DNA from: Granulicella sp.
GTDB taxonomy: Bacteria; Acidobacteriota; Terriglobia; Terriglobales; Acidobacteriaceae
DNA: 64,000 bases
Direction of reading: 5' to 3'
Assembly: GCA_025408425.1 (NCBI GenBank)
Contig: JANXYX010000029.1
Coordinates: 1 to 64,000 of the forward strand
A program made the position numbers and the translations under genes. This document shows positions 1 to 64,000 of the stretch, piece after piece. How positions within the stretch are numbered: the first letter of the stretch is position 1; every line of letters begins with the position of its first letter. The notes under the pieces were generated by a model. That model made no database searches. It saw only the letters and a list, made by a program, of their open reading frames with translations, and was not told the origin of the DNA.

Positions 1-84
1 TTCGCGAAGCGAACCGCTCTCCTCCAACCCACCGATCCCGCAGGCCAGACAAGAATCCCCTATCCAATAGTTCGAACTCCGACG

Positions 85-90
85 TATACT
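85..90 (+). promoter_or_regulatory. -10 element (TATACT), probable leaderless promoter
   Basis: TATACT ends 8 nt before the ATG at 99 and there is no Shine-Dalgarno sequence between them, so transcription would begin at or next to the start codon. No good -35 hexamer is visible. The first ~22 bases of the window (TTCGCGAAGCGAACCGCTCTC) match the tail of the GGGTGCCCCATTCAT repeat family found elsewhere in the window. Confidence 0.4.
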
Positions 91-98
91 TTCGCTCT

Positions 99-842
99 AT
101 GCGTCCCCACCTCATCCTGGCCTCCATCCTCCTCACCACCCTCCCTGCCCTCACCCAGGCCCCCAACACCCTCACCAAAAAAGAAGCCGCCCAGGGCTGG
201 CACCTCCTCTTCGACGGCAAAACCACCACCGGCTGGCACAGCACCCACGGCCCCGACTTCCCCACCACCGGATGGGAGGTCAAAGACGGCCTCATCTCCG
301 TCACCGAGCAGGGCGGTGAAGAAGGCGGCAACGCCGGCGACATCCTCACCAACCGCAAGTACGCCAACTTCGAGCTATCCGTCGACTTCCGCATCACCCC
401 CGGAGCCAACTCCGGAATCAAGTACTTCGTCGACCCCAACTACGCCCCCAGCCACGACGGCCACGGCTCAGCCATCGGCTTCGAGTACCAGGTCCTCGAC
501 GACGCCCTCCACCCCGACGCCAAAAAAGGCCGCGAAGGCAACCGCACCGTAGCCTCCCTCTACGACATGATCCCCGCCGCAAAAGATAAGCCAGTCAAAC
601 CCGTAGGTCAGTGGAACACCGCCCGCATCGTCATTCGCGGCACCCACGGCGAGCACTGGCTCAACGGCGTCAAAGTCGTCGACTACAACCGCTCCGCCCC
701 CGAGTTCCGCCAGACCGTCGCCGCCAGCAAGTTCCACGTCTACCCCAACTTCGGCGAAGCCAACGACGGATACATCCTCCTCCAGGACCACGGCTTCCCC
801 GTCTCCTTCCGAAACCTCAAAATCCGCGAACTGCCCCAGTAA
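99..842 (+). CDS. Secreted DUF1080 (3-keto-disaccharide hydrolase-type) protein
   Basis: The 247-residue product has a Sec signal peptide (residues 1-21, ending LTQA) and one DUF1080 domain filling the rest, starting at LFDGKTTTGW (about 34-43) and including the conserved stretch around SGIKYFV (about 107-113). DUF1080 is a concanavalin-like beta-sandwich; characterised members hydrolyse 3-keto-glycosides in the periplasm, so sugar processing outside the cytoplasm is likely, but the substrate cannot be read from sequence. Length is normal for a single-domain member. The start is set by the signal peptide; there is no SD, and a TATACT box lies 8 nt upstream. It stands alone, ahead of a 412-bp gap. 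Family call is firm, function inferred. Confidence 0.85.
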   Translation: MRPHLILASILLTTLPALTQAPNTLTKKEAAQGWHLLFDGKTTTGWHSTHGPDFPTTGWEVKDGLISVTEQGGEEGGNAGDILTNRKYANFELSVDFRITPGANSGIKYFVDPNYAPSHDGHGSAIGFEYQVLDDALHPDAKKGREGNRTVASLYDMIPAAKDKPVKPVGQWNTARIVIRGTHGEHWLNGVKVVDYNRSAPEFRQTVAASKFHVYPNFGEANDGYILLQDHGFPVSFRNLKIRELPQ

Positions 843-914
843 CAACCCCGCACACTTGACACAAAACCACCCATCGCAGCCGCACCCCTTACCCTCGCCC
901 CCCGGTCTCACCCT

Positions 915-953
915 TAGGTCCAGACCCCAGGTCTGGACCATGGTCTGGACCTA
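915..953. repeat. Nested inverted repeat of GGTCCAGACC
   Basis: TAGGTCCAGACC (915-926) pairs perfectly with GGTCTGGACCTA (942-953), and an extra GGTCTGGACC copy (930-939) sits between them, so the left arm can pair with either right arm. It lies in the 843-1254 gap, which otherwise holds a G-rich tract (988-1005), the promoter of the next gene, and nothing else I recognise. It is not followed by a T-run, so it is not a classical terminator. Confidence 0.7.
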
Positions 954-1108
954 ACCCACATCGTTCGAAGACTTTGACACACTTTGACGGGGGGTGGGGG
1001 GGTGCACGTCCCAGACAAGAAGCAGTCCATAATCACCCATAATTAAAGCCAAACCGCACCCGCACCAAACCAACAAAATCCCCACTTGCCCCCAAAACCC
1101 CTCCGGCG

Positions 1109-1114
1109 TATATT
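1109..1114 (+). promoter_or_regulatory. -10 element (GGCGTATATT)
   Basis: GGCG-TATATT resembles the GACG-TATACT and GGCG-TATCCT boxes in front of the genes at 99 and 2432. It would give a ~135-nt 5' untranslated region for the methyltransferase gene at 1255. The -35 region is not convincing. Confidence 0.35.
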
Positions 1115-1254
1115 CTCCTCACCATCAAAGGGCCCTGTGCATACGCAGCACCGCACGACACCAGCGTCGGCCGTGCCTGCTACCTCGACCTCAGTCCAGA
1201 GCACAAGATCGGCCCCTGTCGTCATCTCTGTCGTTCCTCCAAGGAGGGATTCAC

Positions 1255-2346
1255 ATGGCTACGCAACCGCTCACACCCACCGCCCCACGCCCCATCGACC
1301 CTGACAATATGAATGCCTTCCTTGGCCGCGCCGTGCAGGACATGGGTGCCGCCATCCAGGCTCCCCTCATCCTCATCGGCGACAAGCTTGGCCTCTACCG
1401 CGCCATGGCCGACGGCGAACCCGTCACCCCCGCCCAGCTCGCCGCCCGCACCTCCACCGCCGAGCGCTACATCCGCGAGTGGCTCAACGCCAACGCCGCC
1501 GGACAACTCGTCCAATACGACGCCGCCAACGGCACCTACTTCATGACCCCCGAGCAGGCACTCGCCCTCGGCGTGGACGACACCCCCATCCACCTCCCCG
1601 GCGCCTACCGCATCATCGAGTCCCTCATGAAGGACCTGGACAAGCTCATCGAAATCTACCGCACCGGTCAGGGCATGGGCTGGCACGAACACGAAAAATG
1701 CCTCTTCGAGGGCACTGAGCGCTTCTTCCGGCCCACCTACCTCGCCAACCTCGTCGCTAACTGGATCCCCGCCCTCGGCGACGTCGAAGCTAAACTCCAG
1801 GCCGGAGCCCGCGTCGCAGACATCGGCTGCGGACACGGCTCTTCCACCCTCCTCATGGCCAAATCCTTCCCTAACTCCCACTTCTACGGCTTCGACTACC
1901 ATCCGCCCTCCATCGAGCAGGCCCGCGCCAAAGCTGAAGCCGCCGGCCTCTCCGACCGCGTCACATTCGAAGTCGCCTCAGCCAAGGAGTTCCCCGGCCA
2001 GAACTACGACCTCGTCGCCTTCTTCGACTGCCTCCACGACATGGGCGACCCCGTCGGCGCAGCCCACCACGTCTTTCAGTCCCTCGCTCCCAACGGCACC
2101 TGGATGATCGTCGAACCCTTCGCCCACGACAACCCCGAATCGAACCACAACCCCATAGGCCGTATCTATTACTCCGCCTCCGCCACCATCTGCGTCCCAT
2201 GTTCTCTCGCGCAGGAGGTCGGTCTCGGACTAGGCGCGCAGGCCGGCCCAGCCAATATTGAAACAGTCGTCCGCAGCGGCGGATTCACCAACTTCCGCAA
2301 AGCAACCGAGACCCCGTTCAACCTGGTCTTCGCTGCCCAGCCCTAA
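1255..2346 (+). CDS. SAM-dependent methyltransferase with N-terminal winged helix
   Basis: The 363-residue protein has an N-terminal winged-helix dimerisation domain (about 40-110, of the type seen in Rv2258c and O-methyltransferases) and a C-terminal class I methyltransferase fold. Motif I, VADIGCGHGSS, is at about 187-197, followed by the acidic end of beta-2 (FYGFDYH) and a motif near FFDCLHDMGDP. It should transfer a methyl group from S-adenosylmethionine to a small molecule; the acceptor is unknown. The start is set by a near-perfect SD, AAGGAGGG at 1241-1248, 6 nt before ATG. The downstream aldo/keto reductase starts 85 bp after the stop with its own -10 box, so they need not be one operon. 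Confidence 0.85.
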   Translation: MATQPLTPTAPRPIDPDNMNAFLGRAVQDMGAAIQAPLILIGDKLGLYRAMADGEPVTPAQLAARTSTAERYIREWLNANAAGQLVQYDAANGTYFMTPEQALALGVDDTPIHLPGAYRIIESLMKDLDKLIEIYRTGQGMGWHEHEKCLFEGTERFFRPTYLANLVANWIPALGDVEAKLQAGARVADIGCGHGSSTLLMAKSFPNSHFYGFDYHPPSIEQARAKAEAAGLSDRVTFEVASAKEFPGQNYDLVAFFDCLHDMGDPVGAAHHVFQSLAPNGTWMIVEPFAHDNPESNHNPIGRIYYSASATICVPCSLAQEVGLGLGAQAGPANIETVVRSGGFTNFRKATETPFNLVFAAQP

Positions 2347-2405
2347 CCCCTCATCCCCACAGGATTCGGTAGCTCGCCGCTGGACATCCACACAATCCAA
2401 CGGCG

Positions 2406-2411
2406 TATCCT
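2406..2411 (+). promoter_or_regulatory. -10 element (GGCGTATCCT) and SD for the aldo/keto reductase
   Basis: TATCCT is followed by an AAAGGAG SD at 2419-2425, 6 nt before the ATG at 2432. An upstream in-frame start at 2258 would lie inside the methyltransferase gene and would bury the Tat signal, so 2432 is preferred. Confidence 0.4.
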
Positions 2412-2431
2412 ATCTGCCAAAGGAGTACGCC

Positions 2432-3304
2432 ATGCTGAGAAGAGATTTTCTGCGTCGTACTGTCACCGGAATCGGCGCCGCCCTGCTCGCCAGCAAAGCC
2501 GCACTGGCCGCCCCTCTCGATACCCCACCCCTCCCCCAAAAATTCAACGCCCACGATGAAGTCGTCCTCGGCAGGACCGGCATCCGCACCAGCCGTCTCG
2601 CCATGGGCACCGGAACCATCGGCGGCGGCAAGCACTCCAACCAGACCCGTCTCGGCACCGACCCCTTCGTCACCCTCATGCTCGACGGCTTCCACAACAA
2701 CGGCCTCCGCTTCTTCGATACCGCCGACTCCTACGGCAGCCACCCCTACGTCGCCGCCGCCATCAAGCAGCTTCCCCGCGACAAGGTCACCGTCCTCACC
2801 AAGTCCGACAACCGCGACCCTGCCGGCCTCCGCCGCGATCTCGACCGCTACCGCAAAGAACTCGGCACCGAATACATCGACGTCGTCCTCATCCACTGCG
2901 TCACCGAAGCCGATTGGACCACTCGTTACCGCGGCATCATGGACGTCCTCTCCGAGGCCAAGGAAAAAGGCATCATCCGCGCTCACGGAGTCTCCTGCCA
3001 CACCCTGCCCGCCCTCCGCGCCGCCGCCGCCTCCCCCTGGGTCGAAGTCGATCTCGTCCGCCTCAACCCCATCGGCTCCCACATGGACGCCGACCCCGAC
3101 ACCATTATCAGCGTCCTCAAACAAATGCGCGCCTCCGGCAAAGGCATCGTCGGCATGAAGATCCTCGGCCAGGGAGACCTCCGCGACCGCCCCGCCGAAG
3201 CCATCCGCTTCGCCCTCGCCTCCGGAGTCCTCGACGCCTTCACCATAGGCGCCGAATCCAAAGCCGAACAAAACGACCTGACCCGCCGCATAGCCGCCGC
3301 CTAG
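2432..3304 (+). CDS. Tat-exported aldo/keto reductase
   Basis: The 290-residue protein begins with a twin-arginine signal (RRDFLRRT, then a hydrophobic stretch ending AALAA), so it is probably folded with NADP(H) in the cytoplasm and exported. The AKR barrel follows: VVLGRTGIRTSRLAMGTG, the catalytic Asp-Tyr pair in FDTADSYG, Lys in VLTKSD and His in DVVLIHC. It should reduce a carbonyl or oxidise a sugar hydroxyl; the substrate is unknown. The chosen ATG has an ideal SD at 2419-2425. Size is near the usual AKR length (about 290-330). A second aldo/keto reductase, without Tat signal, is at 51267. Confidence 0.85.
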   Translation: MLRRDFLRRTVTGIGAALLASKAALAAPLDTPPLPQKFNAHDEVVLGRTGIRTSRLAMGTGTIGGGKHSNQTRLGTDPFVTLMLDGFHNNGLRFFDTADSYGSHPYVAAAIKQLPRDKVTVLTKSDNRDPAGLRRDLDRYRKELGTEYIDVVLIHCVTEADWTTRYRGIMDVLSEAKEKGIIRAHGVSCHTLPALRAAAASPWVEVDLVRLNPIGSHMDADPDTIISVLKQMRASGKGIVGMKILGQGDLRDRPAEAIRFALASGVLDAFTIGAESKAEQNDLTRRIAAA

Positions 3305-3315
3305 CCATCCCAAAC

Positions 3316-3385
3316 CGGGTGCGGGTGCCCCATTCATCGCGCCTTTGCTTCACGCGATGAGTGGGCATTCGCGCAGCGAACCGCC
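3316..3385. repeat. Dispersed GGGTGCCCCATTCAT repeat with internal hairpin
   Basis: GGGTGCCCCATTCAT is followed by CGCG...CGCGATGAGTGGGC, so CATCGCG pairs with CGCGATG, and by the GCGCAGCGAACCG tail. Related copies occur at 10147, 42983, 43032 and 56913, always between genes. It looks like a REP-type intergenic repeat. Confidence 0.75.
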
Positions 3386-3509
3386 TTCCTCTCCCCACCA
3401 CAAAGCCGGGATGCCCACGCTCCGCAGCCTCCCGCGAAGCGTGCGATTTCACTCATCCCCGCCCCACCCCGCCCTCATGTTTCAATAGAACTAAGGACTC
3501 ATTCAAAAC

Positions 3510-4610
3510 ATGCCTCTCAATTGTGGAATCGTTGGTCTCCCCAACGTCGGTAAAAGCACCATCTTCAACGCCCTCACCTCAGCCAAGGCCCAGGCCGCCA
3601 ACTATCCCTTCTGCACCATCGACCCCAACACCGGCGTCGTCACGGTGCCAGACGTCCGCCTCGACAAGATCACCGCCTTCGTCAAGCCCAAGTCCATCGT
3701 CCCCACCACCATGGAGTTCATCGATATCGCCGGCCTCGTCGAAGGCGCCTCCAAGGGTGAAGGTCTCGGCAACCAGTTCCTCGGCCACATCCGTTCCACT
3801 GACGCCATCATCCACGTCGTCCGTTGCTTCGCCGACCCCGAAGTCATCCACGTCGCAGGCGGCGTCAATCCCCTCCACGACATCGACATCATCAACACCG
3901 AGCTCCTCCTCGCCGACCTCGACACCGTCGAAAAGCGCTACTCCAAGGTCGAAAAGCTCAACAAATCCACCTCCGCCGACCACAAGGTCAAAACCGAGTT
4001 CGCCGCTCTCACCAAGCTCAAGGACGCCCTCGAAGCCGGTAAGCCTGCCCGCGCCGTCGAGCTCACCGACGAAGAGAAGCCCTTCACCCGCGACCTCCAC
4101 CTCATCACCGCCAAGCCCATGCTCTACGTCGCCAACGTCGACGAGTCCGGCCTCTCAGGCCACAACGAGTGGGTCGACGCCGTCGAAAAACGGGCCGCCG
4201 AAGAAAAATCCCAGGTCGTCCGCATCTGCGGCTCAATGGAGTCCGAGATCGCCCAGCTCGAACCCGCAGAGCGCGACGAGTTTCTCAAGGAGATGGGCCT
4301 CGAAGAGCCCGGCCTCAACCGCCTCATCCACGCCGCCTACTCCCTGCTCAACCTCATCACCTACTTCACCGCTGGCGTACAGGAAGTCCGCGCCTGGACC
4401 ATCGTCCGCGGAACCAAGGCCCCCGGTGCCGCCGGAGTCATCCACTCCGACTTCGAAAAAGGCTTCATCAAAGCCGACGCTTACCACTGCGAAGACCTCT
4501 TCAAGTACGGCAGCGAACAAGCCGTAAAAGAAAAAGGCCTCCTCAAATCCGAAGGCAAGGAATACGTCGTAAAAGACGGCGACATCCTCTTCTTCAAATT
4601 CAACGTCTAG
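3510..4610 (+). CDS. ychF: Redox-regulated ATPase YchF (Obg-family)
   Basis: The 366-residue protein is full-length YchF. The P-loop GLPNVGKST is at about 8-16, the switch region with [20 protein letters not shown] at about 71-90, a coiled-coil insertion is in the middle (about 130-200), and a TGS domain is at the C-terminus (about 285-365, ending ILFFKFNV). YchF hydrolyses ATP rather than GTP and binds the ribosome; it is linked to stress and redox responses. It is monocistronic, with a strong terminator 20 bp after the stop. No good SD precedes the ATG, but the N-terminus [12 protein letters not shown] matches the family exactly. Confidence 0.97.
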
Positions 4611-4630
4611 CCGTAGCGCTCCTTCAACTG

Positions 4631-4658
4631 AAAAGGCCACCCATACAGGGTGGCCTTT
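4631..4658 (+). terminator. Rho-independent terminator of ychF
   Basis: AAAGGCCACCC and GGGTGGCCTTT form an 11-bp perfect stem with a short loop, followed by CCTATTC. The same GGCCACCC/GGGTGGCC stem ends the candidate RNA at 61741-61771. Confidence 0.8.
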
Positions 4659-4681
4659 CCTATTCGCTCACAACCATCTGT

Positions 4682-6139
4682 TTATTGGCATCCAGTAAAC
4701 GCCAGCGTCGCAATCGGAACAGTCACTGAAGCAACTGGTGTCACCGCAGCTGATTTCAACTCACTCGTTGAGCAATCCGACAACCCGCCCGACGATGGCA
4801 CAAAGGCGATCCCATCCACCATGTACGACGCCGGAAGCGCGCTCTGCGTCACCGTCGTCCCACCAGGAGTAAACGCTCCGACAAACGCCGGACCCGCGGA
4901 CACCATCAGGCTATAGTTCACGCAATCCGTACCCGTCGGACACAAGTTGCTGCTCGCAGTTGTAAGCGCAACCGTTACGCTGGGCTGGCTGTAGCTGGGT
5001 ACCAGAGGCACCGTCACCGTCAATGTACTGCTCACCGCTTCTAGTACGCTCACTTGAACATCAGCCACAGTTCCAGCCGCCGGACTCGCGCTGTTCTGCG
5101 AAGTAACAGTGCCATGAAGCGTAGACGGACCCACTGACACCACCGGCAGGGCGTGCAACTGCACCACACTCATCGCCGATCCCGTCGAAACGCCTGTAAT
5201 GACGGTAGGTGAGTACACCACGCCAGCCGTGCTTAATCCCACAACCACCACGTCATACGTCCCCGACGGCAGCGGACAGAACACAAAATCCCCGTTCGCA
5301 CTGGTCAACGTACTCATAAAGACGCGGTCAACGCCCGTAGCATCCTTCTGCTCCAGAGCAACAGTCACTTTTCCTGTAATCTGCTTGCCTGTCGCGCTAT
5401 CGACCACAGTCCCGTTGATCGATGTAGAAGTCGTGCTCACCTCACCAGCATGCAACACCGGCTTCAGACGGTACTTGCCATTGCCCTCCTGCACAATCGA
5501 GACGCAGGTATTGAAGTCGATATCCAGATCTTTCGTCTCGCCTGCGGCAATACTGAAGCCGCCATTTGCAATCTGCCCCGACGGAATCTTGATACCTGTC
5601 GTCGCTTCACTCGATAGCTGCAACGGATATTCACTGCCATCGCTCAGAACCACGCAGTTCGCCGAACTCGCGCAAGCATTGCTCTTGCCAACATTCATAG
5701 TCGTATTCGGAGCCAAAATCACCCGAATCTGCTGATAAGTGCCCGGCTGCAGCTGCAACGAATCACCCAAAGTCGCAAGAAAGCAATGATTATTCGCTAA
5801 CCCCAGCAGGTCAATCTGGGCAGGAGCGCTATTCAAACTCGGCGTCAGATCAACCCACCCGGCATCGCTGTCACCCGCGTTTGCGCTTACGTGCGCTCTC
5901 ACATCAGCTACTGTCACATAGACATGCGAGTAAGGCCCATCAGGAGCCATACACGTCGATGGATCACTCAGCATCACCGATGCCGTCGCCATCCCCGTAG
6001 CGGTCATTGAAGACGAGTTGCCGTTACTGCAGCCCACCACAATCGCTCCGGTCAGCACCAGTGCGAACGCCAGCACTGAAACAACCATCGGAAAACGACG
6101 CATCTTTGTCGATGTAAAACCAAACCAATTCATATTCAT
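4682..6139 (-). CDS. DUF4382 lipoprotein with carboxypeptidase-like regulatory domain
   Basis: The 485-residue protein has an N-terminal membrane segment ending in a lipobox-like IVVGC (Cys at about 37), so it is probably a lipoprotein. A DUF4382 domain follows (about 50-210; ASVMLSDPST, VYVTVADVRAHV, QIDLLGLANN, YQQIRVILAPN). Next is a beta-sandwich of the carboxypeptidase-regulatory type (about 240-330; INGTVVDSATGKQITGKVTVAL) and a Thr/Ser/Val-rich C-terminal region. DUF4382 has no known activity; surface display is the best guess. It shares a gap with the neighbouring FecR gene, also on the minus strand, but no SD is near its ATG. Confidence 0.85.
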   Translation of the reverse strand: MNMNWFGFTSTKMRRFPMVVSVLAFALVLTGAIVVGCSNGNSSSMTATGMATASVMLSDPSTCMAPDGPYSHVYVTVADVRAHVSANAGDSDAGWVDLTPSLNSAPAQIDLLGLANNHCFLATLGDSLQLQPGTYQQIRVILAPNTTMNVGKSNACASSANCVVLSDGSEYPLQLSSEATTGIKIPSGQIANGGFSIAAGETKDLDIDFNTCVSIVQEGNGKYRLKPVLHAGEVSTTSTSINGTVVDSATGKQITGKVTVALEQKDATGVDRVFMSTLTSANGDFVFCPLPSGTYDVVVVGLSTAGVVYSPTVITGVSTGSAMSVVQLHALPVVSVGPSTLHGTVTSQNSASPAAGTVADVQVSVLEAVSSTLTVTVPLVPSYSQPSVTVALTTASSNLCPTGTDCVNYSLMVSAGPAFVGAFTPGGTTVTQSALPASYMVDGIAFVPSSGGLSDCSTSELKSAAVTPVASVTVPIATLAFTGCQ

Positions 6140-6357
6140 ATATTCGAGGCCCCTTTAGTTCGCTGAAACTTTTCCCACATGACCGGAGAAAAATCAGTCT
6201 TCACGGTCAACAGAGTGAGATGCGCCCTCTGCATGCGAGGTTTGCATATTGCCCGCTTTGAGAATCACAAGTAACAGGAAAACAACTCGCAGGTGGTATG
6301 CCTATGACACTTTTGTGTGACATCCAGCCCACCAAAAGACAATAAGAGCAAAAGGAA

Positions 6358-6386
6358 ACGGCCTTCCAAATCCATCGGAAAGCCGT
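6358..6386 (-). terminator. Probable terminator of the FecR gene
   Basis: Read on the minus strand, ACGGCTTTCC pairs with GGAAGGCCGT (one mismatch) and is followed by TTCCTTTT. It lies 20 bp after the stop of the FecR-domain gene. The rest of the 6140-6406 gap holds no recognisable feature. Confidence 0.55.
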
Positions 6387-6406
6387 CACAAGTCGCGTCG
6401 AATCTT

Positions 6407-7951
6407 CTACTTCGAGCGTGTTCCCCCGCCCGAATGCGGCGCTCCGCCCCCTCCAGGACTCCCTGCTGCTCCGCCACCCATCGAGGACTGCGGTCCCCCT
6501 CCAGAAGAACCACCCCCCGAGGAATAGATATTCGACATCGAAGGCTGAGACGCCGACGGTTGCGACGCCGAATTTACGTCACGTGAAACGCCGCCCGGAG
6601 TTCCCGGCCGCAACGTAACCGGCCCCGCGCTCATCGCTGGTCCAGAACCGCCAGCCCCCACCGGCGCCGAATAGACCGGCCTGTTCACAAACCCATGCTG
6701 CTCTACCCCGTGCGAAATCTTTCCCAGGTCGCCCATCGAACCCCGCGGAACCCCAAGCCCCGCAGAGTTATTCCGAAACTCAAAATTACCCGCTCCGCTC
6801 ACCTTCGAGACGGCAAGCGGAGCATGACTCGACACCACCAGTGTCGATCGCCCCACTTCCGGCGGCAACGGAGGCCGAAGTTTCAGCGGGCCAACCGTCT
6901 GGTTCGCCGCTACATTATTCAACCCAACCCATTGACTCCCCGGCTGCCAGCCCCAGCCCGTCCCCGGACAAAACGCCCACGATCCCGAGTGAAACGGCAT
7001 CCAACCCCACGGATACGGCGACACCCACGAGTAGCCTGCCCCCGGATACCACGCCCACACCCCATTCGCATAAGGATTCCACGCCGCACTTACCATGTAT
7101 GGCTGCCACATACTCCCGCATCCCGCGACGTTCACAAAGCTGCCGTAATAGTTCAGATCGCTGATCCCGTAGGAGTACTGCGACCCTGTAAACGCATTGC
7201 CCCTCGAATACCGCTGGTGATAGCCGTTCTGCTCTTTGTCCCACGCGTCATACGGACCCTCGGACACCTTCTTGGCCAAATTCACCTGCTCCGGCTGCGT
7301 CGGATCCAGCGTCAACGTCTGCTTCTTCGCCACCACCGTCGTACCTGACGCCGTCTCCACCTCCGCAACCCCTGCCATCACCGCCAGCGTAGTCTTCGCG
7401 CCCTCTATCTCCAGCCGAAGATGCGTTGACGGCACCAGCGTCACACTCTCCTGACCCACCAGCACCTTGAACTCATTACCCTTTGTACCCGCCAGATTCA
7501 CATAGATCGTGCCCTTAACCAACTTCACCGTCGAGGCCTTGGCACCTGAGCCCCGCAACACCAGCAGCGGAAACTCCACCATGGAATTCGGAGCCAGCCG
7601 CAGCGTGCTGTCATCCTCAAACTCCACCTCCGCAACCCCTTCGCCTGTTGCCAGTCTCCCGCCCTCGACAATCGGCATGTTGCGCATCGTCGCCTCTAAG
7701 CCCTGCCCCGTCTTCCGATCCAGTCCGACCTTCCCCTGCACCTCACTCAACCGCACAATCCTCACATGCGAGTCGCCCGGCTGCGTCCCACCCCCCGCCG
7801 CCTGTTGCCCCACCACCTGCGGTGCAGCCACCGGGACAGCTGCATCCTGCCCTGCCTTCGAACCAGAAGAGCTGTCCTGCGCAATCGCCATCCCGCCCGA
7901 CGCAGCCGCCGCCAGCACCAATAACGCCGTCAACCCAGAACTGATCTTCAT
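6407..7951 (-). CDS. Exported FecR-domain protein with Tyr/Trp-rich region
   Basis: The 514-residue protein has a Sec signal (residues 1-25, ending MAIAQ), a FecR domain (about 60-215; the VEFEDDSTLRLAPNSMVEF motif and a long beta-rich region), a Trp/Tyr/Pro/Gly-rich segment (about 245-340; repeated WxPY and WMPF-like units, as in DUF6600) and a Gly/Ser-rich, disordered tail. Classical FecR works with an ECF sigma factor and a TonB receptor, but neither is nearby and there is no inner-membrane anti-sigma segment, so this is probably a structural envelope protein. The start at 7951 has an AGGTGG SD (7955-7960); the longer frame upstream is not supported. Confidence 0.85.
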   Translation of the reverse strand: MKISSGLTALLVLAAAASGGMAIAQDSSSGSKAGQDAAVPVAAPQVVGQQAAGGGTQPGDSHVRIVRLSEVQGKVGLDRKTGQGLEATMRNMPIVEGGRLATGEGVAEVEFEDDSTLRLAPNSMVEFPLLVLRGSGAKASTVKLVKGTIYVNLAGTKGNEFKVLVGQESVTLVPSTHLRLEIEGAKTTLAVMAGVAEVETASGTTVVAKKQTLTLDPTQPEQVNLAKKVSEGPYDAWDKEQNGYHQRYSRGNAFTGSQYSYGISDLNYYGSFVNVAGCGSMWQPYMVSAAWNPYANGVWAWYPGAGYSWVSPYPWGWMPFHSGSWAFCPGTGWGWQPGSQWVGLNNVAANQTVGPLKLRPPLPPEVGRSTLVVSSHAPLAVSKVSGAGNFEFRNNSAGLGVPRGSMGDLGKISHGVEQHGFVNRPVYSAPVGAGGSGPAMSAGPVTLRPGTPGGVSRDVNSASQPSASQPSMSNIYSSGGGSSGGGPQSSMGGGAAGSPGGGGAPHSGGGTRSK

Positions 7952-8109
7952 AATCCACCTCGCAACCGCTGCCGTGCAGCAGTGCCAACGAGTATATGCT
8001 TCCCCCTCATGCCTGGCCCAACCTCCGCATCCTGCCCTGCGCCCAATCCGTCCAGCATGACCAACCACCCCACCATGCGTCTCATATATATAAGGTTGTG
8101 CGCTACATC

Positions 8110-8121
8110 AAAACGCGTTTT
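8110..8121. promoter_or_regulatory. Perfect 12-bp palindrome AAAACGCGTTTT
   Basis: The palindrome lies between the divergent FecR gene and the membrane protein at 8200, close to an AT-rich TATATATAA run (8083-8093) that could hold a -10 element. It may be an operator; the regulator is unknown. Confidence 0.35.
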
Positions 8122-8199
8122 AAAGTTAACCTGACCATGCAGCCGATATTCAGAGAACCACGCACCACCCGGCCTAAAAGCCAGCAAACGGAGCAAGCA

Positions 8200-8862
8200 A
8201 TGAACGAGTACCGCGCCAACCCCTACTCCACCATCATCGACGCACCCCGCGAAGAGACCGCCTCGCTCCTGTCCAAGGTTCTCGCCATCACCTCTCTGGG
8301 ATTCTTCATCACCGCGTTCGGCGTCGCCACCGCCCCGGCAGGCGGCTCCTTCATCGGCTTCATCGCCGTCATCGGCCTCGTCTTCGCCATCAACGCCGCC
8401 CGCCGCAGTACCAGCCCCTACCTCGCGCTCGGACTCTTCCTCACCCTCACCTACTTCATGGGCTGGGAGATCGGTCCCCTCATCCACCGGTACATCCAGG
8501 CCTTCGGCTCCGCCCTTGTCTTCAACGCCGCAGCCACCACAGGAGCCGGCATGGCCGTCATGGGCTGCATCTCCTACCTCTTCAACGTCAACTACCGCCG
8601 CATCTCCGGCATCGGTTTCGCCGCGCTGCTCATCCTCATGATCGCCGGCATTGCCAGCATGTTCTTCCACTTCCTCACGCCGGATACCTACTCCTGGCTC
8701 ACCCTCGGCGTCTTCAGCCTTCTCACCGTTGGCGACTTCGCCCGCATCCGCGCTGGCGGCGACGGCCAGTCCGCCGTCTCCCTCGCCCTCTCCATCTACC
8801 TCGACGCCATCAACATCTTCCTCGCCGTCCTCCAACTCATGAGCGGCCGCCGAAGAGACTAA
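8200..8862 (+). CDS. Bax inhibitor-1/YccA family membrane protein
   Basis: The 220-residue protein is almost entirely hydrophobic after a short hydrophilic N-terminus and has about seven membrane segments, beginning LLSKVLAITSLGFFITAFGV. The order of segments and the final DAINIFLAVLQLM helix fit the Bax inhibitor-1/YccA (TMBIM) family. Bacterial members such as YccA modulate FtsH, and BsYetJ is a pH-sensitive calcium leak channel; the role here is not known. The start MNEYRANPYS at 8200 is preceded by ACGGAG; a frame from 7996 would add an implausible hydrophilic extension. Confidence 0.8.
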   Translation: MNEYRANPYSTIIDAPREETASLLSKVLAITSLGFFITAFGVATAPAGGSFIGFIAVIGLVFAINAARRSTSPYLALGLFLTLTYFMGWEIGPLIHRYIQAFGSALVFNAAATTGAGMAVMGCISYLFNVNYRRISGIGFAALLILMIAGIASMFFHFLTPDTYSWLTLGVFSLLTVGDFARIRAGGDGQSAVSLALSIYLDAINIFLAVLQLMSGRRRD

Positions 8863-8896
8863 CGCCAGCTCAGCATGAAGTGTCATCCTGAGCGAA

Positions 8897-8923
8897 GGCA
8901 CTCACAGCACTACCGTGAGTGCC
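8897..8923 (+). terminator. Hairpin after the Bax-inhibitor-like gene
   Basis: GGCACTCAC (8897-8905) pairs with GTGAGTGCC (8915-8923). It follows the dispersed repeat TGTCATCCTGAGCG (8881-8894). No T-run follows, so termination here is uncertain. Confidence 0.4.
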
Positions 8924-9021
8924 GCAGTCGTGTGCGATCAATACACTCCCAATAACCCCCGTGGTTTTTTTCCACTCCCAGCCCCGCGAATCACAGCTCG
9001 ATGGCAGACACTATAAGAGCA

Positions 9022-10116
9022 ATGAAGAAAAAACTACGCATCGGCATTCTCTTCGGCGGACGCTCCGGCGAGCACGAAGTCTCCCTCCTCTCCGCCGCCT
9101 CCATCCTCAAGGCCATCGACAAGCGCAAGTACGATGTCGTCCCCATCGGCATCACCAAATCCGGCCAGTGGCTCCCTCCCGAAGAAGCCCAGTCGCTCCT
9201 CGCTGGAAGCACGGCACCCATCCAGCTATCCGCCAGCTCCGACCTCGTCCAGCAATCCTCGCGCTTGACCCAGACTCTCGACGTAGTCTTCCCCGTCCTC
9301 CACGGAACCTTCGGCGAAGACGGTACCATCCAGGGCCTCTTCGAACTCGCCGACATCGCCTACGTAGGCTCCGGAGTCCTCGGCTCCGCCGCTGGCATGG
9401 ACAAAGACGTCATGAAGAAGCTCTTCGCCGCCTCCAACCTCCCCCAGACCCCCCACCTGGCCCTGCTCAGAAGTCAGTGGCAATCAACCCCCGCCCGCTG
9501 CATCAAACAGATCGAAGCCGCGCTGCAGTACCCGCTCTTCGTCAAACCCGCCAACGCCGGATCCTCCGTCGGCATCAGCAAGGTCCACGAGCGCTCCGAG
9601 CTAACCGACGCCATGGATCTCGCCGCCAGCTACGATCGCAAGCTCGTCATCGAGCAAGGCGTAGGCGGCCCAGGCGTCAAGCCTCGCGAACTCGAAGTTG
9701 CAGTCCTCGGCAACGACTCCCCCGAAGCCTCCGTCGTCGGCGAGATCGTCCCCGGCGCAGAGTTCTACGACTACGACGCCAAGTACCACTCCGACGACTC
9801 CATCCCCATCATCCCCGCCAAGCTCACCATCGCCGAATCCAAACAAATCCGCGCCATGGCCATCGAAGCCTTCCGCGCCTGCGACTGCTCCGGTCTCGCC
9901 CGCGTCGACTTCCTTATGGAACCCACCGCCAGAGGAAAAAAACCAGCGATCTACCTCAACGAGCTCAACACCATGCCCGGCTTCACCAGCATCTCCATGT
10001 ACCCCAAGCTCTGGAAAGCCACCGGCCTATCCTACAAACAACTCATCGACCGCCTCATCCAGCTAGCCCTCGAACGCCACCGCGAAAAACAACAAACCAC
10101 CTTCACCCGCACCTAA
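9022..10116 (+). CDS. ddl: D-alanine--D-alanine ligase
   Basis: The 364-residue enzyme joins two D-alanines with ATP in the cytoplasm for peptidoglycan precursor synthesis. The N-terminal signature LFGGRSGEHEVSLLSA, the ATP-grasp motif with KPANAGSSVGISKV (about 175-188), the metal-binding region RVDFLM and the C-terminal LNELNTMPGFTSISMYP are all intact. I place the start at MKKKLRIG (9022), which matches family N-termini; an in-frame ATG at 9001 adds seven residues and neither has a clear SD. The gene stands alone between a hairpin and a dispersed repeat. Confidence 0.95.
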   Translation: MKKKLRIGILFGGRSGEHEVSLLSAASILKAIDKRKYDVVPIGITKSGQWLPPEEAQSLLAGSTAPIQLSASSDLVQQSSRLTQTLDVVFPVLHGTFGEDGTIQGLFELADIAYVGSGVLGSAAGMDKDVMKKLFAASNLPQTPHLALLRSQWQSTPARCIKQIEAALQYPLFVKPANAGSSVGISKVHERSELTDAMDLAASYDRKLVIEQGVGGPGVKPRELEVAVLGNDSPEASVVGEIVPGAEFYDYDAKYHSDDSIPIIPAKLTIAESKQIRAMAIEAFRACDCSGLARVDFLMEPTARGKKPAIYLNELNTMPGFTSISMYPKLWKATGLSYKQLIDRLIQLALERHREKQQTTFTRT

Positions 10117-10146
10117 ACCCACCTGGACCAGACCCACCACAAACCC

Positions 10147-10202
10147 GGGTGCCCCATTCATGCAGCCTCATCGCATGAGTGGGCCTTCGCGCAGCGAACC
10201 GC
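10147..10202. repeat. Dispersed GGGTGCCCCATTCAT repeat
   Basis: GGGTGCCCCATTCATGC and GCATGAGTGGGC form an imperfect hairpin with a ~9-nt loop, followed by the GCGCAGCGAACCG tail. It sits between the convergent ends of ddl and the threonine deaminase gene and may double as a transcription boundary. Confidence 0.75.
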
Positions 10203-10230
10203 ACAAGCCCCGCCCAACCCACCTCACCCC

Positions 10231-11469
10231 CTAAACCACCCGCGAGTGCTTATACCCCTCAGCCGTAAGCGCAGCCAGCAACTCCGCCACCTGCTCCCGC
10301 CCGCGCGTCTCCATCGTAATGTCGATCACCGTATCCCCCAGGTTCACTCCGTAGTAAGCCCGGTTGTGCAGCGTATCCACAATGTTCGCGCGATGATTCG
10401 CAATCAGCCGCGTCAACTCAGCCAGTGCCCCTGGCTTGTCCAGCAGATGGATCCGCAAGCGGATCATCCTGCCATCCTGCACCAGGCCGCGCTCGATAAT
10501 CCGGCTCAGCAGTGTTACATCGATATTGCCGCCACACACCAGCACCGCCGTATGCGCCCCTGCCGGAATCACCGAAGTCTTCTTCTGCAGCAGAGCCGCC
10601 AGCGCCGTCGCTCCAGCCCCCTCTGCTAAGGTCTTCTCCCGCTCCAGCAGCACCAGGATCGACGAAGCGATCTCGTCTTCATCCACCGTCACAATCTCAT
10701 CCACATAACGCTCCACCATCGGGAACGTCACATCGCCAGCCCGCCGCACCGCGATACCATCCGCAATCGTCGTCGCCGGATCAATCGTCACCGGATGATG
10801 CGCCTCCACTGCTGCCAACATCGACGGCAGTCGCGAAGTCTGCACCCCCACCACCTTCACATGCGGCTTGGACTCCTTGATCGCGCACGCAATTCCGCCG
10901 ATCAACCCGCCACCGCCGATCGGCACAACCACCGCCTCCAGCTGCGGAATCTGCTCCAGCAGCTCCAGCCCGATCGTCCCCTGCCCTGCCATCACCACCG
11001 GATCATCAAACGGATGGATAAACGTCATCCCCGCCGCATCGCACAGCCGCATCGCCTCAAGATAGGCCTCGTCGTAGTTCGCCCCATGCAGCACCACCTC
11101 TGCGCCGAATCCCCGTGTCGCAGTCACCTTTACCAGCGGAGTCGCCAGCGGCATCACAATCAGCGACTTAATCCCACGCGCCGTCGCATGGTAAGCCACA
11201 CCCTGCGCATGATTCCCTGCGCTCGCCGCCACCACACCCCGCACCGCCTGCTCGTCCGTCAACATCGCGATCCGGTTCAGCGCCCCGCGCTCTTTGAAGC
11301 TCCCCGTCATCTGCAGGTTCTCAAGCTTCAGATACACCTGCTGGCCCGTCAGAGCGGACAGCATCTGCGAGTGTGGACAAGGTGAATAGTAGATAGAGCC
11401 ACGCAGCCGCTCCCGCGCGGCCAACACATCCGCCAATTTGATGGCGCAAGAAGATTCGGTCAATGACAT
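10231..11469 (-). CDS. ilvA: Threonine ammonia-lyase with C-terminal ACT domain
   Basis: The 412-residue PLP enzyme deaminates threonine to 2-oxobutanoate, the first step to isoleucine. The PLP lysine is in GSFKERGA (about 58-65), the phosphate-binding glycine loop is VPIGGGGLIGG (about 183-193), and a single ACT domain follows (about 330-410, LRIHLLDKPGALAELTRLI). One ACT domain and ~410 residues match the TdcB-like/short IlvA group rather than the ~510-residue enzyme with two ACT-like domains. I chose MSLTESSCAI at 11469; the frame is open to 11595 but those residues are not family-like. It is divergent from the MFS gene at 11605. Confidence 0.9.
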   Translation of the reverse strand: MSLTESSCAIKLADVLAARERLRGSIYYSPCPHSQMLSALTGQQVYLKLENLQMTGSFKERGALNRIAMLTDEQAVRGVVAASAGNHAQGVAYHATARGIKSLIVMPLATPLVKVTATRGFGAEVVLHGANYDEAYLEAMRLCDAAGMTFIHPFDDPVVMAGQGTIGLELLEQIPQLEAVVVPIGGGGLIGGIACAIKESKPHVKVVGVQTSRLPSMLAAVEAHHPVTIDPATTIADGIAVRRAGDVTFPMVERYVDEIVTVDEDEIASSILVLLEREKTLAEGAGATALAALLQKKTSVIPAGAHTAVLVCGGNIDVTLLSRIIERGLVQDGRMIRLRIHLLDKPGALAELTRLIANHRANIVDTLHNRAYYGVNLGDTVIDITMETRGREQVAELLAALTAEGYKHSRVV

Positions 11470-11604
11470 CGTGCTCTTAGAGTAACGAAAACTCGCCTCC
11501 CCGTGCATCAAATCCCCCACCACCTGATTTGACACTCGATATGCCGCGCCGAGAAACCTTCTATTTGCAACGTCTCCCCCCTGATACTCTAGCAATCAGG
11601 ATAG

Positions 11605-13203
11605 ATGCCAACCGAGGAACACATAGAGGAGGTATGGGTACCCCGGTATAACCCTTGGGCCATCGCTCTCACCGTCACCCTCGCGACCTTCATGGAGGTT
11701 CTAGACACCTCCATCGCCAACGTCGCCCTCCCGCACATCGCTGGCTCCCTCGGCGCATCGCAGGACGAAGCCACTTGGGTCCTCACCTCCTACCTCGTCT
11801 CCAGCGCCATCGTCCTCCCCATCTCTGGTTGGATCTCCAATCGCATCGGCCGCAAGCGCTTCTACATGATCTGCGTCGCCCTCTTCACCCTCTGCTCGCT
11901 CCTCTGCGGCATCGCCCCCACCCTGCCTATCCTCATCATCGCCCGCATCCTCCAGGGCATCGGCGGCGGTGGTCTCGCACCCAGCGAGCAGGCTATCCTT
12001 GCCGACACCTTCCCCGTCGAAAAACGCGGTCAGGCCTTCGCCCTGTACGGCATGGCCGTCGTCGTCGCCCCTGCCATCGGCCCCACCCTCGGCGGCTGGA
12101 TCACCGACAACTTCAACTGGCATTGGATCTTCTTTATCAACCTGCCCATTGGCGTCATCTCCCTCTGGCTCTCCAACCGCATGGTCGAAGACCCACCGCA
12201 CATCACGGCCCGCAAGCTCGAAAGATCTCCCGTCGACTTCCTCGGTCTCGGCCTCATCGCCAGTGGCGTAGGTTGCCTCGAATTCTTCCTCGACAAGGGT
12301 CAGGAAAAAGACTGGTTCAGCGATCCCACCATGACAGTCGTCGCAGCGCTCGCCGCAGTCCTCCTCATCACCTTCGTATTCTGGGAGTGGCAGCACCCCG
12401 ATCCCATCGTCGACCTCAAGCTGCTCAAGAACCGCAACTTCGGAACAGCCGTCTTTCTCCAGCTCATCCTCGGCATGGTCCTCTTCGGCAGCACCGTCCT
12501 CATTCCCCAGTACCTACAGACCCTCCTCGGCTACTCCGCTGAACGCGCCGGAATGGTCCTCTCCCCCGCCGGCTTCGCCATGATGTTCCTCATGATCGTC
12601 GCTGGCAAAAGCCTCGGTAAAATCGATCCCCGCCTGCTCGTCACACTCGGCTACATCGCCACCGCCGCAGGCCTCTACAACCTCACTCGCCTCTCGCTCG
12701 ATACCAGCTTCGGAACCGTCACCCTCTGGCGCATGCTCCAGGTCGTCGGCCTGCCCTTCATCTTTATCCCCATCAGCACCCTCAACTACGTTGGAGTGCC
12801 CCGCTCGAAATCCAATCAGATCTCCAGCCTCTCCAACTTCGCCCGCAACCTCGGCGGCAGCGCCGGAACCGCGCTCCTCACCACCTTCTTGGCCCGCACC
12901 GCCCAGACCCATCAGACCCAGCTCGCCGCCAACGTCATCCCCGGAAGCGTCCCCTATCAGCGCTACATCGGCGCAATCACCGAGATGCTCCGCTCCACCG
13001 GAATGGGTGCCGCCCAGGCCAGTCAGATGGCAGTCGGCATGGCCTACCGCGAGATGCTACGCCAGTCCGCCATGCTGAGTTACAAGAATGCATTTGCACT
13101 GCTGTCAGGCATCATCTTCTGCCTCGCCCCACTGCCATTCATCATGCGCCTTCCCACCAAGGCCGCAGTTGCGCTACCACCCGAAGAGGTCATGGGTCAC
13201 TAA
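11605..13203 (+). CDS. DHA2-family (EmrB/QacA) MFS drug exporter
   Basis: The 532-residue protein has 14 predicted membrane helices. The DHA2 signatures are present: TFMEVLDTSIANVALPHIAG in helix 1, RIGRKRFY in loop 2-3 and GGGLAPSEQAILADTFP in helix 4. It should be an inner-membrane proton antiporter for drugs or other amphiphiles. EmrB-type exporters usually work with a membrane-fusion protein (EmrA) and TolC; neither partner is adjacent. It ends 17 bp from the convergent tyrA. The ATG at 11605 is preceded by CAGGAT, a weak SD. Confidence 0.92.
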   Translation: MPTEEHIEEVWVPRYNPWAIALTVTLATFMEVLDTSIANVALPHIAGSLGASQDEATWVLTSYLVSSAIVLPISGWISNRIGRKRFYMICVALFTLCSLLCGIAPTLPILIIARILQGIGGGGLAPSEQAILADTFPVEKRGQAFALYGMAVVVAPAIGPTLGGWITDNFNWHWIFFINLPIGVISLWLSNRMVEDPPHITARKLERSPVDFLGLGLIASGVGCLEFFLDKGQEKDWFSDPTMTVVAALAAVLLITFVFWEWQHPDPIVDLKLLKNRNFGTAVFLQLILGMVLFGSTVLIPQYLQTLLGYSAERAGMVLSPAGFAMMFLMIVAGKSLGKIDPRLLVTLGYIATAAGLYNLTRLSLDTSFGTVTLWRMLQVVGLPFIFIPISTLNYVGVPRSKSNQISSLSNFARNLGGSAGTALLTTFLARTAQTHQTQLAANVIPGSVPYQRYIGAITEMLRSTGMGAAQASQMAVGMAYREMLRQSAMLSYKNAFALLSGIIFCLAPLPFIMRLPTKAAVALPPEEVMGH

Positions 13204-13220
13204 CCAGCCTGCAAGGTTGT

Positions 13221-14081
13221 TTAGGTGTGACGGGCGCGAAACTTGTTCGCCAGCGCAAACTCATCACGCAGCTCAGGCGTCTTCAGGTTCTCGCGCACAT
13301 GCGCTAGCCTCTGCTCTAACGCCAGCAGCGTATCCGCAATCGCTTGCGTGTTCGTCATCGCCACATCGCGCCACATACTATAGGGACTCGCTCCCAGCCG
13401 CGTCGTCTCCCGAAGCGCCCGTCCGCCAATCTCTGCAATCTCAGGAGCGTCGCCAAACTTATCCTCCAGCAACGCTGCCAGTGCCGTCGACAGCATCTGC
13501 GGAAGGTGGCTCACCCAGGCACACAACTCGTCATGCCGCGCAGCATCCAGGTCCAGCGTCCGCGCACCAAACTTCCCCACCCACTCGCGCCACTCCAGTT
13601 CTAGTGGCGTGGCATTCTCGGCGATCGGGGTAAACAGCCACATCGCCCGCACAAACAAAAAGGCTTCCGCCTGTTTCGCACCGCCAGACTCCTTACCCGC
13701 CATCGGATGCCCCGGCAAAAACCTCGCTGTCGTCGGCTTGTTAAACAGCTCCCGCGCCAGCTGCGCAATCTCCAGCTTCGTGCTTCCCACATCTGTCACC
13801 AACTGGTGTGGCCCCAGCATTGGAGACAGCTTCTGCATCCAGTCTTTGATCGCCAGTACCGGCACCGCCAGCACCACCACATCCGCGTCGCGAACCCCGA
13901 TCCGCTCGCCAAATTGGTTGAACTGTTCCTCATTGATCGCGCCACGGTTCACGGCAGCAAGATACTCCGGACGACTCGCATCAACACCATTGATGTCGCC
14001 TTCAAATCCAGCCGCACGCAGGGCAAGGCCGATCGACGATCCGATCAGCCCTGTCCCAATAATGGTGATGCGTTCAATCAT
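13221..14081 (-). CDS. tyrA: Prephenate dehydrogenase
   Basis: The 286-residue enzyme oxidatively decarboxylates prephenate to 4-hydroxyphenylpyruvate for tyrosine. The NAD(P)-binding motif ITIIGTGLIGSSIGLAL is at 5-21, the mid-region has VLAVPVLAI and TDVGSTK, and the prephenate-binding stretch has LPGHPMAGKE. There is no ACT domain or fused chorismate mutase, so feedback control must lie elsewhere. It is the last gene of the aromatic operon; its start is 3 bp from the stop of the DAHP synthase gene, so the two are likely translationally coupled. Confidence 0.95.
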   Translation of the reverse strand: MIERITIIGTGLIGSSIGLALRAAGFEGDINGVDASRPEYLAAVNRGAINEEQFNQFGERIGVRDADVVVLAVPVLAIKDWMQKLSPMLGPHQLVTDVGSTKLEIAQLARELFNKPTTARFLPGHPMAGKESGGAKQAEAFLFVRAMWLFTPIAENATPLELEWREWVGKFGARTLDLDAARHDELCAWVSHLPQMLSTALAALLEDKFGDAPEIAEIGGRALRETTRLGASPYSMWRDVAMTNTQAIADTLLALEQRLAHVRENLKTPELRDEFALANKFRARHT

Positions 14082-14084
14082 CGC

Positions 14085-15104
14085 CTACGCAACCGTCCGC
14101 TCAACCACCGGAGCCAGCAGGCGCAACTTCGCGATCAAATCCTGTAACTGTTGTGGATACAGACTCTGCGCACCATCGCTCATCGCCTTATCCGGATTCG
14201 GATGCATCTCCATCAGCAACCCATCCGCGCCTGCAGCAACGCTGGCCAACGCCATCGGTGCAACCATGTCGCGGATCCCGATGCCATGCGAAGGATCGGC
14301 AAACACCGGAAGATGGGTCAGCTTCTTCAGCACGGGAATCGCAGAAATATCCATCGTGTTGCGGGTGTACGTCTCATACGTCCGGATGCCGCGCTCGCAC
14401 AGGATCAGGTCGTAGTTGCCGCCAGACAGAATGTACTCTGCGCTCAACAGCACCTCTTCAATCGTCGCCGAAATCCCGCGCTTCATCAGCACTGGCTTCC
14501 GAACATGCCCCAGCTCCCGCAGAAGGTTGAAGTTCTGCATATTCCGGGCGCCAACCTGGAAGCAATCGATATACGGCAGCATCAACTCGATCTGCGAAAT
14601 CTCCATCACTTCCGTAATCACCAGCAGTCCGGTCGCGTCGCTCACCTCGCGCAGCAGCTTCAATCCCTCCAGCCCCATGCCCTGGAAGCTGTACGGCGAA
14701 CTCCGCGGCTTGAAGGCGCCACCACGCAGAAACTGCGCTCCTGCAGCCTTCACAATCTTTGCGCTGGTCAGAATCTGCTCCCGCGACTCGACCGAGCACG
14801 GTCCAGCCATAATGGTGATCTCCTGGCCGCCAACCACCACGCCATTCGGGAACGTAATCTTCGTTCCCTCCGGACGGAAGCTCCGCCCAGCCAGCTTGTA
14901 TGGGGAAGATATCCGGTACGCGTCATGCACGCCCGGAAGAACCTTGAACTCCGCAACCTCAAAGTGGTCCGGCGTGCCCACGCCCGCAAGGATCGTCTGC
15001 GATGCGCCAGTTGTACGGTGAACGTTGAACCCGAGCTCAACCATCCGCTCGATTACCTGCTGTATGTTCTCTTCAGTTGCTATGCCCTGCATCGCGACGA
15101 TCAT
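14085..15104 (-). CDS. aroF: 3-deoxy-7-phosphoheptulonate (DAHP) synthase, type I-beta
   Basis: The 339-residue enzyme condenses phosphoenolpyruvate and erythrose 4-phosphate, committing carbon to the shikimate pathway. The first ~70 residues form the ferredoxin-like regulatory domain seen in Thermotoga-type enzymes; the barrel follows, with MAGPCSVES (about 99-107), RGGAFKPRSSPYSFQG (about 126-141), the LMKRG loop and the C-terminal metal-binding DPSHGIG. The N-terminal domain is where Tyr or Phe feedback inhibition acts in relatives. It lies between the chorismate mutase gene and tyrA in the operon. Confidence 0.95.
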   Translation of the reverse strand: MIVAMQGIATEENIQQVIERMVELGFNVHRTTGASQTILAGVGTPDHFEVAEFKVLPGVHDAYRISSPYKLAGRSFRPEGTKITFPNGVVVGGQEITIMAGPCSVESREQILTSAKIVKAAGAQFLRGGAFKPRSSPYSFQGMGLEGLKLLREVSDATGLLVITEVMEISQIELMLPYIDCFQVGARNMQNFNLLRELGHVRKPVLMKRGISATIEEVLLSAEYILSGGNYDLILCERGIRTYETYTRNTMDISAIPVLKKLTHLPVFADPSHGIGIRDMVAPMALASVAAGADGLLMEMHPNPDKAMSDGAQSLYPQQLQDLIAKLRLLAPVVERTVA

Positions 15105-15192
15105 GATATTTGCTTCACTCTCTCTATTCGTAACTCAATTCAACACAAATAAATTCGTTGTCCAACCTACTGCCAACTACCTGCTGCACAAA

Positions 15193-15456
15193 CTAAACAT
15201 CTCGACGCTGCAACGTCCGCATTACATCCACAATGCGCTCGTACACATGCAAAATCTCCGCATCGGCAAGAGGCCCGGGATTGACCTTGCGAATATGCTC
15301 AAACACTGCCTGCTCACGCTTCGGCTCATACACCGGAAGCTCTGAGGTCCGCTTAAGCTCTCCAATCGCCCGTGCTGCCTCCGCACGCTGGCTGATAAGC
15401 CGAACAATCTGCTCATCCAACGCATCGATCTTGTCCCGCCAGTCGCTGATCTCCAT
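15193..15456 (-). CDS. AroQ-type chorismate mutase
   Basis: The 87-residue all-helical protein fits monofunctional AroQ chorismate mutase, which converts chorismate to prephenate. The signature is WRDKIDALDEQIVRLISQRA (about 6-25) followed by YEPKREQAVFEHI; the catalytic Arg and Lys positions of the family are present. It sits between trpA and the DAHP synthase gene. In bacteria with type I-beta DAHP synthase the mutase often forms a complex with, and feedback-controls, that enzyme; this is inference from neighbourhood. Confidence 0.92.
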   Translation of the reverse strand: MEISDWRDKIDALDEQIVRLISQRAEAARAIGELKRTSELPVYEPKREQAVFEHIRKVNPGPLADAEILHVYERIVDVMRTLQRRDV

Positions 15457-15568
15457 ACCCTAACCTCGTTTTGCGCTCCGTCCATCGCCACCGGATCCGT
15501 CATGGCGCAATCCAACGTGCAGGCATAATCATAACCGCCCACCCTGCCTGCGCCACTCCCGATCACTC

Positions 15569-16330
15569 TCATACCCGCAGCCCTGCAACGAACTGCCCAA
15601 CCGCTGCAGCCGCCTCTTCTGCGGGCGTCTTCTCAATCAAGGCCACCAGCGCACTGCCGATAATTGCCGCATCCGCAAACTCACCAACCGCCTTCACATG
15701 CTCCGCATTCGAGATCCCGAATCCCACCGCAATGGGTAGCTTCGTAAACTGCCGCAACCGCGCCACCAGCTCCGAAGCATCGCCTGCAACCTTCTGCTGC
15801 GTCCCCGTAATTCCTACCCGCGAGATCGCGTACACAAAGCCCTGAGAGTTCGCCGCAATCGCCTTCAACCGGGCATCCGGACTCGTCGGAGCCGCCAGAA
15901 AGATCGGTGCCAGCTTATGCGCACGCATCGACTCCAGATACTCTCCAGCCTCTTCCACAATCATGTCCGTCAGCAGCACTCCATCCGCGCCAGCCTCAGC
16001 CGCCGCAGCACAAAACTTCTCCATCCCCATCCGAACCACAGGGTTCAGATACGAGAACAACACCAGTCCCGCCGACGGTCGCGCAGCGCGCAATTCCTTC
16101 ATCAGCCCCAGCACATCCGTCAGCCGAATCCCCCGCGCAACAGCCCGCTCACTCGCCCGCTGAATCACCGGTCCATCCGCCAGCGGATCGCTGAACGGCA
16201 CACCCAACTCAATCACGTCCGCGCCGTTATCAATCGCTGCCAACGCAATATCCCGAGTCGTTGCCAGATCCGGATCACCCGCCGTCAGATAAGCAACGAT
16301 TCCCGGCTTCGTTTCAAATTTAATCGCCAT
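15569..16330 (-). CDS. trpA: Tryptophan synthase alpha subunit
   Basis: The 253-residue TIM-barrel subunit cleaves indole-3-glycerol phosphate and passes indole to TrpB. The catalytic residues are in the motifs [19 protein letters not shown] (Glu and Asp) and DGVLLTDM; the phosphate loops [10 protein letters not shown] and IIGSALV are intact. Its start overlaps the trpB stop by 11 bp, so translation is coupled. It is slightly shorter than E. coli TrpA (268) but has all motifs. Confidence 0.97.
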
Positions 16331-17558
16331 GCGCCAGCGCTCCCTTAAGGTTCAGCTCTCGCGCCAGAATCCCCATGTCTTTATCACCCCGTCCTGACAA
16401 ATTCACCATCAACACATCCGTCTTCGCCATCGTCGGAGCCAGTCGTATCGCCTCTGCCACCGCATGCGCACTCTCCAGCGCTGGCAGTATTCCTTCCGTC
16501 CGCGCCAGCGTTACCGTGGCCTGCAGCGCATCCGCATCCGAGCACGAAACATACGTCGCCCGTCCAGAGTCATGCAACATCGCATGCTCCGGTCCCACAC
16601 TCGCATAGTCCAGCCCTGCACTCACGCTGTGCGTGCTCGAAATCTGTCCCGCATCATCCTGCAGCACGTAGCTATAGGTCCCCTGCAGCACTCCCGGAAC
16701 ACCGCCGCCTAACTTCTGAAACCGCGCCGCATGCTCGCCCAGCGCCGTCCCCCGCCCGCCCGCTTCTACGCCAATCAGCTGAACATTCGCATCCGGCAGA
16801 AACTCATAGAACGCGCCAATTGCATTCGATCCGCCGCCCACGCAAGCCACAATCGCAGCTGGCAGCTTCCCTTCCTGCTCCAGCACCTGCAATCTCGCCT
16901 CTTTACCAATCACCCGATGGAAGTTCCGCACCATCGTCGGGTAAGGATGCGCTCCCAGCGCACTCCCCAGAATGTAGTAACTCGTCCGCACATTCGTCAC
17001 CCAGTCCCGCATCGCCTCGGAGATCGCGTCCTTCAGCGTCGCACTCCCCCCGGAAACCCCACGAACCTCAGCACCCAGCAACCGCATCCGGTAGACATTC
17101 AGCTCCTGCCGCCGCATGTCCTCGTCGCCCATATAGATCACGCAATCCATGCCGAACAGCGCGCACACCGTAGCGGTCGCCACCCCATGCTGCCCTGCGC
17201 CCGTCTCCGCGATAATCCGCTGCTTCCCCATTCGACGAGCCAGCAATCCCTGCCCCAGAGCATTGTTGATCTTGTGCGCTCCCGTATGCAGCAGGTCTTC
17301 CCGCTTCAGATAGATCTTCGCCCCACCCAACTGCTCGCTCAGCCGTTTCGCAAAGTACAGCGGAGTAGGTCGTCCGCAGTAGTGATGCAGCAGCCCATCC
17401 AGCTCCGCATGAAACGCAGGATCAGCATCAGCCACCGCATACGCGGCCTCCAGCTCCTCCAGCGCGGCCATCAGCGTCTCTGGCACATACCGCCCGCCGT
17501 ACGCGCCAAACCGCCCCGCCACCCCAGTCACCGGATTCACTACTGTCGCTGCACTCAT
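16320..17558 (-). CDS. trpB: Tryptophan synthase beta subunit
   Basis: The 412-residue PLP enzyme condenses indole and serine to tryptophan. The signature [20 protein letters not shown] contains the PLP lysine, [10 protein letters not shown] and the phosphate loop GGGSNAIG follow, and the C-terminus has [12 protein letters not shown] start it at MSAATVV (17558), which has a GAGGAG SD at about 17564-17569; the longer frame from 17579 lies on the SD. It is the first structural gene of the aromatic operon, directly after the attenuator. Confidence 0.96.
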
Positions 17559-17596
17559 TCGCTTCTCCTCAAAATCCATGCCTTACACAAGACAAA

Positions 17597-17621
17597 AGCC
17601 GCGACAGGTTAGGTCGCGGCT
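17597..17621 (-). terminator. Attenuator terminator upstream of trpB
   Basis: On the minus strand AGCCGCGAC and GTCGCGGCT form a perfect 9-bp GC-rich stem with a 7-nt loop, followed by TTTTGTCTTG. It lies between the aromatic leader ORF (17670-17741) and trpB, about 50 nt after the leader stop, which is where a transcription attenuator belongs. Its 5' arm (GCCGC) can instead pair with GCGGC at 17683-17687 in the 3' arm of the leader hairpin. Confidence 0.75.
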
Positions 17622-17669
17622 CGTGTGGATATCGAATCAACTGAAATCTCAGCTATCTCTCAGATGAAC

Positions 17670-17741
17670 CTACTCCGCCGATGCCGCTACCGTGTCCCAG
17701 TAGCGGAAAGTAAACCAAAATCGGCTGGAGAAAGTCGTCAT
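17670..17741 (-). CDS. Aromatic leader peptide of the trpB operon (23 aa)
   Basis: This short ORF is too small for standard gene calling. ATG at 17741, TAG at 17672-17670, 23 residues, with FWFTFRYW in the middle: Phe at 4, 8, 10 and 12, Trp at 9 and 15, Tyr at 14. Seven of residues 4-15 are aromatic. Codons 13-19 form a hairpin, CCGCTAC/GTAGCGG (17700-17706 with 17684-17690), that contains the Tyr-Trp codons; the terminator follows. A ribosome stalled for charged Phe, Tyr or Trp tRNA would block this hairpin and free its 3' arm. The SD (GAAAG, about 9 nt upstream) is weak. The ORF and hairpins are seen; the regulatory role is inferred. Confidence 0.75.
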   Translation of the reverse strand: MTTFSSRFWFTFRYWDTVAASAE

Positions 17742-17847
17742 CTTGCTTTCAAAGATACACGCTACATCCATCCGCTGCAACCTCCACCCCAACACCCACT
17801 CCGCATCTCGCCCATTCACATCCTTGAAATATATGTGTCATATAGGA

Positions 17848-17875
17848 TACATAGCGTCAGATTTCAGCATCTCAA
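17848..17875 (-). promoter_or_regulatory. Candidate promoter of the aromatic operon
   Basis: On the minus strand TTGAGA (17875-17870) and TATGTA (17853-17848) are separated by 16 nt. Transcription would begin near 17841, about 100 nt before the leader ORF. The AT-rich stretch 17826-17855 is the only promoter-like sequence in the 17742-18025 gap and may also serve the divergent Crp-family gene. Confidence 0.35.
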
Positions 17876-18025
17876 CAACTGTAAGCTCAGTTACGATTCC
17901 GTCAAATGCCCACGCATTCAACGGCAAAACGCAGCCGTCGGGATCAAATCTCCCTGACTCATGTAACTCAATCGTCCTCTGCGGAACTTCCCCGGCATTA
18001 CCGCATCCGGCAAGCGACCATTCCA

Positions 18026-18799
18026 ATGGCTTCACTTTCAACACCGCAATTCGATCCCGCAACCTTCCTCGCAAACGCTGGTCTCGGGCGCAAAATCGTT
18101 CAATTCAAAGCAAGATCCATCATCTTTTCCCAGGGAAGCCCTGCAGACGCCGTCTTCTATCTCCAGAAAGGCACCGCAAAGCTCACCGTCGTCTCCAAAA
18201 ACGGCAAGGAAGCCACCATCACCCTTCTCACCGCCGGAGACTTCGTCGGCGAGGAGTCCCTCGCAGCCATCGTCGGACTCCGCATGGCCACCGCCACCGC
18301 CACCACCGCATGCACTGCACTCATGATCGAGCGCGAAGAGATGATCCGCGTCATGCATCAGGAAAACACCTTCTCAGACCTCTTCCTCGCCTTTCTCCTC
18401 GCCCGCAGCATGCGCACCCAGGCCGATCTCGTCGACCAACTCTTCAACTCCAGCGAAAAACGCCTCGGCAGAATCCTCCTCCTCATGGCGGAGTTCGGAA
18501 AGCCCGGCATCCAGGAAACCCTCATCCCGCAGATCACGCAGGAGACCCTCGCCGATATGATCGGGACCACCCGCTCTCGTGTCAGCTTCTTCATGAATCG
18601 CTTCCGGAAGATGGGCTTCATCGAATACAATGGACGTATCCGCGTCCACAAATCCCTCCTCAACGTCATCCTCTACGACCAGCCCAATACCCCCCAGAAC
18701 GCCATCAGCGCATCCCTCCTTGGCGCCAGACTCAAAGAGTCAAAACCCGCCAATCGCGCAGCCAGAAAGATGAGCAAAATTGCACAGACTCCCAATTAG
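18026..18799 (+). CDS. Crp/Fnr family transcription regulator
   Basis: The 257-residue protein has an N-terminal cyclic-nucleotide-binding fold (about 20-140; IIFSQGSPADAVFYLQKG, then GDFVGEESLAAI) and a C-terminal winged helix (about 165-225; QETLADMIGTTRSRVSFFMNRFRKMGFIEY). There is no Fnr-type N-terminal Cys cluster, so it is not an Fe-S oxygen sensor of that type; the residues that bind cAMP in Crp are not clearly conserved. The start MASLSTPQ was chosen because residues upstream in the open frame look non-coding; there is no clear SD. A response regulator follows 54 bp downstream. Confidence 0.9.
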   Translation: MASLSTPQFDPATFLANAGLGRKIVQFKARSIIFSQGSPADAVFYLQKGTAKLTVVSKNGKEATITLLTAGDFVGEESLAAIVGLRMATATATTACTALMIEREEMIRVMHQENTFSDLFLAFLLARSMRTQADLVDQLFNSSEKRLGRILLLMAEFGKPGIQETLIPQITQETLADMIGTTRSRVSFFMNRFRKMGFIEYNGRIRVHKSLLNVILYDQPNTPQNAISASLLGARLKESKPANRAARKMSKIAQTPN

Positions 18800-18853
18800 C
18801 GGAGTGAAACACTTATCCATGAGCGGCAGTTAGATGCTCAACGGAGGAATAAG

Positions 18854-19519
18854 ATGCCTACAACTGCTATTAAGCTTCTGATCGTAGATGATGAACCGAC
18901 CACCCGAACCCTGATGTCGCAGATCTTTACGCAGTTAGGACATCTCGTTCGGGCAGCTGAGGACGGTTTCGCAGCCCTCACCGAAATCCGTCAGGACATC
19001 CCGGACCTCATCCTCTCAGACCTCAATATGCCCGGAATGTCCGGCTTTGAACTCCTCTCCGTCGTCCGGCGCCGCTTCCCCGGCATCCAGGTCATCGCCA
19101 TGAGTGGCGCATTCTCCGGAGACCATGTCCAGCCCGGAGTCGCCGCAGATGCCTTCTATGAGAAAGCATCCAGTCTCTCCTCTCTCATGCGAATCGTGGA
19201 TTCCATCACCAACACGCAAGCGCCAGTCCCCCAACCCCATAGAACCCCGGCACCTTTCTGGATTCAGCACAACGGCCATGACGCCTCTGGGGAGGGATAC
19301 ATTACCATCTCTTGCCCCGAGTGCCTCAGAACCTTTCCCCAGATCTCCGGAGAGGCCGTCGGCAACATCCATATACACGAAACATCCTGCGTCTACTGCG
19401 CCAACAAAATTCACTTTGCCGTCGTCCAGGCCACCACGGATCCTTCCTCCCCACAAACGTTTCAACGCAAACCCGATGGCGCAATCCCATTGCCTCTCAA
19501 GCTGCCAAGTCTCGGCTAG
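18854..19519 (+). CDS. Response regulator with C-terminal Cys-pair (zinc-ribbon-like) domain
   Basis: The 221-residue protein has a complete receiver domain (1-120): acidic pair at 11-12 (LLIVDDE), phospho-acceptor Asp56 in LILSDLNMPG, Ser84 and Lys104 (FYEKASS). A Pro-rich linker leads to a ~60-residue domain with CPEC (154-157) and CVYC (179-182), spaced like a zinc ribbon. There is no DNA-binding helix-turn-helix, so the output is probably protein or RNA binding. The start has a strong GGAGG SD at 18843-18847. No histidine kinase is nearby. The receiver is certain; the zinc site is inferred. Confidence 0.85.
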   Translation: MPTTAIKLLIVDDEPTTRTLMSQIFTQLGHLVRAAEDGFAALTEIRQDIPDLILSDLNMPGMSGFELLSVVRRRFPGIQVIAMSGAFSGDHVQPGVAADAFYEKASSLSSLMRIVDSITNTQAPVPQPHRTPAPFWIQHNGHDASGEGYITISCPECLRTFPQISGEAVGNIHIHETSCVYCANKIHFAVVQATTDPSSPQTFQRKPDGAIPLPLKLPSLG

Positions 19520-19651
19520 GCCCTTGCCCTGCCCTCAAAAACACCAGCAAAATCGCGTGTCAAGCCCCAAAACCATCTATCCCTAAGAAAACAAACACGA
19601 TAGAGAGTGTCTATTAGTTCCACCCATTCCGCTATAATTAACAAAGAGAAC

Positions 19652-19687
19652 AAAAAAGCTCCGGCCAAAACCGGAGCTTTCGCTTTT
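19652..19687. terminator. Bidirectional terminator between response regulator and rel
   Basis: AAAGCTCCGG (19655-19664) pairs perfectly with CCGGAGCTTT (19671-19680). On the minus strand the stem is followed by a T-run (A-run at 19652-19657 on plus), on the plus strand by CGCTTTTT, so it can serve both converging genes. A TATAAT at 19633-19638 just upstream lacks a -35. The remaining gap to 19876 contains a GGGGGTACCCCC palindrome (19818-19829). Confidence 0.8.
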
Positions 19688-19876
19688 TAAGCCAAATCGA
19701 AGCCATAAACCCCATCGAATCTAATATTTACCAATAACTATAAGGAATAGAGCAACTTAGAGGCATCAGTTTTTACATGTCACAGCAAACAAAGAACTTA
19801 GCCAAGGGAACCCCCCTGGGGGTACCCCCCTCAAAAACCCGGGATTCCACGAAGGGCCGCAACCAATGCACCCCAA

Positions 19877-22267
19877 TCAGATCTTCTGTACGCGCTGCAC
19901 TTCCCGCACTCCCGAAACCTTGCGCAGGTTCAGCACCAGCTTGTTCAGGTGCCGTACGTCCACCGTCTCCACCACAAACTCCACCGCCGCAGTCCCATCG
20001 TCCACCCCACGCGACTCCATGCTCCGGATATTCGTCCCATCGTCCGCGATGATCGCCGTAAACTCCTTCAGCAATCCCGCTCGGTCGTCGCAGATCACCG
20101 TCAGCTTCACCGGATACGTCTGCTGCTTCACCTTACCCGGCTCCACTGCCAGCGGCGACCACTCCACCTGGATCCGCCGGTCCGACTCATACAACAGATT
20201 CTGCACGTTCGGACAGCTCCGTGCATGCACCGCAACCCCCTTACCACGCGTCACATACCCAATAATCTCCTCACCACGAATTGGGTTACAACAGCGCGCC
20301 CGGTACACCAGCAGATCGTCCTGCCCTTCCACCTGCAGCGAGTCCGATCCCTTCCCGAAAAACACCCGCTTCACGGCTTCCGACATCTGCCCGATAGTGT
20401 TCCCTACCCCACCCTCAGGCGGCGGCGGCTCTGCTGCCATCGTCGAACCGGGCTCCAGCTTGTTCAACACCTGCCGTGCCGAGTACTTCCCAAAACCCAC
20501 GCCCGCCAGCAACTCGGCCTGCGTTCCCAATCCATACTCCGCGGCGGCCTTGATGTACTCCGCTTCGCCAAACTTGCCCATCGAAATCTTGTACTTCCGG
20601 GCCTCGCGATCCAGCAGCTTTCGGCCAATCTCGATCGCCCGCTCCCGCTCATGCTCATTCAGCCAGTGCTTGATCTTGTTCCGCGCCCGCGAACTCTTCG
20701 TAAAACTCAGCCAGTCGCGGCTTGGAGCATGCCCCGTCTGCGTCGAAATCTCGACAATGTCCCCATTCCGCAGCTTCGTCCGCAAAGGAACAATGCGACC
20801 ATTCACCTTCGCGCCGATCGTCGTATTCCCGACCTCGGTATGGATCGCGTACGCAAAATCAATCGGACTCGCATCCTTTGGCAAAACCACCACTTTGCCC
20901 TTCGGTGTAAAGGTGTAAACCTCTTCCGGATACAAATCGATCTTCAGCGTCGACATGAACTCGTTGGGGTCTGTCATCTCCCGCTGCCATTCCATCAACT
21001 GACGAACCCACGCCAGCCGCTGCTCATCCTTCGCCGTCACATTGTCGCTGGCCTTGTACTTCCAGTGCGCCGCAATGCCCTCTTCGGCGACCCGGTGCAT
21101 ATCTTCCGTGCGAATCTGCACCTCGAACTGATGCCCACCCGGTGCAATCAGCGTCGTATGCAGCGACTGGTAAAGATTCGGCCGAGGCATCGCAATAAAG
21201 TCCTTGATCCGGCCCGGAACCGGACGCCAGATGCTGTGCAGCAAGCCCAGCAGGGCATAGCAATCCTGCACCGTTTGGCAAATCACTCGGATCGCCAGCA
21301 GGTCGTATACCTGGTCCACCGGAATCTTCTGGTCTGCCAGCTTCTGCTGAATCGAATACAGCCGCTTGATGCGCGACTCCACCCGACCCTTGATGTTGTG
21401 TTCCTTCAGCTTCTCTTCCAGCTCCACCACAACCTTCTGCAGAAACTCTTCCCCAGCACCGCGCAGCGCCTCAACCTCACCCGACAACTGCTCATACGTA
21501 TAAGGATCGGTGTACCGGAAAGCCAGATCCTCCAACTCTCCCCGCAGTTTTCCCATGCCCAGCCGATGCGCCAGTGGGGCGTACACATCCAGCGTCTCGC
21601 GGGCGATCTTCTGCTGCTTCTCCGGTTTCAAATGCTCCAGTGTCCGCATGTTATGAAGCCGGTCCGCCAGCTTGATGATCACCACACGAACATCTGTAAC
21701 CATCGCCAACAACATCTTGCGGATGTTCTCTGCTTGGTGATCTTCGCGATTCGCAAACTTGATCTTGTCTAGCTTCGTCACACCTTCGACGATGTGAGCA
21801 ACCTGCTCATTGAACCGCTTCGCGATCTCAGGCGAGGTAACATCCGTGTCTTCCACCGCGTCATGCAGCAGTCCCGCTGCAATCGCCGTGGAGTCCATCT
21901 TCAACTCCGCCAATACCTGCCCAACTTCCAGCGGATGAATCACATAAGGCTCACCCGATGCTCGCTTCTGCCCCTCATGCTGCTGCAGGCAGAAGGCCCA
22001 GGCCTTGCGGATAATCTCCAGGTCATCTCCCGGCCGATTCTCTCGTACGGTAACCAACAGCTTCTGGAACTTCTCATCAACCGTCTGTATCTCTGCCGCC
22101 GACGTCCCAGCCAGATGCGCCGCGGAAGACTCCACCCCAGGCACAACACCAGCCGGAGCCGTCTCCAGCTCACTCCCAGCCCCGGACACAACCGGGGGAG
22201 ATATAGGCTCGATCTGCGCGCCAGACTGCGGTCCAGCCTCCGAAGAAGCAGGGTTTGCGGTTGCCAT
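19877..22267 (-). CDS. rel: Bifunctional (p)ppGpp synthetase/hydrolase
   Basis: The 796-residue Rel/SpoT enzyme makes and degrades the alarmone (p)ppGpp. After a ~60-residue Pro/Ala-rich disordered N-terminus come the HD hydrolase domain (about 85-240; HDAVEDT at 135-141 keeps the metal ligands), the synthetase domain (about 290-400; RIKDFIAMPRPNLYQSLHTT), a TGS domain (about 440-500; YTFTPKGKVVVLPKDASPIDFAYAIH) and a C-terminal ACT/RRM domain (about 715-796). Both active sites look intact, so it is predicted to be bifunctional. No second long Rel is in the window. The extra N-terminal extension is longer than usual. Confidence 0.96.
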   Translation of the reverse strand: MATANPASSEAGPQSGAQIEPISPPVVSGAGSELETAPAGVVPGVESSAAHLAGTSAAEIQTVDEKFQKLLVTVRENRPGDDLEIIRKAWAFCLQQHEGQKRASGEPYVIHPLEVGQVLAELKMDSTAIAAGLLHDAVEDTDVTSPEIAKRFNEQVAHIVEGVTKLDKIKFANREDHQAENIRKMLLAMVTDVRVVIIKLADRLHNMRTLEHLKPEKQQKIARETLDVYAPLAHRLGMGKLRGELEDLAFRYTDPYTYEQLSGEVEALRGAGEEFLQKVVVELEEKLKEHNIKGRVESRIKRLYSIQQKLADQKIPVDQVYDLLAIRVICQTVQDCYALLGLLHSIWRPVPGRIKDFIAMPRPNLYQSLHTTLIAPGGHQFEVQIRTEDMHRVAEEGIAAHWKYKASDNVTAKDEQRLAWVRQLMEWQREMTDPNEFMSTLKIDLYPEEVYTFTPKGKVVVLPKDASPIDFAYAIHTEVGNTTIGAKVNGRIVPLRTKLRNGDIVEISTQTGHAPSRDWLSFTKSSRARNKIKHWLNEHERERAIEIGRKLLDREARKYKISMGKFGEAEYIKAAAEYGLGTQAELLAGVGFGKYSARQVLNKLEPGSTMAAEPPPPEGGVGNTIGQMSEAVKRVFFGKGSDSLQVEGQDDLLVYRARCCNPIRGEEIIGYVTRGKGVAVHARSCPNVQNLLYESDRRIQVEWSPLAVEPGKVKQQTYPVKLTVICDDRAGLLKEFTAIIADDGTNIRSMESRGVDDGTAAVEFVVETVDVRHLNKLVLNLRKVSGVREVQRVQKI

Positions 22268-22407
22268 AGGTCATTATAGGCCGCGTACCAGCCACTTTTC
22301 GTCAGGTAAAAACCCGCACCACCAAAATTCGAAGGCCATCGGCCCACGAAACCCTGTCTCGAATGACTCTCTTGAGCCACTGCATCCAGCGCTAATCGAC
22401 GGAGAAC

Positions 22408-23178
22408 CTACCCAAAACTAGCTTTTCGGTTCGTGCGAACTCCCAGCGGTATCGGTCCACGTAACTCAGCCCCCTGGCCGAAATTCAGCATCAGCTTTTG
22501 AATGATCGCATAGCATTCACACACCACACTTTCGAGGCCCTTACGATTCAAAATTCGGATATGGCCCCGGCTGTACTCGATCAAGCCACGACTTTGGAAG
22601 CCTTCTGCTATCAGACTTACGGTAGTACGCTGCGCACCGATCATGTCGGAAAGTGACTCATGCGTGAGGTAAAACTCGGGCTGACCAATTCGGTCCTCGA
22701 TAGTCAGCAGTCGGCGAGCCAGCCTTTCCTCGACGCCATGCAGACGATTGCACGCCGCAACTTGACTGCCCACCAGCCCGCGAATTTGAACGGACTCAAG
22801 AATGTAGCGGCGAAGCGGCTGATTTGAGTCGAGCTCCTTTTGAAGCTCAGCGAATCGGATTCTCAGTGCGGTACCCTTGATCCGCACTACTCCGGTGCTA
22901 GGAACCCTTGCCGGTCCAAGCAGGTGATATCCCTCTACCACTCCTTCACGACCTATCATTCCTACCTCCGGACCGCGACCATCCACCATCAGAACAGCAA
23001 TCGAAGTAAGCCCCGAAGTCATGAAATGTGCGTATTCGGGACTCTCGCCAGGTCGATAGAGCACGGTCTCCGTAGGCAGTAAAATCGTCTCCATACGCGC
23101 ACAGAGAGACGCGCGGCAGTCGGCAGGAAGCATTTCAAGTATTAGATTCGAAGGCTCATTCCCAACTGAAGGCACCAT
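22408..23178 (-). CDS. Crp/Fnr family transcription regulator
   Basis: The 256-residue protein has an N-terminal cNMP-binding-like barrel (about 20-140; VLYRPGESPEYAHFMTSG) and a C-terminal winged helix (about 165-230; LTHESLSDMIGAQRTTVSLIAEGFQSRGLIEYSRG). There is no Cys cluster, and the ligand is unknown. It differs clearly in sequence from the other Crp-family protein at 18026. An SD-like GGAG precedes the ATG at 23178. It is divergent from the aminotransferase at 23516, which it might control. Confidence 0.88.
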   Translation of the reverse strand: MVPSVGNEPSNLILEMLPADCRASLCARMETILLPTETVLYRPGESPEYAHFMTSGLTSIAVLMVDGRGPEVGMIGREGVVEGYHLLGPARVPSTGVVRIKGTALRIRFAELQKELDSNQPLRRYILESVQIRGLVGSQVAACNRLHGVEERLARRLLTIEDRIGQPEFYLTHESLSDMIGAQRTTVSLIAEGFQSRGLIEYSRGHIRILNRKGLESVVCECYAIIQKLMLNFGQGAELRGPIPLGVRTNRKASFG

Positions 23179-23515
23179 CTTCTTACTCCGGTTTGCACAA
23201 GGAATTAGGCCCGGACGTGGAACAATTCACATTACGCCTTTCTAAAGTCGACTGCACGCCTCATATAGCCAAACTAATTGAGAATAAGCGGGTCGGGCGC
23301 TTGGATTAATGCACTGCGCAGATCAATCCGTCCATGGCGCTACAACACACTTCGCAATCCTGCAGCGCCTCAGTCGAATAACAGTCCGCAAGCTTACATT
23401 TCACCGAAGCTCCCCGAAGACGGCATGCTTAATGCTCTAATGTCTTAAGGTATTAATACTTACACGTGTCATCTCTCCACCATGCAGGGAGCAGAACTCC
23501 TCAGGGACAAGAAAT
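23179..23515. other. Divergent intergenic region, no gene seen
   Basis: A 337-bp gap between the Crp-family gene (minus) and the aminotransferase gene (plus). It has an AT-rich block (about 23430-23465) that could hold promoters, but I see no convincing -35/-10 pair and no clear operator. Confidence 0.5.
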
Positions 23516-24910
23516 ATGGCTTCAGCACCCGCCTTCGTTTCATACGATCCGCAATCCGTCGACACCGAACTCGCAGACATCCAGTCCTACTCCCAGCACG
23601 TCAACCCCATCTGGGTCAGACTCCTTGACGTCCTCGGCATGAACCTCCAGTACACCCACTGCAGCGGTGCGGAGCTCTACACTCAAGACGGCCGCACCAT
23701 CCTCGATTGTCTCTCCGGATACTGCGTCCACAACGTCGGACACAACCATCCCCACGTCGTCTCGGAACTTGTCGCCGAGCTCCAAAGCCAAAGCCCGGCC
23801 ATGCTCCAGAGCAACGTCGTCACCGAAGCCGGCGCACTCGCCCGCGCCCTTTGCGAACATGCCGGCGGAAAGCTCTCCAAGGTCTTCTTCTGCAGCTCCG
23901 GAAGTGAGGGCGTCGAGACCGTCATCAAGTTTGCCCGCGCCCACACCGGCCGCAACGATATCGTCTACGCCTCCGGCGCCTTCCACGGCCTCACCTGCGG
24001 CGCACTCTCCCTGATGGGCAGCGACTTCTGGCGGGAGAGCTTTGGACCCATGCTGGCCGGCACCCATGAGGTTCCCTTCGGTGAAATCAAGCCCCTCGAA
24101 AAGCTCCTCGCCAACCGCAAGATCGCTGCAGTCGTCCTCGAACCCATCCAGGCCGAAGCTGGAATCGTCGTTCCACCGCCCGGCTATCTAGCCGCAGTCC
24201 AGAAACTCTGCCGCCAGCACAACACGCTTTTCGTCCTCGACGAGGTACAGACCGGCATGGGACGCACCGGCCGCTTCCTTGCCTCGCAACGCTACGGAGT
24301 AGAACCAGACATGGTCGTCATGGCCAAGGCTCTCAGCGGAGGCCTCGTTCCCTGTGCCGCTGTCCTCATGACCGACCCCATCTACAAATCCGTCTTCCAC
24401 TCCCTCCGCCGCGCCTTCATCCACACCTCCACGTTCAGCGAGAACTCTCTGGCAATGCGCGCGGGGCTTGCCACAATTCAAGTCCTCGATCACGAGCACC
24501 TCATCGAGCGCGGAGACCGCATGGGCATCGAACTCCGCAACCGGCTGCGCACCGCACTCGCTGACTTCGAGATGGTCAAAGAAGTCCGTGGCGAAGGAAT
24601 GCTTACCGGCATCGAATTCCAGCCACCGCGCAAACTCTCCGCCCGCGTCTCCTACGAAGCATTCAAAGCCATCCACCCCGGCCTCTTCGGACAGATCCTC
24701 GTCATGCGACTCTTCCAGGACAAGAACATCCTCACCCAAATCTGCGGCAACAACTTCATGGTCCTGAAAGTCGCGCCGCCTCTCACCGTCTCCGAAGCCC
24801 AGCTCGACCACATCATCAAATCCATCCGCGAAGTCGTTCACACCATCCACTCCTCCTCCACCTTCTGGACCGACGCCCTCAAGCTAGCCCAACGAGCCCT
24901 CTCTCACTAA
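23516..24910 (+). CDS. Class III PLP-dependent aminotransferase
   Basis: The 464-residue fold-type I enzyme has the class III signature: the SSGSEGVETVIKFARA phosphate-binding loop (about 123-138), LDEVQTGMGRTGRF (about 239-252) and the PLP-lysine segment VVMAKALSGG (about 264-273). Members transfer amino groups from ornithine, 4-aminobutyrate, putrescine or other omega-amines; the specificity cannot be read here. It is slightly longer than ArgD/GabT (about 400-430), with extra N-terminal residues. It stands alone, divergent from a Crp-family regulator. The SD before ATG (AGGGAC) is weak. Confidence 0.88.
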   Translation: MASAPAFVSYDPQSVDTELADIQSYSQHVNPIWVRLLDVLGMNLQYTHCSGAELYTQDGRTILDCLSGYCVHNVGHNHPHVVSELVAELQSQSPAMLQSNVVTEAGALARALCEHAGGKLSKVFFCSSGSEGVETVIKFARAHTGRNDIVYASGAFHGLTCGALSLMGSDFWRESFGPMLAGTHEVPFGEIKPLEKLLANRKIAAVVLEPIQAEAGIVVPPPGYLAAVQKLCRQHNTLFVLDEVQTGMGRTGRFLASQRYGVEPDMVVMAKALSGGLVPCAAVLMTDPIYKSVFHSLRRAFIHTSTFSENSLAMRAGLATIQVLDHEHLIERGDRMGIELRNRLRTALADFEMVKEVRGEGMLTGIEFQPPRKLSARVSYEAFKAIHPGLFGQILVMRLFQDKNILTQICGNNFMVLKVAPPLTVSEAQLDHIIKSIREVVHTIHSSSTFWTDALKLAQRALSH

Positions 24911-25098
24911 TCACCGAATACTCCGGCATCGCGATTGTCCGCGCCTCAGCCCCCACTCCGGAACCAGCCGTCTCCGCCCGGCACATCACAAATGGATCAG
25001 CTAGCCCACCCAGCCCACCACCAACAGCACAGAACTCCTCACCCATCGCAGCATCAAACCTCCCACAAATATCCGCAGGCCAGTCTAACCGCGAAATC

Positions 25099-25455
25099 CT
25101 AAAACAACATCTTGACCCCAACCACAATCACCATCACTGCAAAACTGCGCCGCAGCAGCGCCTCGGACACGTGTTGCGCAATACTTCCCCCAAACCATCC
25201 CCCAATCAGAAACCCTAGCGCAATCAACACTGCGACCCGCCCATCGACATTCCCGGCCTTGCGATACTCCCAGAACGCAAGCAGACCAATCGGAGCCAAC
25301 ATAGCACCCAGTGAAGTTCCCTGCGCCCGATGCTGGCTCATGCCACACAGGTACACCAGCCCAGGCACGATAAATATGCCACCACCAATACCCACCACTC
25401 CAGAGAGGACTCCAACGCCAAGCCCCAGAACCAGTACGAGAACCGATTGCAACAT
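25099..25455 (-). CDS. Half-length TauE/SafE family membrane protein
   Basis: The 118-residue protein has about four membrane helices and the first-repeat motif of TauE/SafE anion exporters, GLGVGVLSGVVGIGGGIFIVPGL, ending in MVIVVGVKMLF. Full family members have two such repeats in ~250 residues, so this is one half; half-size members may work as homodimers. It would export sulfite or an organosulfonate, but substrate is unknown. The start has a strong AAGGAGGG close to the ATG. The 188-bp gap before the convergent aminotransferase stop has no recognisable gene. Confidence 0.82.
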   Translation of the reverse strand: MLQSVLVLVLGLGVGVLSGVVGIGGGIFIVPGLVYLCGMSQHRAQGTSLGAMLAPIGLLAFWEYRKAGNVDGRVAVLIALGFLIGGWFGGSIAQHVSEALLRRSFAVMVIVVGVKMLF

Positions 25456-25625
25456 AGCCCTCCTTAAGTACGAGCCATCCGATAACTGTCACCCAACTTC
25501 AAAGATGCCACCAGGTACCTTCGAAGCCGATTCCACGATAGCAGTACCCTATTCTAGGCTGAATCATTAAACGGGCTAACAATACCTTCACCGCGCCGAC
25601 ATCATCGCCTCAGCCACCCCGACTG

Positions 25626-26300
25626 TCAGGCACGCCCTTCCCAAAGGTCGTAGGCTGTCTTGCCAAACCGCGCTATGGCCCGCTTCACGTAGTGCTCGGC
25701 AATGTCGCCATCACCTTCGCGCAGTAGATCGACAATGCGCTGAAGGGCTCCCACGTCTTTGCTCCAGGCCGATGCTTCCAGGCCGGTCGTCGTAACCCGC
25801 ATTCGCATGAATGCAAATAATGGCAGTAGGCTGCGGCGGGCATGCTCGATGACATAGGGGTTCTGTGAAAGCCTGCAAAGCTCAAGATGAAATGCAAGAT
25901 TAAAATCAAGCAATCGCTCGCGATCTCCTGCCAATGCAGCGTCCCGCATGTTGTTTACAGCAGTCTGCAAGACCGTGAAATCAGGTTGCGTCTGGCTGGC
26001 AAGTCGCGCGGCTAGACCCTCGATAACCCCGCGCAAATCATAAAGATTTGCAACATCCGTCTTGCTCAGATGGATGACACGGGCACTCCGGCCGGACTCC
26101 TTACTGATAAATCCGTCTTGCGCCAGAATATTGATCGATTCTCGAATCGAAGCTTGAGCAACACCAAACCGGACCGCCCACTTACCTTCGACGATGCGCT
26201 CGCCGGGCGCTAGTGAACCATTCACAATCTGCTCCCGCAGCAGTTCAGCTACGTTGGTCTTCACTAGACCTGCCGTCGGAATCGAGGAACGTTTTTTCAT
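25626..26300 (-). CDS. GntR-family regulator with FCD effector domain
   Basis: The 224-residue protein has an N-terminal winged helix (about 12-78; LREQIVNGSLAPGERIVEGKWA, then FGVAQASIRESINILAQDGF) and a C-terminal FCD all-helical domain (about 85-215) with the Asp/His residues that bind a metal and a carboxylate ligand. FCD regulators generally sense sugar acids or other organic acids and repress adjacent catabolic genes. It is divergent from the exported GH38-like gene and a large palindrome lies between them. It is the first gene of a region with weaker C-ending codon bias than its surroundings. Confidence 0.9.
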   Translation of the reverse strand: MKKRSSIPTAGLVKTNVAELLREQIVNGSLAPGERIVEGKWAVRFGVAQASIRESINILAQDGFISKESGRSARVIHLSKTDVANLYDLRGVIEGLAARLASQTQPDFTVLQTAVNNMRDAALAGDRERLLDFNLAFHLELCRLSQNPYVIEHARRSLLPLFAFMRMRVTTTGLEASAWSKDVGALQRIVDLLREGDGDIAEHYVKRAIARFGKTAYDLWEGRA

Positions 26301-26352
26301 AATTGAGCGCTTAAATGAATACAGGTGCCAAAGTACCGCTTTACCTCGGCAA

Positions 26353-26400
26353 CTGTCAATTACATATATTTACTCAAATATATGGCGTCGCACTTGACAG
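26353..26400. promoter_or_regulatory. Nested palindromic operator with divergent -35 elements
   Basis: CATATATTT (26363-26371) and AAATATATG (26376-26384) are perfect 9-bp arms around ACTC. Outside them CTGTCAA (26353-26359) and TTGACAG (26394-26400) form a second perfect inverted pair, each reading as a TTGACA -35 box in opposite directions. A weak CATAAG -10 follows at 26416-26421 for the plus-strand gene. This is the expected layout of a repressor site controlling both the GntR gene and the genes to its right. Confidence 0.6.
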
Positions 26401-26575
26401 GACGCCTATCCGAATCATAAGGTTCGATATCGAATAAGCGCTCATTACGTGGATCATGACCGATTGCGGAGTAAGCGTTTGCTCCCCGACACGGACTTCA
26501 AGGCGGGGTCTGGTCAAGCTACAAGTTGTTTGCGCAGATTTTGACCTTTGAATTGGTGAAAGAGAGAGTGTGTCA

Positions 26576-29245
26576 ATGGCAACGATTCGTCGAGACCGTC
26601 GTAAAAAGAATACCTCCCTAAACAGGCGTCATTTCATCGGGTTGCTCGCGGCAGCTACGGGCAGTCAAATCGTGGGAACCCCAAGAGCACGAGCCGCTGA
26701 CAAGAAGCGTCCCGTCTACATAGTTCCTAACTTTCATCCTGCAAGTTGCGGGTGGCTCACGACGTTTTCGACCGAACGTGTCTACTGCGCCAACAGCTAT
26801 CTCACCCACCTCGACCGGGTTGGCCTGGATCCTAACTATCAATTTGTGATGTCAGAAATTAACAACATCATTGCAGTAATGAACTTTCGTCCAGAGCGCA
26901 TCGCAGAACTGAAACAGCGTGTGGAAGAGAAGCGTGTGGAGTTGGTCAATGGGTTATTTCTTGAACCAACAATCAATCTCTCCGGCGGAGAAGCTCTCGT
27001 ACGCATGGGCATACAAGGACTGCGTTGGTACCAACAGACCTTCAACATCAAGCCACGCTACGCCTGGATGATCGACGTCTGTGGCACACACGAGCAGATG
27101 GCGCAGATAACTTCAGGCCTCGGTCTGGAAGCGATGATCTATACGCGAAAGAATCCGACTAACAAGACCATGTTCTGGTCGGTCTCTCCTAATGGATCGA
27201 AGATGCTCACTCTAAGTCCAGGCCATTACAGTGAAGCTGAAGTAGTCTTTGAAACCAAGACACCGCTCTCGACAGACCAGCTACAAACACTGGAGAAATT
27301 CTTCGAGAACAAGGAGTCCATTACGCCAGACGGAGCGCCCATCCTCGTCCTGGGTGGCGCTGATGATTACTCCCTGGCGCCACTGGTAAAGGAATATCCG
27401 AGCCGGCTTCTTGAGCAGTGGTCAGCGGTAGAGCCCAGTAGAACAATGCAGTTCACGACTCTCAGTAAGTACGTCGACACAGTGGTCCCGGACATCCAGT
27501 CCGGACGCATTGAAATTCCGACAACCCATGCCGGCACCGCATATGACTTCGATGCCTTCTGGATTGAAAACGCACAAGTCAAAACGTCATACCGGCGCAA
27601 CGAGCACGCCCTGCAGGCTGCGGAGATTCTCGCAACCATCGGCAGCCTTAAAACAAAGTACGACTACCCCGTAAAGTCGACATACGATTCATGGATTCTG
27701 ATGTTACTTAACATGGACCGAAACACTCTCTGGGGCTCGGCTGGAGGCATGGTCTTTGTTAGCGATACTTCCTGGGATGTTCGTGATCGCTTCGATTGGG
27801 TTGGGCGCGCAACGGACCGCATGCTGCAAGATGCCGGACACTCCCTCCTTCCAGCGGGGAGTGATATTGGCCTGTTCAATCCCCTCAACTGGACACGCAC
27901 TGACCCCGTTGCTCTCACCCTTCCAAAGGGAAAGAGCCTAAAGGGGATTGCTTGCGAGGCACTGCCGGATGGCTCCGTTCTATGCAGCCCGCAACTGCCA
28001 TCCGTAAGCGTGGGAGGGTGGAAGCTGTCCACCACACCTCCAGCCATTCCACAACCAATTGATGCCTCGGCAAACATAGATACGGAGCATTACGTTGCAC
28101 GCATCGACGTCAAGACAGGATCGCTGGCAAGTCTCAGGCTCAAGGCATCCAATCGTGAGTTACTCGCTGGCCCTGCGAATGTGATCGTGGCGGAGCGTCC
28201 AACCAAAAAAGAAGATAACCCCGGGGACTTTATGGCGCCGAGGGCCGGCAGATCTCCGCTTGCCACATCAAATGATCAACTATCGGTAGTAAAAGTAGTT
28301 CGCGGTCCGGTTGCAACTACCGCGGAGATCACAAACAGCTTCTATGGCGGCGGCACAATGGTACGGCGTGTACGCTTTTACAACAGTCATCCCCGCATCG
28401 ACTTCGAAACAGAAATCAACGATATCCCCGATTACACCGTAGTAGTTGCGGAGTTCCCGTTGGCAGAAGACGTCACCGAAGTTCGCCGCGGAATTCCTTA
28501 TGGCTTCTCTCACAGTGGATGGGCAAAGCAAAACGCAGATCTGCCAGGATGGAACAAAGGGATCGTCCCCGCAGTGCGATGGATGGACTTTCAACTCTCC
28601 GGGGGAGGAGGGGTCGCTCTACTCGATAGAGGCATGGGTGGTCACGAACTGGTGAAGAACACACCCATTATTTATCTCTTGAATGCTGAGGATCAGTACC
28701 ACAAATACGATAACCCGTGGACGACAGGCAAAGGGAAACACGTCGTGTCCTACTCGTTATTTCCTCACGAAGCCGCATGGGATAAAGCCAGAATTCCGCA
28801 GATCGCATGGGAATACAACCAGGCGCCAGTAACTCTCACTGAGACCACCTCGAAAGCATTTGATTCATTCCTGGAGACGTCTGACAACATCATTGTCGAA
28901 GCGATACGCAGAGAAGAAAATCACATTGAATTGAGATTTGTCGAATGTCTCGGACTATCCGGAACCGCTTCGATCAAGCTATCTCTGCCACACGGAAGCG
29001 TGCACATTACTGACTTGCTGGGTCGGAAGAAATCTTCCCTTCCGAGTTCCGGCACCTACACCATATCGGTTCAACCGCAAGAGATTGTGACCCTTCACTT
29101 CGAAACGGCCAATACCTTGCCAGTAGCAGATCCCATCAAGGCCTGGGATCCATTCGTGCCACAGCACAAGCTTGCGGCGCTTCACACATACGACCCAAAT
29201 GTAAAAGGCCACCCACCATTCGGGGGAGGTAGCTCGACGTTCTAA
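26576..29245 (+). CDS. Tat-exported GH38 (alpha-mannosidase)-like protein, degenerate metal site
   Basis: The 889-residue protein starts with a twin-arginine signal (NRRHFIGLLAAATG, 16-29). The N-terminal half resembles the GH38 catalytic domain: PNFHPASCGW (51-60) sits where the family has H-x-H-x-D-x-GW, and WMIDVCGTHEQM (164-175) matches the nucleophile motif, with Asp167 kept. The C-terminal half has GH38-type beta domains (YGGGTMVRRVRFYNSHPRIDFET). GH38 enzymes remove alpha-mannose using Zn bound by the first motif; here its Asp is replaced by Ser and the His is shifted. It may be inactive, use another metal mode, or be a related hydrolase. The start has GAGAG 7 nt upstream. Next gene lies 170 bp downstream. 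Confidence 0.65.
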   Translation: MATIRRDRRKKNTSLNRRHFIGLLAAATGSQIVGTPRARAADKKRPVYIVPNFHPASCGWLTTFSTERVYCANSYLTHLDRVGLDPNYQFVMSEINNIIAVMNFRPERIAELKQRVEEKRVELVNGLFLEPTINLSGGEALVRMGIQGLRWYQQTFNIKPRYAWMIDVCGTHEQMAQITSGLGLEAMIYTRKNPTNKTMFWSVSPNGSKMLTLSPGHYSEAEVVFETKTPLSTDQLQTLEKFFENKESITPDGAPILVLGGADDYSLAPLVKEYPSRLLEQWSAVEPSRTMQFTTLSKYVDTVVPDIQSGRIEIPTTHAGTAYDFDAFWIENAQVKTSYRRNEHALQAAEILATIGSLKTKYDYPVKSTYDSWILMLLNMDRNTLWGSAGGMVFVSDTSWDVRDRFDWVGRATDRMLQDAGHSLLPAGSDIGLFNPLNWTRTDPVALTLPKGKSLKGIACEALPDGSVLCSPQLPSVSVGGWKLSTTPPAIPQPIDASANIDTEHYVARIDVKTGSLASLRLKASNRELLAGPANVIVAERPTKKEDNPGDFMAPRAGRSPLATSNDQLSVVKVVRGPVATTAEITNSFYGGGTMVRRVRFYNSHPRIDFETEINDIPDYTVVVAEFPLAEDVTEVRRGIPYGFSHSGWAKQNADLPGWNKGIVPAVRWMDFQLSGGGGVALLDRGMGGHELVKNTPIIYLLNAEDQYHKYDNPWTTGKGKHVVSYSLFPHEAAWDKARIPQIAWEYNQAPVTLTETTSKAFDSFLETSDNIIVEAIRREENHIELRFVECLGLSGTASIKLSLPHGSVHITDLLGRKKSSLPSSGTYTISVQPQEIVTLHFETANTLPVADPIKAWDPFVPQHKLAALHTYDPNVKGHPPFGGGSSTF

Positions 29246-29261
29246 TCACGATTAGTCTTAT

Positions 29262-29297
29262 GGTTCCCTTAGGCACTCATTCACGCAAAAGGGAACC
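29262..29297 (+). terminator. Hairpin after the GH38-like gene
   Basis: GGTTCCCTT (29262-29270) pairs with AAGGGAACC (29289-29297) around an 18-nt loop. No T-run follows, so it could stabilise the upstream message or allow partial readthrough into the four-gene operon. Confidence 0.45.
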
Positions 29298-29415
29298 GCA
29301 TCTACTATCTGGATCAGGCAGATGCTTGCCCGCCCGCGTCAAGGACGCCTTCCCAACCGTGGCCGTAATCGAGGCCACGTACGAATCCATCGCTATGGCG
29401 GAACAGTGGTGAACT

Positions 29416-30561
29416 ATGAGTGAATTACGAGGCATTACCTGGAATCACAGCCGCGGCTTCGTGCCTATGGTTGCAACAGCGCAGAGATTTGCCGAGCTCA
29501 ATCCAGGCACAAACATCCATTGGGAAAAGCGATCCTTGCAGCAGTTTGCGGATTGGCCCATCCAAAAGCTTGCCGAGGTGTATGACCTCATTGTGATCGA
29601 CCACCCATTCGCCGGCTACGCCGCGGCCCACGACGTCCTTCTCCCACTTGATGCGTTGCTGCCCGCGGCGTTTATCGATGATCAGGCTTCACATTCCGTC
29701 GGCGCGTCTCACGCCAGCTACTCTTATGGTGGGCACCAGTGGGCCCTTGCAATCGATGCCGCCACTCCAGTCTGCGGCTATCGTGAAGATCTGCTCGAGC
29801 AGGCCGGCGCCACGCTACCGCGCACTTGGGAGCAACTGGAAAATCTGGCGGACCGTGGCCTCGTAACGATCCCGGCGATCGGCATCGACAGCCTCATGAA
29901 CTTCTACATGCTCTGCGATGCTCTCGGTGAGGAGCCTTGCTCCGCTGACGGAGCCATAGTGAGTCCTGCCATCGGACTACGCGCACTCGAAATGCTCGCT
30001 TCGTTAGTGCGTCGTTGCGACCCCGGCTGTCTGGATCGCAGTCCAATCGCCGTCTGGAACCTGCTCTCCTCCAGTTCCTCAGTAGCGCTCTGTCCATTCG
30101 CCTACGGCTATTCAAACTATGCCCGCCCGGGCTATGGAGACCATGTCTTACAGTTCGGCCCGCTCATCGGCACCTCAGAGGGCAAGCCATTCCGTTCCAC
30201 TTTGGGCGGCGCGGGACTAGCCATCTCTTCCCGCTGCAAGGATACCGAGACCGCCATTCGTTACTGCGAGTTTGTCGCCAGCCCTAATTGCCAGCGCACT
30301 CTATACTTTGACTCCGGTGGCCAGCCAGGGCACCGCGGAGCTTGGATCGACACTGAGGTCAATCGGCGCTGCGGTAACTTCTTCAAGAACACCCTGCAAA
30401 CATTGGATCAGGCCTGGCTCAGACCCCGCTACAGCGGCTACCTGCATTTTCAGGATGAGGCCAGCATTGTGGTTCATTCTTTTCTGCGCGGCTCAAAGAC
30501 GGCTGAACAAGCCCTCGTCGAGATGAATCGCCTCTACACCTCTTCACGGAGTCACTCATGA
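29416..30561 (+). CDS. Solute-binding-protein-like protein without signal peptide (first copy)
   Basis: The 381-residue protein has the fold signatures of family 1 extracellular solute-binding proteins: an N-terminal lobe (about 5-110; [20 protein letters not shown], then [10 protein letters not shown]), a hinge around [18 protein letters not shown], and a C-terminal lobe with [27 protein letters not shown]. It has no Sec, Tat or lipobox sequence, so it should stay in the cytoplasm, unlike a normal ABC-transporter receptor. No permease or ATPase is encoded nearby. It overlaps the CoA-transferase gene by 4 bp (ATGA). It is a diverged paralogue of 32233. Family likeness is good; function unknown. 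Confidence 0.75.
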
Positions 30562-31721
30562 AACCGCTCGAACAACTGCTGGTCGTGGATTTCAGTCAAT
30601 TCCTCGCCGGCCCATCCGCTTCACTGCGGTTAGCCGATCTTGGTGCACGAGTCATCAAGATCGAGCGCCCCATCGGGGGTGATCTCTGCCGTCAACTTTA
30701 CGTCTCAAACCTTGAAGTGGATGGTGACAGCACCCTCTTCCACACCATCAATCGCAACAAGGAGAGCTTCGCCGCAGACCTCAAAAAAGCTGAAGACAGA
30801 GAGGTGGTGCGCGACCTCGTGCAGCGAGCCGATGTCGTCATCCAGAACTTCCGCCCCGGAGTGATGGAGAACCTCGGCTTTCATTACGAGGCCGTGCGCG
30901 AATACAACCCTCGCGTCGTCTACGGTGAAGTAACAGGCTATGGGAAGTCCGGACCGTGGCGTGACAAACCTGGACAGGACCTGCTGGCACAATGCCTCAC
31001 TGGTCTGCCATGGCTCAATGGCGACGACGATCAGCCACCGGTTCCGTTCGGTCTGGCCATAGCCGACTTGTTCGCCGGAGCCCACCTCGTGCAGGGCATC
31101 CTCGCTTGTCTGGTGCGCCGAGGCATCACCGGAGCCGGCGGTAGAGTTGAGGTCAGCCTCATCGAGTCAGTCCTCGACTTTCAATTCGAAGTCCTCACCA
31201 CGCACCTGAATGATGGCGGACTCTTGCCGAAGCGCAGCGCAATCAACAATGCCCACGCCTACCTCGGTGCTCCCTATGGCGTATACACGACAGCGGACGG
31301 ATTTCTCGCCATCGCCATGGGCTCCGTCAGCCGACTCGGCGAACTTCTCCATTGCCCTGAACTACTCGAATTCACCGACGTGAAGCGCTACTTCACTGAA
31401 CGTGACCAGATCAAGGCGATCCTCGCCCAGCATCTCGCCACTAAGACCACGGCACATTGGTTGTCCATCCTGGAGGCCGCCGACATATGGTGCTCCGACG
31501 TGTTCACCTGGCCACAACTCATGGAGCATGAAGGCTTCAAGGTTCTTGACTTCGTTCAGGAAGTTTCACGCCGCGAAGGAGTCACCGTGCGCACCACGCG
31601 CTGTCCCATTCGCATCGACGGAGAAATCTACAAGAGCCCGCGTGGTGCGCCATCCCTGGGCCAGCACACCAGTTCAATTCTCAACGACCTCCACAATTCA
31701 AAACAGGAGCCAGCCGAGTGA
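30558..31721 (+). CDS. CaiB/BaiF-type (class III) CoA-transferase
   Basis: The 387-residue protein is a full-length family III CoA-transferase. The N-terminus [41 protein letters not shown] and [13 protein letters not shown] are typical, and the catalytic Asp region ([12 protein letters not shown], about 140-151) is present. Such enzymes move CoA between carboxylic acids (for example formyl-, carnitinyl- or succinyl-CoA). It overlaps the gene before (ATGA) and after (GTGA) by 4 bp, so it is tightly coupled to the solute-binding-like and MaoC genes. The acid substrate is unknown. Confidence 0.9.
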
Positions 31722-32236
31722 ACCCCAATCCTGACGCATCAAAGCATAAGGATCTGCCGCAGTTCAACACCGAAACCTGGTTGTATGAGGACTTCGAATT
31801 GGACTGGCGCATCAGATCCATGCGACGCACCCTCTCCGAAGGGGAGAGCATGCTCTTCAACTCCCTCGTACTCGACTGCCACCCATATGTCGCCGACGAA
31901 ATATTCGCGCGGGAGGAAGGAGTCTTCGGTCGCCGCCTGGTAGCTGGAGCCATGGTCTTCAGCTACGGTCTCGGTCTCATGGCGCACAACAACGTCAATA
32001 CTTTCAGTTACGGGTACGACAAGCTGCGTTTCATCAAGCCCGTCTTCATAGGCGACACCATTTACACCATCCGCACCAATCTCGAGAAACGTCCGAAATA
32101 CAAGGAAATGGGCCTGGTCCGCGTCTCTTACGAAGTCTTCAAGAATGACGGCGAACTGGTGCTCTATTGCGAGCACTTGCAGACGGTGAAATACCGCCAT
32201 CCCGAAGCATTCGCTGACGTCGTGGAGAAGCCATGA
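31718..32236 (+). CDS. MaoC-like dehydratase/hydratase
   Basis: The 172-residue protein has a single hot-dog fold of the MaoC type. The region [26 protein letters not shown]-like stretch (about 62-90) and [21 protein letters not shown] (about 106-126) match (R)-enoyl-CoA hydratases and mesaconyl-CoA-type hydratases. It would add or remove water on an acyl-CoA, probably the thioester made by the upstream CoA-transferase. Start is GTG overlapping the previous stop (GTGA), and its own stop overlaps the next ATG. Confidence 0.85.
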
Positions 32237-33435
32237 GAACGGATAAGTTCCGAATCGCCGTGCGCCGATTCCCTCCATTTGAGTCAGCCATCGCCCAGCA
32301 GTGGGAAGCGTTCGAGCGTGTTGCGCAAACAGGCTTGGAACTCGATGCAGTCCCGATGGATCTCCACCCTCTCTTCGATGCGACTATCGCCCGTGGATCC
32401 GCGTCCGAATTCGACGTCGCGTTCGTCAATACAGATTGGGTCACCTCAGCACATCGCGGTGATGCGTTAGTGGATCTCTCCGGCTTCATTCATCGCGATC
32501 CCCCCGAGGGCTATCCCGATGCGTGGGCGCCATCCATGCTCCGTTTACAGAATGTGGATGGGCACGTTCTGGGTCTTCCCTACCACGACGGACCGGAGTG
32601 CCTCATCTACCGCAAAGATTTGTTCGAAGCCGCAGGCGAGCGAGTGCCGGAAACATGGGACGAGTATCGGCGCCTGGCAAAAAAGTTCCATCAGCCGGAA
32701 GTGCAGCGCTACGGCACAATCTACGCAGCGTTCCCGGATGGCCACAACACCGTATACGACTTCTGCCTCCAACTGTGGACACGCGGTGGCGAGTTGACCG
32801 ATGCTCAGGGCAACTTCCGCTTCAACTCACCTCAGGCTATCGATGCCCTCACCTTCCTCCGCGAGATCATCAACGATGCTTCTGCCGTTCACCCCGATTG
32901 CCGCCAGATGGATTCCGTACAATCCGGACTGGCCTTCGCTGCAGGCGAAGCAGCAATGATGGTGAATTGGTTTGGCTTCGCCGCCATGGCCGAGACCATC
33001 GCTGACTCGAAAGTGAAGGGCAAGCTAGGCATCGCGCCGGTTCCGCATGCCCCCGGCTGCAAGGGAACGTCGCTAAATATCTACTGGATCCTGTCTATCC
33101 TGTCCGGATCGACACACCCGGAGATCGCATGGCGCTTTCTCCGCCACTGCGCCAGTGCAGAAATGGACCGCCTGCTAACGTTCGAAGGCGGCATCGGTTG
33201 CCGCAAATCTACTTGGATGGATGAGGAAGTAAACCGCTCAATACCCTTCTATCGCGGAATGGAAGAGTTGCACGCCAATGCCCGCGAGATGCCGCGATCT
33301 GAGGACTGGCCGGAGGTCGCCAGGATCATCGATCGGATGGTGCTGGCCGCGATCGACACCTCTGAACCCGCGCAGTCGATTGTCATCCGTGCACAATCTG
33401 AGGTAAATCAATTGATCAAGTCCAGCGCTCGCTGA
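32233..33435 (+). CDS. Solute-binding-protein-like protein without signal peptide (second copy)
   Basis: The 400-residue protein belongs to the family 1 solute-binding fold ([11 protein letters not shown], then [41 protein letters not shown] cut short here; C-terminal [30 protein letters not shown]). As with 29416, there is no export signal and no transporter partner. It overlaps the MaoC gene by 4 bp and ends the operon. The two binding-like proteins frame two CoA-thioester enzymes, which suggests they act on, present or sense the same small molecule inside the cell. That role is inference. Confidence 0.75.
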
Positions 33436-33507
33436 ACGATCTCGAATAGGCCGTGCCTTTCGTTATTTGCCGGCTGTGCCTTGGCTGTCCAGCATTTTCG
33501 AACTTTA

Positions 33508-33520
33508 GAAGAATGGTCGG
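33508..33520. repeat. 13-bp copy of tRNA-Pro 3' end (candidate att site)
   Basis: GAAGAATGGTCGG is identical to 36736-36748, which spans the encoded CCA end of tRNA-Pro. The two copies are in the same orientation and bracket the RHS block. The surrounding 33436-33740 gap has no gene; a small AGGCCG/CGGCCT hairpin lies at about 33714-33737. Confidence 0.55.
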
Positions 33521-33740
33521 CCCTAGTGGACGATTTTAGAACTTTCGCCTAGGAATGCGGGCGTTGGATAAGTCATCGCGCACCTGCGCCGAGCGTCAAG
33601 CCGCTCACGCGGTCACCCGTTCCGGGAGTGTGTAACCCTCAACCCGATGCCGAAGGCAACTTGGTTTTTGATCGCGGTCGCGACAGCTCCCAGATGGGGC
33701 CACAGACGCAGCAAGGCCGCCCCGAAGAGACGGCCTGCGG

Positions 33741-33929
33741 CTACACGATGAAGTTTAGAACCAGAAAAACTAATACGATTCCTCCCCACATCTTTACCAG
33801 AAAGAGGATGGTATCGCGGTCCATATCTCTTCCAGTTATCTTTCCCCAAACGATCGAGAGAACAAATCCCACGACACCGACGGCGAGAAGCATCACTGAT
33901 ACGAACACCGTTGCTCCAGATTTAGACAT
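33741..33929 (-). CDS. Small two-helix membrane protein, candidate immunity protein 3
   Basis: The 62-residue protein has two hydrophobic helices (about 7-27 and 43-61) with a short charged loop (GKITGRDMDRDT) between them. It starts 12 nt after the stop of the orphan tip at 33942 with a good GAGGAG SD. Position directly after an RHS-tip-like gene, small size and membrane location fit an immunity protein against a membrane-active toxin. No family is recognised; the role is inferred from order only. Confidence 0.6.
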   Translation of the reverse strand: MSKSGATVFVSVMLLAVGVVGFVLSIVWGKITGRDMDRDTILFLVKMWGGIVLVFLVLNFIV

Positions 33930-33941
33930 CAGCGCTCCTCG

Positions 33942-34403
33942 TTAGTGGCTTTTCCAATAGAGCAGAGAACCGGCGTATGCCACTGCATCGATACCGAGCT
34001 TTGCCCATCCAACAGGCGTAGCCATCTCTTCCCCTACGGCGGCCCCTAGTGCGGCATCCGTCGTTAAGCCCACAATTCCCTTAGCAGCAGGAACCGTCCC
34101 GATGGGCAGACCTTGAGCGGTTCCTCCCAAAGCGAAATCGACGTATGCAGGTCCGAAGTGGCCTGTCGCTACGTGGGTTATTGTGTCTGATATTCCAGAG
34201 AGAGTATTCCCGAGAAACGCATTGCTAAGGGTCGCACCAATCGGATGAGTTTCCTCATTAATCCCCAGCACTCCTGCAATGCTGAACTGATTCGCCACCT
34301 TTGAAGCGCACTGAAGGATTTGGTTTGCAGTTTTCCCGTTATTTGGGGCAATACCAAATGCACTAACGGCGAACCCCATCGTATCGATAGCGGCATTCGT
34401 CAT
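33942..34403 (-). CDS. Orphan RHS C-terminal tip 3 (candidate toxin module)
   Basis: The 153-residue protein begins with MGFAVSAFGIAPNNG (about 9-23). The same segment is at the start of the protein at 34712, and APNN also occurs in the RHS protein at 278-282. After the junction it has a Gly/Ala-rich hydrophobic region and ends SLLYWKSH. No signal peptide is seen. It looks like a displaced RHS tip carrying a short stretch of junction homology, followed by its own small membrane protein. Toxin identity is not known. Confidence 0.6.
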   Translation of the reverse strand: MTNAAIDTMGFAVSAFGIAPNNGKTANQILQCASKVANQFSIAGVLGINEETHPIGATLSNAFLGNTLSGISDTITHVATGHFGPAYVDFALGGTAQGLPIGTVPAAKGIVGLTTDAALGAAVGEEMATPVGWAKLGIDAVAYAGSLLYWKSH

Positions 34404-35000
34404 AACGAGCTAACCGTTGGCTTTGTTCCGACGCATCACAGCTGCATGCTCTATCGCCGCCCCAGTGAGGACCCCGACAGCGGTTGCAGGAAGAACGTAG
34501 ATCAGCACGTATGGCCACAGGTTTCTAGGTATTCCCAACAATTCCACACATACAGCGGGAATGCCATACCAAAGCGCCGTCGAACCCAGCCGCTGCATGA
34601 AAGTTCTTTTCGGCTTAGGATCGCCGGTTCCTTCAGGGACTCCATTAGTTGTTGTCATACATGAACCCCGCTTTGCATTCGCAGCTAGCGCTGTACCTGT
34701 ACCGAGCCCGTTCATCGCGCCCACGGACCTTGAATGAAGCCGCCTGCTACTGCACCGACCACTCCCGTAGCGCCTAAACTAACCTCGCCTCCAAACAGTT
34801 CTCCCGTTACGAATCCCTTGAAGGCTCCCATACCGAAGCCGATGGCAAACCCACTCATGACGGATTTGGCCACTCTACCTGCCGGACTCGTCCCACACGT
34901 TGCATGTGCGGCTTGTTGCATCCGTGATTGAATTGTCGGCTTGTTCTGCTGCCCGTTATTTGGGGCGATAGCGGACACGCTTGCGACGAACCCCATCGTA
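34335..35000. repeat. RHS-tip junction repeats (two full copies, third partial copy at 35877)
   Basis: CCCGTTATTTGGGGC occurs at 34335-34349 and 34952-34966, each followed ~20 nt later by CGAACCCCATCGTA (34370-34383; 34987-35000). GTTATTTGGGGC recurs at 35877-35888 inside the RHS gene. All three encode the A-P-N-N junction on the minus strand. They are the stretches through which a tip could be swapped onto the RHS gene by homologous recombination. Confidence 0.7.
34410..34715 (-). CDS. Small membrane protein, candidate immunity protein 2
   Basis: The 101-residue protein has two hydrophobic segments (about 45-62 and 67-88) and a basic C-terminus (MRRNKANG). I use the ATG at 34715, which overlaps the previous stop as ATGA; the frame is open to an ATG at 34724. 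It follows orphan tip 2 and precedes orphan tip 3. No family recognised. The immunity role is inferred from position. Confidence 0.55.
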   Translation of the reverse strand: MNGLGTGTALAANAKRGSCMTTTNGVPEGTGDPKPKRTFMQRLGSTALWYGIPAVCVELLGIPRNLWPYVLIYVLPATAVGVLTGAAIEHAAVMRRNKANG

Positions 35001-35014
35001 CATACAGTGCTCAT
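34712..35014 (-). CDS. Orphan RHS C-terminal tip 2 (candidate toxin module)
   Basis: The 100-residue protein begins MSTVCTMGFVASVSAIAPNNG, the same junction as tip 3, then has a hydrophobic Gly-rich domain (about 50-95) with GxxxG repeats such as FGMGAFKG and VVGAVAGGF, typical of glycine-zipper, membrane-inserting proteins. Its ATG overlaps the stop of the upstream gene (ATGA) and its stop overlaps the start of the next. No signal peptide. Toxin activity is a guess based on organisation. Confidence 0.6.
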   Translation of the reverse strand: MSTVCTMGFVASVSAIAPNNGQQNKPTIQSRMQQAAHATCGTSPAGRVAKSVMSGFAIGFGMGAFKGFVTGELFGGEVSLGATGVVGAVAGGFIQGPWAR

Positions 35015-35424
35015 TTTGAGATGAGACCGTTCAGCGTGGCAGCGCCCTTGCCTCTATCAATAGCACTAGAGAGTGGAGGAGTCGGACGGCCTAACAGCAA
35101 GTACCTGCTCCATAACGGACGAGCAGCGATCTTTAGTGATATCGAGCCTGTGTAGGGATGCTTAGTGGCCTTTTCCACCTCCGCCCACCCGATAAACTTC
35201 CATTTCCCCCATCGTCGATACTCTATTCCCTCTGCGGTGAGCCTCGCGTAAACCACGCGGTACAGAACGATTTCGGCAAGCACAAAGGGGATAACTACTA
35301 ACCACGACACAGGTGGTTCTGAAGCTTGCGGTCTCAAGAGGACGAGCGCAACTAGTAACGTTAGTTGTACGATCCGAAGACACACGATCTTCCCTCGTGA
35401 GCTGAAGACTATTTCATTTGTCAT
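35011..35424 (-). CDS. Membrane protein, candidate immunity protein 1
   Basis: The 137-residue protein (from ATG 35424; an in-frame ATG at 35430 adds two residues) has two membrane helices (about 13-30 and 40-58) followed by a ~60-residue soluble part resembling a small PH-like domain (YARLTAEGIEYRRWGKWKFIGWAEVEK). Its start overlaps the RHS stop (ATGA), so it is coupled to the RHS gene. This is the normal place for the immunity gene of an RHS toxin. No precise family is recognised. Confidence 0.6.
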   Translation of the reverse strand: MTNEIVFSSRGKIVCLRIVQLTLLVALVLLRPQASEPPVSWLVVIPFVLAEIVLYRVVYARLTAEGIEYRRWGKWKFIGWAEVEKATKHPYTGSISLKIAARPLWSRYLLLGRPTPPLSSAIDRGKGAATLNGLISK

Positions 35425-36722
35425 TTGCATAGAGGGGTCACCCAGCTGTAGCTCGCTCCGCCACTTACTGATAGGCCATAGCCTCCACCAGCAGTTAATG
35501 TGTACAAAGCCCCTGAAGAATTTACCGACAACGACGCAGATCCACCTAGTCCGTCTCCTCCGCTAATCGCTGCTTGGGTACTCCAGCTTGCGTAACCACT
35601 CAGAGATGAGTAATTAGAAGCTCCAAAGGAAAGCCCTCCGGAGGCGGAAGCCCCAAGAACAGAACCCCCGCTCAACGCGATGGTTGTCATCATCCCAACA
35701 TTTCCATGCGTATCTGATACGAAAGCGCGTGTTCCATCCGCAGCGACGGCTCCGCCTGCAACGCCACCGCTTATGCCAAGCAGATATCCTCCGCCATCAC
35801 CTGAAAGCCAGCTAAGGGCTTTGGCCGCCATCCGCCCAACCAAGCCGGGCCTGTAACACGTTGTAGGTTTCGTAGTGTTATTTGGGGCGGCTCCGGAGCC
35901 TGAGTAGTCTGAAGATGCAACTGTGTTAACTGTGCTTGATATTCCACTCGGGCCATAACTAATACAGTCTGTGCCGCAGTCGTTGCCATTGACATTGACA
36001 GTCGTGTCTAATTCCGACAATGTTCCGTCAGCACCCTCATACCATAAGTTTCCAAATTGGTCCTGCCAGTAATCCCCCTCGTTGAGCCCTAATTGATCAA
36101 CATAGCGAAGCGGATTATTCAGAACATAGCTGTACCGATTCAAACTCTGCGGATTGCTGAGGTCATAACTGCCAACATAGGGATCGGGCCGATTGAATCG
36201 CCCATGAACTGGATCAAGATTCCGAAACGTAGCGTAGCTCGATGAATCGTCATCGGTCTCCTGACCAAAGGGCGAGAACTCTCCCTTCCACACCGGCCAT
36301 CCTCCACGCGCGAACTCCATCTGCGCGGTACCTAGATGGTCGGCCAGATAGTACCGGGCGGGAAAGATCGCTCCGACCTGCCCGCTGGTGGCGCTCACCT
36401 GTTCCCCTACAAAGCTTCCATTGGACACCGCCGTGGTGTCGCCACCCCAGGAAAAGGAGCCGAGCGGAATTGGAAATTGGGTCACGGTGCCGTCAGCATG
36501 AGTGATCGCCAGGTCTGCGATCATCACATCGAACTCCCCATTGGGACCGCCCTGAAAGTCGCCCATAAAGAAATAACCCAGCGTTTTGCCAACCATCGGG
36601 CCGTTGAGCGAGATGGACTCGGGCGTCCACTCATCCGCCTGGAGAATGGTATTTTCGAACTGCTCTGTAGACGCAGTAAGTGTAACGCATACATACAAAA
36701 AGCCCTTCGACATGATCGTCAA
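35421..36722 (-). pseudogene. 5'-truncated RHS-repeat protein with core domain and C-terminal tip
   Basis: The open frame gives 433 residues. It holds the end of an RHS protein: YYLADHLGT (124-132), GEFSPFGQE, RFNRPDPYVG, NRYSYVLNNPLRY and VDQLGL (208-213), which corresponds to the conserved DPxGL end of the core. A variable region follows, with AAPNN (278-282) and a Gly/Ser-rich tip to 433. Intact RHS proteins are usually over 1,000 residues with an export signal; here the N-terminus is missing and the frame starts inside the tRNA-Pro terminator (36696-36730). It is most likely a remnant, yet the tip and downstream genes remain open and coupled. Confidence 0.75.
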
Positions 36723-36730
36723 AAGGGCTC
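36696..36730 (-). terminator. Terminator of tRNA-Pro
   Basis: On the minus strand AGCCCTT (36729-36723) pairs with AAGGGCT (36707-36701) around a 15-nt loop and is followed by TTTTTG. It lies 12 bp beyond the tRNA 3' end and overlaps the beginning of the truncated RHS frame. Confidence 0.75.
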
Positions 36731-36735
36731 TTTTG

Positions 36736-36748
36736 GAAGAATGGTCGG
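36736..36748. repeat. 13-bp direct repeat at tRNA-Pro 3' end (candidate att site)
   Basis: GAAGAATGGTCGG, matching 33508-33520, covers the last bases of the tRNA acceptor stem, the CCA and eight bases beyond. tRNA 3' ends are common integration sites. No integrase is between the copies, so the element would be a remnant or mobilised in trans. Confidence 0.55.
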
Positions 36749-36818
36749 GACGACTAGATTCGAACTAGCGACCTCACCCACCCCAAGGGTGCGCTCTACC
36801 AGGCTGAGCCACGTCCCG
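36742..36818 (-). tRNA. tRNA-Pro (anticodon GGG), CCA encoded
   Basis: On the minus strand the acceptor stem is CGGGACG/CGTCCCG, the D arm GCTC...GAGC, the anticodon stem CACCC/GGGTG with loop TTGGGGT giving anticodon GGG, and the T loop contains TTCGAAT. ACCA follows the acceptor stem, so CCA is encoded. 77 nt in total. The 3' end forms one side of the 13-bp direct repeat with 33508. Confidence 0.95.
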
Positions 36819-36940
36819 ACTATATTTGCACATCATCCAGGCGGACGATGGCGGGGTATCTTGCAGACCTAAGTGTACACGAACTGCGCCGAAATCCGGC
36901 ATCCCGCACGGATCCAGCCCAGTTCGTCATCTTCCTACGC

Positions 36941-37213
36941 CTAGTGCGTCGGAGCCACAAACTCCTTCGGCAGCGATCCGCCCTCGCCAAAGAAGAACTC
37001 ATTCATCTGCTCCACCAGAAAATCCTGCGCCTCGCGCGTCCATGGCTGCAGCCGATACTCATTCAGCAGCATCTTCTGCCGCTCCACCCACTCGCCCCAA
37101 GCCTTCTTGCTCACGCTCTTGAAAATCTTCTGACCAAAGTCCGAGTCGAACGGCGGCTCATCCAGCCCTTCCATCTCAGCCTTGTACTTCGCGCAAAAAA
37201 CCATATGTGCCAT
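36941..37213 (-). CDS. yggX: Fe(II)-trafficking / oxidative damage protection protein
   Basis: The 90-residue protein matches YggX along its length: MVFCAKYKAEMEGLD at the N-terminus with the conserved Cys7, FGQKIFKSVSKKAWGEW, and the terminal QMNEFFFGEG. YggX is a small cytoplasmic protein that protects Fe-S clusters from oxidation and may move iron. The start has AAGGAG 11 nt upstream, a little far. It lies downstream of rnr on the same strand, 79 bp after it, and may share its transcript. Confidence 0.93.
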   Translation of the reverse strand: MAHMVFCAKYKAEMEGLDEPPFDSDFGQKIFKSVSKKAWGEWVERQKMLLNEYRLQPWTREAQDFLVEQMNEFFFGEGGSLPKEFVAPTH

Positions 37214-37292
37214 TACGTTCTAAACTCCTTGTCCGTCTTCCTATCTTACGATGCCGAAGCCAATCCACACATCCAACCCAGCGGATTACCCT

Positions 37293-40073
37293 CTACTTCC
37301 GCTTCCCCTTACTCTTCTTGTCACGCAGCCGGACCTTAGCCTTTGACTTTGTCTTGCCTGCGCCAGCCTTCCGCGCCTTGCCCGAGCGGTCTGGAGAACT
37401 ATGCACCGCCCTGCCATCCTCCCCCACCGCAACCTTCTTCGCCCTCTTCGGCCCGCGCAACGACCCCATCCCCCGCGCAATCTCGACATCCTCTTCACTC
37501 GGCAGCAACGCAAACTGCAACCGCCGCTGTTGCCGGTCGATCCGGTCCAGCAGCACATGCACCCGCTGCCCCATCTTGAACACCTTGCCCGTCCGCGCTC
37601 CCACAATCTGCCGGTCCGTATCCCGAAACATATACCGGTCATCCTGCAGCGAACTCAGCGGCACCAGACCCTCAATAAACAGGTCATCCAGCTCTATAAA
37701 AAATCCATACTTCGTACAGCTCAGCACAATCCCGTGGAAGTCCTCGCCCACCCGATCCTGCATGAACTTGATCTTCTTCCACTCCATCAACTCGCGTTCC
37801 GCATCATCCGCCCGCCGCTCCGCCTGGCTGCTCTCCGTCGCAATCGCCCCCAGCTCAGCCTCGGGAATCGGTCCAACCGCTTCTCCCCGGTCCACCCTCT
37901 CGCGCCGCTCTCCCTTCTTCCCTTGGGCAGCATCCGCCGCCTTCTGCCACGGCTGCGGATCGCTACTCAAAATCGCTCTTCCCGCACGGCCAGCCCCACC
38001 CCGGATCAACTCCCGCAGCAGCCGATGCACAATCAAATCCGGGTACCGTCGAATCGGCGAAGTAAAGTGCGTATAGCTCGGGCTCGCCAGCGCGAAGTGC
38101 CCCACATTCTTCTCGCTATACCGAGCCTGCTTCAAGCTCCGCAGCATCAAAAACGCCAGGATCCGCTCCTCGGGCTTCCCTGCAATCTTCGCCGTCAACC
38201 TCTGATACATCTGCGGAGTCACCGGAATAGACTCCGCCACCTCATGCGTCTTCGCCTTCTGGTCTCTCCCCCGCGCATCCCGCCTGTCGCCTCGCGTCTG
38301 AATCCGCTTCACCGGCAACGTCCCAAAACCCAACGAGTACCCAAACGCACTCGCCGTCTCCTCAAAGTCCACAATCCGTTTCGGATCTGGCGTCTCATGG
38401 ATGCGATATACACTCGCCACCTCCTGCGCCTCAATCCAGTGCGCGACACACTCATTCGCGCTCAGCATGAACTCTTCAATCAGCCGGTGCGCCCATCCCC
38501 GCTGGCTCCGTACAATCGCCTCCATGTTCCCATTCGGGTCAAACTGAATCACCGGCTCCGGCAGGTCAAAGTCAATCGACCCCCTCCGCTTCCGCTTCGT
38601 ATTTAGCTTCAGCGCAAGCTCATACATCCGCTCGAACTCCGGCAACAGATCCGCGAACTCCGCCCGCGTCTCCACGTTCCCATCAATCACGCCTTGAATC
38701 TGCGTATACGTCATCCGCCGCGCACTGCGAATGATCCCTTCACCCACCTCGTAGCCCACAATCTCGCCGCGCCCATCCACCTCCATCACGCAGCTCAACA
38801 CCAGCCGATCCTCATCCGGCCGCAGACTACACATCCCGCTCGAAAGCTGCGGCGGCAGCATCGGAATCGCGCGATCCGGAAAATAAACACTTGTCCCCCG
38901 CAGCCGGGCCTCAAGATCCAGCGCCGTCCCCGGCCGCACATAATGGCTCACATCCGCAATATGAACCTGCAACTCCCAGTTGCCGTTCTTCAACTCCCGC
39001 ACCACCACCGCATCATCAAAGTCCCGCGCCGATTCCCCATCGATCGTCACAATCGGCAGCCCTCGAAAATCCCGCCGCAGCGCAATCTCCTCCTCATCCA
39101 GCGTCTCCACCGTCTGTGCTGCCGAGTGCGAAGCCTCCGCCAACACATTCGCCGGAAAAACATGCGGCAGACGATGCTTCCGAATAATAATCTCGACGTC
39201 CACCCCAAACCCGTCCGGATCGCCCAGCACCTCGATCACCCGTCCCTTCGCCGGACGCCCCACCCCAGGAAAATCCGTAATCTCCACATCCACCGCCAGC
39301 CCTTCCAGCGGATTCGTCAGCGTCGGATCCAGCCAATCCACCTGCTGCACCTGCGCCTCTTCCCCCAGCACGCGGTGCGGCGTCGTCTTCGGAGTCACCG
39401 GCAACTCCATCCCCTCAGGAATCAAAATCGCCTGCGTCATCCGCTCATCCAGCGGAGTCACATAATTGCCACTAATAATCGGCTCCCGGTCCCACGCACT
39501 TCCTCCACGCCGATGCCCCCGTGCATAGTGAAAGATCCCCACCACCGTAGGATTCCGCCGCGTCAGTATCCGTGCCACCCGCCCACTCCGCCGCCCATCC
39601 CGGCCCGGCGGAGCCTCATCCACCAGCACCTCATCGCCCTGCATCGCGCCGTTCAACTCATTCGGCGGAATAAACAGATCGTCGCTCCGGTCCACGCTCC
39701 CATGTGGCCGCACAAACCCGTACCCATCCCGATGCAGATCCAGTCGCCCCGCCACCAACCGGTCCCGCGTAGCCCTGTACTCCTTGCCAATCGGCTCCGA
39801 AATCTCCACCCCACGCGCGTCAAAATGCTTCTTCGGCGCCCGCGCTGTCTTCTCCGGAGCGGCCGCTGGCAGACTCCACTGTTCATCCGCCGTCTTCACC
39901 AACTCCCCACGAGCCGTTATCCGCGCCAGTTGCTCCAGCAGCAGCCGCCTCTCGCGACCACCCCCCAGCCCAAGCTCCCGCACCAACTGCTTATACCCGG
40001 CACGATGCCCCGCCGAGCGCTCTATCATCCGCATAATCTCGCGGTCCGTCTGTGGATACGGTGTCTGCGCCAT
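37293..40073 (-). CDS. rnr: Ribonuclease R
   Basis: The 926-residue 3'-5' exoribonuclease degrades structured RNA. Order of domains: N-terminal winged helix (about 10-80), two cold-shock OB folds (about 130-300; HRDGYGFVRPHG), the RNB catalytic domain (about 350-680; IDGESARDFDDAV carries the metal-binding Asp residues) and a C-terminal S1 domain (about 800-880; FHGIVLSCTKYGFFIEL). The last ~45 residues are Lys/Arg-rich, as in E. coli RNase R. The start at 40073 has an AGGTG SD; the longer frame (to 40106) does not. A hexanucleotide repeat tract lies 62 bp upstream. Confidence 0.96.
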   Translation of the reverse strand: MAQTPYPQTDREIMRMIERSAGHRAGYKQLVRELGLGGGRERRLLLEQLARITARGELVKTADEQWSLPAAAPEKTARAPKKHFDARGVEISEPIGKEYRATRDRLVAGRLDLHRDGYGFVRPHGSVDRSDDLFIPPNELNGAMQGDEVLVDEAPPGRDGRRSGRVARILTRRNPTVVGIFHYARGHRRGGSAWDREPIISGNYVTPLDERMTQAILIPEGMELPVTPKTTPHRVLGEEAQVQQVDWLDPTLTNPLEGLAVDVEITDFPGVGRPAKGRVIEVLGDPDGFGVDVEIIIRKHRLPHVFPANVLAEASHSAAQTVETLDEEEIALRRDFRGLPIVTIDGESARDFDDAVVVRELKNGNWELQVHIADVSHYVRPGTALDLEARLRGTSVYFPDRAIPMLPPQLSSGMCSLRPDEDRLVLSCVMEVDGRGEIVGYEVGEGIIRSARRMTYTQIQGVIDGNVETRAEFADLLPEFERMYELALKLNTKRKRRGSIDFDLPEPVIQFDPNGNMEAIVRSQRGWAHRLIEEFMLSANECVAHWIEAQEVASVYRIHETPDPKRIVDFEETASAFGYSLGFGTLPVKRIQTRGDRRDARGRDQKAKTHEVAESIPVTPQMYQRLTAKIAGKPEERILAFLMLRSLKQARYSEKNVGHFALASPSYTHFTSPIRRYPDLIVHRLLRELIRGGAGRAGRAILSSDPQPWQKAADAAQGKKGERRERVDRGEAVGPIPEAELGAIATESSQAERRADDAERELMEWKKIKFMQDRVGEDFHGIVLSCTKYGFFIELDDLFIEGLVPLSSLQDDRYMFRDTDRQIVGARTGKVFKMGQRVHVLLDRIDRQQRRLQFALLPSEEDVEIARGMGSLRGPKRAKKVAVGEDGRAVHSSPDRSGKARKAGAGKTKSKAKVRLRDKKSKGKRK

Positions 40074-40114
40074 GTCACCTAAAGCATACCCCCGACCAAC
40101 CTCCAATGCCGCGT

Positions 40115-40237
<123 letters not shown>

Positions 40238-40310
40238 CTCACATCCAAACCCACCACAAAACCGGGCTTTAGCCCCCGAGGTATGCTCTCTTATCCTCGC
40301 CAAGCAGACC

Positions 40311-41570
40311 CTACCCCACCCACTCCACCCGAACACTCTTCTTCCCCAACCGCAAAATCAAACTCTCCCCCAAAACCTCTGCCCCCAAAACCTTCCCCCC
40401 AAACTTCTCTCCCCCCACGCTCACCGCATTCTCCGCAATCTTCCGCGTCGCCTCACCCCCAGAAGCCGCCAGCCCCGCCAGCACCAGCAACTTCGCCATG
40501 CGCACCTCACCCTCGGCACTCATCAGCCCATCAGAAGAACGATCCACCTGCACCACCGGCACATCCTCGCTCACCCCTCGCTGCTGAAACATCTTCGTCC
40601 AGCTCTCCGCCACAACCTCCGCCTCGGCCTCCCCGTGGAACCCAGCCGTAATCGTCCTTGCCAACTCCTTCTTCACCACCATCGGATGCAGTGTCCCCGC
40701 CCCAACCTCCGCCTTCATCACGTCAATCTCGCTAGCCCGCAGGTCAGTCAGATACACCCAGTACTTCCACATCAGCTCATCCGAGATCGACATCAACTTC
40801 CCATACATCTCTCCCGCCGGCTCATGGATGCCAATCGCATTTCCCAGCGACTTCGACATCTTCTGCACCCCATCCAGCCCCTCGATGATCGGCATCATCA
40901 GAATGCTCTGCTGCGGCTGTCCAAAGTGCTTCTGCAGATCGCGTCCCCGCATCAGGTTGAACTTCTGGTCCGTCCCACCCAACTCCACATCGCACTCCAG
41001 CGCCACCGAGTCGTACCCCTGCACAATCGGATACAGCAACTCATGCAACGAGATCGGCTGCTCGTCCTTGAACCGCTTATGGAAGTCCTCCCGCTCCAGC
41101 ATCTGCGACACCGTAAACTGCGCCATCAGCTTCACCATGTCGTAGTAGCCCAGCTTGTCCAGCCACTCGGAGTTGTATCGGACCTCCGTCCTCTGCGGGT
41201 CCAATACCTTGAACACCTGTTCCTTGTACGTCTCCGCATTCGCCGCAATCTGCTCCGGAGTCAGCGGCTTCCGCGTCACATTCCGCCCCGTCGGATCGCC
41301 AATCAGCGCCGTCGAGTCCCCAATCAAAAAGATCACCGTATGCCCAAGCTGCTGAAAGTGCCGCAGCTTCCGAATCAGCACCGTATGCCCCAGATGCAGA
41401 TCCGGCGCCGTAGGATCAAACCCCGCCTTGATTCGCATCGGCACACCCGAAGCGATCGACTTCGTAATGCGCTCCTTCAGCGCCTCCAGCGGCAGAATCT
41501 CCGCAGCACCCTTCGTAATCAAATCAAGCTGTTCTTCCAGCGACGGAAACGCAACACCAGTAGTTGTCAT
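40311..41570 (-). CDS. tyrS: Tyrosyl-tRNA synthetase
   Basis: The 419-residue class I synthetase charges tRNA-Tyr. The HIGH-type motif is LHLGHTVL (about 58-65), KMSKSLGN (about 240-247) is intact, and an S4-like RNA-binding domain ends the protein (about 350-415). The start [10 protein letters not shown] at 41570 has GAAGGCG 6 nt upstream; the open frame to 41609 is not family-like. It is upstream of rnr on the same strand. Confidence 0.97.
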
Positions 41571-41620
41571 AGTCGCCTTCAAGTATAAAGTCCCGGTCCT
41601 ATTCTCCACCCAACCCAGGA

Positions 41621-41680
41621 AGTGTCATCCTGAGCGCAGTCGAAGAACCTGCTTTCACCCTACATTCGCGAAGCGAGCCG
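41621..41680. repeat. TGTCATCCTGAGCG dispersed repeat with CGCGAAGCGAGCCG tail
   Basis: GTGTCATCCTGAGCG also occurs at 8880-8893, and the CATTCGCGAAGCGAGCCGC tail matches the end of the GGGTGCCCC repeat and the first bases of the window. It lies in the 129-bp gap between tyrS and the flavodoxin-fold gene. Confidence 0.6.
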
Positions 41681-41699
41681 CACTTCTCCGCCACCCCAG

Positions 41700-42272
41700 C
41701 TAAGCCGCGCGCCGCCCCAGTTCTTCCATCTTCGCAAGCCATCGGCGCCGCCCCTCGGCACCAACCCCCTCGACATTGCCGTAGATCATTGAGCGAATCG
41801 GAGCCACCCCCATAAAGCGCAGAACATTACGCTTCAGCATCTTCAGGGCATGCGCTCCAAACCACCAGCGATAGACAAAACCCGGCATTCCCATCGTGAT
41901 AATCACGCGTGCCGACTTGCCTTTTAGCAGCTTGGCGAACTTGCCCTGTTTTGAAAATTCAACGAGATCAGGTTGCAGTACGCGCTCCAGAAAGCCCTTC
42001 AGAATCGCCGGCAGCGTGCCAAGCCAGAGCGGAAAGATCAGCACCAGGTGGTCGGCCGCCATCATCGCATCGTGCGCAGCCAAAAGGTCCGGCTCAAGAG
42101 GCTGCACCCGCTCGAAACCCTCATGAAGGATGGGATCGAAGGTCATCCTGCTGGTGACGAACAGACTCACGTCATGCCCCCCTGCCTTGGCACCTCGCGC
42201 ATAACTCTCCCCCAGCGCCTCACAAAAGGTGGCGGTGCGCGCATGACCCACAATGATGACGATTCGTGCCAT
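41700..42272 (-). CDS. Flavodoxin-fold NAD(P)H oxidoreductase (quinone reductase type)
   Basis: The 190-residue protein has the flavodoxin-like fold of NQO/MdaB/KefF-type reductases: IVIIVGHARTATFCEALGESYARGA at the N-terminus (FMN phosphate site), LIFPLWLGTLPAILKGFLERVL in the middle and ARVIITMGMPGFVYRWWFG. It would transfer two electrons from NAD(P)H to quinones or similar acceptors, in the cytoplasm. The ATG at 42272 has AGAGGGGG upstream; a TTG at 42293 would overlap that SD. It stands alone. Confidence 0.85.
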   Translation of the reverse strand: MARIVIIVGHARTATFCEALGESYARGAKAGGHDVSLFVTSRMTFDPILHEGFERVQPLEPDLLAAHDAMMAADHLVLIFPLWLGTLPAILKGFLERVLQPDLVEFSKQGKFAKLLKGKSARVIITMGMPGFVYRWWFGAHALKMLKRNVLRFMGVAPIRSMIYGNVEGVGAEGRRRWLAKMEELGRRAA

Positions 42273-42351
42273 CGCGAACAACCCCCTCTGCAAGCCCAGT
42301 TTGGTCCTCGCTGGAAAAGGAGACCGTGATGTGGGTCACAGAGGAGGGTTC

Positions 42352-42900
42352 CTAGCGCTTTGTCTTCTTCTTCGCTGGCATAGCCATCGGCTCAGGCACA
42401 GCCAACGGCAAATCCGAGTTCCACGTATCCGCCACGGCCTTCCACTTCCCATCTGGCTGCTTCTTCCATACCGCCAATAACTTGCCGTGGTCCGTCATCA
42501 CCTTACCCGCAGCATCTTTTATGGTCAGCGTATAAGTACCCACCTGATAGGCCATATCACTGGAGCTCGCGACCTCCACCTTGGTGGTCTCCCATGACAC
42601 GTCAGTCCCCGGAACCAGCATCGCAGCCCAACCCGCACGAACCGCCTGTTTGTTGGTGGCCATCGGCTCATTGGGCGGCAGCACATACGCATCATCACTG
42701 TAGTAAGAGAGTGCGCGCTCCAGGTCATGCGCCGCGGCCGCCTTGGACCATTGCGCGTCCAGATCTCGAATCGTACGTTCCACCGAAGCCTGGGTGTCTA
42801 CCGGAGTCTGTTGGCTGCATCCCGATGCAAACAGCAACACCGCAAGACACCCACACAAAGCAGCCCTATTGATGCTTTCTCTTTCGCAACGAATAGTCAT
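42352..42900 (-). CDS. DUF4440 (SnoaL-like) lipoprotein
   Basis: The 182-residue protein has a lipoprotein signal with lipobox LFASGC (Cys at about 29) and one NTF2/SnoaL-like DUF4440 domain (about 45-170; IRDLDAQWSKAAAAHDLERALSYYSDDAYVL). Function is unknown; the fold often binds small hydrophobic ligands. An AGGAGG SD precedes two candidate starts, and the ATG at 42900 has the better spacing (8 nt) than one at 42906. C-terminus is Lys/Arg-rich. Confidence 0.8.
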   Translation of the reverse strand: MTIRCERESINRAALCGCLAVLLFASGCSQQTPVDTQASVERTIRDLDAQWSKAAAAHDLERALSYYSDDAYVLPPNEPMATNKQAVRAGWAAMLVPGTDVSWETTKVEVASSSDMAYQVGTYTLTIKDAAGKVMTDHGKLLAVWKKQPDGKWKAVADTWNSDLPLAVPEPMAMPAKKKTKR

Positions 42901-42982
42901 TGGCATTTCCTCCTGAACCGGGTGTGTACGCCAATCCGCATCACCAAATATGCGATTTTTTAATCCATCCCTCCACCGACGC

Positions 42983-43092
42983 CGGGTGCCCCACTCATGC
43001 CGTCCAGGAAAGTAAAGTTGAACAAGCCGGCCGGGTGCCCCATTCATGCAGCCTCATCGCATGAGTGGGCATCGGGCAAAGCCCGACCGCTC
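42983..43092. repeat. Two GGGTGCCCC(A)TCAT repeats in tandem
   Basis: A short copy starts at 42983 (GGGTGCCCCACTCATGCC) and a full copy at 43032, with GGGTGCCCCATTCATGC...GCATGAGTGGGC and the GGGCAAAGCCCGACCGCTCTC tail. They fill most of the gap between the divergent DUF4440 and MmcQ genes. Confidence 0.75.
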
Positions 43093-43108
43093 TCTCCCCA
43101 CCCCGCCG

Positions 43109-43114
43109 TATACT
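43109..43114 (+). promoter_or_regulatory. -10 element (CGTATACT), probable leaderless promoter
   Basis: TATACT ends 6 nt before the ATG at 43121, with only C residues between and no SD, so the message would start at or next to the start codon. Confidence 0.5.
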
Positions 43115-43120
43115 CCCCCC

Positions 43121-43588
43121 ATGGACGCCGAACGCCTCCGCGCCTTCCTCCTCACACTCCCCCACGTCACCGAAACCATGCAGTGGGGCGCCAACCTCGT
43201 CTTCTGGGTCGGAGACAAAGCCATCGGCGGCAAGATGTTCACCCTCCTCAACCTCGACGAAGACTATGCCCCCCGCCAGGATAAGAAAAGCGCCGTCATC
43301 TCCTACGCCGCTGGCCCCACCCGCTTCCCCGAACTCCTCGAACTCGAAGGCCTCCACCCCGCTCCCTACCTCGCCCGAGCCCACTGGGTCGCCGCCGAAC
43401 ACTGGCAGGTCTTCCGCAACCCGGAGTGGGAGGCCGAACTCCGCGCCGCCCACGCCATCACCTTCGCAAAGCTCCCACCCCGCACCCGCGCCGTCCTCGC
43501 CATGCCCACCACCCAGCAGCGCCGCGTTATCGCAGACCGCCGCAAGCTCCTCGCCCAAAGAGCAGCGCAGCAGAAGGAAAAGCTATAA
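43121..43588 (+). CDS. MmcQ/YjbR family protein
   Basis: The 155-residue protein matches MmcQ/YjbR: LTLPHVTETMQWGANLVFWVGDK at the N-terminus, then MFTLLNLDED and the C-terminal helical part. The family has a CyaY-like fold and was labelled DNA-binding from structure; the biological role is unknown. The start follows a TATACT box by 6 nt and lacks an SD. The next gene, an SDR, starts 50 bp after the stop. Confidence 0.85.
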   Translation: MDAERLRAFLLTLPHVTETMQWGANLVFWVGDKAIGGKMFTLLNLDEDYAPRQDKKSAVISYAAGPTRFPELLELEGLHPAPYLARAHWVAAEHWQVFRNPEWEAELRAAHAITFAKLPPRTRAVLAMPTTQQRRVIADRRKLLAQRAAQQKEKL

Positions 43589-43638
43589 CACCCCCCGCCA
43601 GCTTGCTTCCTCGCACTACCTTCGATAGCGTCGAAACC

Positions 43639-44430
43639 ATGCACACCGCTCCAACCCTCTCCCTCGCAGGTCGCACCGCCCTCATCACCGGAGGCTCCCG
43701 CGGCATCGGAGCAGCCACGGTCCGCCTCTTCCGCCAGGCCGGAGCCCGCGTAGCCTTCAGCTACCAGTCCGCCACCGACGCGGCCCTCGCACTCCAGGCC
43801 GAGTGCGGAGGCCCCGATCTCTGCCGCGCCATCCAGCAAACCCTCGCCACCCCAGAGGACGGCCAGTCCCTCGTCGCCGCCGCCATCGCCGCCTTCGGAC
43901 AACTCGACATCCTCATCGTCAATCACGGCGTCTGGCCCTCCCACGACGCGCCCATCGCCGCCATGACCACCACCCAGTGGCGCAGCACCCTCGCCATCAA
44001 TCTCGACAGCGTCTTCGGCCTCGTCCAGTCCGCCGTAGCCCACCTCCAATCCCAGCCCCACACATCAGGCCCCCGCGGCCACATTGTCCTCGTAGCCTCC
44101 ACTGCTGCCCAGCGCGGCGAGGCCTTCCACGCCGACTATGCCGCCAGCAAAGGCGCACTCCTCTCCCTCACCAAAAGCCTCTCCTCAGAGCTCGCCGCAT
44201 CCGGCATCTACTGCAACTGCGTCGCCCCCGGCTGGGTCGCCACCGACATGTCCGCCGCTGCCCTCACCCATCCTGAAACGTCCAAGCAAGTAATGAGCGC
44301 CATTCCCCTCGGCCGTCCCGCCCACCCCGACGAGATCGCCGGCCCCATACTATTTCTGTGCACCCCATTCGCCGGATTCATCTCCGGTGAGATCTTCAAC
44401 GTCAACGGCGGCGCCGTCCTCGTAGGCTAA
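43639..44430 (+). CDS. Short-chain dehydrogenase/reductase (FabG-like)
   Basis: The 263-residue SDR has the cofactor motif TALITGGSRGIGAAT (about 13-27), the NxxG-type segment IVNHGVW (about 93-99) and the catalytic YAASK (about 168-172), with an upstream Ser in VASTAAQRG. It reduces a ketone or oxidises an alcohol with NAD(P)H. FabG-like sequence and adjacency to fabZ/lpxA are suggestive of lipid work, but there are two unrelated genes between and no ACP genes. The N-terminus MHTAPTLSLAG was chosen; the long upstream frame overlaps MmcQ. Confidence 0.9.
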   Translation: MHTAPTLSLAGRTALITGGSRGIGAATVRLFRQAGARVAFSYQSATDAALALQAECGGPDLCRAIQQTLATPEDGQSLVAAAIAAFGQLDILIVNHGVWPSHDAPIAAMTTTQWRSTLAINLDSVFGLVQSAVAHLQSQPHTSGPRGHIVLVASTAAQRGEAFHADYAASKGALLSLTKSLSSELAASGIYCNCVAPGWVATDMSAAALTHPETSKQVMSAIPLGRPAHPDEIAGPILFLCTPFAGFISGEIFNVNGGAVLVG

Positions 44431-44471
44431 AGCACCTTGTACCTTCCACGTCGCACGTCGGAGTCTCCTGC

Positions 44472-45338
44472 ATGAAGAAGATCGCTCTCGCACTCATCTT
44501 CGCCGCCACCCTCACACCCCTCTACGCCAGCGCCCAGGCCGGCAATATCCCCAGCGCCGCCCCCACCCAGCCCTCCAACATAACGCAGGAGCAGCGCGGC
44601 CGCCAACTCCTCGACCAGATGGTCACTGCTCTCGGCGGAGACGCCTGGCTCAACCGAAAGGATATGTCCGTCCTCGGACGCACCGCCGCCTTCTTCCGCG
44701 GCGACCCCAACGGCAGCGTCGTCGACTACTCCTCCCAGCACCAGTTCCCCAGCCCGCCAGACACCAGCCCCGCCCGTCCCGAAGCCGAGCGCATCGGATT
44801 CATCACCGACAAAAGCATGATCCTTCCCGGCAAGAAGATCGATGTCGTCCAGGTCTGGACCAACGACAACGGCTACGAAGTCACCTACAAGGGCCGCACT
44901 ATCCTTCCCAAAGACATCGTCGAAGACTACCTCCGCCGCCGCAGCCACTCCATCGAGAGCCTCATCCACGACTGGCTCAGGCAACCCGGCGTAATGGTCA
45001 TCGCCGAAGGAACCACCATGATCGAGCGTCGTCTCGCCGATCAGGTCACCGTCCTCAGCGCCAACAACGACGCTGTCACCCTCGCCCTCGACGCCACCAC
45101 CCACCTCCCCCTCCGCCGTACCTTCCAGTGGCGCAACACCACCTACAAAGACCACGACGAGGACGCCGAAGAGTACGACGACTACCACACCATTCAGGGC
45201 CTCCCCACCGCCCTCCGCATCACCCGCTACCGCAACGGAGACATGGCCTCCCAGCGCTACCTCTCCAAGGTCGAATACAACACCAACCTCTCCCCGGAAC
45301 TCTTTAACCCCGACAACCTCCTCAAGAAAAAGCAGTAG
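44472..45338 (+). CDS. Secreted protein of unknown function
   Basis: The 288-residue protein has a clear Sec signal (MKKIALALIFAATLTPLYASAQA) and a mature region of mixed beta/alpha character with an N-terminal helix (RGRQLLDQMVTALGGDAW) typical of proteins related to the LolA/LolB-type lipoprotein carriers. The C-terminal half has repeated beta strands (FQWRNTTYKDH, ITRYRNGDM). I cannot name the family with confidence. It lies between the SDR gene and fabZ, 41 bp after the first and 30 bp before the second. Confidence 0.7.
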   Translation: MKKIALALIFAATLTPLYASAQAGNIPSAAPTQPSNITQEQRGRQLLDQMVTALGGDAWLNRKDMSVLGRTAAFFRGDPNGSVVDYSSQHQFPSPPDTSPARPEAERIGFITDKSMILPGKKIDVVQVWTNDNGYEVTYKGRTILPKDIVEDYLRRRSHSIESLIHDWLRQPGVMVIAEGTTMIERRLADQVTVLSANNDAVTLALDATTHLPLRRTFQWRNTTYKDHDEDAEEYDDYHTIQGLPTALRITRYRNGDMASQRYLSKVEYNTNLSPELFNPDNLLKKKQ

Positions 45339-45352
45339 CCAACCCGCGCATT

Positions 45353-45358
45353 TATACT
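45353..45358 (+). promoter_or_regulatory. -10 element (TATACT) upstream of fabZ
   Basis: TATACT ends 10 nt before the fabZ ATG at 45369, so the transcript would have almost no leader. There is no SD. Confidence 0.35.
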
Positions 45359-45368
45359 CATCACTGCC

Positions 45369-45902
45369 ATGAGTGACCAGACCGCAACACCATCCACCCC
45401 CACCCCCGAAGCCACCAGCCAGACCATGAACATCGGTCAGATCATGGCTATCCTGCCGCATCGCTACCCCTTCCTGCTCATCGACCGCGTCACCGAGATC
45501 GAGCGCAAGAAGCGCATCGTCGCCATCAAAAACGTCACCATCAACGAGCCCTTCTTCCAGGGTCACTTCCCGGACTACCCCATCATGCCCGGCGTCCTCA
45601 TGATTGAAGCTGTCGCCCAGGCCGGCGGAGCGCTCCTCCTCACCGAGTTCCCCGACCGAGCCGAGCGCCTCATGGTCTTCACCGGAATCGAGAACGCCCG
45701 CTTCCGCCGCCCCGTCGTCCCCGGCGACCAGCTCCGTCTCGAAGTCACCGTCGTCCAGTGGCGCAGCCGCGCCGTCAAGATGCTCGGCATCGCCACCGTC
45801 GACGGCAAGGTCGCCTGCGAAGCCACCATCATGTGCCAGCTCGTCCCGCGCCCAGCCAAGCCCGTCGTCGCCGAACCTACACCAGAGGCCCCAACCGAGT
45901 GA
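45369..45902 (+). CDS. fabZ: 3-hydroxyacyl-ACP dehydratase
   Basis: The 177-residue hot-dog enzyme removes water from 3-hydroxyacyl-ACP in fatty-acid elongation. It has the LPHRYPFLLIDRV motif, the catalytic His in GHFPDYPIMPGVLMIEA, and the catalytic Glu in that same helix. The N-terminal ~20 and C-terminal ~25 residues are Pro/Thr-rich extensions beyond the usual ~145-150. Its stop overlaps the lpxA start (GTGA), the standard fabZ-lpxA pairing that links fatty acid and lipid A synthesis. Confidence 0.96.
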   Translation: MSDQTATPSTPTPEATSQTMNIGQIMAILPHRYPFLLIDRVTEIERKKRIVAIKNVTINEPFFQGHFPDYPIMPGVLMIEAVAQAGGALLLTEFPDRAERLMVFTGIENARFRRPVVPGDQLRLEVTVVQWRSRAVKMLGIATVDGKVACEATIMCQLVPRPAKPVVAEPTPEAPTE

Positions 45903-46702
45903 GTACCGCCAGCATCCATCCCACCGCCATCGTCGCTCCCGGCGCACAGATCCCAGCATCCTGCACCATCGGCCCCTTCTGCACCATCGGCCCCAACGTT
46001 GTCCTCGGCGAGCACTGCGAACTCGTCTCCCACGTCGTCCTCGACGGCCACCTCACCCTCGGCGCCAGAAACAAGGTCTACTCCTTCGCATGCCTCGGCA
46101 TCGCCCCGCAAGACCTCAAGTACAACGGCGAACCAACTCGCCTCACCATCGGCAACGACAACTCCATCCGCGAGTATGTCACCATCTCCCGCGGAACCAT
46201 CGGCGGCGGCGGCATCACCTCCCTCGGCTCAGGCTGCCTCATCATGGCCTACGTCCACATCGGTCACGACTCCCACATCGGCTCCGGCTGCATCCTCGCT
46301 AACGCCGCCACCCTCGCCGGCCACGTCATCGTAGAGGACTTCGCCGTCGTCGGAGCCCTCTGCCCTGTCCACCAGTTCTGCCGCATCGGCAAGTACTCCT
46401 ACGTCGGTGGAGGAACCACCATCACCCAGGACGTCCTCCCCTACTCCCTCACCTCCATCGAGCGCAACAACCACGCCTACGGCCTCAACAAAGTAGGTCT
46501 CGAACGCCGCGGTTTCAACCCCACCCAGATCAAACAGCTCCGCGCAGCCTTCCGCCTCCTCCAGGCCTCCAAACTCAACACCTCCGACGCCCTCGCCGCC
46601 ATCCGCGCCACCCTCGCCGCATCCCCCGAAGCCCCTGAAACAGCGCACGTCACCTATCTCGCGGACTTCATCGCCAACAGCCATCGAGGCATCATCAAGT
46701 AA
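45899..46702 (+). CDS. lpxA: UDP-N-acetylglucosamine acyltransferase
   Basis: The 267-residue enzyme adds the first 3-hydroxyacyl chain in lipid A biosynthesis. It is a left-handed beta-helix of hexapeptide repeats (IHPTAIVAPGAQI, CTIGPFCTIGPNVV and so on) with a C-terminal helical part. Length fits E. coli LpxA (262). Start is GTG overlapping the fabZ stop by 4 bp. The usual LpxA residues in the HIGHDSHIG stretch are present. Confidence 0.95.
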   Translation: MSTASIHPTAIVAPGAQIPASCTIGPFCTIGPNVVLGEHCELVSHVVLDGHLTLGARNKVYSFACLGIAPQDLKYNGEPTRLTIGNDNSIREYVTISRGTIGGGGITSLGSGCLIMAYVHIGHDSHIGSGCILANAATLAGHVIVEDFAVVGALCPVHQFCRIGKYSYVGGGTTITQDVLPYSLTSIERNNHAYGLNKVGLERRGFNPTQIKQLRAAFRLLQASKLNTSDALAAIRATLAASPEAPETAHVTYLADFIANSHRGIIK

Positions 46703-46790
46703 GCGCCCCTTCTCAACAAATCTTCAATCCGTCTGGCATTGCACCTTCGTCCATGTTCCAATCGTCACGCACTCAGGAGAGGTTCAAGTC

Positions 46791-48401
46791 GTGACGCAAA
46801 ACGCCCGCAAAGATAGCGCAATCCCAGCAATACTCCCCAGCCAATCCCGCCGCCGCTTTCTCCAGCAAACCAGCGCCACCCTGGCCGCCTTCGCGCTTCA
46901 TCCCTCCGCCCTCTTCGCATCTGGTACTCCGGGCAAGCCAGCCCTCGTCTCCACACCACTAGGCAAACTCCGCGGCGAAACCGTCGGAGCCCTCAGCACA
47001 GGTCCAGCCGTCCGCATCTTTCGCGGCGTCCCCTTTGCCCAGCCACCCATAGGTCCCCTCCGCTTCCGCCCGACCCTCCCCGCCAAACCCTGGAAGGGAA
47101 TCCGCGACGCCACAGCTTTCGCTCCCGCCGCCATACAGCCGCAGGACCCCGGAGTAGCCCACAGCGAAGACTGCCTCTACCTCAACATCTGGGCACCCTC
47201 TGGCCCTGGCCCATTCCCCGTCTTCGTCTGGATCCACGGCGGCGGCTTCACCAACGGACGCTCCTTCGCTCCCATGTTTGACGGCTCCGAATTCGCCCGC
47301 CAGGGCATCGTCCTCGTCTCCGTCGCCTACCGCCTCGGTGTCTTCGGCTTCATGGACCTCGAACCCCTCCTCGGCCCCTCCTACGCCGATAGCGGCAACA
47401 ACGCCCTCCGCGATCTCACCGCCTCCCTCCAGTGGGTCCACAACAACATCGCCGCATTCGGTGGAGACCCCACCCGCGTCACCGTCGGCGGTGAGTCCGC
47501 CGGAGCCAAAGCCACCGCAGCCCTCATGGCCATCCCCCAGGCCGCCAGCCTCTTCCAATCCGCCATCTCCGAGAGCGGCGGCGGCGAGCGCATCAACACC
47601 ATTCCTCAAGCCACCGCCGTCGCCCACCAATACGGCGATCTCTGGCGCAGCAAACACCCCGCGTCAACCTCCTCCTTCGACGACCTCCTCACCGCCTCGC
47701 CCGCCGATCTCATCGACGCCCAGAACGATCTCGTCGCCGCCTCCAACCGCCACTTCCCCTTCCGCTCCGAAGTCGGCCACAACTTCCTGCCCAGCCGCCC
47801 CGTCACCATCATCGCCACCAGCGCCGCTACTGGCAAACGTCTCCTCATCGGCACCAATCGCGACGAGAGCGCAGCCTTCCTCGGCCCACATCCCACCGCC
47901 GACCCCACCAACCGCGACCTCGGCAACATCGACCTCGCCACCTTCAACGAAGTCTTCGCCAAATACAAATCCATCTACCCCAACCTCACCGACGAGCAAC
48001 TCCGCATCCGCGCCGTCACCGCCGAAGAGTACTGGGTCCCCAGCGTTCGCCTCGCCCAGGCCCACACCCGCGCCGGCGGCAGCACCTGGATGTACCGGCT
48101 CGACTACACCAAACCCTCCGGTCCCTTCGCCGGCGAAGCCTACCACGCCCTCGACCTCAGCCTCGTCTGGCAAAAGCCTGACAACATCGAGCAAGCCGAC
48201 CCCGCTGCCGCGCCCCTCGCGCTCCAGATGCATCAGGCTTGGGTCGCCTTCATTCAGGGCAACGCCCCCACAGCCCCCACTCTCCCTTCGTGGCCTCGCT
48301 TCCACCCCGACACCCGATCCACCATGATCTTCGCCCCCAATGCCCACGTCGAAGAGAAGCCCTTCGAAGCTGAACTGCAACACTGGCACGGCGTTCTCTA
48401 A
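46791..48401 (+). CDS. Exported type B carboxylesterase
   Basis: The 536-residue protein begins with a Tat-like signal (QSRRRFLQQTSATLAAFAL, 18-36, ending LFASG) and a full type B carboxylesterase fold. The oxyanion hole is in VWIHGGGF, the nucleophile Ser in GGESAGAKA (about 229-237), the acidic residue in TNRDESAAF and the His in EAYHALDLSL. It should hydrolyse esters outside the cytoplasm. Start is GTG at 46791 with AGGAGAGG 8 nt upstream. It is separate from lpxA (89-bp gap). Confidence 0.88.
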   Translation: MTQNARKDSAIPAILPSQSRRRFLQQTSATLAAFALHPSALFASGTPGKPALVSTPLGKLRGETVGALSTGPAVRIFRGVPFAQPPIGPLRFRPTLPAKPWKGIRDATAFAPAAIQPQDPGVAHSEDCLYLNIWAPSGPGPFPVFVWIHGGGFTNGRSFAPMFDGSEFARQGIVLVSVAYRLGVFGFMDLEPLLGPSYADSGNNALRDLTASLQWVHNNIAAFGGDPTRVTVGGESAGAKATAALMAIPQAASLFQSAISESGGGERINTIPQATAVAHQYGDLWRSKHPASTSSFDDLLTASPADLIDAQNDLVAASNRHFPFRSEVGHNFLPSRPVTIIATSAATGKRLLIGTNRDESAAFLGPHPTADPTNRDLGNIDLATFNEVFAKYKSIYPNLTDEQLRIRAVTAEEYWVPSVRLAQAHTRAGGSTWMYRLDYTKPSGPFAGEAYHALDLSLVWQKPDNIEQADPAAAPLALQMHQAWVAFIQGNAPTAPTLPSWPRFHPDTRSTMIFAPNAHVEEKPFEAELQHWHGVL

Positions 48402-48459
48402 ACCACCCTCAACGCCCTCATGACAGCAGTACACTGATTTCCGTTAGCCACGACCCTCT

Positions 48460-49599
48460 ATGACCCCCATCCGCACACGACTCCTCGTCTTCGCAGCCCT
48501 CAGCGCCTTATCCCTCACTCACCGCGCCGCCGCCCAACAACCCATCCGCGTCGCAATCGTCGGTCTGGTCCACGGACACGTGCAAGGCTTCCTCAGGGGT
48601 CTTCAGTCCCACCCCGAAATCCAACTCGTCGGCATCTCCGAACCCGACACTGCTCTCCGCGAGAAATACGCCGCCAGCGCCCATCTTCCTGCCAGCCTCT
48701 TCTTTCCCACGGAAGCCGCCATGCTTCAATCCACCCACCCCCAGGCAATCCTCGTCTACACCTCCATCGCCAACCACCGCGCCGCCATCGAGCAGGCAGC
48801 ACCCCTCCACATCGCCGCCATGGTCGAGAAGCCCCTCGCCACCACCGTCGATGACGCCCTTGCCATCCAGTCCCTTGCCGCCAAATACCACGTACCCATC
48901 CTCACCAACTACGAGACCACCTGGTACGCCAACAACACCGCCGCACACACCATGCTCGAAGATGGCAGCATCGGAGACCTGCGTAAGCTAGTCGTCCACG
49001 ACGGCCACCGCGGCCCCCAGGAGATCGGCGTAGGCCCCGAGTTCCTCTCCTGGCTCGTCGACCCCAAACTAAACGGTGCCGGAGCACTCTTCGACTTCGG
49101 CTGCTATGGCGTCGATCTCGCTACCTGGTTCCTGCACGGTGAACTCCCACTCTCCGTCTCTGCCACCACTCTCCACATCAAGCCCCAGATCTACCCCAAC
49201 GTCGACGACGACTCCACCATCGTCCTCACCTACCCCCACGCGCAGGTCATCATCCAGGGCTCCTGGAACTGGCCCTTCGACCGCAAGGACATGGAAGTCT
49301 ACGGCGCCAGGGGCTACATCGACACCGTCTACGTCGATACCACCCACGCCGATCAACTACGCCTGCGACTACCCGGCGAAGCCGTCGAACACCGTGAGAC
49401 TGCACCCCCACTCGCAGCACCCCAAAACGACCCCATCAGCTACCTCGCCGCCGTCCTCAAAGGCTCACTGCAGCCACAACACGACCTCACCTCGCTCGAC
49501 ACCAACGTCACCGTCGTCCGCATCCTTGATGCCGCACGCCGCTCCGCCCAGACCGGTCGCACCATCTACCTCTCCGAAGAGGTCCAGCATTCCAAATAG
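48460..49599 (+). CDS. Exported Gfo/Idh/MocA-family oxidoreductase
   Basis: The 379-residue protein has a Sec signal (about 1-25, ending RAAAQ) in front of a Rossmann domain, VAIVGLVHGHVQGFLRGL (about 30-47; the usual GxGxxG is GLVHGH here), and the MVEKPLATT motif (about 126-134) with the catalytic Lys. The C-terminal alpha/beta domain is complete. Gfo/Idh/MocA enzymes oxidise or reduce sugar alcohols and sugars with NAD(P). Export is unusual because the cofactor must be retained in the protein. It stands upstream of the GMC/AKR pair by 97 bp. Confidence 0.85.
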   Translation: MTPIRTRLLVFAALSALSLTHRAAAQQPIRVAIVGLVHGHVQGFLRGLQSHPEIQLVGISEPDTALREKYAASAHLPASLFFPTEAAMLQSTHPQAILVYTSIANHRAAIEQAAPLHIAAMVEKPLATTVDDALAIQSLAAKYHVPILTNYETTWYANNTAAHTMLEDGSIGDLRKLVVHDGHRGPQEIGVGPEFLSWLVDPKLNGAGALFDFGCYGVDLATWFLHGELPLSVSATTLHIKPQIYPNVDDDSTIVLTYPHAQVIIQGSWNWPFDRKDMEVYGARGYIDTVYVDTTHADQLRLRLPGEAVEHRETAPPLAAPQNDPISYLAAVLKGSLQPQHDLTSLDTNVTVVRILDAARRSAQTGRTIYLSEEVQHSK

Positions 49600-49696
49600 C
49601 ATCTTGCCCCTCATCTCCCCGCCCACGTCGATCCGGGCGCATCTTGTAAACTGAGCCCTTGCCCGGGTTCGCACTCCCGCACGCACGGAGACACTC

Positions 49697-51241
49697 ATGA
49701 TTCGCGATCTTCTGGACTTTGCCCCCGCGCAACCCCAGCATGCCGACGTATGCATCGTCGGCGCAGGTGCGGCCGGCATCATCCTCGCCATCGAACTCGT
49801 CCGGCAAGGCAAGACCGTCCTGCTCCTCGAAGGCGGTGGAGCCGATGTCGAAGATCCCTCTCAGGAGCCATATCTCAGCGAGACCACAGGAATCCGCCAC
49901 ACCGGCATTCACATCGGCCGATTCCGAGCCCACGGCGGTACCACCACGCGATGGGGAGGCCAGATCCTCGAACTCGATGAAATCGACTTCGAGTCCCGCC
50001 CCGGCATCGCAGGCAGTGGCTGGCCATTTCCAAAATCAGAGCTCACCCCGCACTACGCAAAGGCCATCGAACTCGAAGGCCTCTCCCACTCCACCCTCGC
50101 AGATGATGCCGTCTGGCGCGAGATCGGACTTGCCACTCCCGCCTTCGACTCAATCCAGCCCTTCTTCTCACGCTGGTGCCCCGAACCCAACTTCGCCCGC
50201 CTGCATCGCGACACACTTGAGAAACACCCCGCCATCACCATCTGGCTCCACGCCAACGCCGTTGAGATCAACTGGGACGGCCCACGCTTCCGCAGCGTCC
50301 GCTGCAAGACCCTCTCCGGCATCGAAGCCACCTTCACCGCCGATGAATTTGTCTTCTGCCTTGGCGGTATCGAAAGCTCCCGCTTCTTCCTCCAGCCCCG
50401 CGCCTCGGACGGCCCGTGGCTCAGCTCAGGACTGCTGGGCCGTTACTTTCAAGACCACATCATCTGCGCCGGCGGCACCATCGAAATGAATGACGCCCAT
50501 GCATTTCATCGCATGTTCGATAACGTCTTCAGCCGCGGCCTCAAGTATCAGCCCAAGCTTCGTCTCGCTCCAGCCGCCCAGACCGCCGCCGGCACCCTCA
50601 ACGTCGCGGCCATGGTCTCATTCCTCAGCGACTCCGACGCAGCGCTCGCGCAGCTCAAGGAGACGGCCAAGCGCCTCCTCCAGGGTCGCTGGCGCGAGAG
50701 CAAACTCAACGATCTCCTCCACGCCCTGCGCTACTCCCCGTTGCTCGCTCAGCAGATCTTCCGCTACAGCGTTCAGCATCGTGCCTACAATCCGTCCAAC
50801 TCCGTCATCGAGCTGCTCGTCCACTGCGAGCAGGAGCCGGAATCCAAAAGCACCATCACCCTGGCCGACTCGCGAGACTCCCTCGGTATGCTCCGCACTC
50901 ACCTCGACTGGAAGATCTCCGAGCGAGAGATCTACTCCATTCGAACCTTCGTCGAGGTCGCCGCCAGGTCCCTCTCCAGCATCGGTCGCGTCATCCCCGA
51001 TCCCGAACTGATGGCGCTCAGCTCCAGCTTCATGGAACGTTGCGGAGACGGCTATCACCACATGGGCGGCATGCGTATGTCCACCTCGCCCAACGATGGC
51101 CTCGTCGATCCCAACCTCCGCCTCCACGGTATGGAGAACGGATACATCTGCAGCAGTGCCGTCTTTCCAAGCTCCGGCTTCTCCAATCCCACCCACACCC
51201 TGCTCGCCCTTGCCGTCCGTCTCGCCGAACACCTAAGCTAA
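49697..51241 (+). CDS. GMC family FAD oxidoreductase
   Basis: The 514-residue protein has the FAD-binding motif VCIVGAGAAGIILAIELVRQGK (about 17-37) and GMC-type segments, including the substrate-domain GTTTRWGGQ and the C-terminal catalytic His region HHMGGMRMS (about 454-462). GMC enzymes oxidise alcohols or sugars at a C-OH. A GGAG SD lies 7 nt upstream. There is no Sec or Tat signal. It is 25 bp upstream of an aldo/keto reductase with a TTG start, so the two look like one transcription unit. Confidence 0.88.
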   Translation: MIRDLLDFAPAQPQHADVCIVGAGAAGIILAIELVRQGKTVLLLEGGGADVEDPSQEPYLSETTGIRHTGIHIGRFRAHGGTTTRWGGQILELDEIDFESRPGIAGSGWPFPKSELTPHYAKAIELEGLSHSTLADDAVWREIGLATPAFDSIQPFFSRWCPEPNFARLHRDTLEKHPAITIWLHANAVEINWDGPRFRSVRCKTLSGIEATFTADEFVFCLGGIESSRFFLQPRASDGPWLSSGLLGRYFQDHIICAGGTIEMNDAHAFHRMFDNVFSRGLKYQPKLRLAPAAQTAAGTLNVAAMVSFLSDSDAALAQLKETAKRLLQGRWRESKLNDLLHALRYSPLLAQQIFRYSVQHRAYNPSNSVIELLVHCEQEPESKSTITLADSRDSLGMLRTHLDWKISEREIYSIRTFVEVAARSLSSIGRVIPDPELMALSSSFMERCGDGYHHMGGMRMSTSPNDGLVDPNLRLHGMENGYICSSAVFPSSGFSNPTHTLLALAVRLAEHLS

Positions 51242-51266
51242 CATTGACGTTCAGGAGCGCATCCCC

Positions 51267-52265
51267 TTGGAAACCACAACCATAGGCTCGACTGCACGTC
51301 ACACCACACGTCTCGGCTTCGGCTGCTCCAGCATCATGGGTGGTCTTGGGCGGCGTGAGTCCCTCGCCATGCTCGAAGCCGCCTGGGACGCCGGTATCCG
51401 CCACTTCGATGTCGCCCCAATGTACGGCTATGGAGAAGCCGAGGTCTGCCTCGGCGAGTTCATCAAGCGTCATCCCGGTCAGGTCACCGTCACCACCAAG
51501 TACGGAATACCCCCCGGACGCAACCTTGCCCTCGTTCGCATTGCTCGTTCCATGGTGCGCCCCATCATCCAGCGCTTCCCCGGAATGAAGAAGCGCATCG
51601 CCGGCATCGCCGCGACCGCGACTCATATAGAAGAAAAGGCAGCCTTCACTCCCGAGCAAGCCAGCGCTTCCCTCCAGCGCAGCCTCACCGCCCTCAAGAC
51701 GGACCACATCGATGTCTGGCTGCTGCATGAAGTCTCCGCCAGCGAGTTGCGCGACGAAGGCCTCCTCCGTCTCCTCGAAGACTCTGTCACCGCGGGAACC
51801 ATCGGAACCTTCGGCGTCGGCAGTGGTGGTGGCAAGATCCCCGACCTCCTCGCACTCCGTCCCGAATACTGCCCCACCCTCCAATTCGAGTGGTCCATTC
51901 TCGATCCTGTCCCGAACACCGGCAGCACCTTCCGTATTCATCACAGCTCGCTTACCGGCAACTTCCGCTCCCTGCACAGCACGCTGCTCTCCGACCACGA
52001 CCGCTGCCGCCGATGGTCCCAACTTACCGGTGCCGATCTCGCCGATCCCGAGATGCTGGCAAAGCTCATGCTCAAAGCTGCCCTGGTCCAAAACCCCGCC
52101 AGCATCATCCTCTTCTCTTCCAAGAATCCCGCGCACATCCAGGCCAATGTAGCCGTAGCCTCCAACGAGTCACTCGCTGCTCCAGCGACCGCCCTCTACC
52201 AACTCGTGCAGTCCGAGCGTGCCAGCCTCGTCCCTCCCACACCCAATCCAGAGGCGCGCTCATGA
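51267..52265 (+). CDS. Aldo/keto reductase (cytoplasmic)
   Basis: The 332-residue AKR has FGCSSIMGG near the N-terminus, Asp and Tyr in FDVAPMYGYGEAE (about 46-58), Lys in TTKYGI and His in VWLLHEV. All four catalytic positions are present. Start is TTG at 51267, with CAGGAGCG 8 nt upstream. Coupled to the GMC oxidoreductase. An ATG overlapping its stop opens an 11-codon minicistron (52262-52297) ending 1 bp before lpxI. Confidence 0.85.
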   Translation: METTTIGSTARHTTRLGFGCSSIMGGLGRRESLAMLEAAWDAGIRHFDVAPMYGYGEAEVCLGEFIKRHPGQVTVTTKYGIPPGRNLALVRIARSMVRPIIQRFPGMKKRIAGIAATATHIEEKAAFTPEQASASLQRSLTALKTDHIDVWLLHEVSASELRDEGLLRLLEDSVTAGTIGTFGVGSGGGKIPDLLALRPEYCPTLQFEWSILDPVPNTGSTFRIHHSSLTGNFRSLHSTLLSDHDRCRRWSQLTGADLADPEMLAKLMLKAALVQNPASIILFSSKNPAHIQANVAVASNESLAAPATALYQLVQSERASLVPPTPNPEARS

Positions 52266-52297
52266 GCCGTAAGAACGCCCCGGCTACGGTCGCCTGA
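52262..52297 (+). other. 11-codon minicistron between AKR and lpxI
   Basis: ATGAGCCGTAAG... encodes MSRKNAPATVA and stops 1 nt before the lpxI ATG. It overlaps the AKR stop by ATGA. It might carry ribosomes into lpxI, whose own SD is poor, or be a remnant of a deleted gene start. Confidence 0.35.
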
Positions 52298-52298
52298 C

Positions 52299-53159
52299 AT
52301 GCCTCCTCTCGACAGCAGCAACATACTCGGTCTCATCGCTGGCAACGGCCGCTTCCCCTTCCTTCTTCTCGATGCCGCACGCGCCCACAACCTCACAGTC
52401 GTCGTCGCCGCCATCAAAGAAGAGACCGATCCCGAGATCGACGCCCGCGCCGCCGCGGACCCCAACATCCACGTCCACTGGCTCTCCCTGGGCGAGCTCT
52501 CCAAACTCATCGAAACCTTCCAGCGCGAAGGCGTCACCCGCGCCACCATGGCCGGACAGGTCAGGCACAAGCAGATCTTCTCCTCCATCCGTCCCGACTG
52601 GCGACTCGCCAAGCTCCTCCTCAACCTCAGCTCCCGCAACACCGATATGCTCCTCGGCGCCATCGCCAAAGTCCTCGCCGACGAAGGCATCGAACTCGTC
52701 TCCTCCACTCACTACCTCGAACCACTCCTCGCCAAACCCGGAGTCCTCACCCAGCGCCCTCCCGACGAAGAAGAGCTCAAGGACATCGCCTACGGCCGCA
52801 CCGTTGCCCGCGCCATCGCCGCCTACGACCTCGGCCAGACCGTCGTCATCGCCGCCCAGGCCTGCGTCGCCGTCGAAGCCATGGAAGGCACCGACGCCAC
52901 CATCGCCCGCGCAGGAACACTCCTCGCCGGCACCAGCGAACCCACCACCCTCCGCCGCCACCTCACCGTAGTCAAAGTCGCTAAGCCCAATCAGGACATG
53001 CGTTTTGATGTCCCCGTAATCGGCGTTCAAACTATCGACACCATGCGCAACGCAGGTGCCACCTGCCTTGCCCTCGAAGCAGGCAAGACTCTACTCTTCG
53101 ATCAGCAGGCCATCATCGCCGCAGCCAACGCCGCCAACATCACCATCACAGCGGAGTAA
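52299..53159 (+). CDS. lpxI: UDP-2,3-diacylglucosamine diphosphatase LpxI
   Basis: The 286-residue protein has the two-domain structure of LpxI (DUF1009): ILGLIAGNGRFPFLLLDAARA (about 8-28) and the C-terminal domain with the conserved Asp region (MEGTDATIARAG) and VGVQTIDTM-like sequence. LpxI cleaves UDP-2,3-diacylglucosamine in lipid A synthesis, replacing LpxH in many bacteria. It is separate from fabZ-lpxA in this window. The start lacks a good SD. Confidence 0.93.
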   Translation: MPPLDSSNILGLIAGNGRFPFLLLDAARAHNLTVVVAAIKEETDPEIDARAAADPNIHVHWLSLGELSKLIETFQREGVTRATMAGQVRHKQIFSSIRPDWRLAKLLLNLSSRNTDMLLGAIAKVLADEGIELVSSTHYLEPLLAKPGVLTQRPPDEEELKDIAYGRTVARAIAAYDLGQTVVIAAQACVAVEAMEGTDATIARAGTLLAGTSEPTTLRRHLTVVKVAKPNQDMRFDVPVIGVQTIDTMRNAGATCLALEAGKTLLFDQQAIIAAANAANITITAE

Positions 53160-53243
53160 AATTGCGGCGACAGCCCCGCAACCCCGGGGTCTAATCCAGA
53201 CTTTCATTCGTATACACATCACGCTTCACAAAGGACACCAACC

Positions 53244-53783
53244 ATGCGCAAGGCACTCTCACTCGCAGCAATCCTCGCCGTAGCCACCGCAGGCAGCCTC
53301 GGCCTCCAGGCTCACGCCGCAGACGCCCTTCCCGTCGGTTCCACCGCTCCCAACTTCACCCTCCCCTCCCAGCTGGACAAGCCCGTCTCGCTCGCGGACT
53401 TCAAGGGTAAGTGGGTCGTCCTCTACTTCTACCCCAAGGATCAGACCCAGGGCTGCACCATCGAGGCCCACAACTTCCAACGCGACCAGGCCAAGTACGA
53501 CGCCCTCAACACTGCCGTAGTCGGCGTCTCTCTCGATACAGTCGACAGCCACAAGGCCTTCTGCACCAAGGAGACCCTCACCTTCAAACTCCTCGCCGAC
53601 CCTGACCACAAAGTCGTCGACGCCTACGGCGTTCCCATCAAGGGCATGGGCCCCATCAAGTTCGCCAGCCGCCAGACCTACCTCATCTCGCCCACCGGAA
53701 AAATCGCCAAGTTCTGGCCCGACGTCAAGGTCGATCACCACAGCGAAGAAGTGTTGGCCGAAATCGAAGCCGCCAAAAAGTAA
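53244..53783 (+). CDS. Exported peroxiredoxin (BCP/PrxQ type)
   Basis: The 179-residue protein has a Sec signal (1-25, ending AHAA) and a thioredoxin-fold peroxiredoxin domain. The peroxidatic Cys is in PKDQTQGCTIEAHNF (about 73) and a second Cys in KAFCTKE is a candidate resolving residue. It would reduce hydrogen peroxide or organic peroxides in the periplasm. BCP proteins are normally cytoplasmic; export is the notable difference. SD: GGACACC about 5 nt upstream, weak. Followed by a strong shared terminator. Confidence 0.9.
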   Translation: MRKALSLAAILAVATAGSLGLQAHAADALPVGSTAPNFTLPSQLDKPVSLADFKGKWVVLYFYPKDQTQGCTIEAHNFQRDQAKYDALNTAVVGVSLDTVDSHKAFCTKETLTFKLLADPDHKVVDAYGVPIKGMGPIKFASRQTYLISPTGKIAKFWPDVKVDHHSEEVLAEIEAAKK

Positions 53784-53799
53784 CCCGTCTCCAACAGAC

Positions 53800-53844
53800 G
53801 CAAAAATGCCCGGGCTCTCATATGAGGAGTCCGGGCATTTTTGC
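53800..53844. terminator. Bidirectional terminator between peroxiredoxin and histone-like gene
   Basis: GCAAAAATGCCCGG (53800-53813) pairs perfectly with CCGGGCATTTTTGC (53831-53844). It has A- and T-rich ends in both directions, so it can end both converging transcripts. Confidence 0.85.
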
Positions 53845-53860
53845 TTGCCTTAGTTACGGG

Positions 53861-54778
53861 TTACTTCTTTGCTGCTGCCTTCTTTGCTGGTGCGGCCTTC
53901 TTTGCAACAGCCTTCTTCGCTGGTGCTGCCTTCTTTGCAACAGCCTTCTTCGCCGGTGCAGCCTTCTTCGCAACAGCCTTCTTCGCCGGTGCAGCCTTCT
54001 TCGCTACTGCCTTCTTCGCAGGAGCTGCCTTCTTTGCTGCTACTTTCTTAGTTGCCAAGGTAATACCTCTCTTCATTGGTTTTTTACTGACAGTGCTCTT
54101 CTTGCTGGCTGCTTTTTTAGAAGCAACCTTACCGCCGCGCAGAGCACTGGACTTCTTCGCGGCAGATCTTGATATCGCTTTCGCCGGGGCCTTCTTCGCC
54201 ACAGGCTTCTTCGCCGCAACCTTCTTGGCTACGGCTTTCTTAGCGACAGACTTTTTCGCGACTACTTTCTTCGCGACTACCTTCTTCGCTGCTGGCTTCG
54301 CGGGGGCCGCCTTCTTCACCACCTTCGCCGCAACCACCTTCTTCACCGCTGCAGCTTTCTTCACTGCCTTGGCAGCCTTCTTCGCCGGTGCAGCTTTCTT
54401 CGCTGCTGCAACCTTCTTCACTGCTACAACCTTCTTCGCTGGCTTGGCAGCCTTCTTCGCAGGTGTTATCTTCTCCACCGGAACTGGAGCAGCTTCACTC
54501 TTCACCGGCAACACAGACTCCTTCGTTGCGGGCGTATAGCTATCGGCGGTCGTCGGAGGCAACGTAAAAATCGTTGCGTCTTCGGCATGCTTGCTTGCAA
54601 AGAGATCTTCATCCTCTTCGTCGATCTGATCGTCATCGTCAGAGGTCATCATCACCTCTTCTTCTTCTTCGTCTTCATCGTCGTAGCCGTGGCTCGTGGT
54701 GTCGTCATCCTGGTCAAAGGCAGAGTCATCGTCTGCGGCAGCTGCGTAGATCTTGCTCGATTCATCAAAGCTCATCAT
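53861..54778 (-). CDS. Histone H1-like protein with acidic N-terminal domain
   Basis: The 305-residue protein is bipartite. Residues 1-70 are strongly acidic, with D/E runs such as DDEDEEEEEV and DDDDQIDEEDED. Residues 105-305 are a Lys/Ala/Pro-rich histone H1-like tail with tandem KKAAPAKKAVA-type units, about five near-identical in the last 60 residues; DNA repeats of 33 bp underlie them (about 53865-54040). Such tails coat DNA; the acidic half could shield it or bind basic partners. I chose the ATG at 54778 (AGAGGA SD); upstream frame residues look non-coding. No fold is predicted. Confidence 0.85.
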   Translation of the reverse strand: MMSFDESSKIYAAAADDDSAFDQDDDTTSHGYDDEDEEEEEVMMTSDDDDQIDEEDEDLFASKHAEDATIFTLPPTTADSYTPATKESVLPVKSEAAPVPVEKITPAKKAAKPAKKVVAVKKVAAAKKAAPAKKAAKAVKKAAAVKKVVAAKVVKKAAPAKPAAKKVVAKKVVAKKSVAKKAVAKKVAAKKPVAKKAPAKAISRSAAKKSSALRGGKVASKKAASKKSTVSKKPMKRGITLATKKVAAKKAAPAKKAVAKKAAPAKKAVAKKAAPAKKAVAKKAAPAKKAVAKKAAPAKKAAAKK

Positions 54779-54933
54779 CTTTTCCTCTGGCTGCTTGTTC
54801 TTTCCACCACTGCACTCACGCTTCATCACACTTTGCGCAGCGACAAAAACATCTCTCACATCGCGGCACGAATTCTAGCAATAGAGTGCATCTGCGCGCT
54901 ACCAATGGCAAGCAATCTTTTTGATGAGGTAGC

Positions 54934-56838
54934 TCATCGTGCAGCTTTCCGTTTCGGCTTCGACGCCTTCGCGCTCGCACCAGCCGACTTGGACTTCATA
55001 CTCTTCGCCGATCCACTCGCAGACTTGCTCGTCTTCGCTCGCGCACTCTTCACGCTGGAACCCTTGCTATGACTGCTCTTCGTCACACTATGCTTCGCTT
55101 CCGGGCTTGCAACCGGGTCATGGCTCTTCGCCGTTCCACGCCCTCGCGTACTCCGCACGTGTGTCGCCGGAGCCAATCGCACCGGTGTTGCAACATTCAA
55201 CGATTGTCCCGGCTTCAATGCCCGCGATGACAGACGATTCCAACCCCGCAGCTCCGCCACTGAAATATTGAAGCGGTCCGCCACCGTCACCAGAGTGTCC
55301 CCGCGACGCACCGTGTACCGTTGCGTACGCGCGGCACTGGTCACAGTCGCAACCGGAACGACCAGTTCGTCTCCGGTCTCCACACGACCGCCGCCATCAA
55401 TGCCGTTCGTCTCGACAATCTCACTCACCTTCGCATGCAGTGCACTCGCAATCCCGTCCAGCGATTCGCCGGGCCGCACCACATGGAAGCGCCAACTCGC
55501 GCGCTTTTCTTCCGGGATCGCTTTGATCCGCTCCGCAAACGCGTCCTTCGTCCCCATCGGCACATGCAGGTCAAACGACATATCGTGCGGCGTCGTCATC
55601 CGCAGCAAGCTCGGATTCAGTGCCACGATCTCCGCCAGCGATGCTCCCGTCACATCAGCCACCAGCCGCAGATCGATCGGATAGTCCACCGTCACCCCGT
55701 CCGAAACCACGGCCTGCTCCGGCACCATCTTGTCCAAACCATACTGCGTAGGATTCTTCGCCATGATGATCGCAGCGATGATGCCCGGCACATAGTTCTT
55801 CGTCTCACCCGGCAATACGTTCCGGCGATAAAGCTCCCAGAAGTCCGCATACCCCGTCTTCATCACCGCCCGCTGAACATTCCCCGGACCCCAGTCATAC
55901 GCGGCCATCGCCAGGTACCAGTCGCCAAACTGGTTGTAGAGCGTCTTCATGTACTTCGCATAGGCAATCGAAGACTTCTGCGGATCGAACCGCTCATCGA
56001 ACCAGCCATTCCGCGCCAGCCCATACGCACCCGTCGGCATGAACTGCCACATCCCCCCAGCGCCCGAGCGAGCATTCAAAGCCTGCGGCTGAAAACCCGA
56101 CTCCGCCACCGCCAGATAAATCAGGTCCTGCGGAACTCCCGCATCCTGCAGGTTCTTCGAGATCATCTCCTTGTACTTGCCCGCCCGTTCCAGCGACCGC
56201 AGCAGGTGCGCATGTCCACCAGGAGAGTTCGTAAAGTAGCTGATGAACCCAGCCACATAATCATTCACAACCAACGGAAAGTCCGACTTCGTAATCTTCA
56301 ACTCCGCGGCCACCCTCGCCGTCAATGCGGCGTTGGGCGGAAACGTCACCTCATTCGCAGCATCCAGCGGAGCCGCTTCCAGCGTTGGCGAAAAGCCATT
56401 GCCCTGCTTCAACGCCGACATCTCCAGCGAATTCACCGCATCCAGCAAATGTTCAAACTCATCCGAAAGCTGTGCATCGCCCTTCAGGTCCAGTCCGCTC
56501 GTCAGCATCCCATCCACGGCCGCATCAAAGTCCAGTCGCGCCGCATCCAGCCGGCCATTGCGATAGTTCTCTACCCCGCTGCGATAGGCCTTCTGCGCCT
56601 GGTCGATTACGTGCTGCACCTTGGCCACATGCGCCGCGCTCTCCGCAGCCTGCGCAACCGTCACCGCCCCAGCCGGCGTCCCTGCACCCGCGCTCACCGT
56701 CGGAGCAGTAGCCTGAGGCGACACCTTACCAGCCGAACCCTTGTTGTCCTGCGGACACCCCATCAACAGCAACAACGGCGCGCATGCCATCCCCACTGCC
56801 CAACGCCGCATCAGCTTCTCTAAACTCATCCGCACCAT
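54934..56838 (-). CDS. MltD-like membrane-bound lytic transglycosylase with LysM repeats
   Basis: The 634-residue protein has a lipoprotein signal (LLLLMGC, Cys at about 28), a Pro/Ala-rich linker, an SLT-type lysozyme domain (about 210-350; catalytic Glu in AVAESGFQPQALNARSGAGGMWQFM), two LysM domains (about 448-490, RPGESLDGIASALHAKVSEI; about 508-550, RRGDTLVTVADRFNISVAEL) and a long basic Ser/Lys tail (about 570-634). It cleaves peptidoglycan glycan strands with 1,6-anhydro product. The first in-frame ATG (56838) sits on AGGGAAG; one at 56829 is also possible. Confidence 0.93.
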   Translation of the reverse strand: MVRMSLEKLMRRWAVGMACAPLLLLMGCPQDNKGSAGKVSPQATAPTVSAGAGTPAGAVTVAQAAESAAHVAKVQHVIDQAQKAYRSGVENYRNGRLDAARLDFDAAVDGMLTSGLDLKGDAQLSDEFEHLLDAVNSLEMSALKQGNGFSPTLEAAPLDAANEVTFPPNAALTARVAAELKITKSDFPLVVNDYVAGFISYFTNSPGGHAHLLRSLERAGKYKEMISKNLQDAGVPQDLIYLAVAESGFQPQALNARSGAGGMWQFMPTGAYGLARNGWFDERFDPQKSSIAYAKYMKTLYNQFGDWYLAMAAYDWGPGNVQRAVMKTGYADFWELYRRNVLPGETKNYVPGIIAAIIMAKNPTQYGLDKMVPEQAVVSDGVTVDYPIDLRLVADVTGASLAEIVALNPSLLRMTTPHDMSFDLHVPMGTKDAFAERIKAIPEEKRASWRFHVVRPGESLDGIASALHAKVSEIVETNGIDGGGRVETGDELVVPVATVTSAARTQRYTVRRGDTLVTVADRFNISVAELRGWNRLSSRALKPGQSLNVATPVRLAPATHVRSTRGRGTAKSHDPVASPEAKHSVTKSSHSKGSSVKSARAKTSKSASGSAKSMKSKSAGASAKASKPKRKAAR

Positions 56839-56912
56839 CTTCCCTGTTCATTGTAAGACGTTGAAGCCCCGCCAACGTCAGAAGCACCATCTTCAACGCC
56901 GCGTACGAAGCC

Positions 56913-56988
56913 GGGTGCCCCATCTTCACGACAGCTTCATCGTCGTTAAGGTGGGCATCGTGCAAAGCACGACCGCTCTCTCCACCAA
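56913..56988. repeat. Dispersed GGGTGCCCC repeat, divergent copy
   Basis: GGGTGCCCCATCTTCACGAC followed by GTCGTTAAGGTGGGC, then GTGCAAAGCACGACCGCTCTC. The outer parts match the repeat at 43032; the inner hairpin is different. It lies in the mltD-lepA divergent gap (56839-57454). Confidence 0.65.
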
Positions 56989-57062
56989 GCCACCAATATC
57001 TCCCCACGCAAGGGCACACACATCTCCCAACGGAAGCAGCACACATCTCCACCAGCGGAAGG

Positions 57063-57082
57063 GCACACGTTCACGTGTGCCA
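57063..57082. repeat. 9-bp inverted repeat GGCACACGT/ACGTGTGCC
   Basis: A perfect hairpin with a 2-nt loop, followed by eight A residues. No T-run on either side fits a terminator. It follows two imperfect direct repeats of CACACATCTCC. Function unknown. Confidence 0.45.
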
Positions 57083-57156
57083 AAAAAAACGCGCGCCAAA
57101 GGCGCTACCGCTCTGCCGAAGGCCGGAGTGCAGGCGCAGCCGGAACGACTGATCTA

Positions 57157-57256
57157 TCGCCCTTGCCCTTGCCCTTGTCCTTCGCCTTGTCCTTCGCCTT
57201 CGCCCTTCGCCCTTCGCCCTTCGCCTTCGCCTTCGCCTTCGCCTTCGCCTTCGCCC
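57157..57256. repeat. Hexanucleotide tandem array upstream of lepA
   Basis: About 100 bp of tandem 6-mers that drift from GCCCTT to CTTCGC variants. It is similar in length and style to the array at 40142-40210 but different in sequence. It is ~200 bp upstream of lepA, in the divergent mltD-lepA gap. Confidence 0.85.
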
Positions 57257-57454
57257 CAAATTTGCTACCAAAAACAAACCACGTTTACCACACATTTCAC
57301 CACGTTCTAACCACCCAAATACCACACACTCCACCGCAAAAACCCAGCAATCCACCACAAACCCCCACCACAAAAAAACATCAAATCTCCCGCGTCAAAA
57401 AATCGCCCCCAGCCCCAGTGTTAAGATGGAAGACTGAGGCACTCTGCACCCCCA

Positions 57455-59257
57455 ATGGATCCATCGCACATCCGCAACTTCGCGATCATCGCGCACATCG
57501 ACCACGGCAAGTCCACCCTCTCCGACCGGCTCCTCGAGCTCACCGGCTCGCTCACCTCCCGTGAGATGCAGGCCCAGGTCCTTGACGCCATGGACCTTGA
57601 GCGCGAGCGCGGCATCACCATCAAGGCCCACACCGTCCGCATGATGTACAAAGCGCACGACGGCGATACCTATCAGCTCAACCTCATCGACACCCCAGGA
57701 CACGTCGACTTCTCCTACGAAGTCTCCCGCTCCCTCGCCTCCTGCGAAGGCGCACTCCTCGTCGTAGACGCATCGCAAGGCGTAGAAGCTCAGACCCTCG
57801 CCAACGCCTACCTCGCCATCTCCAACGGCCTCGAAATCATCCCCATCATCAACAAGATCGATCTCCCCTCAGCCGACATCGAGCGCACCAAGGAGATGAT
57901 CGAAAAATCCGTAGGCCTCCCCGCCGACGACGCCATCGCAGTCTCAGCCAAAACCGGCCTCAACGTAGCGTCCATCCTCGAAGCCGTCGTCACCCTGCTC
58001 CCGCCCCCGCAAGGAGACCCGCAAGCCCCACTCCAGGCCCTCATCTTCGACTCGTGGTTCGATCCCTACAAAGGGGTCATCGTCCTCGCCCGCATCATCA
58101 ACGGCAAACTCCGCAAGGGCATGAAGATCAAAGTCATGTCCAACGGAAAGACCTTCGATGTCGAGTCCATGGGCGTCATGACCCCCAAGCCCGTCGAGAT
58201 CGCCGAACTCTCCGCCGGTGAAGTAGGCTTCTTCGTCGCCACCATCAAAAACGTAGCTGACACCAAGGTCGGTGACACCATCACCGAAGTCGAGCGCCCC
58301 TGCGCCGAAGCACTCCCCGGATTCGAAGACATCAAATCCATGGTCTTCGCCGGCCTCTACACCGTCGACTCCCATGAGCACGCCATGCTACGCGACGCAC
58401 TCGAAAAGCTCCGCCTCAACGACGCCTCATTCTCCTTCGAGCCTGAGTCCTCCGTCGCCCTCGGCTTCGGCTTCCGCTGCGGATTCCTCGGCCTCCTCCA
58501 CCTCGAAATCATTCAGGAGCGCCTCGAGCGCGAGTACAACCTCGACCTCATCACCACCGCCCCCGGCGTCCGTTACAAGATCACCCTCACCGATGGCTCC
58601 GTAATAGAGGTCGACAATCCCTCCCGCTGGCCAGACCCCTCCAACATCGAGCAGATTGAAGAGCCAGTCATCATCGCCAAAATCCTCACCAATGAGGAAT
58701 ACGTCGGCGGAATCCTGAAGCTCGTAGAAGAAAAACGCGGCCGTCAGCAGAACATGGAATACGTCTCCGACACCCGCGTCATGATCACCTATGAGCTTCC
58801 CCTCAACGAGATCGTCCTCGACTTCTACGACCGCCTCAAGACCGTCTCCCGCGGCTATGCCTCCCTCGACTACGTCCTCGCCGGAACCTGGGTCTCTCCC
58901 ATGGTCAAGATGGATATCCTCATCGGCGGCGACCCGGTCGACGCGCTCTCCATCATCATCCACAAAGACTTCGCCCAGCAGCGTGGTCGCGCCCTCGTCT
59001 CGAAGATGCGCGAACTCATCCCGCGTCAGATGTTCGAGGTCGCCATCCAGGCCGCCATCGGCTCCAAGGTCATCGCCCGCGAGACCGTCACTGCCATCCG
59101 CAAGAATGTCATCGCAAAATGCTACGGCGGCGATATCTCCCGCAAACGCAAGCTCCTCGACAAACAAAAAGAGGGCAAGAAACGCATGAAGCGCATCGGC
59201 AAGGTCGACATCCCCCAGGAAGCCTTCCTCGCCGTCCTCAAGGTGGGCGAAGAATAG
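57455..59257 (+). CDS. lepA: Elongation factor 4 (LepA)
   Basis: The 600-residue translational GTPase has AHIDHGKST (about 12-20), [11 protein letters not shown] (about 76-86), NKIDLP (about 130-135), domains II and III, the LepA-specific domain and a complete C-terminus. It acts on stalled ribosomes, promoting back-translocation. Length matches the family exactly (about 600). It starts at ATG 57455 without a clear SD and is followed at once by a long hairpin. Confidence 0.97.
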
Positions 59258-59294
59258 TGTGACTTGCCTGTTCTGTAATCAGGTAAGTCACACT
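59256..59294 (+). terminator. Hairpin immediately after lepA
   Basis: AGTGTGACTTGCCTG (59256-59270) pairs with CAGGTAAGTCACACT (59280-59294) over 15 bp with one G-T wobble; it begins inside the stop codon. ATTTG follows. The rest of the gap to 59713 holds no gene; single TTTTCCACA-like DnaA-box matches occur near 59411 and 59595. Confidence 0.6.
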
Positions 59295-59634
59295 ATTTGT
59301 AACCTCCGGTGAGCGCCGCAAATTTCGAAAATCGGTGATTTGTGGCCCATCACATGCCTCTGTTCACGACAAACAGACCCCTATGTTTGTAACCACTCAG
59401 TAACTGAGATCTGTGGAAAGCGTTGAAATCCAGCCACTTGCTTCTCCAGCCCCCCAAAACAACGGAATTCATAGCGTCCACCAGTTAACTGCAACAAAAT
59501 AGAGCCATTAATAGCTCTTCCCACTTTTGCAATCGCCGCTCCTATTCAGTACCCGTCATCGCTCTCTCCCTTCATGTTCCAGCGATCCACAAAGTTTTCC
59601 ACAGTTTCTCGGCATTTCTGTACCGCCACAAAAC

Positions 59635-59659
59635 AAAAAAGGAGGCCCTTTAGGCCTCC
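59635..59659 (-). terminator. Terminator of the OmpH gene
   Basis: On the minus strand GGAGGCC (59659-59653) pairs with GGCCTCC (59647-59641), followed by a T-run (A-run at 59635-59640 on plus). It is 55 bp after the stop of the 59714 gene. Confidence 0.8.
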
Positions 59660-59713
59660 CCTTCGCAAACAATTTTCCATCTACAACCCTGTACCGCCTA
59701 ACGCCGATCTCTA

Positions 59714-60379
59714 CTACTTGGTAGCAGCAGGCTTAGCGGCGGCTGGCCGTGGACGGCTCGCCGAAGGAGCAGCCGGTGGCGGTGCACCAACACCCGATGA
59801 AGTGTTATAGGCTTCGACAACTGCCTGCGTAACGTCTGTGTTCGGAAGCGCCCACATCACGGCACTCTGCTGATTGCTGACATCCAGCAAAAGCGTGTAC
59901 CCGTTCTGTGCAACGTAGTTCTTCAGAGTCACGCTCACCTTTTGCGCAAGCTTGGCATACGCCTCCTGCAAATCGGCGTTGTACGCCGTCTGTGCATCTT
60001 CGGCATCGCGGTTCAGCTGCTTTTCTTTCGTGTCGATCGCCTTCAGCCGCGCTGCACGCTCTTCATCGCTCAGCGTCGCTGGCGCACTCTGCAACTGCTT
60101 CTTCAGAGCGTCGACTTCCTGTGACAGCGTATCGATCTGAGACTTCTTCGGCTCATACTTCTTCTGCACTTCCTGCACATTGCGCTGGCCTTCGTTCGTC
60201 GCGAAGACGGCCTGCTCGAACGCCACCAGTGCAATCTTCGCTGGTACGGCCTCCGGCTTTACAGGTGCAGGCTGGGTGGCTGGAGCGGTGGATGCCTGGG
60301 GGCCAGCGGTCTGGGCCACTCCGGCGGTGGTCATCAATCCCGCGCCTAGCGCGGAGAGTAGAACAAGAGTGCGATTCAT
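59714..60379 (-). CDS. OmpH/Skp family periplasmic protein (second of tandem pair)
   Basis: The 221-residue protein has a Sec signal (1-23, ending AGVAQ), an Ala/Pro linker, and a Skp-like domain with a long coiled coil (about 65-150; NVQEVQKKYEPKKSQIDTLSQEVDALKKQL) and the terminal YAKLAQKVSVTLKNYVAQNGYTLLLD. Skp/OmpH are periplasmic chaperones for outer-membrane proteins. The upstream GAAGGAGTA is 13-16 nt from ATG, far for an SD, but the same arrangement precedes the paralogue at 61220. A Pro/Ala/basic tail ends the protein. Confidence 0.88.
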   Translation of the reverse strand: MNRTLVLLSALGAGLMTTAGVAQTAGPQASTAPATQPAPVKPEAVPAKIALVAFEQAVFATNEGQRNVQEVQKKYEPKKSQIDTLSQEVDALKKQLQSAPATLSDEERAARLKAIDTKEKQLNRDAEDAQTAYNADLQEAYAKLAQKVSVTLKNYVAQNGYTLLLDVSNQQSAVMWALPNTDVTQAVVEAYNTSSGVGAPPPAAPSASRPRPAAAKPAATK

Positions 60380-60527
60380 GCGATCTGTGATACTCCTTCG
60401 AAAATTCTTTCTAAACTGCACGGCGGGTGCCGTAAATATCTCTACTGGCCAATCACTTCAGCTATCCATGGAAGACGTATCAACGCCTCCATGGATAGCT
60501 GATTACTTGATAATCTCGTCCCCGATA

Positions 60528-61220
60528 CTACTGCTTCGGAGCAGCTGGCTTCGGAGCAGCTGGACGCGGTGTCGTCGTGGTCGTGCGCGGACGAGCCGCC
60601 GAAGGAGCCGCCGGCATCGGTGCTGCTACTCCCGAAGAAGCGTTATACGCATCCACAACAGCCTGTGAAATATCCGTACCAGGCAGCGTCCACATCACTG
60701 CAAGGCCACCCTGCTGACCAGTGTTATCCAGCAGCATCGTGTAGCCGTTCTGCTGAACGTACTTGATCACAACCGGTCCAAGCTTCTGTGCAATCTTGCC
60801 GACAGACTCCTGAACATCCGCAGTGTAAGCCGCCTGGGCATCTTCGGCATCGCGCGTCAGTTGCTTCTGCTTCGTGTCGATCGTCCGCAGCCGCGAAGCA
60901 CGTTCTTCATCCGATAGAGTTGCCGGTGCGCTCTGCACCTGCTTCTTCAGTGAGTCGATCTCCTGCGACAGCGCATCCAGCTGAGCCTTCTTCGGTTCGT
61001 ACTTCTTCTGCAGATCCTGCAGACTCCGTTGGCCTTCGTTCGTCGCTGCTGCAACCTGTTCGTATTCAATCAATGCAATCTTCGCCGGAACTGCCTGTGG
61101 CGCGACGGCGGTTGGTGCAGCTGTGGTTGCAGGAGCCTGGGGTGCAGTGGTCTGCGCCAACCCGGCGGCGGTCATCATTCCCACGCCAAGGGCGGAGACA
61201 AGCTTAAGTGTGCGATTCAT
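60528..61220 (-). CDS. OmpH/Skp family periplasmic protein (first of tandem pair)
   Basis: The 230-residue paralogue of the downstream gene shares the signal peptide start MNRTL, the coiled coil (SLQDLQKKYEPKKAQLDALSQEIDSLKKQV cut to 20 in any quote) and the C-terminal QKLGPVVIKYVQQNGYTMLLD. The two differ mainly in the Ala/Thr/Pro linkers and tail. They are 148 bp apart on the same strand. The duplication may give two chaperones with different tails or simply more product. Upstream residues in the open frame to 61322 are not used. Confidence 0.88.
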   Translation of the reverse strand: MNRTLKLVSALGVGMMTAAGLAQTTAPQAPATTAAPTAVAPQAVPAKIALIEYEQVAAATNEGQRSLQDLQKKYEPKKAQLDALSQEIDSLKKQVQSAPATLSDEERASRLRTIDTKQKQLTRDAEDAQAAYTADVQESVGKIAQKLGPVVIKYVQQNGYTMLLDNTGQQGGLAVMWTLPGTDISQAVVDAYNASSGVAAPMPAAPSAARPRTTTTTPRPAAPKPAAPKQ

Positions 61221-61571
61221 ACGGTCTGTGGTACTCCTTCGGCGATCATGCAAATTATCCGGCCTTAGGCGCACCATCGCGTGCCGTCCGAGCCTTGCCC
61301 TGCATTTACTCCACCCAATCACGCGCCATCCATCAGCGCGGCGACCATATATCCCCTGCCCCTTATCGTCACATCACAGCAAGGTCTCAGGCGAGGCGGC
61401 CAGAACACATCAGATTATAGGACCCCGCCCCAACCCGGTCAAACACCTTTCTCGACCCTTCCTATCACCCCATATCCCGAATTATGTATATGCACTGTCC
61501 AGAGTCTCCGGTTTTTAGATAACACCAAAGAAGCACCCCACTAAAACCCCATATATTCAGCAATTTCAGTT

Positions 61572-61587
61572 TGGCATGAAGATTGCT
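61572..61587 (+). promoter_or_regulatory. Sigma-54 (RpoN) promoter
   Basis: TGGCATGAAGATTGCT matches TGGCACRNNNNTTGCW at 15 of 16 positions, with exact GG and GC spacing. The predicted start is near 61598. No protein-coding gene begins within the next 170 bp; a structured region ending in a terminator follows. Confidence 0.75.
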
Positions 61588-61597
61588 TTAGTCATTG

Positions 61598-61775
61598 CAT
61601 GCATGAATGGGAACCACATCCGTCATGCAGCAGCAAATGCCCTTCCCCGAAAGAACCTGCACCCACGTATGGTGCGTTCGTCGGATAGAGTGCAGCTTCC
61701 CTCCGGGAGCATTTTCAGGAGGCCAGTGACTGGCCATTGCGCAAAGGCCACCCAAACCGGGTGGCCTTTGCCACG
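61598..61775 (+). ncRNA. Candidate sigma-54-dependent small RNA (~175 nt)
   Basis: Between a sigma-54 promoter and a terminator lie four hairpins: GCATGA/TCATGC (61601-61606 with 61623-61628), GCACC/GGTGC (61659-61663 with 61671-61675), GGCCAG/CTGGCC (61721-61735) and the terminator (61741-61771). The segment also contains four GGA motifs and C-rich stretches (CCCTTCCCC; CCCTCC) that could pair with Shine-Dalgarno sequences. A 98-codon ORF (61576-61872) crosses the terminator and is not credible. No known RNA family is recognised. Confidence 0.55.
61741..61771 (+). terminator. Terminator of the candidate small RNA
   Basis: GCAAAGGCCACCC and GGGTGGCCTTTGC form a perfect 13-bp stem around a 5-nt loop. 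Its core is the same as the ychF terminator at 4631-4658. The T-tract is weak. The rest of the gap to 62298 has a small CCGCA/TGCGG hairpin (62216-62230) and no gene. Confidence 0.7.
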
Positions 61776-62298
61776 TTTACCGCCAAAGCCAACACCCAGA
61801 ATCCAACAAACTTCGTCCACCTCTATATCTAGTAGTTCCCTCAAACCTGCCTCGCCCAGCCCACCTCGCTAACATCCATCCCTCTTATTTCCAATGCAGC
61901 TGGATTATCCTGCTTGCCAACCGGCTCCATTGCGCGTAACCTGAGTCTTGCCTGGTGGTTTCGGCTGTGGGTGCCGACTATCTTGCATACGCTGAACAAC
62001 AAATCAGTGGCAGCAGGCACGAATCAGTGGACCGAATCTCTCGAACTCTCCCAAAATCACGGTAGAGGGCGAATGGTTCCCCGCAACTAGGCGATATGGG
62101 CTGCCAATAGCTGGTCTTTCACCGGCTGGCCACAGCGAATCGCAATAATGAATTGAGTTCGAGTACAACTTGATACCGTTTCCTCCGACGCTGCACTACC
62201 GGCTTGGTTCCTTCTCCGCAGTTTGTGCGGCGACCAAAACCCTCCTTCGCGTGGGAGAGAAACGCTAATTGTCATCTAATGCAATAGGAAGTGGAAGC

Positions 62299-63408
62299 AT
62301 GAGTTCAGAGCAGAACGTACCCGAGGTACAGGAGTACCAGGGTCAGCAAGCACCCCCTGCACAGCAGGATCAGGACGGCCAGTTCGCCGGATCGAACATA
62401 CCACATGGGATGGGCCAGTCCAAGAGCAGCCGCAGGCGCCGTCGCAAGCGCAAAAATAAAGGCGATGCCCCGGAGGCTCAACAGGGTGGCGACCAGGCAG
62501 CAAGCCAGCCAGGTCAAGTCATCCCGTCCCTCCAGGCCGCCAGCGCACAGCCCCAAAGCACTCAGGCTGGCGCATCTCAGCAGCAGAACGCACCCGCAGC
62601 CAAGCGCTGGAAAAAGAAATTCCGTGACCGCGATCGCCAGCGCTCCCCGGAGAACCCTGGCAACCAGGCCAGTGGCAGCGGCTTCGCCCCCAGCTCGGGC
62701 GGAGGATTCCGTGACCGCGACTCCCACCAGCCCGGCAACAATGCAGGCGGAGGATTCAAGCGTAAGAGCAGCGGTGGCGGTGGTGGCGGCAAGCAGCAGC
62801 GCGGCCCACGCAGCTTCGTCGGCCCCATGGACCACAGCTATCGTGTCGTCAATGGCAACTTCGCCGATTCGCCGCCTTCCACCATCGAGACCCGTAGCAA
62901 TGGAAACTACCAGGGCCGCGGAGGCGGTCGTCCTACAACCTATGCAGGAGACTCTCAGCCCATTGACTACTCACAGGGCAAAGCCATCCCGATTCCCGAG
63001 GACGCACCCACCAAGATCTTCTTCTTCATCGATGATCTCTTCCTGGTTGCCAAGATTCAGGAAACTTCGCGCAAACTCGGAGTCAAGGTAGCTTTCATCA
63101 AAAATGACAAGGAAGCTATCGCCGCACTTACCGCTGGCGAAGAAGCAGATCGTCCCGGCCTTATCGTCTTCGATCTCAACAACGCCAGCGTCAAGCCGCT
63201 GACGCTCATCCCCAAGCTCAAATCCAAGCTCAAGCGCAGCACCTCCATCATCGGCTTCCTCTCTCACCTCCAGGGAGATCTCAAGGCCAAGGCAGTCGAA
63301 GCAGGTTGTGACACCGTCATGCCTCGCGCAGCCTTCTCCCAGAATCTCCCCAACCTCCTCCGCCGTTACGGCATCGTCGAAGAGGAAGAGCCAAACTTCA
63401 ACCAGTAA
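62299..63408 (+). CDS. Disordered basic/Gly-rich protein fused to a receiver-like domain
   Basis: The 369-residue protein has a Gln/Pro/Gly-rich, low-complexity N-terminus (1-230) with a basic patch RRRRRKRK (45-52), RDRDRQR and RGGGR-type segments, as in RNA-binding disordered proteins. Residues ~238-365 form a CheY-like receiver fold: Asp245-Asp246 (FFFIDD), Asp292 (GLIVFDLNN), Ser322 and Arg343 in place of the usual Lys. It may still take a phosphate or may be a pseudo-receiver. The start at 62299 has a GGAAGTGGA-type SD. No kinase is near. Confidence 0.75.
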   Translation: MSSEQNVPEVQEYQGQQAPPAQQDQDGQFAGSNIPHGMGQSKSSRRRRRKRKNKGDAPEAQQGGDQAASQPGQVIPSLQAASAQPQSTQAGASQQQNAPAAKRWKKKFRDRDRQRSPENPGNQASGSGFAPSSGGGFRDRDSHQPGNNAGGGFKRKSSGGGGGGKQQRGPRSFVGPMDHSYRVVNGNFADSPPSTIETRSNGNYQGRGGGRPTTYAGDSQPIDYSQGKAIPIPEDAPTKIFFFIDDLFLVAKIQETSRKLGVKVAFIKNDKEAIAALTAGEEADRPGLIVFDLNNASVKPLTLIPKLKSKLKRSTSIIGFLSHLQGDLKAKAVEAGCDTVMPRAAFSQNLPNLLRRYGIVEEEEPNFNQ

Positions 63409-63424
63409 GAACCAGCCTCAAACA

Positions 63425-63464
63425 AGCGATGGCCCGGCAGACTCTCTGCCGGGCCATCGCTTTT
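63425..63464. terminator. Strong terminator between 62299 gene and HIT gene
   Basis: GCGATGGCCCGGCAG (63426-63440) pairs perfectly with CTGCCGGGCCATCGC (63446-63460) over 15 bp with a 5-nt loop, then TTTTAATC. It ends the plus-strand gene and could also act for the converging HIT gene. Confidence 0.85.
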
Positions 63465-63489
63465 AATCTTGCCGGTGCTCTCCCTCGTG

Positions 63490-63834
63490 CTATCCCGGAG
63501 GCCAATCCATATACCGTCCACCCAGCAGATGCAGATGCAGATGCTCCACCGTCTGGCCACCTTCAGTGCCCGTATTCACCACAACGCGATACCCACGCTC
63601 CAGATGTTGTCGCCGTGCCACCTCAGCAGCCGTCGCCATAAGGTGACCCAGCAGTGCGGTGTGCTTCGGAGCTGCGTACGCCAGTGATACCAGATGTTCC
63701 TTCGGTACGATCAGAACATGCGCTCGCGCCTGCGGATTAATATCCGGAAACGCCACACACAGATCATCTTCGTACACAAACGTAGCCGGTATCTTTCCGG
63801 CGAGAATCCTGCAGAACAGACACTCGTTGGCCAT
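63490..63834 (-). CDS. Histidine triad (HIT) nucleotide-binding protein
   Basis: The 114-residue HIT protein has the catalytic HLHLHLLGG (about 97-105; HxHxHxx) and N-terminal CLFCRILAGKIPA with the Cys pair seen in many bacterial HINT proteins. It should hydrolyse AMP-linked phosphoramidates such as AMP-lysine or AMP-amide. Length is normal for HinT. It ends 26 bp from a strong terminator. Confidence 0.93.
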   Translation of the reverse strand: MANECLFCRILAGKIPATFVYEDDLCVAFPDINPQARAHVLIVPKEHLVSLAYAAPKHTALLGHLMATAAEVARRQHLERGYRVVVNTGTEGGQTVEHLHLHLLGGRYMDWPPG

Positions 63835-63857
63835 CCCGCCATTCTAACGCCAACCCT

Positions 63858-64000
63858 CTACCGCTTGAAGTACTTAGGATGTTCCCCCGCGACCCACGGA
63901 TCGTAGCCCGCCGCAAACGCCAACCGGCGCGACGTCGAAGGATGGTCAAACATCCAGAACTCCACAAACCCATTCGGATACGGATCTTCCAGCGAAGCCT
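63858..64000 (-). CDS. C-terminal end of a probable M48 (Ste24-type) metalloprotease, cut by window
   Basis: The minus-strand reading frame ends at TAG 63858-63860 and is open to the window edge. The 47 visible residues include VEFWMFDHPSTSRRLAFAA, GYDPW and EHPKYFKR. FDHPSTSxRxAFA is typical of the C-terminus of Ste24/M48 membrane proteases. The catalytic HExxH region lies outside the window. It begins 24 bp upstream of the HIT gene start and may share its transcript. Confidence 0.65.
   Translation of the reverse strand, partial: ASLEDPYPNGFVEFWMFDHPSTSRRLAFAAGYDPWVAGEHPKYFKR

Follow-up and report, generated by a model that had tools for sequence, protein, structure and literature searches.

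A predicted attenuator with phenylalanine, tyrosine and tryptophan codons upstream of trpB in Granulicella, and related leaders in Acidobacteriota

The ilvGMEDA and thr leaders of Escherichia coli illustrate how one peptide senses several amino acids of a branched pathway, in those cases the branched-chain amino acids or Thr/Ile and not the aromatic ones considered here. In the enterobacterial trp and phe attenuators (trpL, pheL and the pheST leader), regulatory codons stand in a leader peptide, a terminator is the point of control and a biosynthetic operon follows (PMC11802643), a layout shared by the element described below. Those attenuators are described for one amino acid each; the acidobacterial element carries Phe, Tyr and Trp codons together, is probably near-leaderless and has no Rfam match. 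The aroR leader of Corynebacterium glutamicum is also aromatic (Phe-Tyr-Phe) and also lies before a DAHP synthase (aroF) operon, but it is reported to respond to limitation of Phe and not of Tyr, and the review's account of it mentions no Trp codon (Neshat et al. 2014, via PMC11802643). The uORFC-13-1 motif of Acholeplasma likewise combines an upstream ORF containing Phe with a terminator before aroF; it comes, however, from another phylum, has 24 representatives, occurs only before aroF and is presented in its description as a Phe element (PMC8632094). In Sinorhizobium meliloti, the leader-ORF ATG forms the very 5' end of the trpL/rnTrpL attenuator RNA, and the RNA may start close to the ATG here too; the S. 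meliloti leader is a Trp leader before trpE(G), whose RNA and peptide are described as acting in trans (PMC7298713). Acidobacteria form a large soil phylum, and according to a survey from 2010 hardly any predicted attenuator of these bacteria had an associated function (PMC2965389). The open-licence literature yielded no description of how Acidobacteria regulate the synthesis of aromatic amino acids, by attenuation or otherwise, which within open-licence papers only fits the remark of the initial annotation that this kind of regulation is undescribed there.

The locus lies on the minus strand of the window, by which the whole 64,000-nucleotide stretch of Granulicella sp. DNA is meant. The genes behind the leader had been taken for an operon serving the common pathway, tryptophan and tyrosine, and profile matches agree with this:

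16320-17558, minus strand: trpB (TIGR00263), with GAGGAG in front of the probable start codon ATG 17558
15569-16330, minus strand: trpA (TIGR00262)
15193-15456, minus strand: chorismate mutase (TIGR01807)
14085-15104, minus strand: DAHP synthase (TIGR01361 and PRK08673)
13221-14081, minus strand: prephenate dehydrogenase (tyrA), matched by models for this enzyme (one at 1.3e-46), none of which reaches its curated cut-off

An alternative in-frame trpB start at ATG 17579 (ORF 16320-17579, minus strand) is less likely, GAGGAG being found only ahead of 17558. A divergent gene of the Crp/Fnr type lies upstream (17906-18799, plus strand). Elsewhere, a tRNA gene (36745-36818, minus strand) is the sole Rfam match at the gathering threshold within the window.

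The leader itself is composed of the following parts:

17670-17741, minus strand: leader ORF MTTFSSRFWFTFRYWDTVAASAE, 23 codons from ATG 17741 to TAG 17670, kept in 34 of 35 same-genus genomes
17720-17730, minus strand: 5' strand of an outer helix, CTCCaGCCGAT, from folding and covariation analysis of 34 leaders
17698-17706, minus strand: arm 1 (CCGCTACTG), overlapping the Arg-Tyr-Trp codons, from folding and covariation
17684-17692, minus strand: arm 2 (CGGTAGCGG), the partner of arm 1, from folding and covariation
17679-17691, minus strand: putative antiterminator 5' strand GGTaGCGGCaTCG, from complementarity, its core invariant and without covariation
17673-17682, minus strand: 3' strand of the outer helix, ATCGGCGGAG, from the same analysis of 34 leaders
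17637-17667, minus strand: middle hairpin TCATCTGA...TCAGTTGA between leader stop and terminator, a genus-level helix of the 34-leader alignment
17612-17623, minus strand: putative antiterminator 3' strand, which is also the terminator 5' arm, CGAGCCGCgACC
17596-17622, minus strand: predicted intrinsic terminator, a hairpin with a T-rich tail behind it, from a terminator call and covariation

The ORF, hairpin and terminator that had been noticed initially could be recovered. The seven aromatic residues reported between positions 4 and 15 are F4, F8, W9, F10, F12, Y14 and W15, and the hairpin said to cover the Tyr-Trp codons pairs 17706-17698 with 17692-17684. The terminator is called at 17622-17596, about 50 nt past the leader stop, with 10 pairs, seven of them GC, and a tail resembling TTTTGTCTTG; the alternative pairing then suspected is present between GGT.GCGGC(a)TCG (17691-17679) and CGAGCCGC.ACC (17623-17612). 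The outer helix, absent from that annotation, joins codons 4-8 to the final codons ahead of the stop, and the last residues of the peptide are encoded by arm 2 and the outer helix. The folding energy of this leader corresponds to z = -6.77, none of 200 dinucleotide shuffles being as stable. The start-codon region (17743-17738) is also complementary to TCATCT at 17667-17662, directly after the stop, a pairing that might block the start of the leader once the RNA is complete. The corresponding helix between AAGATGA and TCATCT has 92% of its cells paired in 34 leaders, yet no covariation, and is not claimed.

Conservation of the ORF and hairpins in relatives had been named as the check on the initial reading, which it did not refute. 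The same-genus sample comprised 37 genomes including this one; trpB was matched in 36 and the DNA upstream of it was examined in 35, the two left out being one genome without a trpB match and one whose match began only at residue 108. Peptide, hairpins and terminator are found upstream of trpB in 34 of the 35, the single exception being locus L035, and both the leader hairpin and the terminator covary. The typical peptide reads S-R-F-x-F-x-x-R-Y-W-x-x-(V/I)-A-A-S-A-E, and only a few are divergent (L017, L018, L025-L027). In 21 genomes of the order and class that belong to other families (L036-L056), no leader was found before trpB; one of these genomes (G053) has the element ahead of DAHP synthase instead. 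A chance match to the RYW anchor in L050 and a hydrophobic ORF in L040 were not counted as leaders.

Base changes on both sides of a pair were counted in three alignments, of which the 34-leader one was not fitted to the structure. Across its two leader helices, middle hairpin and terminator, both partners had changed in 10 of the 36 pairs (27 such cells), neither this number of cells nor the score being reached in any of 500 shuffles. The corresponding figures are 9 of 19 pairs in 91 leaders and 17 of 24 pairs in 69 leaders, neither cell number nor score being reached by any of 500 shuffles in either case, in alignments which were fitted to the structure and whose counts therefore lean towards it. 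The terminator helix covaries in both the 34- and 91-leader alignments. One example is CCGCTAC/GTAGCGG versus CCGCTAT/ATAGCGG.

The antiterminator behaves differently. Within Acidobacteriaceae (34 and 91 leaders), its covariation scores are at or below those of the shuffles; its core, GCGGC with GCCGC, cannot covary because it is nearly invariant, and the four-pair core GCGG:CCGC is formed in 89-90 of 90 rows. The distribution of the rare changes in the 91 leaders is uneven: non-consensus bases amount to 2/360 in the core of arm 2 and 0/364 in that of the terminator 5' arm, against 22/360 in arm 1 and 10/364 in the terminator 3' arm. The least-varying arms are those that would serve two helices, arm 1 and the 3' arm serving one each. 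The GCGGC core is read in phase 0 in 70 of 75 trpB leaders and in all 35 aroK leaders, and in phase 1 or 2 in 10 of the 18 DAHP synthase leaders. In family f5 the arms have been replaced (GAGTGG, CCCACTC and GAGTGGG in L318 and L327; GGTGGG in L326), and they are still complementary in all three leaders, where the antiterminator forms in the truncated RNA with or without a ribosome. Arm asymmetry, a core kept across reading frames and the replaced arms of f5 together support the putative antiterminator. What counts against a switch is that in the same three f5 leaders the leader hairpin and the antiterminator are not mutually exclusive. An invariant complementary triple is also reported for actinobacterial trp attenuators (PMC1262725). 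The f5 leaders (L318, L326, L327) keep the leader hairpin and the FTYR codons, though their terminator/antiterminator sequence differs.

A promoter-like pair, which the initial annotation did not include, adjoins the ORF:

17775-17780, minus strand: -35-like box TTGCAG; the pair scores 7 of 12
17752-17757, minus strand: -10-like box TATCTT, after a 17-nt spacer, ending 10 nt before the leader ATG; a start site is predicted close to this ATG

Similar pairs (TTGnnn/TAnnnT-like, 16-18 nt apart) precede the leaders in general, with mean best scores of 7.1 for trpB, 7.6 for aroK and 8.2 for DAHP synthase leaders (of 12), compared with 3.5-3.9 in shuffled sequence. Among leaders scoring at least 8, the distance from the end of the -10 box to the ATG is 9-10 nt in 18/18 trpB, 6/18 aroK and 8/15 DAHP synthase leaders, within a range of 4-17. 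An AGGA, GGAG or GAGG motif at -18 to -4 is seen in only 10 of 129 leaders. With no Shine-Dalgarno motif in most of them and an ATG that follows closely on the -10 box, most leader ORFs are probably near-leaderless, and the RNA would start a few nt from the ATG. A promoter at 17905-17878, the sole match of a simple scan, was set aside for the TTGCAG-N17-TATCTT pair adjoining the ORF.

Codon content was analysed in 129 leaders, after removal of five duplicates (L057, L058, L059, L082, L083) and of L066, a leader that encodes F, Y and W but has at most three aromatic codons. The leader ATGs of this set were chosen by rule, and some starts, mainly of aroK leaders, are ambiguous. All three aromatic residues occur together in 75/75 trpB, 35/35 aroK and 12/18 DAHP synthase leaders. 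In the folding model used, a ribosome is placed on each codon in turn, 13 nt from the A-site codon are masked (an assumed footprint) and the RNA ends with the terminator 5' arm. In 123 of the 129 leaders the antiterminator core then attains a probability of 0.8, and in six it does not; in these 123, the arm needed for antitermination is left free by a ribosome modelled as stalled on the conserved F-x-(F/Y)-R-Y codons. Tyr is the last codon with the core at 0.8 or above in 104 of the 123, and the last run of high values begins at a Phe codon and spans at most eight codons in 81 leaders. Over the last six codons of the run, F, Y or W account for 437 of 724 codons, against 351 of 2389 outside, all three residues being inside these six codons in 98 of 123 leaders. 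With other footprints the aromatic enrichment stays (0.48-0.60 versus 0.15-0.18), whereas a fixed window holding F, Y and W, found in 104 of 129 leaders at 13 nt, is found in only 8-52 of 129 at 10-12 or 14-16 nt. Counted from arm 2, aromatic residues occupy codon -9 in 83%, -7 in 72%, -5 in 95% and -4 in 90% of leaders, a positioning which is partly geometric because the Arg-Tyr-Trp codons are arm 1 itself.

At equilibrium, the complete Granulicella leader prefers the terminator with a ribosome on F12 or Y14, and does not with one on F10. The model therefore needs co-transcriptional timing, with the antiterminator forming first. Truncated RNA free of ribosomes already favours the antiterminator (at least 0.5) in 15/75 trpB, 14/35 aroK and 3/18 DAHP synthase leaders, so that basal readthrough may differ between genes. 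The Phe codon nine codons upstream of arm 2 (here F10, 17714-17712, minus strand) is TTT in 101 of 103 leaders, as compared with 63 of 177 Phe codons in 13 genes of the window, and the Phe two codons further on is TTC in 35 of 38. This TTT bias may reflect slow-codon selection or an RNA motif UUUAC.

The element is not restricted to trpB. A covariance model built from the same-genus leaders (R1) finds two places in the Granulicella genome at E <= 1, namely the trpB leader and a second one (G000:C9:4176-4332, E = 1.7e-7), absent from the initial annotation, where a leader of its own, MSNNFQSVFFTLCYWCPTVARRSLRMHL, stands ahead of a shikimate kinase gene (aroK; NCBIfam 4.9e-32, below the model's curated cut-off). 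Among 299 genomes of the family, R1 has matches in 86, from 17 of 79 genera. Leaving out ten already known same-genus trpB-leader loci and G277, G308:C16 and G339:C197, 99 distinct matches were classified, of which 45 lie before trpB, 35 before aroK and 18 before DAHP synthase, some of the latter with another gene in between, and one at a contig end. A wider model from 91 leaders (R2) matches 153 of 298 family genomes, in 39 of 79 genera, at E <= 0.001; at E <= 1e-5 it has matches in 90 of the 349 genomes of the class, families f5, f7 and f96 included. Outside the Acidobacteriaceae, R2 matched 31 genomes, and loci were fetched for 20 of them. All 52 distinct R2 matches checked (E <= 3.2e-6, outside the R2 training set, in batches of 14, 14 and 25 with one shared) precede trpB, aroK, DAHP synthase or chorismate mutase, the last of these confirmed downstream of L177. 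Among 396 genomes of the phylum, the third model (R3, 69 rows) has matches in 39 at E <= 1e-5. Five of these, all checked, are from outside the class: four (G386, G415, G425 and G599; G415 is present twice, as L276 and L299, and counted once) have DAHP synthase or chorismate mutase downstream, and the fifth, G687, has a cysteine synthase. This last strong match, ahead of a gene that is not aromatic, counts against the reading as an aromatic attenuator.

Weak matches were rejected where both leader and pathway gene were lacking, which applies to L181, L191, L192 and L193 (E >= 1.3e-4), to L277-L281 (E >= 3.5e-5) and to L301, L303, L305, L306 and L307 (E >= 1.3e-5). L295 (2e-5) sits at a contig end and offers no downstream gene to judge it by. 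As the weak matches L302 (3.6e-5) and L304 (1.5e-4) look genuine, there is no sharp E threshold, and the R2 count of 153 in 298 at E <= 0.001 therefore includes some false matches. In a separate scan of 80 trpB loci, the full-length element was found in two MAGs, L197 (Granulicella sp.) and L196 (Acidobacteriaceae); the remaining 78, many from other phyla, gave no full-length match. All these leaders are related and some nearly identical, so that the counts do not represent independent events.

The layout had been read from the outset as one of ribosome-mediated attenuation. It holds up well in this wider comparison, since the ORF is conserved, as are the leader hairpin and the terminator, both with covariation, and since in the folding model the regulatory codons are so placed that a ribosome stalled on them would set arm 2 free. 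With a probability of about 0.88, the element would be a ribosome-mediated transcription attenuator that jointly senses the charging of Phe, Tyr and Trp tRNAs, one of an Acidobacteriota family that occurs, depending on the lineage, before trpB, aroK, DAHP synthase or chorismate mutase. RNA polymerase would start directly upstream of the leader ATG, and a ribosome would begin on the near-leaderless ORF. Shortage of Phe-, Tyr- or Trp-tRNA is predicted to stall it on the F-x-(F/Y)-R-Y-W codons, with arm 1 covered and arm 2 free. Arm 2 could then pair with the terminator 5' arm once this is made, so that no terminator would form and trpB-trpA-chorismate mutase-DAHP synthase-tyrA would be transcribed. 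When all three are plentiful, the ribosome would reach the stop and cover arm 2 (in trpB leaders), or arm 2 would rejoin arm 1 (in other leaders), and transcription would end. Sequence comparison and modelling support a mode of action like that of the classical trp and phe attenuators, and a finding wider than first stated.

The alternative that deserves most weight, although we consider it unlikely, is an attenuator sensing mainly Phe and Tyr, the Trp codon being kept only because UGG tops the leader hairpin. Phe and Tyr codons do outnumber Trp in each leader class, 6 of the 18 DAHP synthase leaders of Acidobacteriaceae lack at least one of F, Y and W, as a rule Trp, and many f7 and f30 leaders read FAFTYRF, without Trp. 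This restricted sensing is harder to reconcile with the presence of all three residues in each of the 75 trpB and 35 aroK leaders, and with a second Trp codon (W9) located outside the inner hairpin in the Granulicella leader. Codon content likewise bears on the proposal of a constitutive terminator with a translated short ORF which only sets the basal level or aids reinitiation at the first gene. Leader genes near structural genes have been suggested, Acidobacteria included, to raise translation by reinitiation (PMC4833913). Here, however, about 110 nt with the terminator among them separate the leader stop from trpB, and codon content and position are conserved together with the RNA arms, which makes this proposal improbable.

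Conserved hairpins and a terminator ahead of biosynthetic genes would equally suit a metabolite riboswitch or a T-box without translated leader. The open frame with its aromatic codons is kept while the hairpin bases covary, and no Rfam riboswitch, T-box or leader family is matched: at the gathering threshold, the window and 10 related loci gave no match to the element, and at E up to 10 one search returned a single unrelated snoRNA match and another none, with no amino-acid leader, T-box or riboswitch in either. A riboswitch or T-box thus appears very improbable. Least credible of all is a chance ORF with chance hairpins: ORFs of this size turn up frequently in any sequence, but conservation in 34 of 35 genomes, covariation and recurrence before four kinds of pathway gene leave almost nothing for coincidence to explain.

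Beyond attenuation at single loci, we lean towards a broader picture in which an unnamed, probably old RNA family of Acidobacteriota constitutes a pathway-wide aromatic regulon. Its near-leaderless attenuator would read Phe, Tyr and (mostly) Trp charging jointly, would have moved among the operons of trpB, aroK, DAHP synthase and chorismate mutase, and could be retuned by codon change, as the Cys-codon leader before a cysteine synthase in one genome may illustrate; the terminated RNA or the peptide might also act in trans. One attenuator type at the entry, middle and branches of the shikimate pathway, with the end products read from one peptide, would be a simple way to adjust a branched pathway to several products. 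The family also supplies differing arm sets and reading frames for testing the antiterminator model, and its covariance model could be added to Rfam.

The cysteine-associated leader lies at L331:2523-2693 (minus strand; G687, contig C10:230922-231092) and is related to the others (R3 E 1e-8). Its peptide, MTRKLYYCHYWCACTFASPAGG..., has three Cys codons close together, and the gene that follows encodes a cysteine synthase (L331:1554-2507, minus strand; best NCBIfam match cysM, 1.7e-109, just below the cut-off). It is possibly the same type of attenuator tuned to cysteine.
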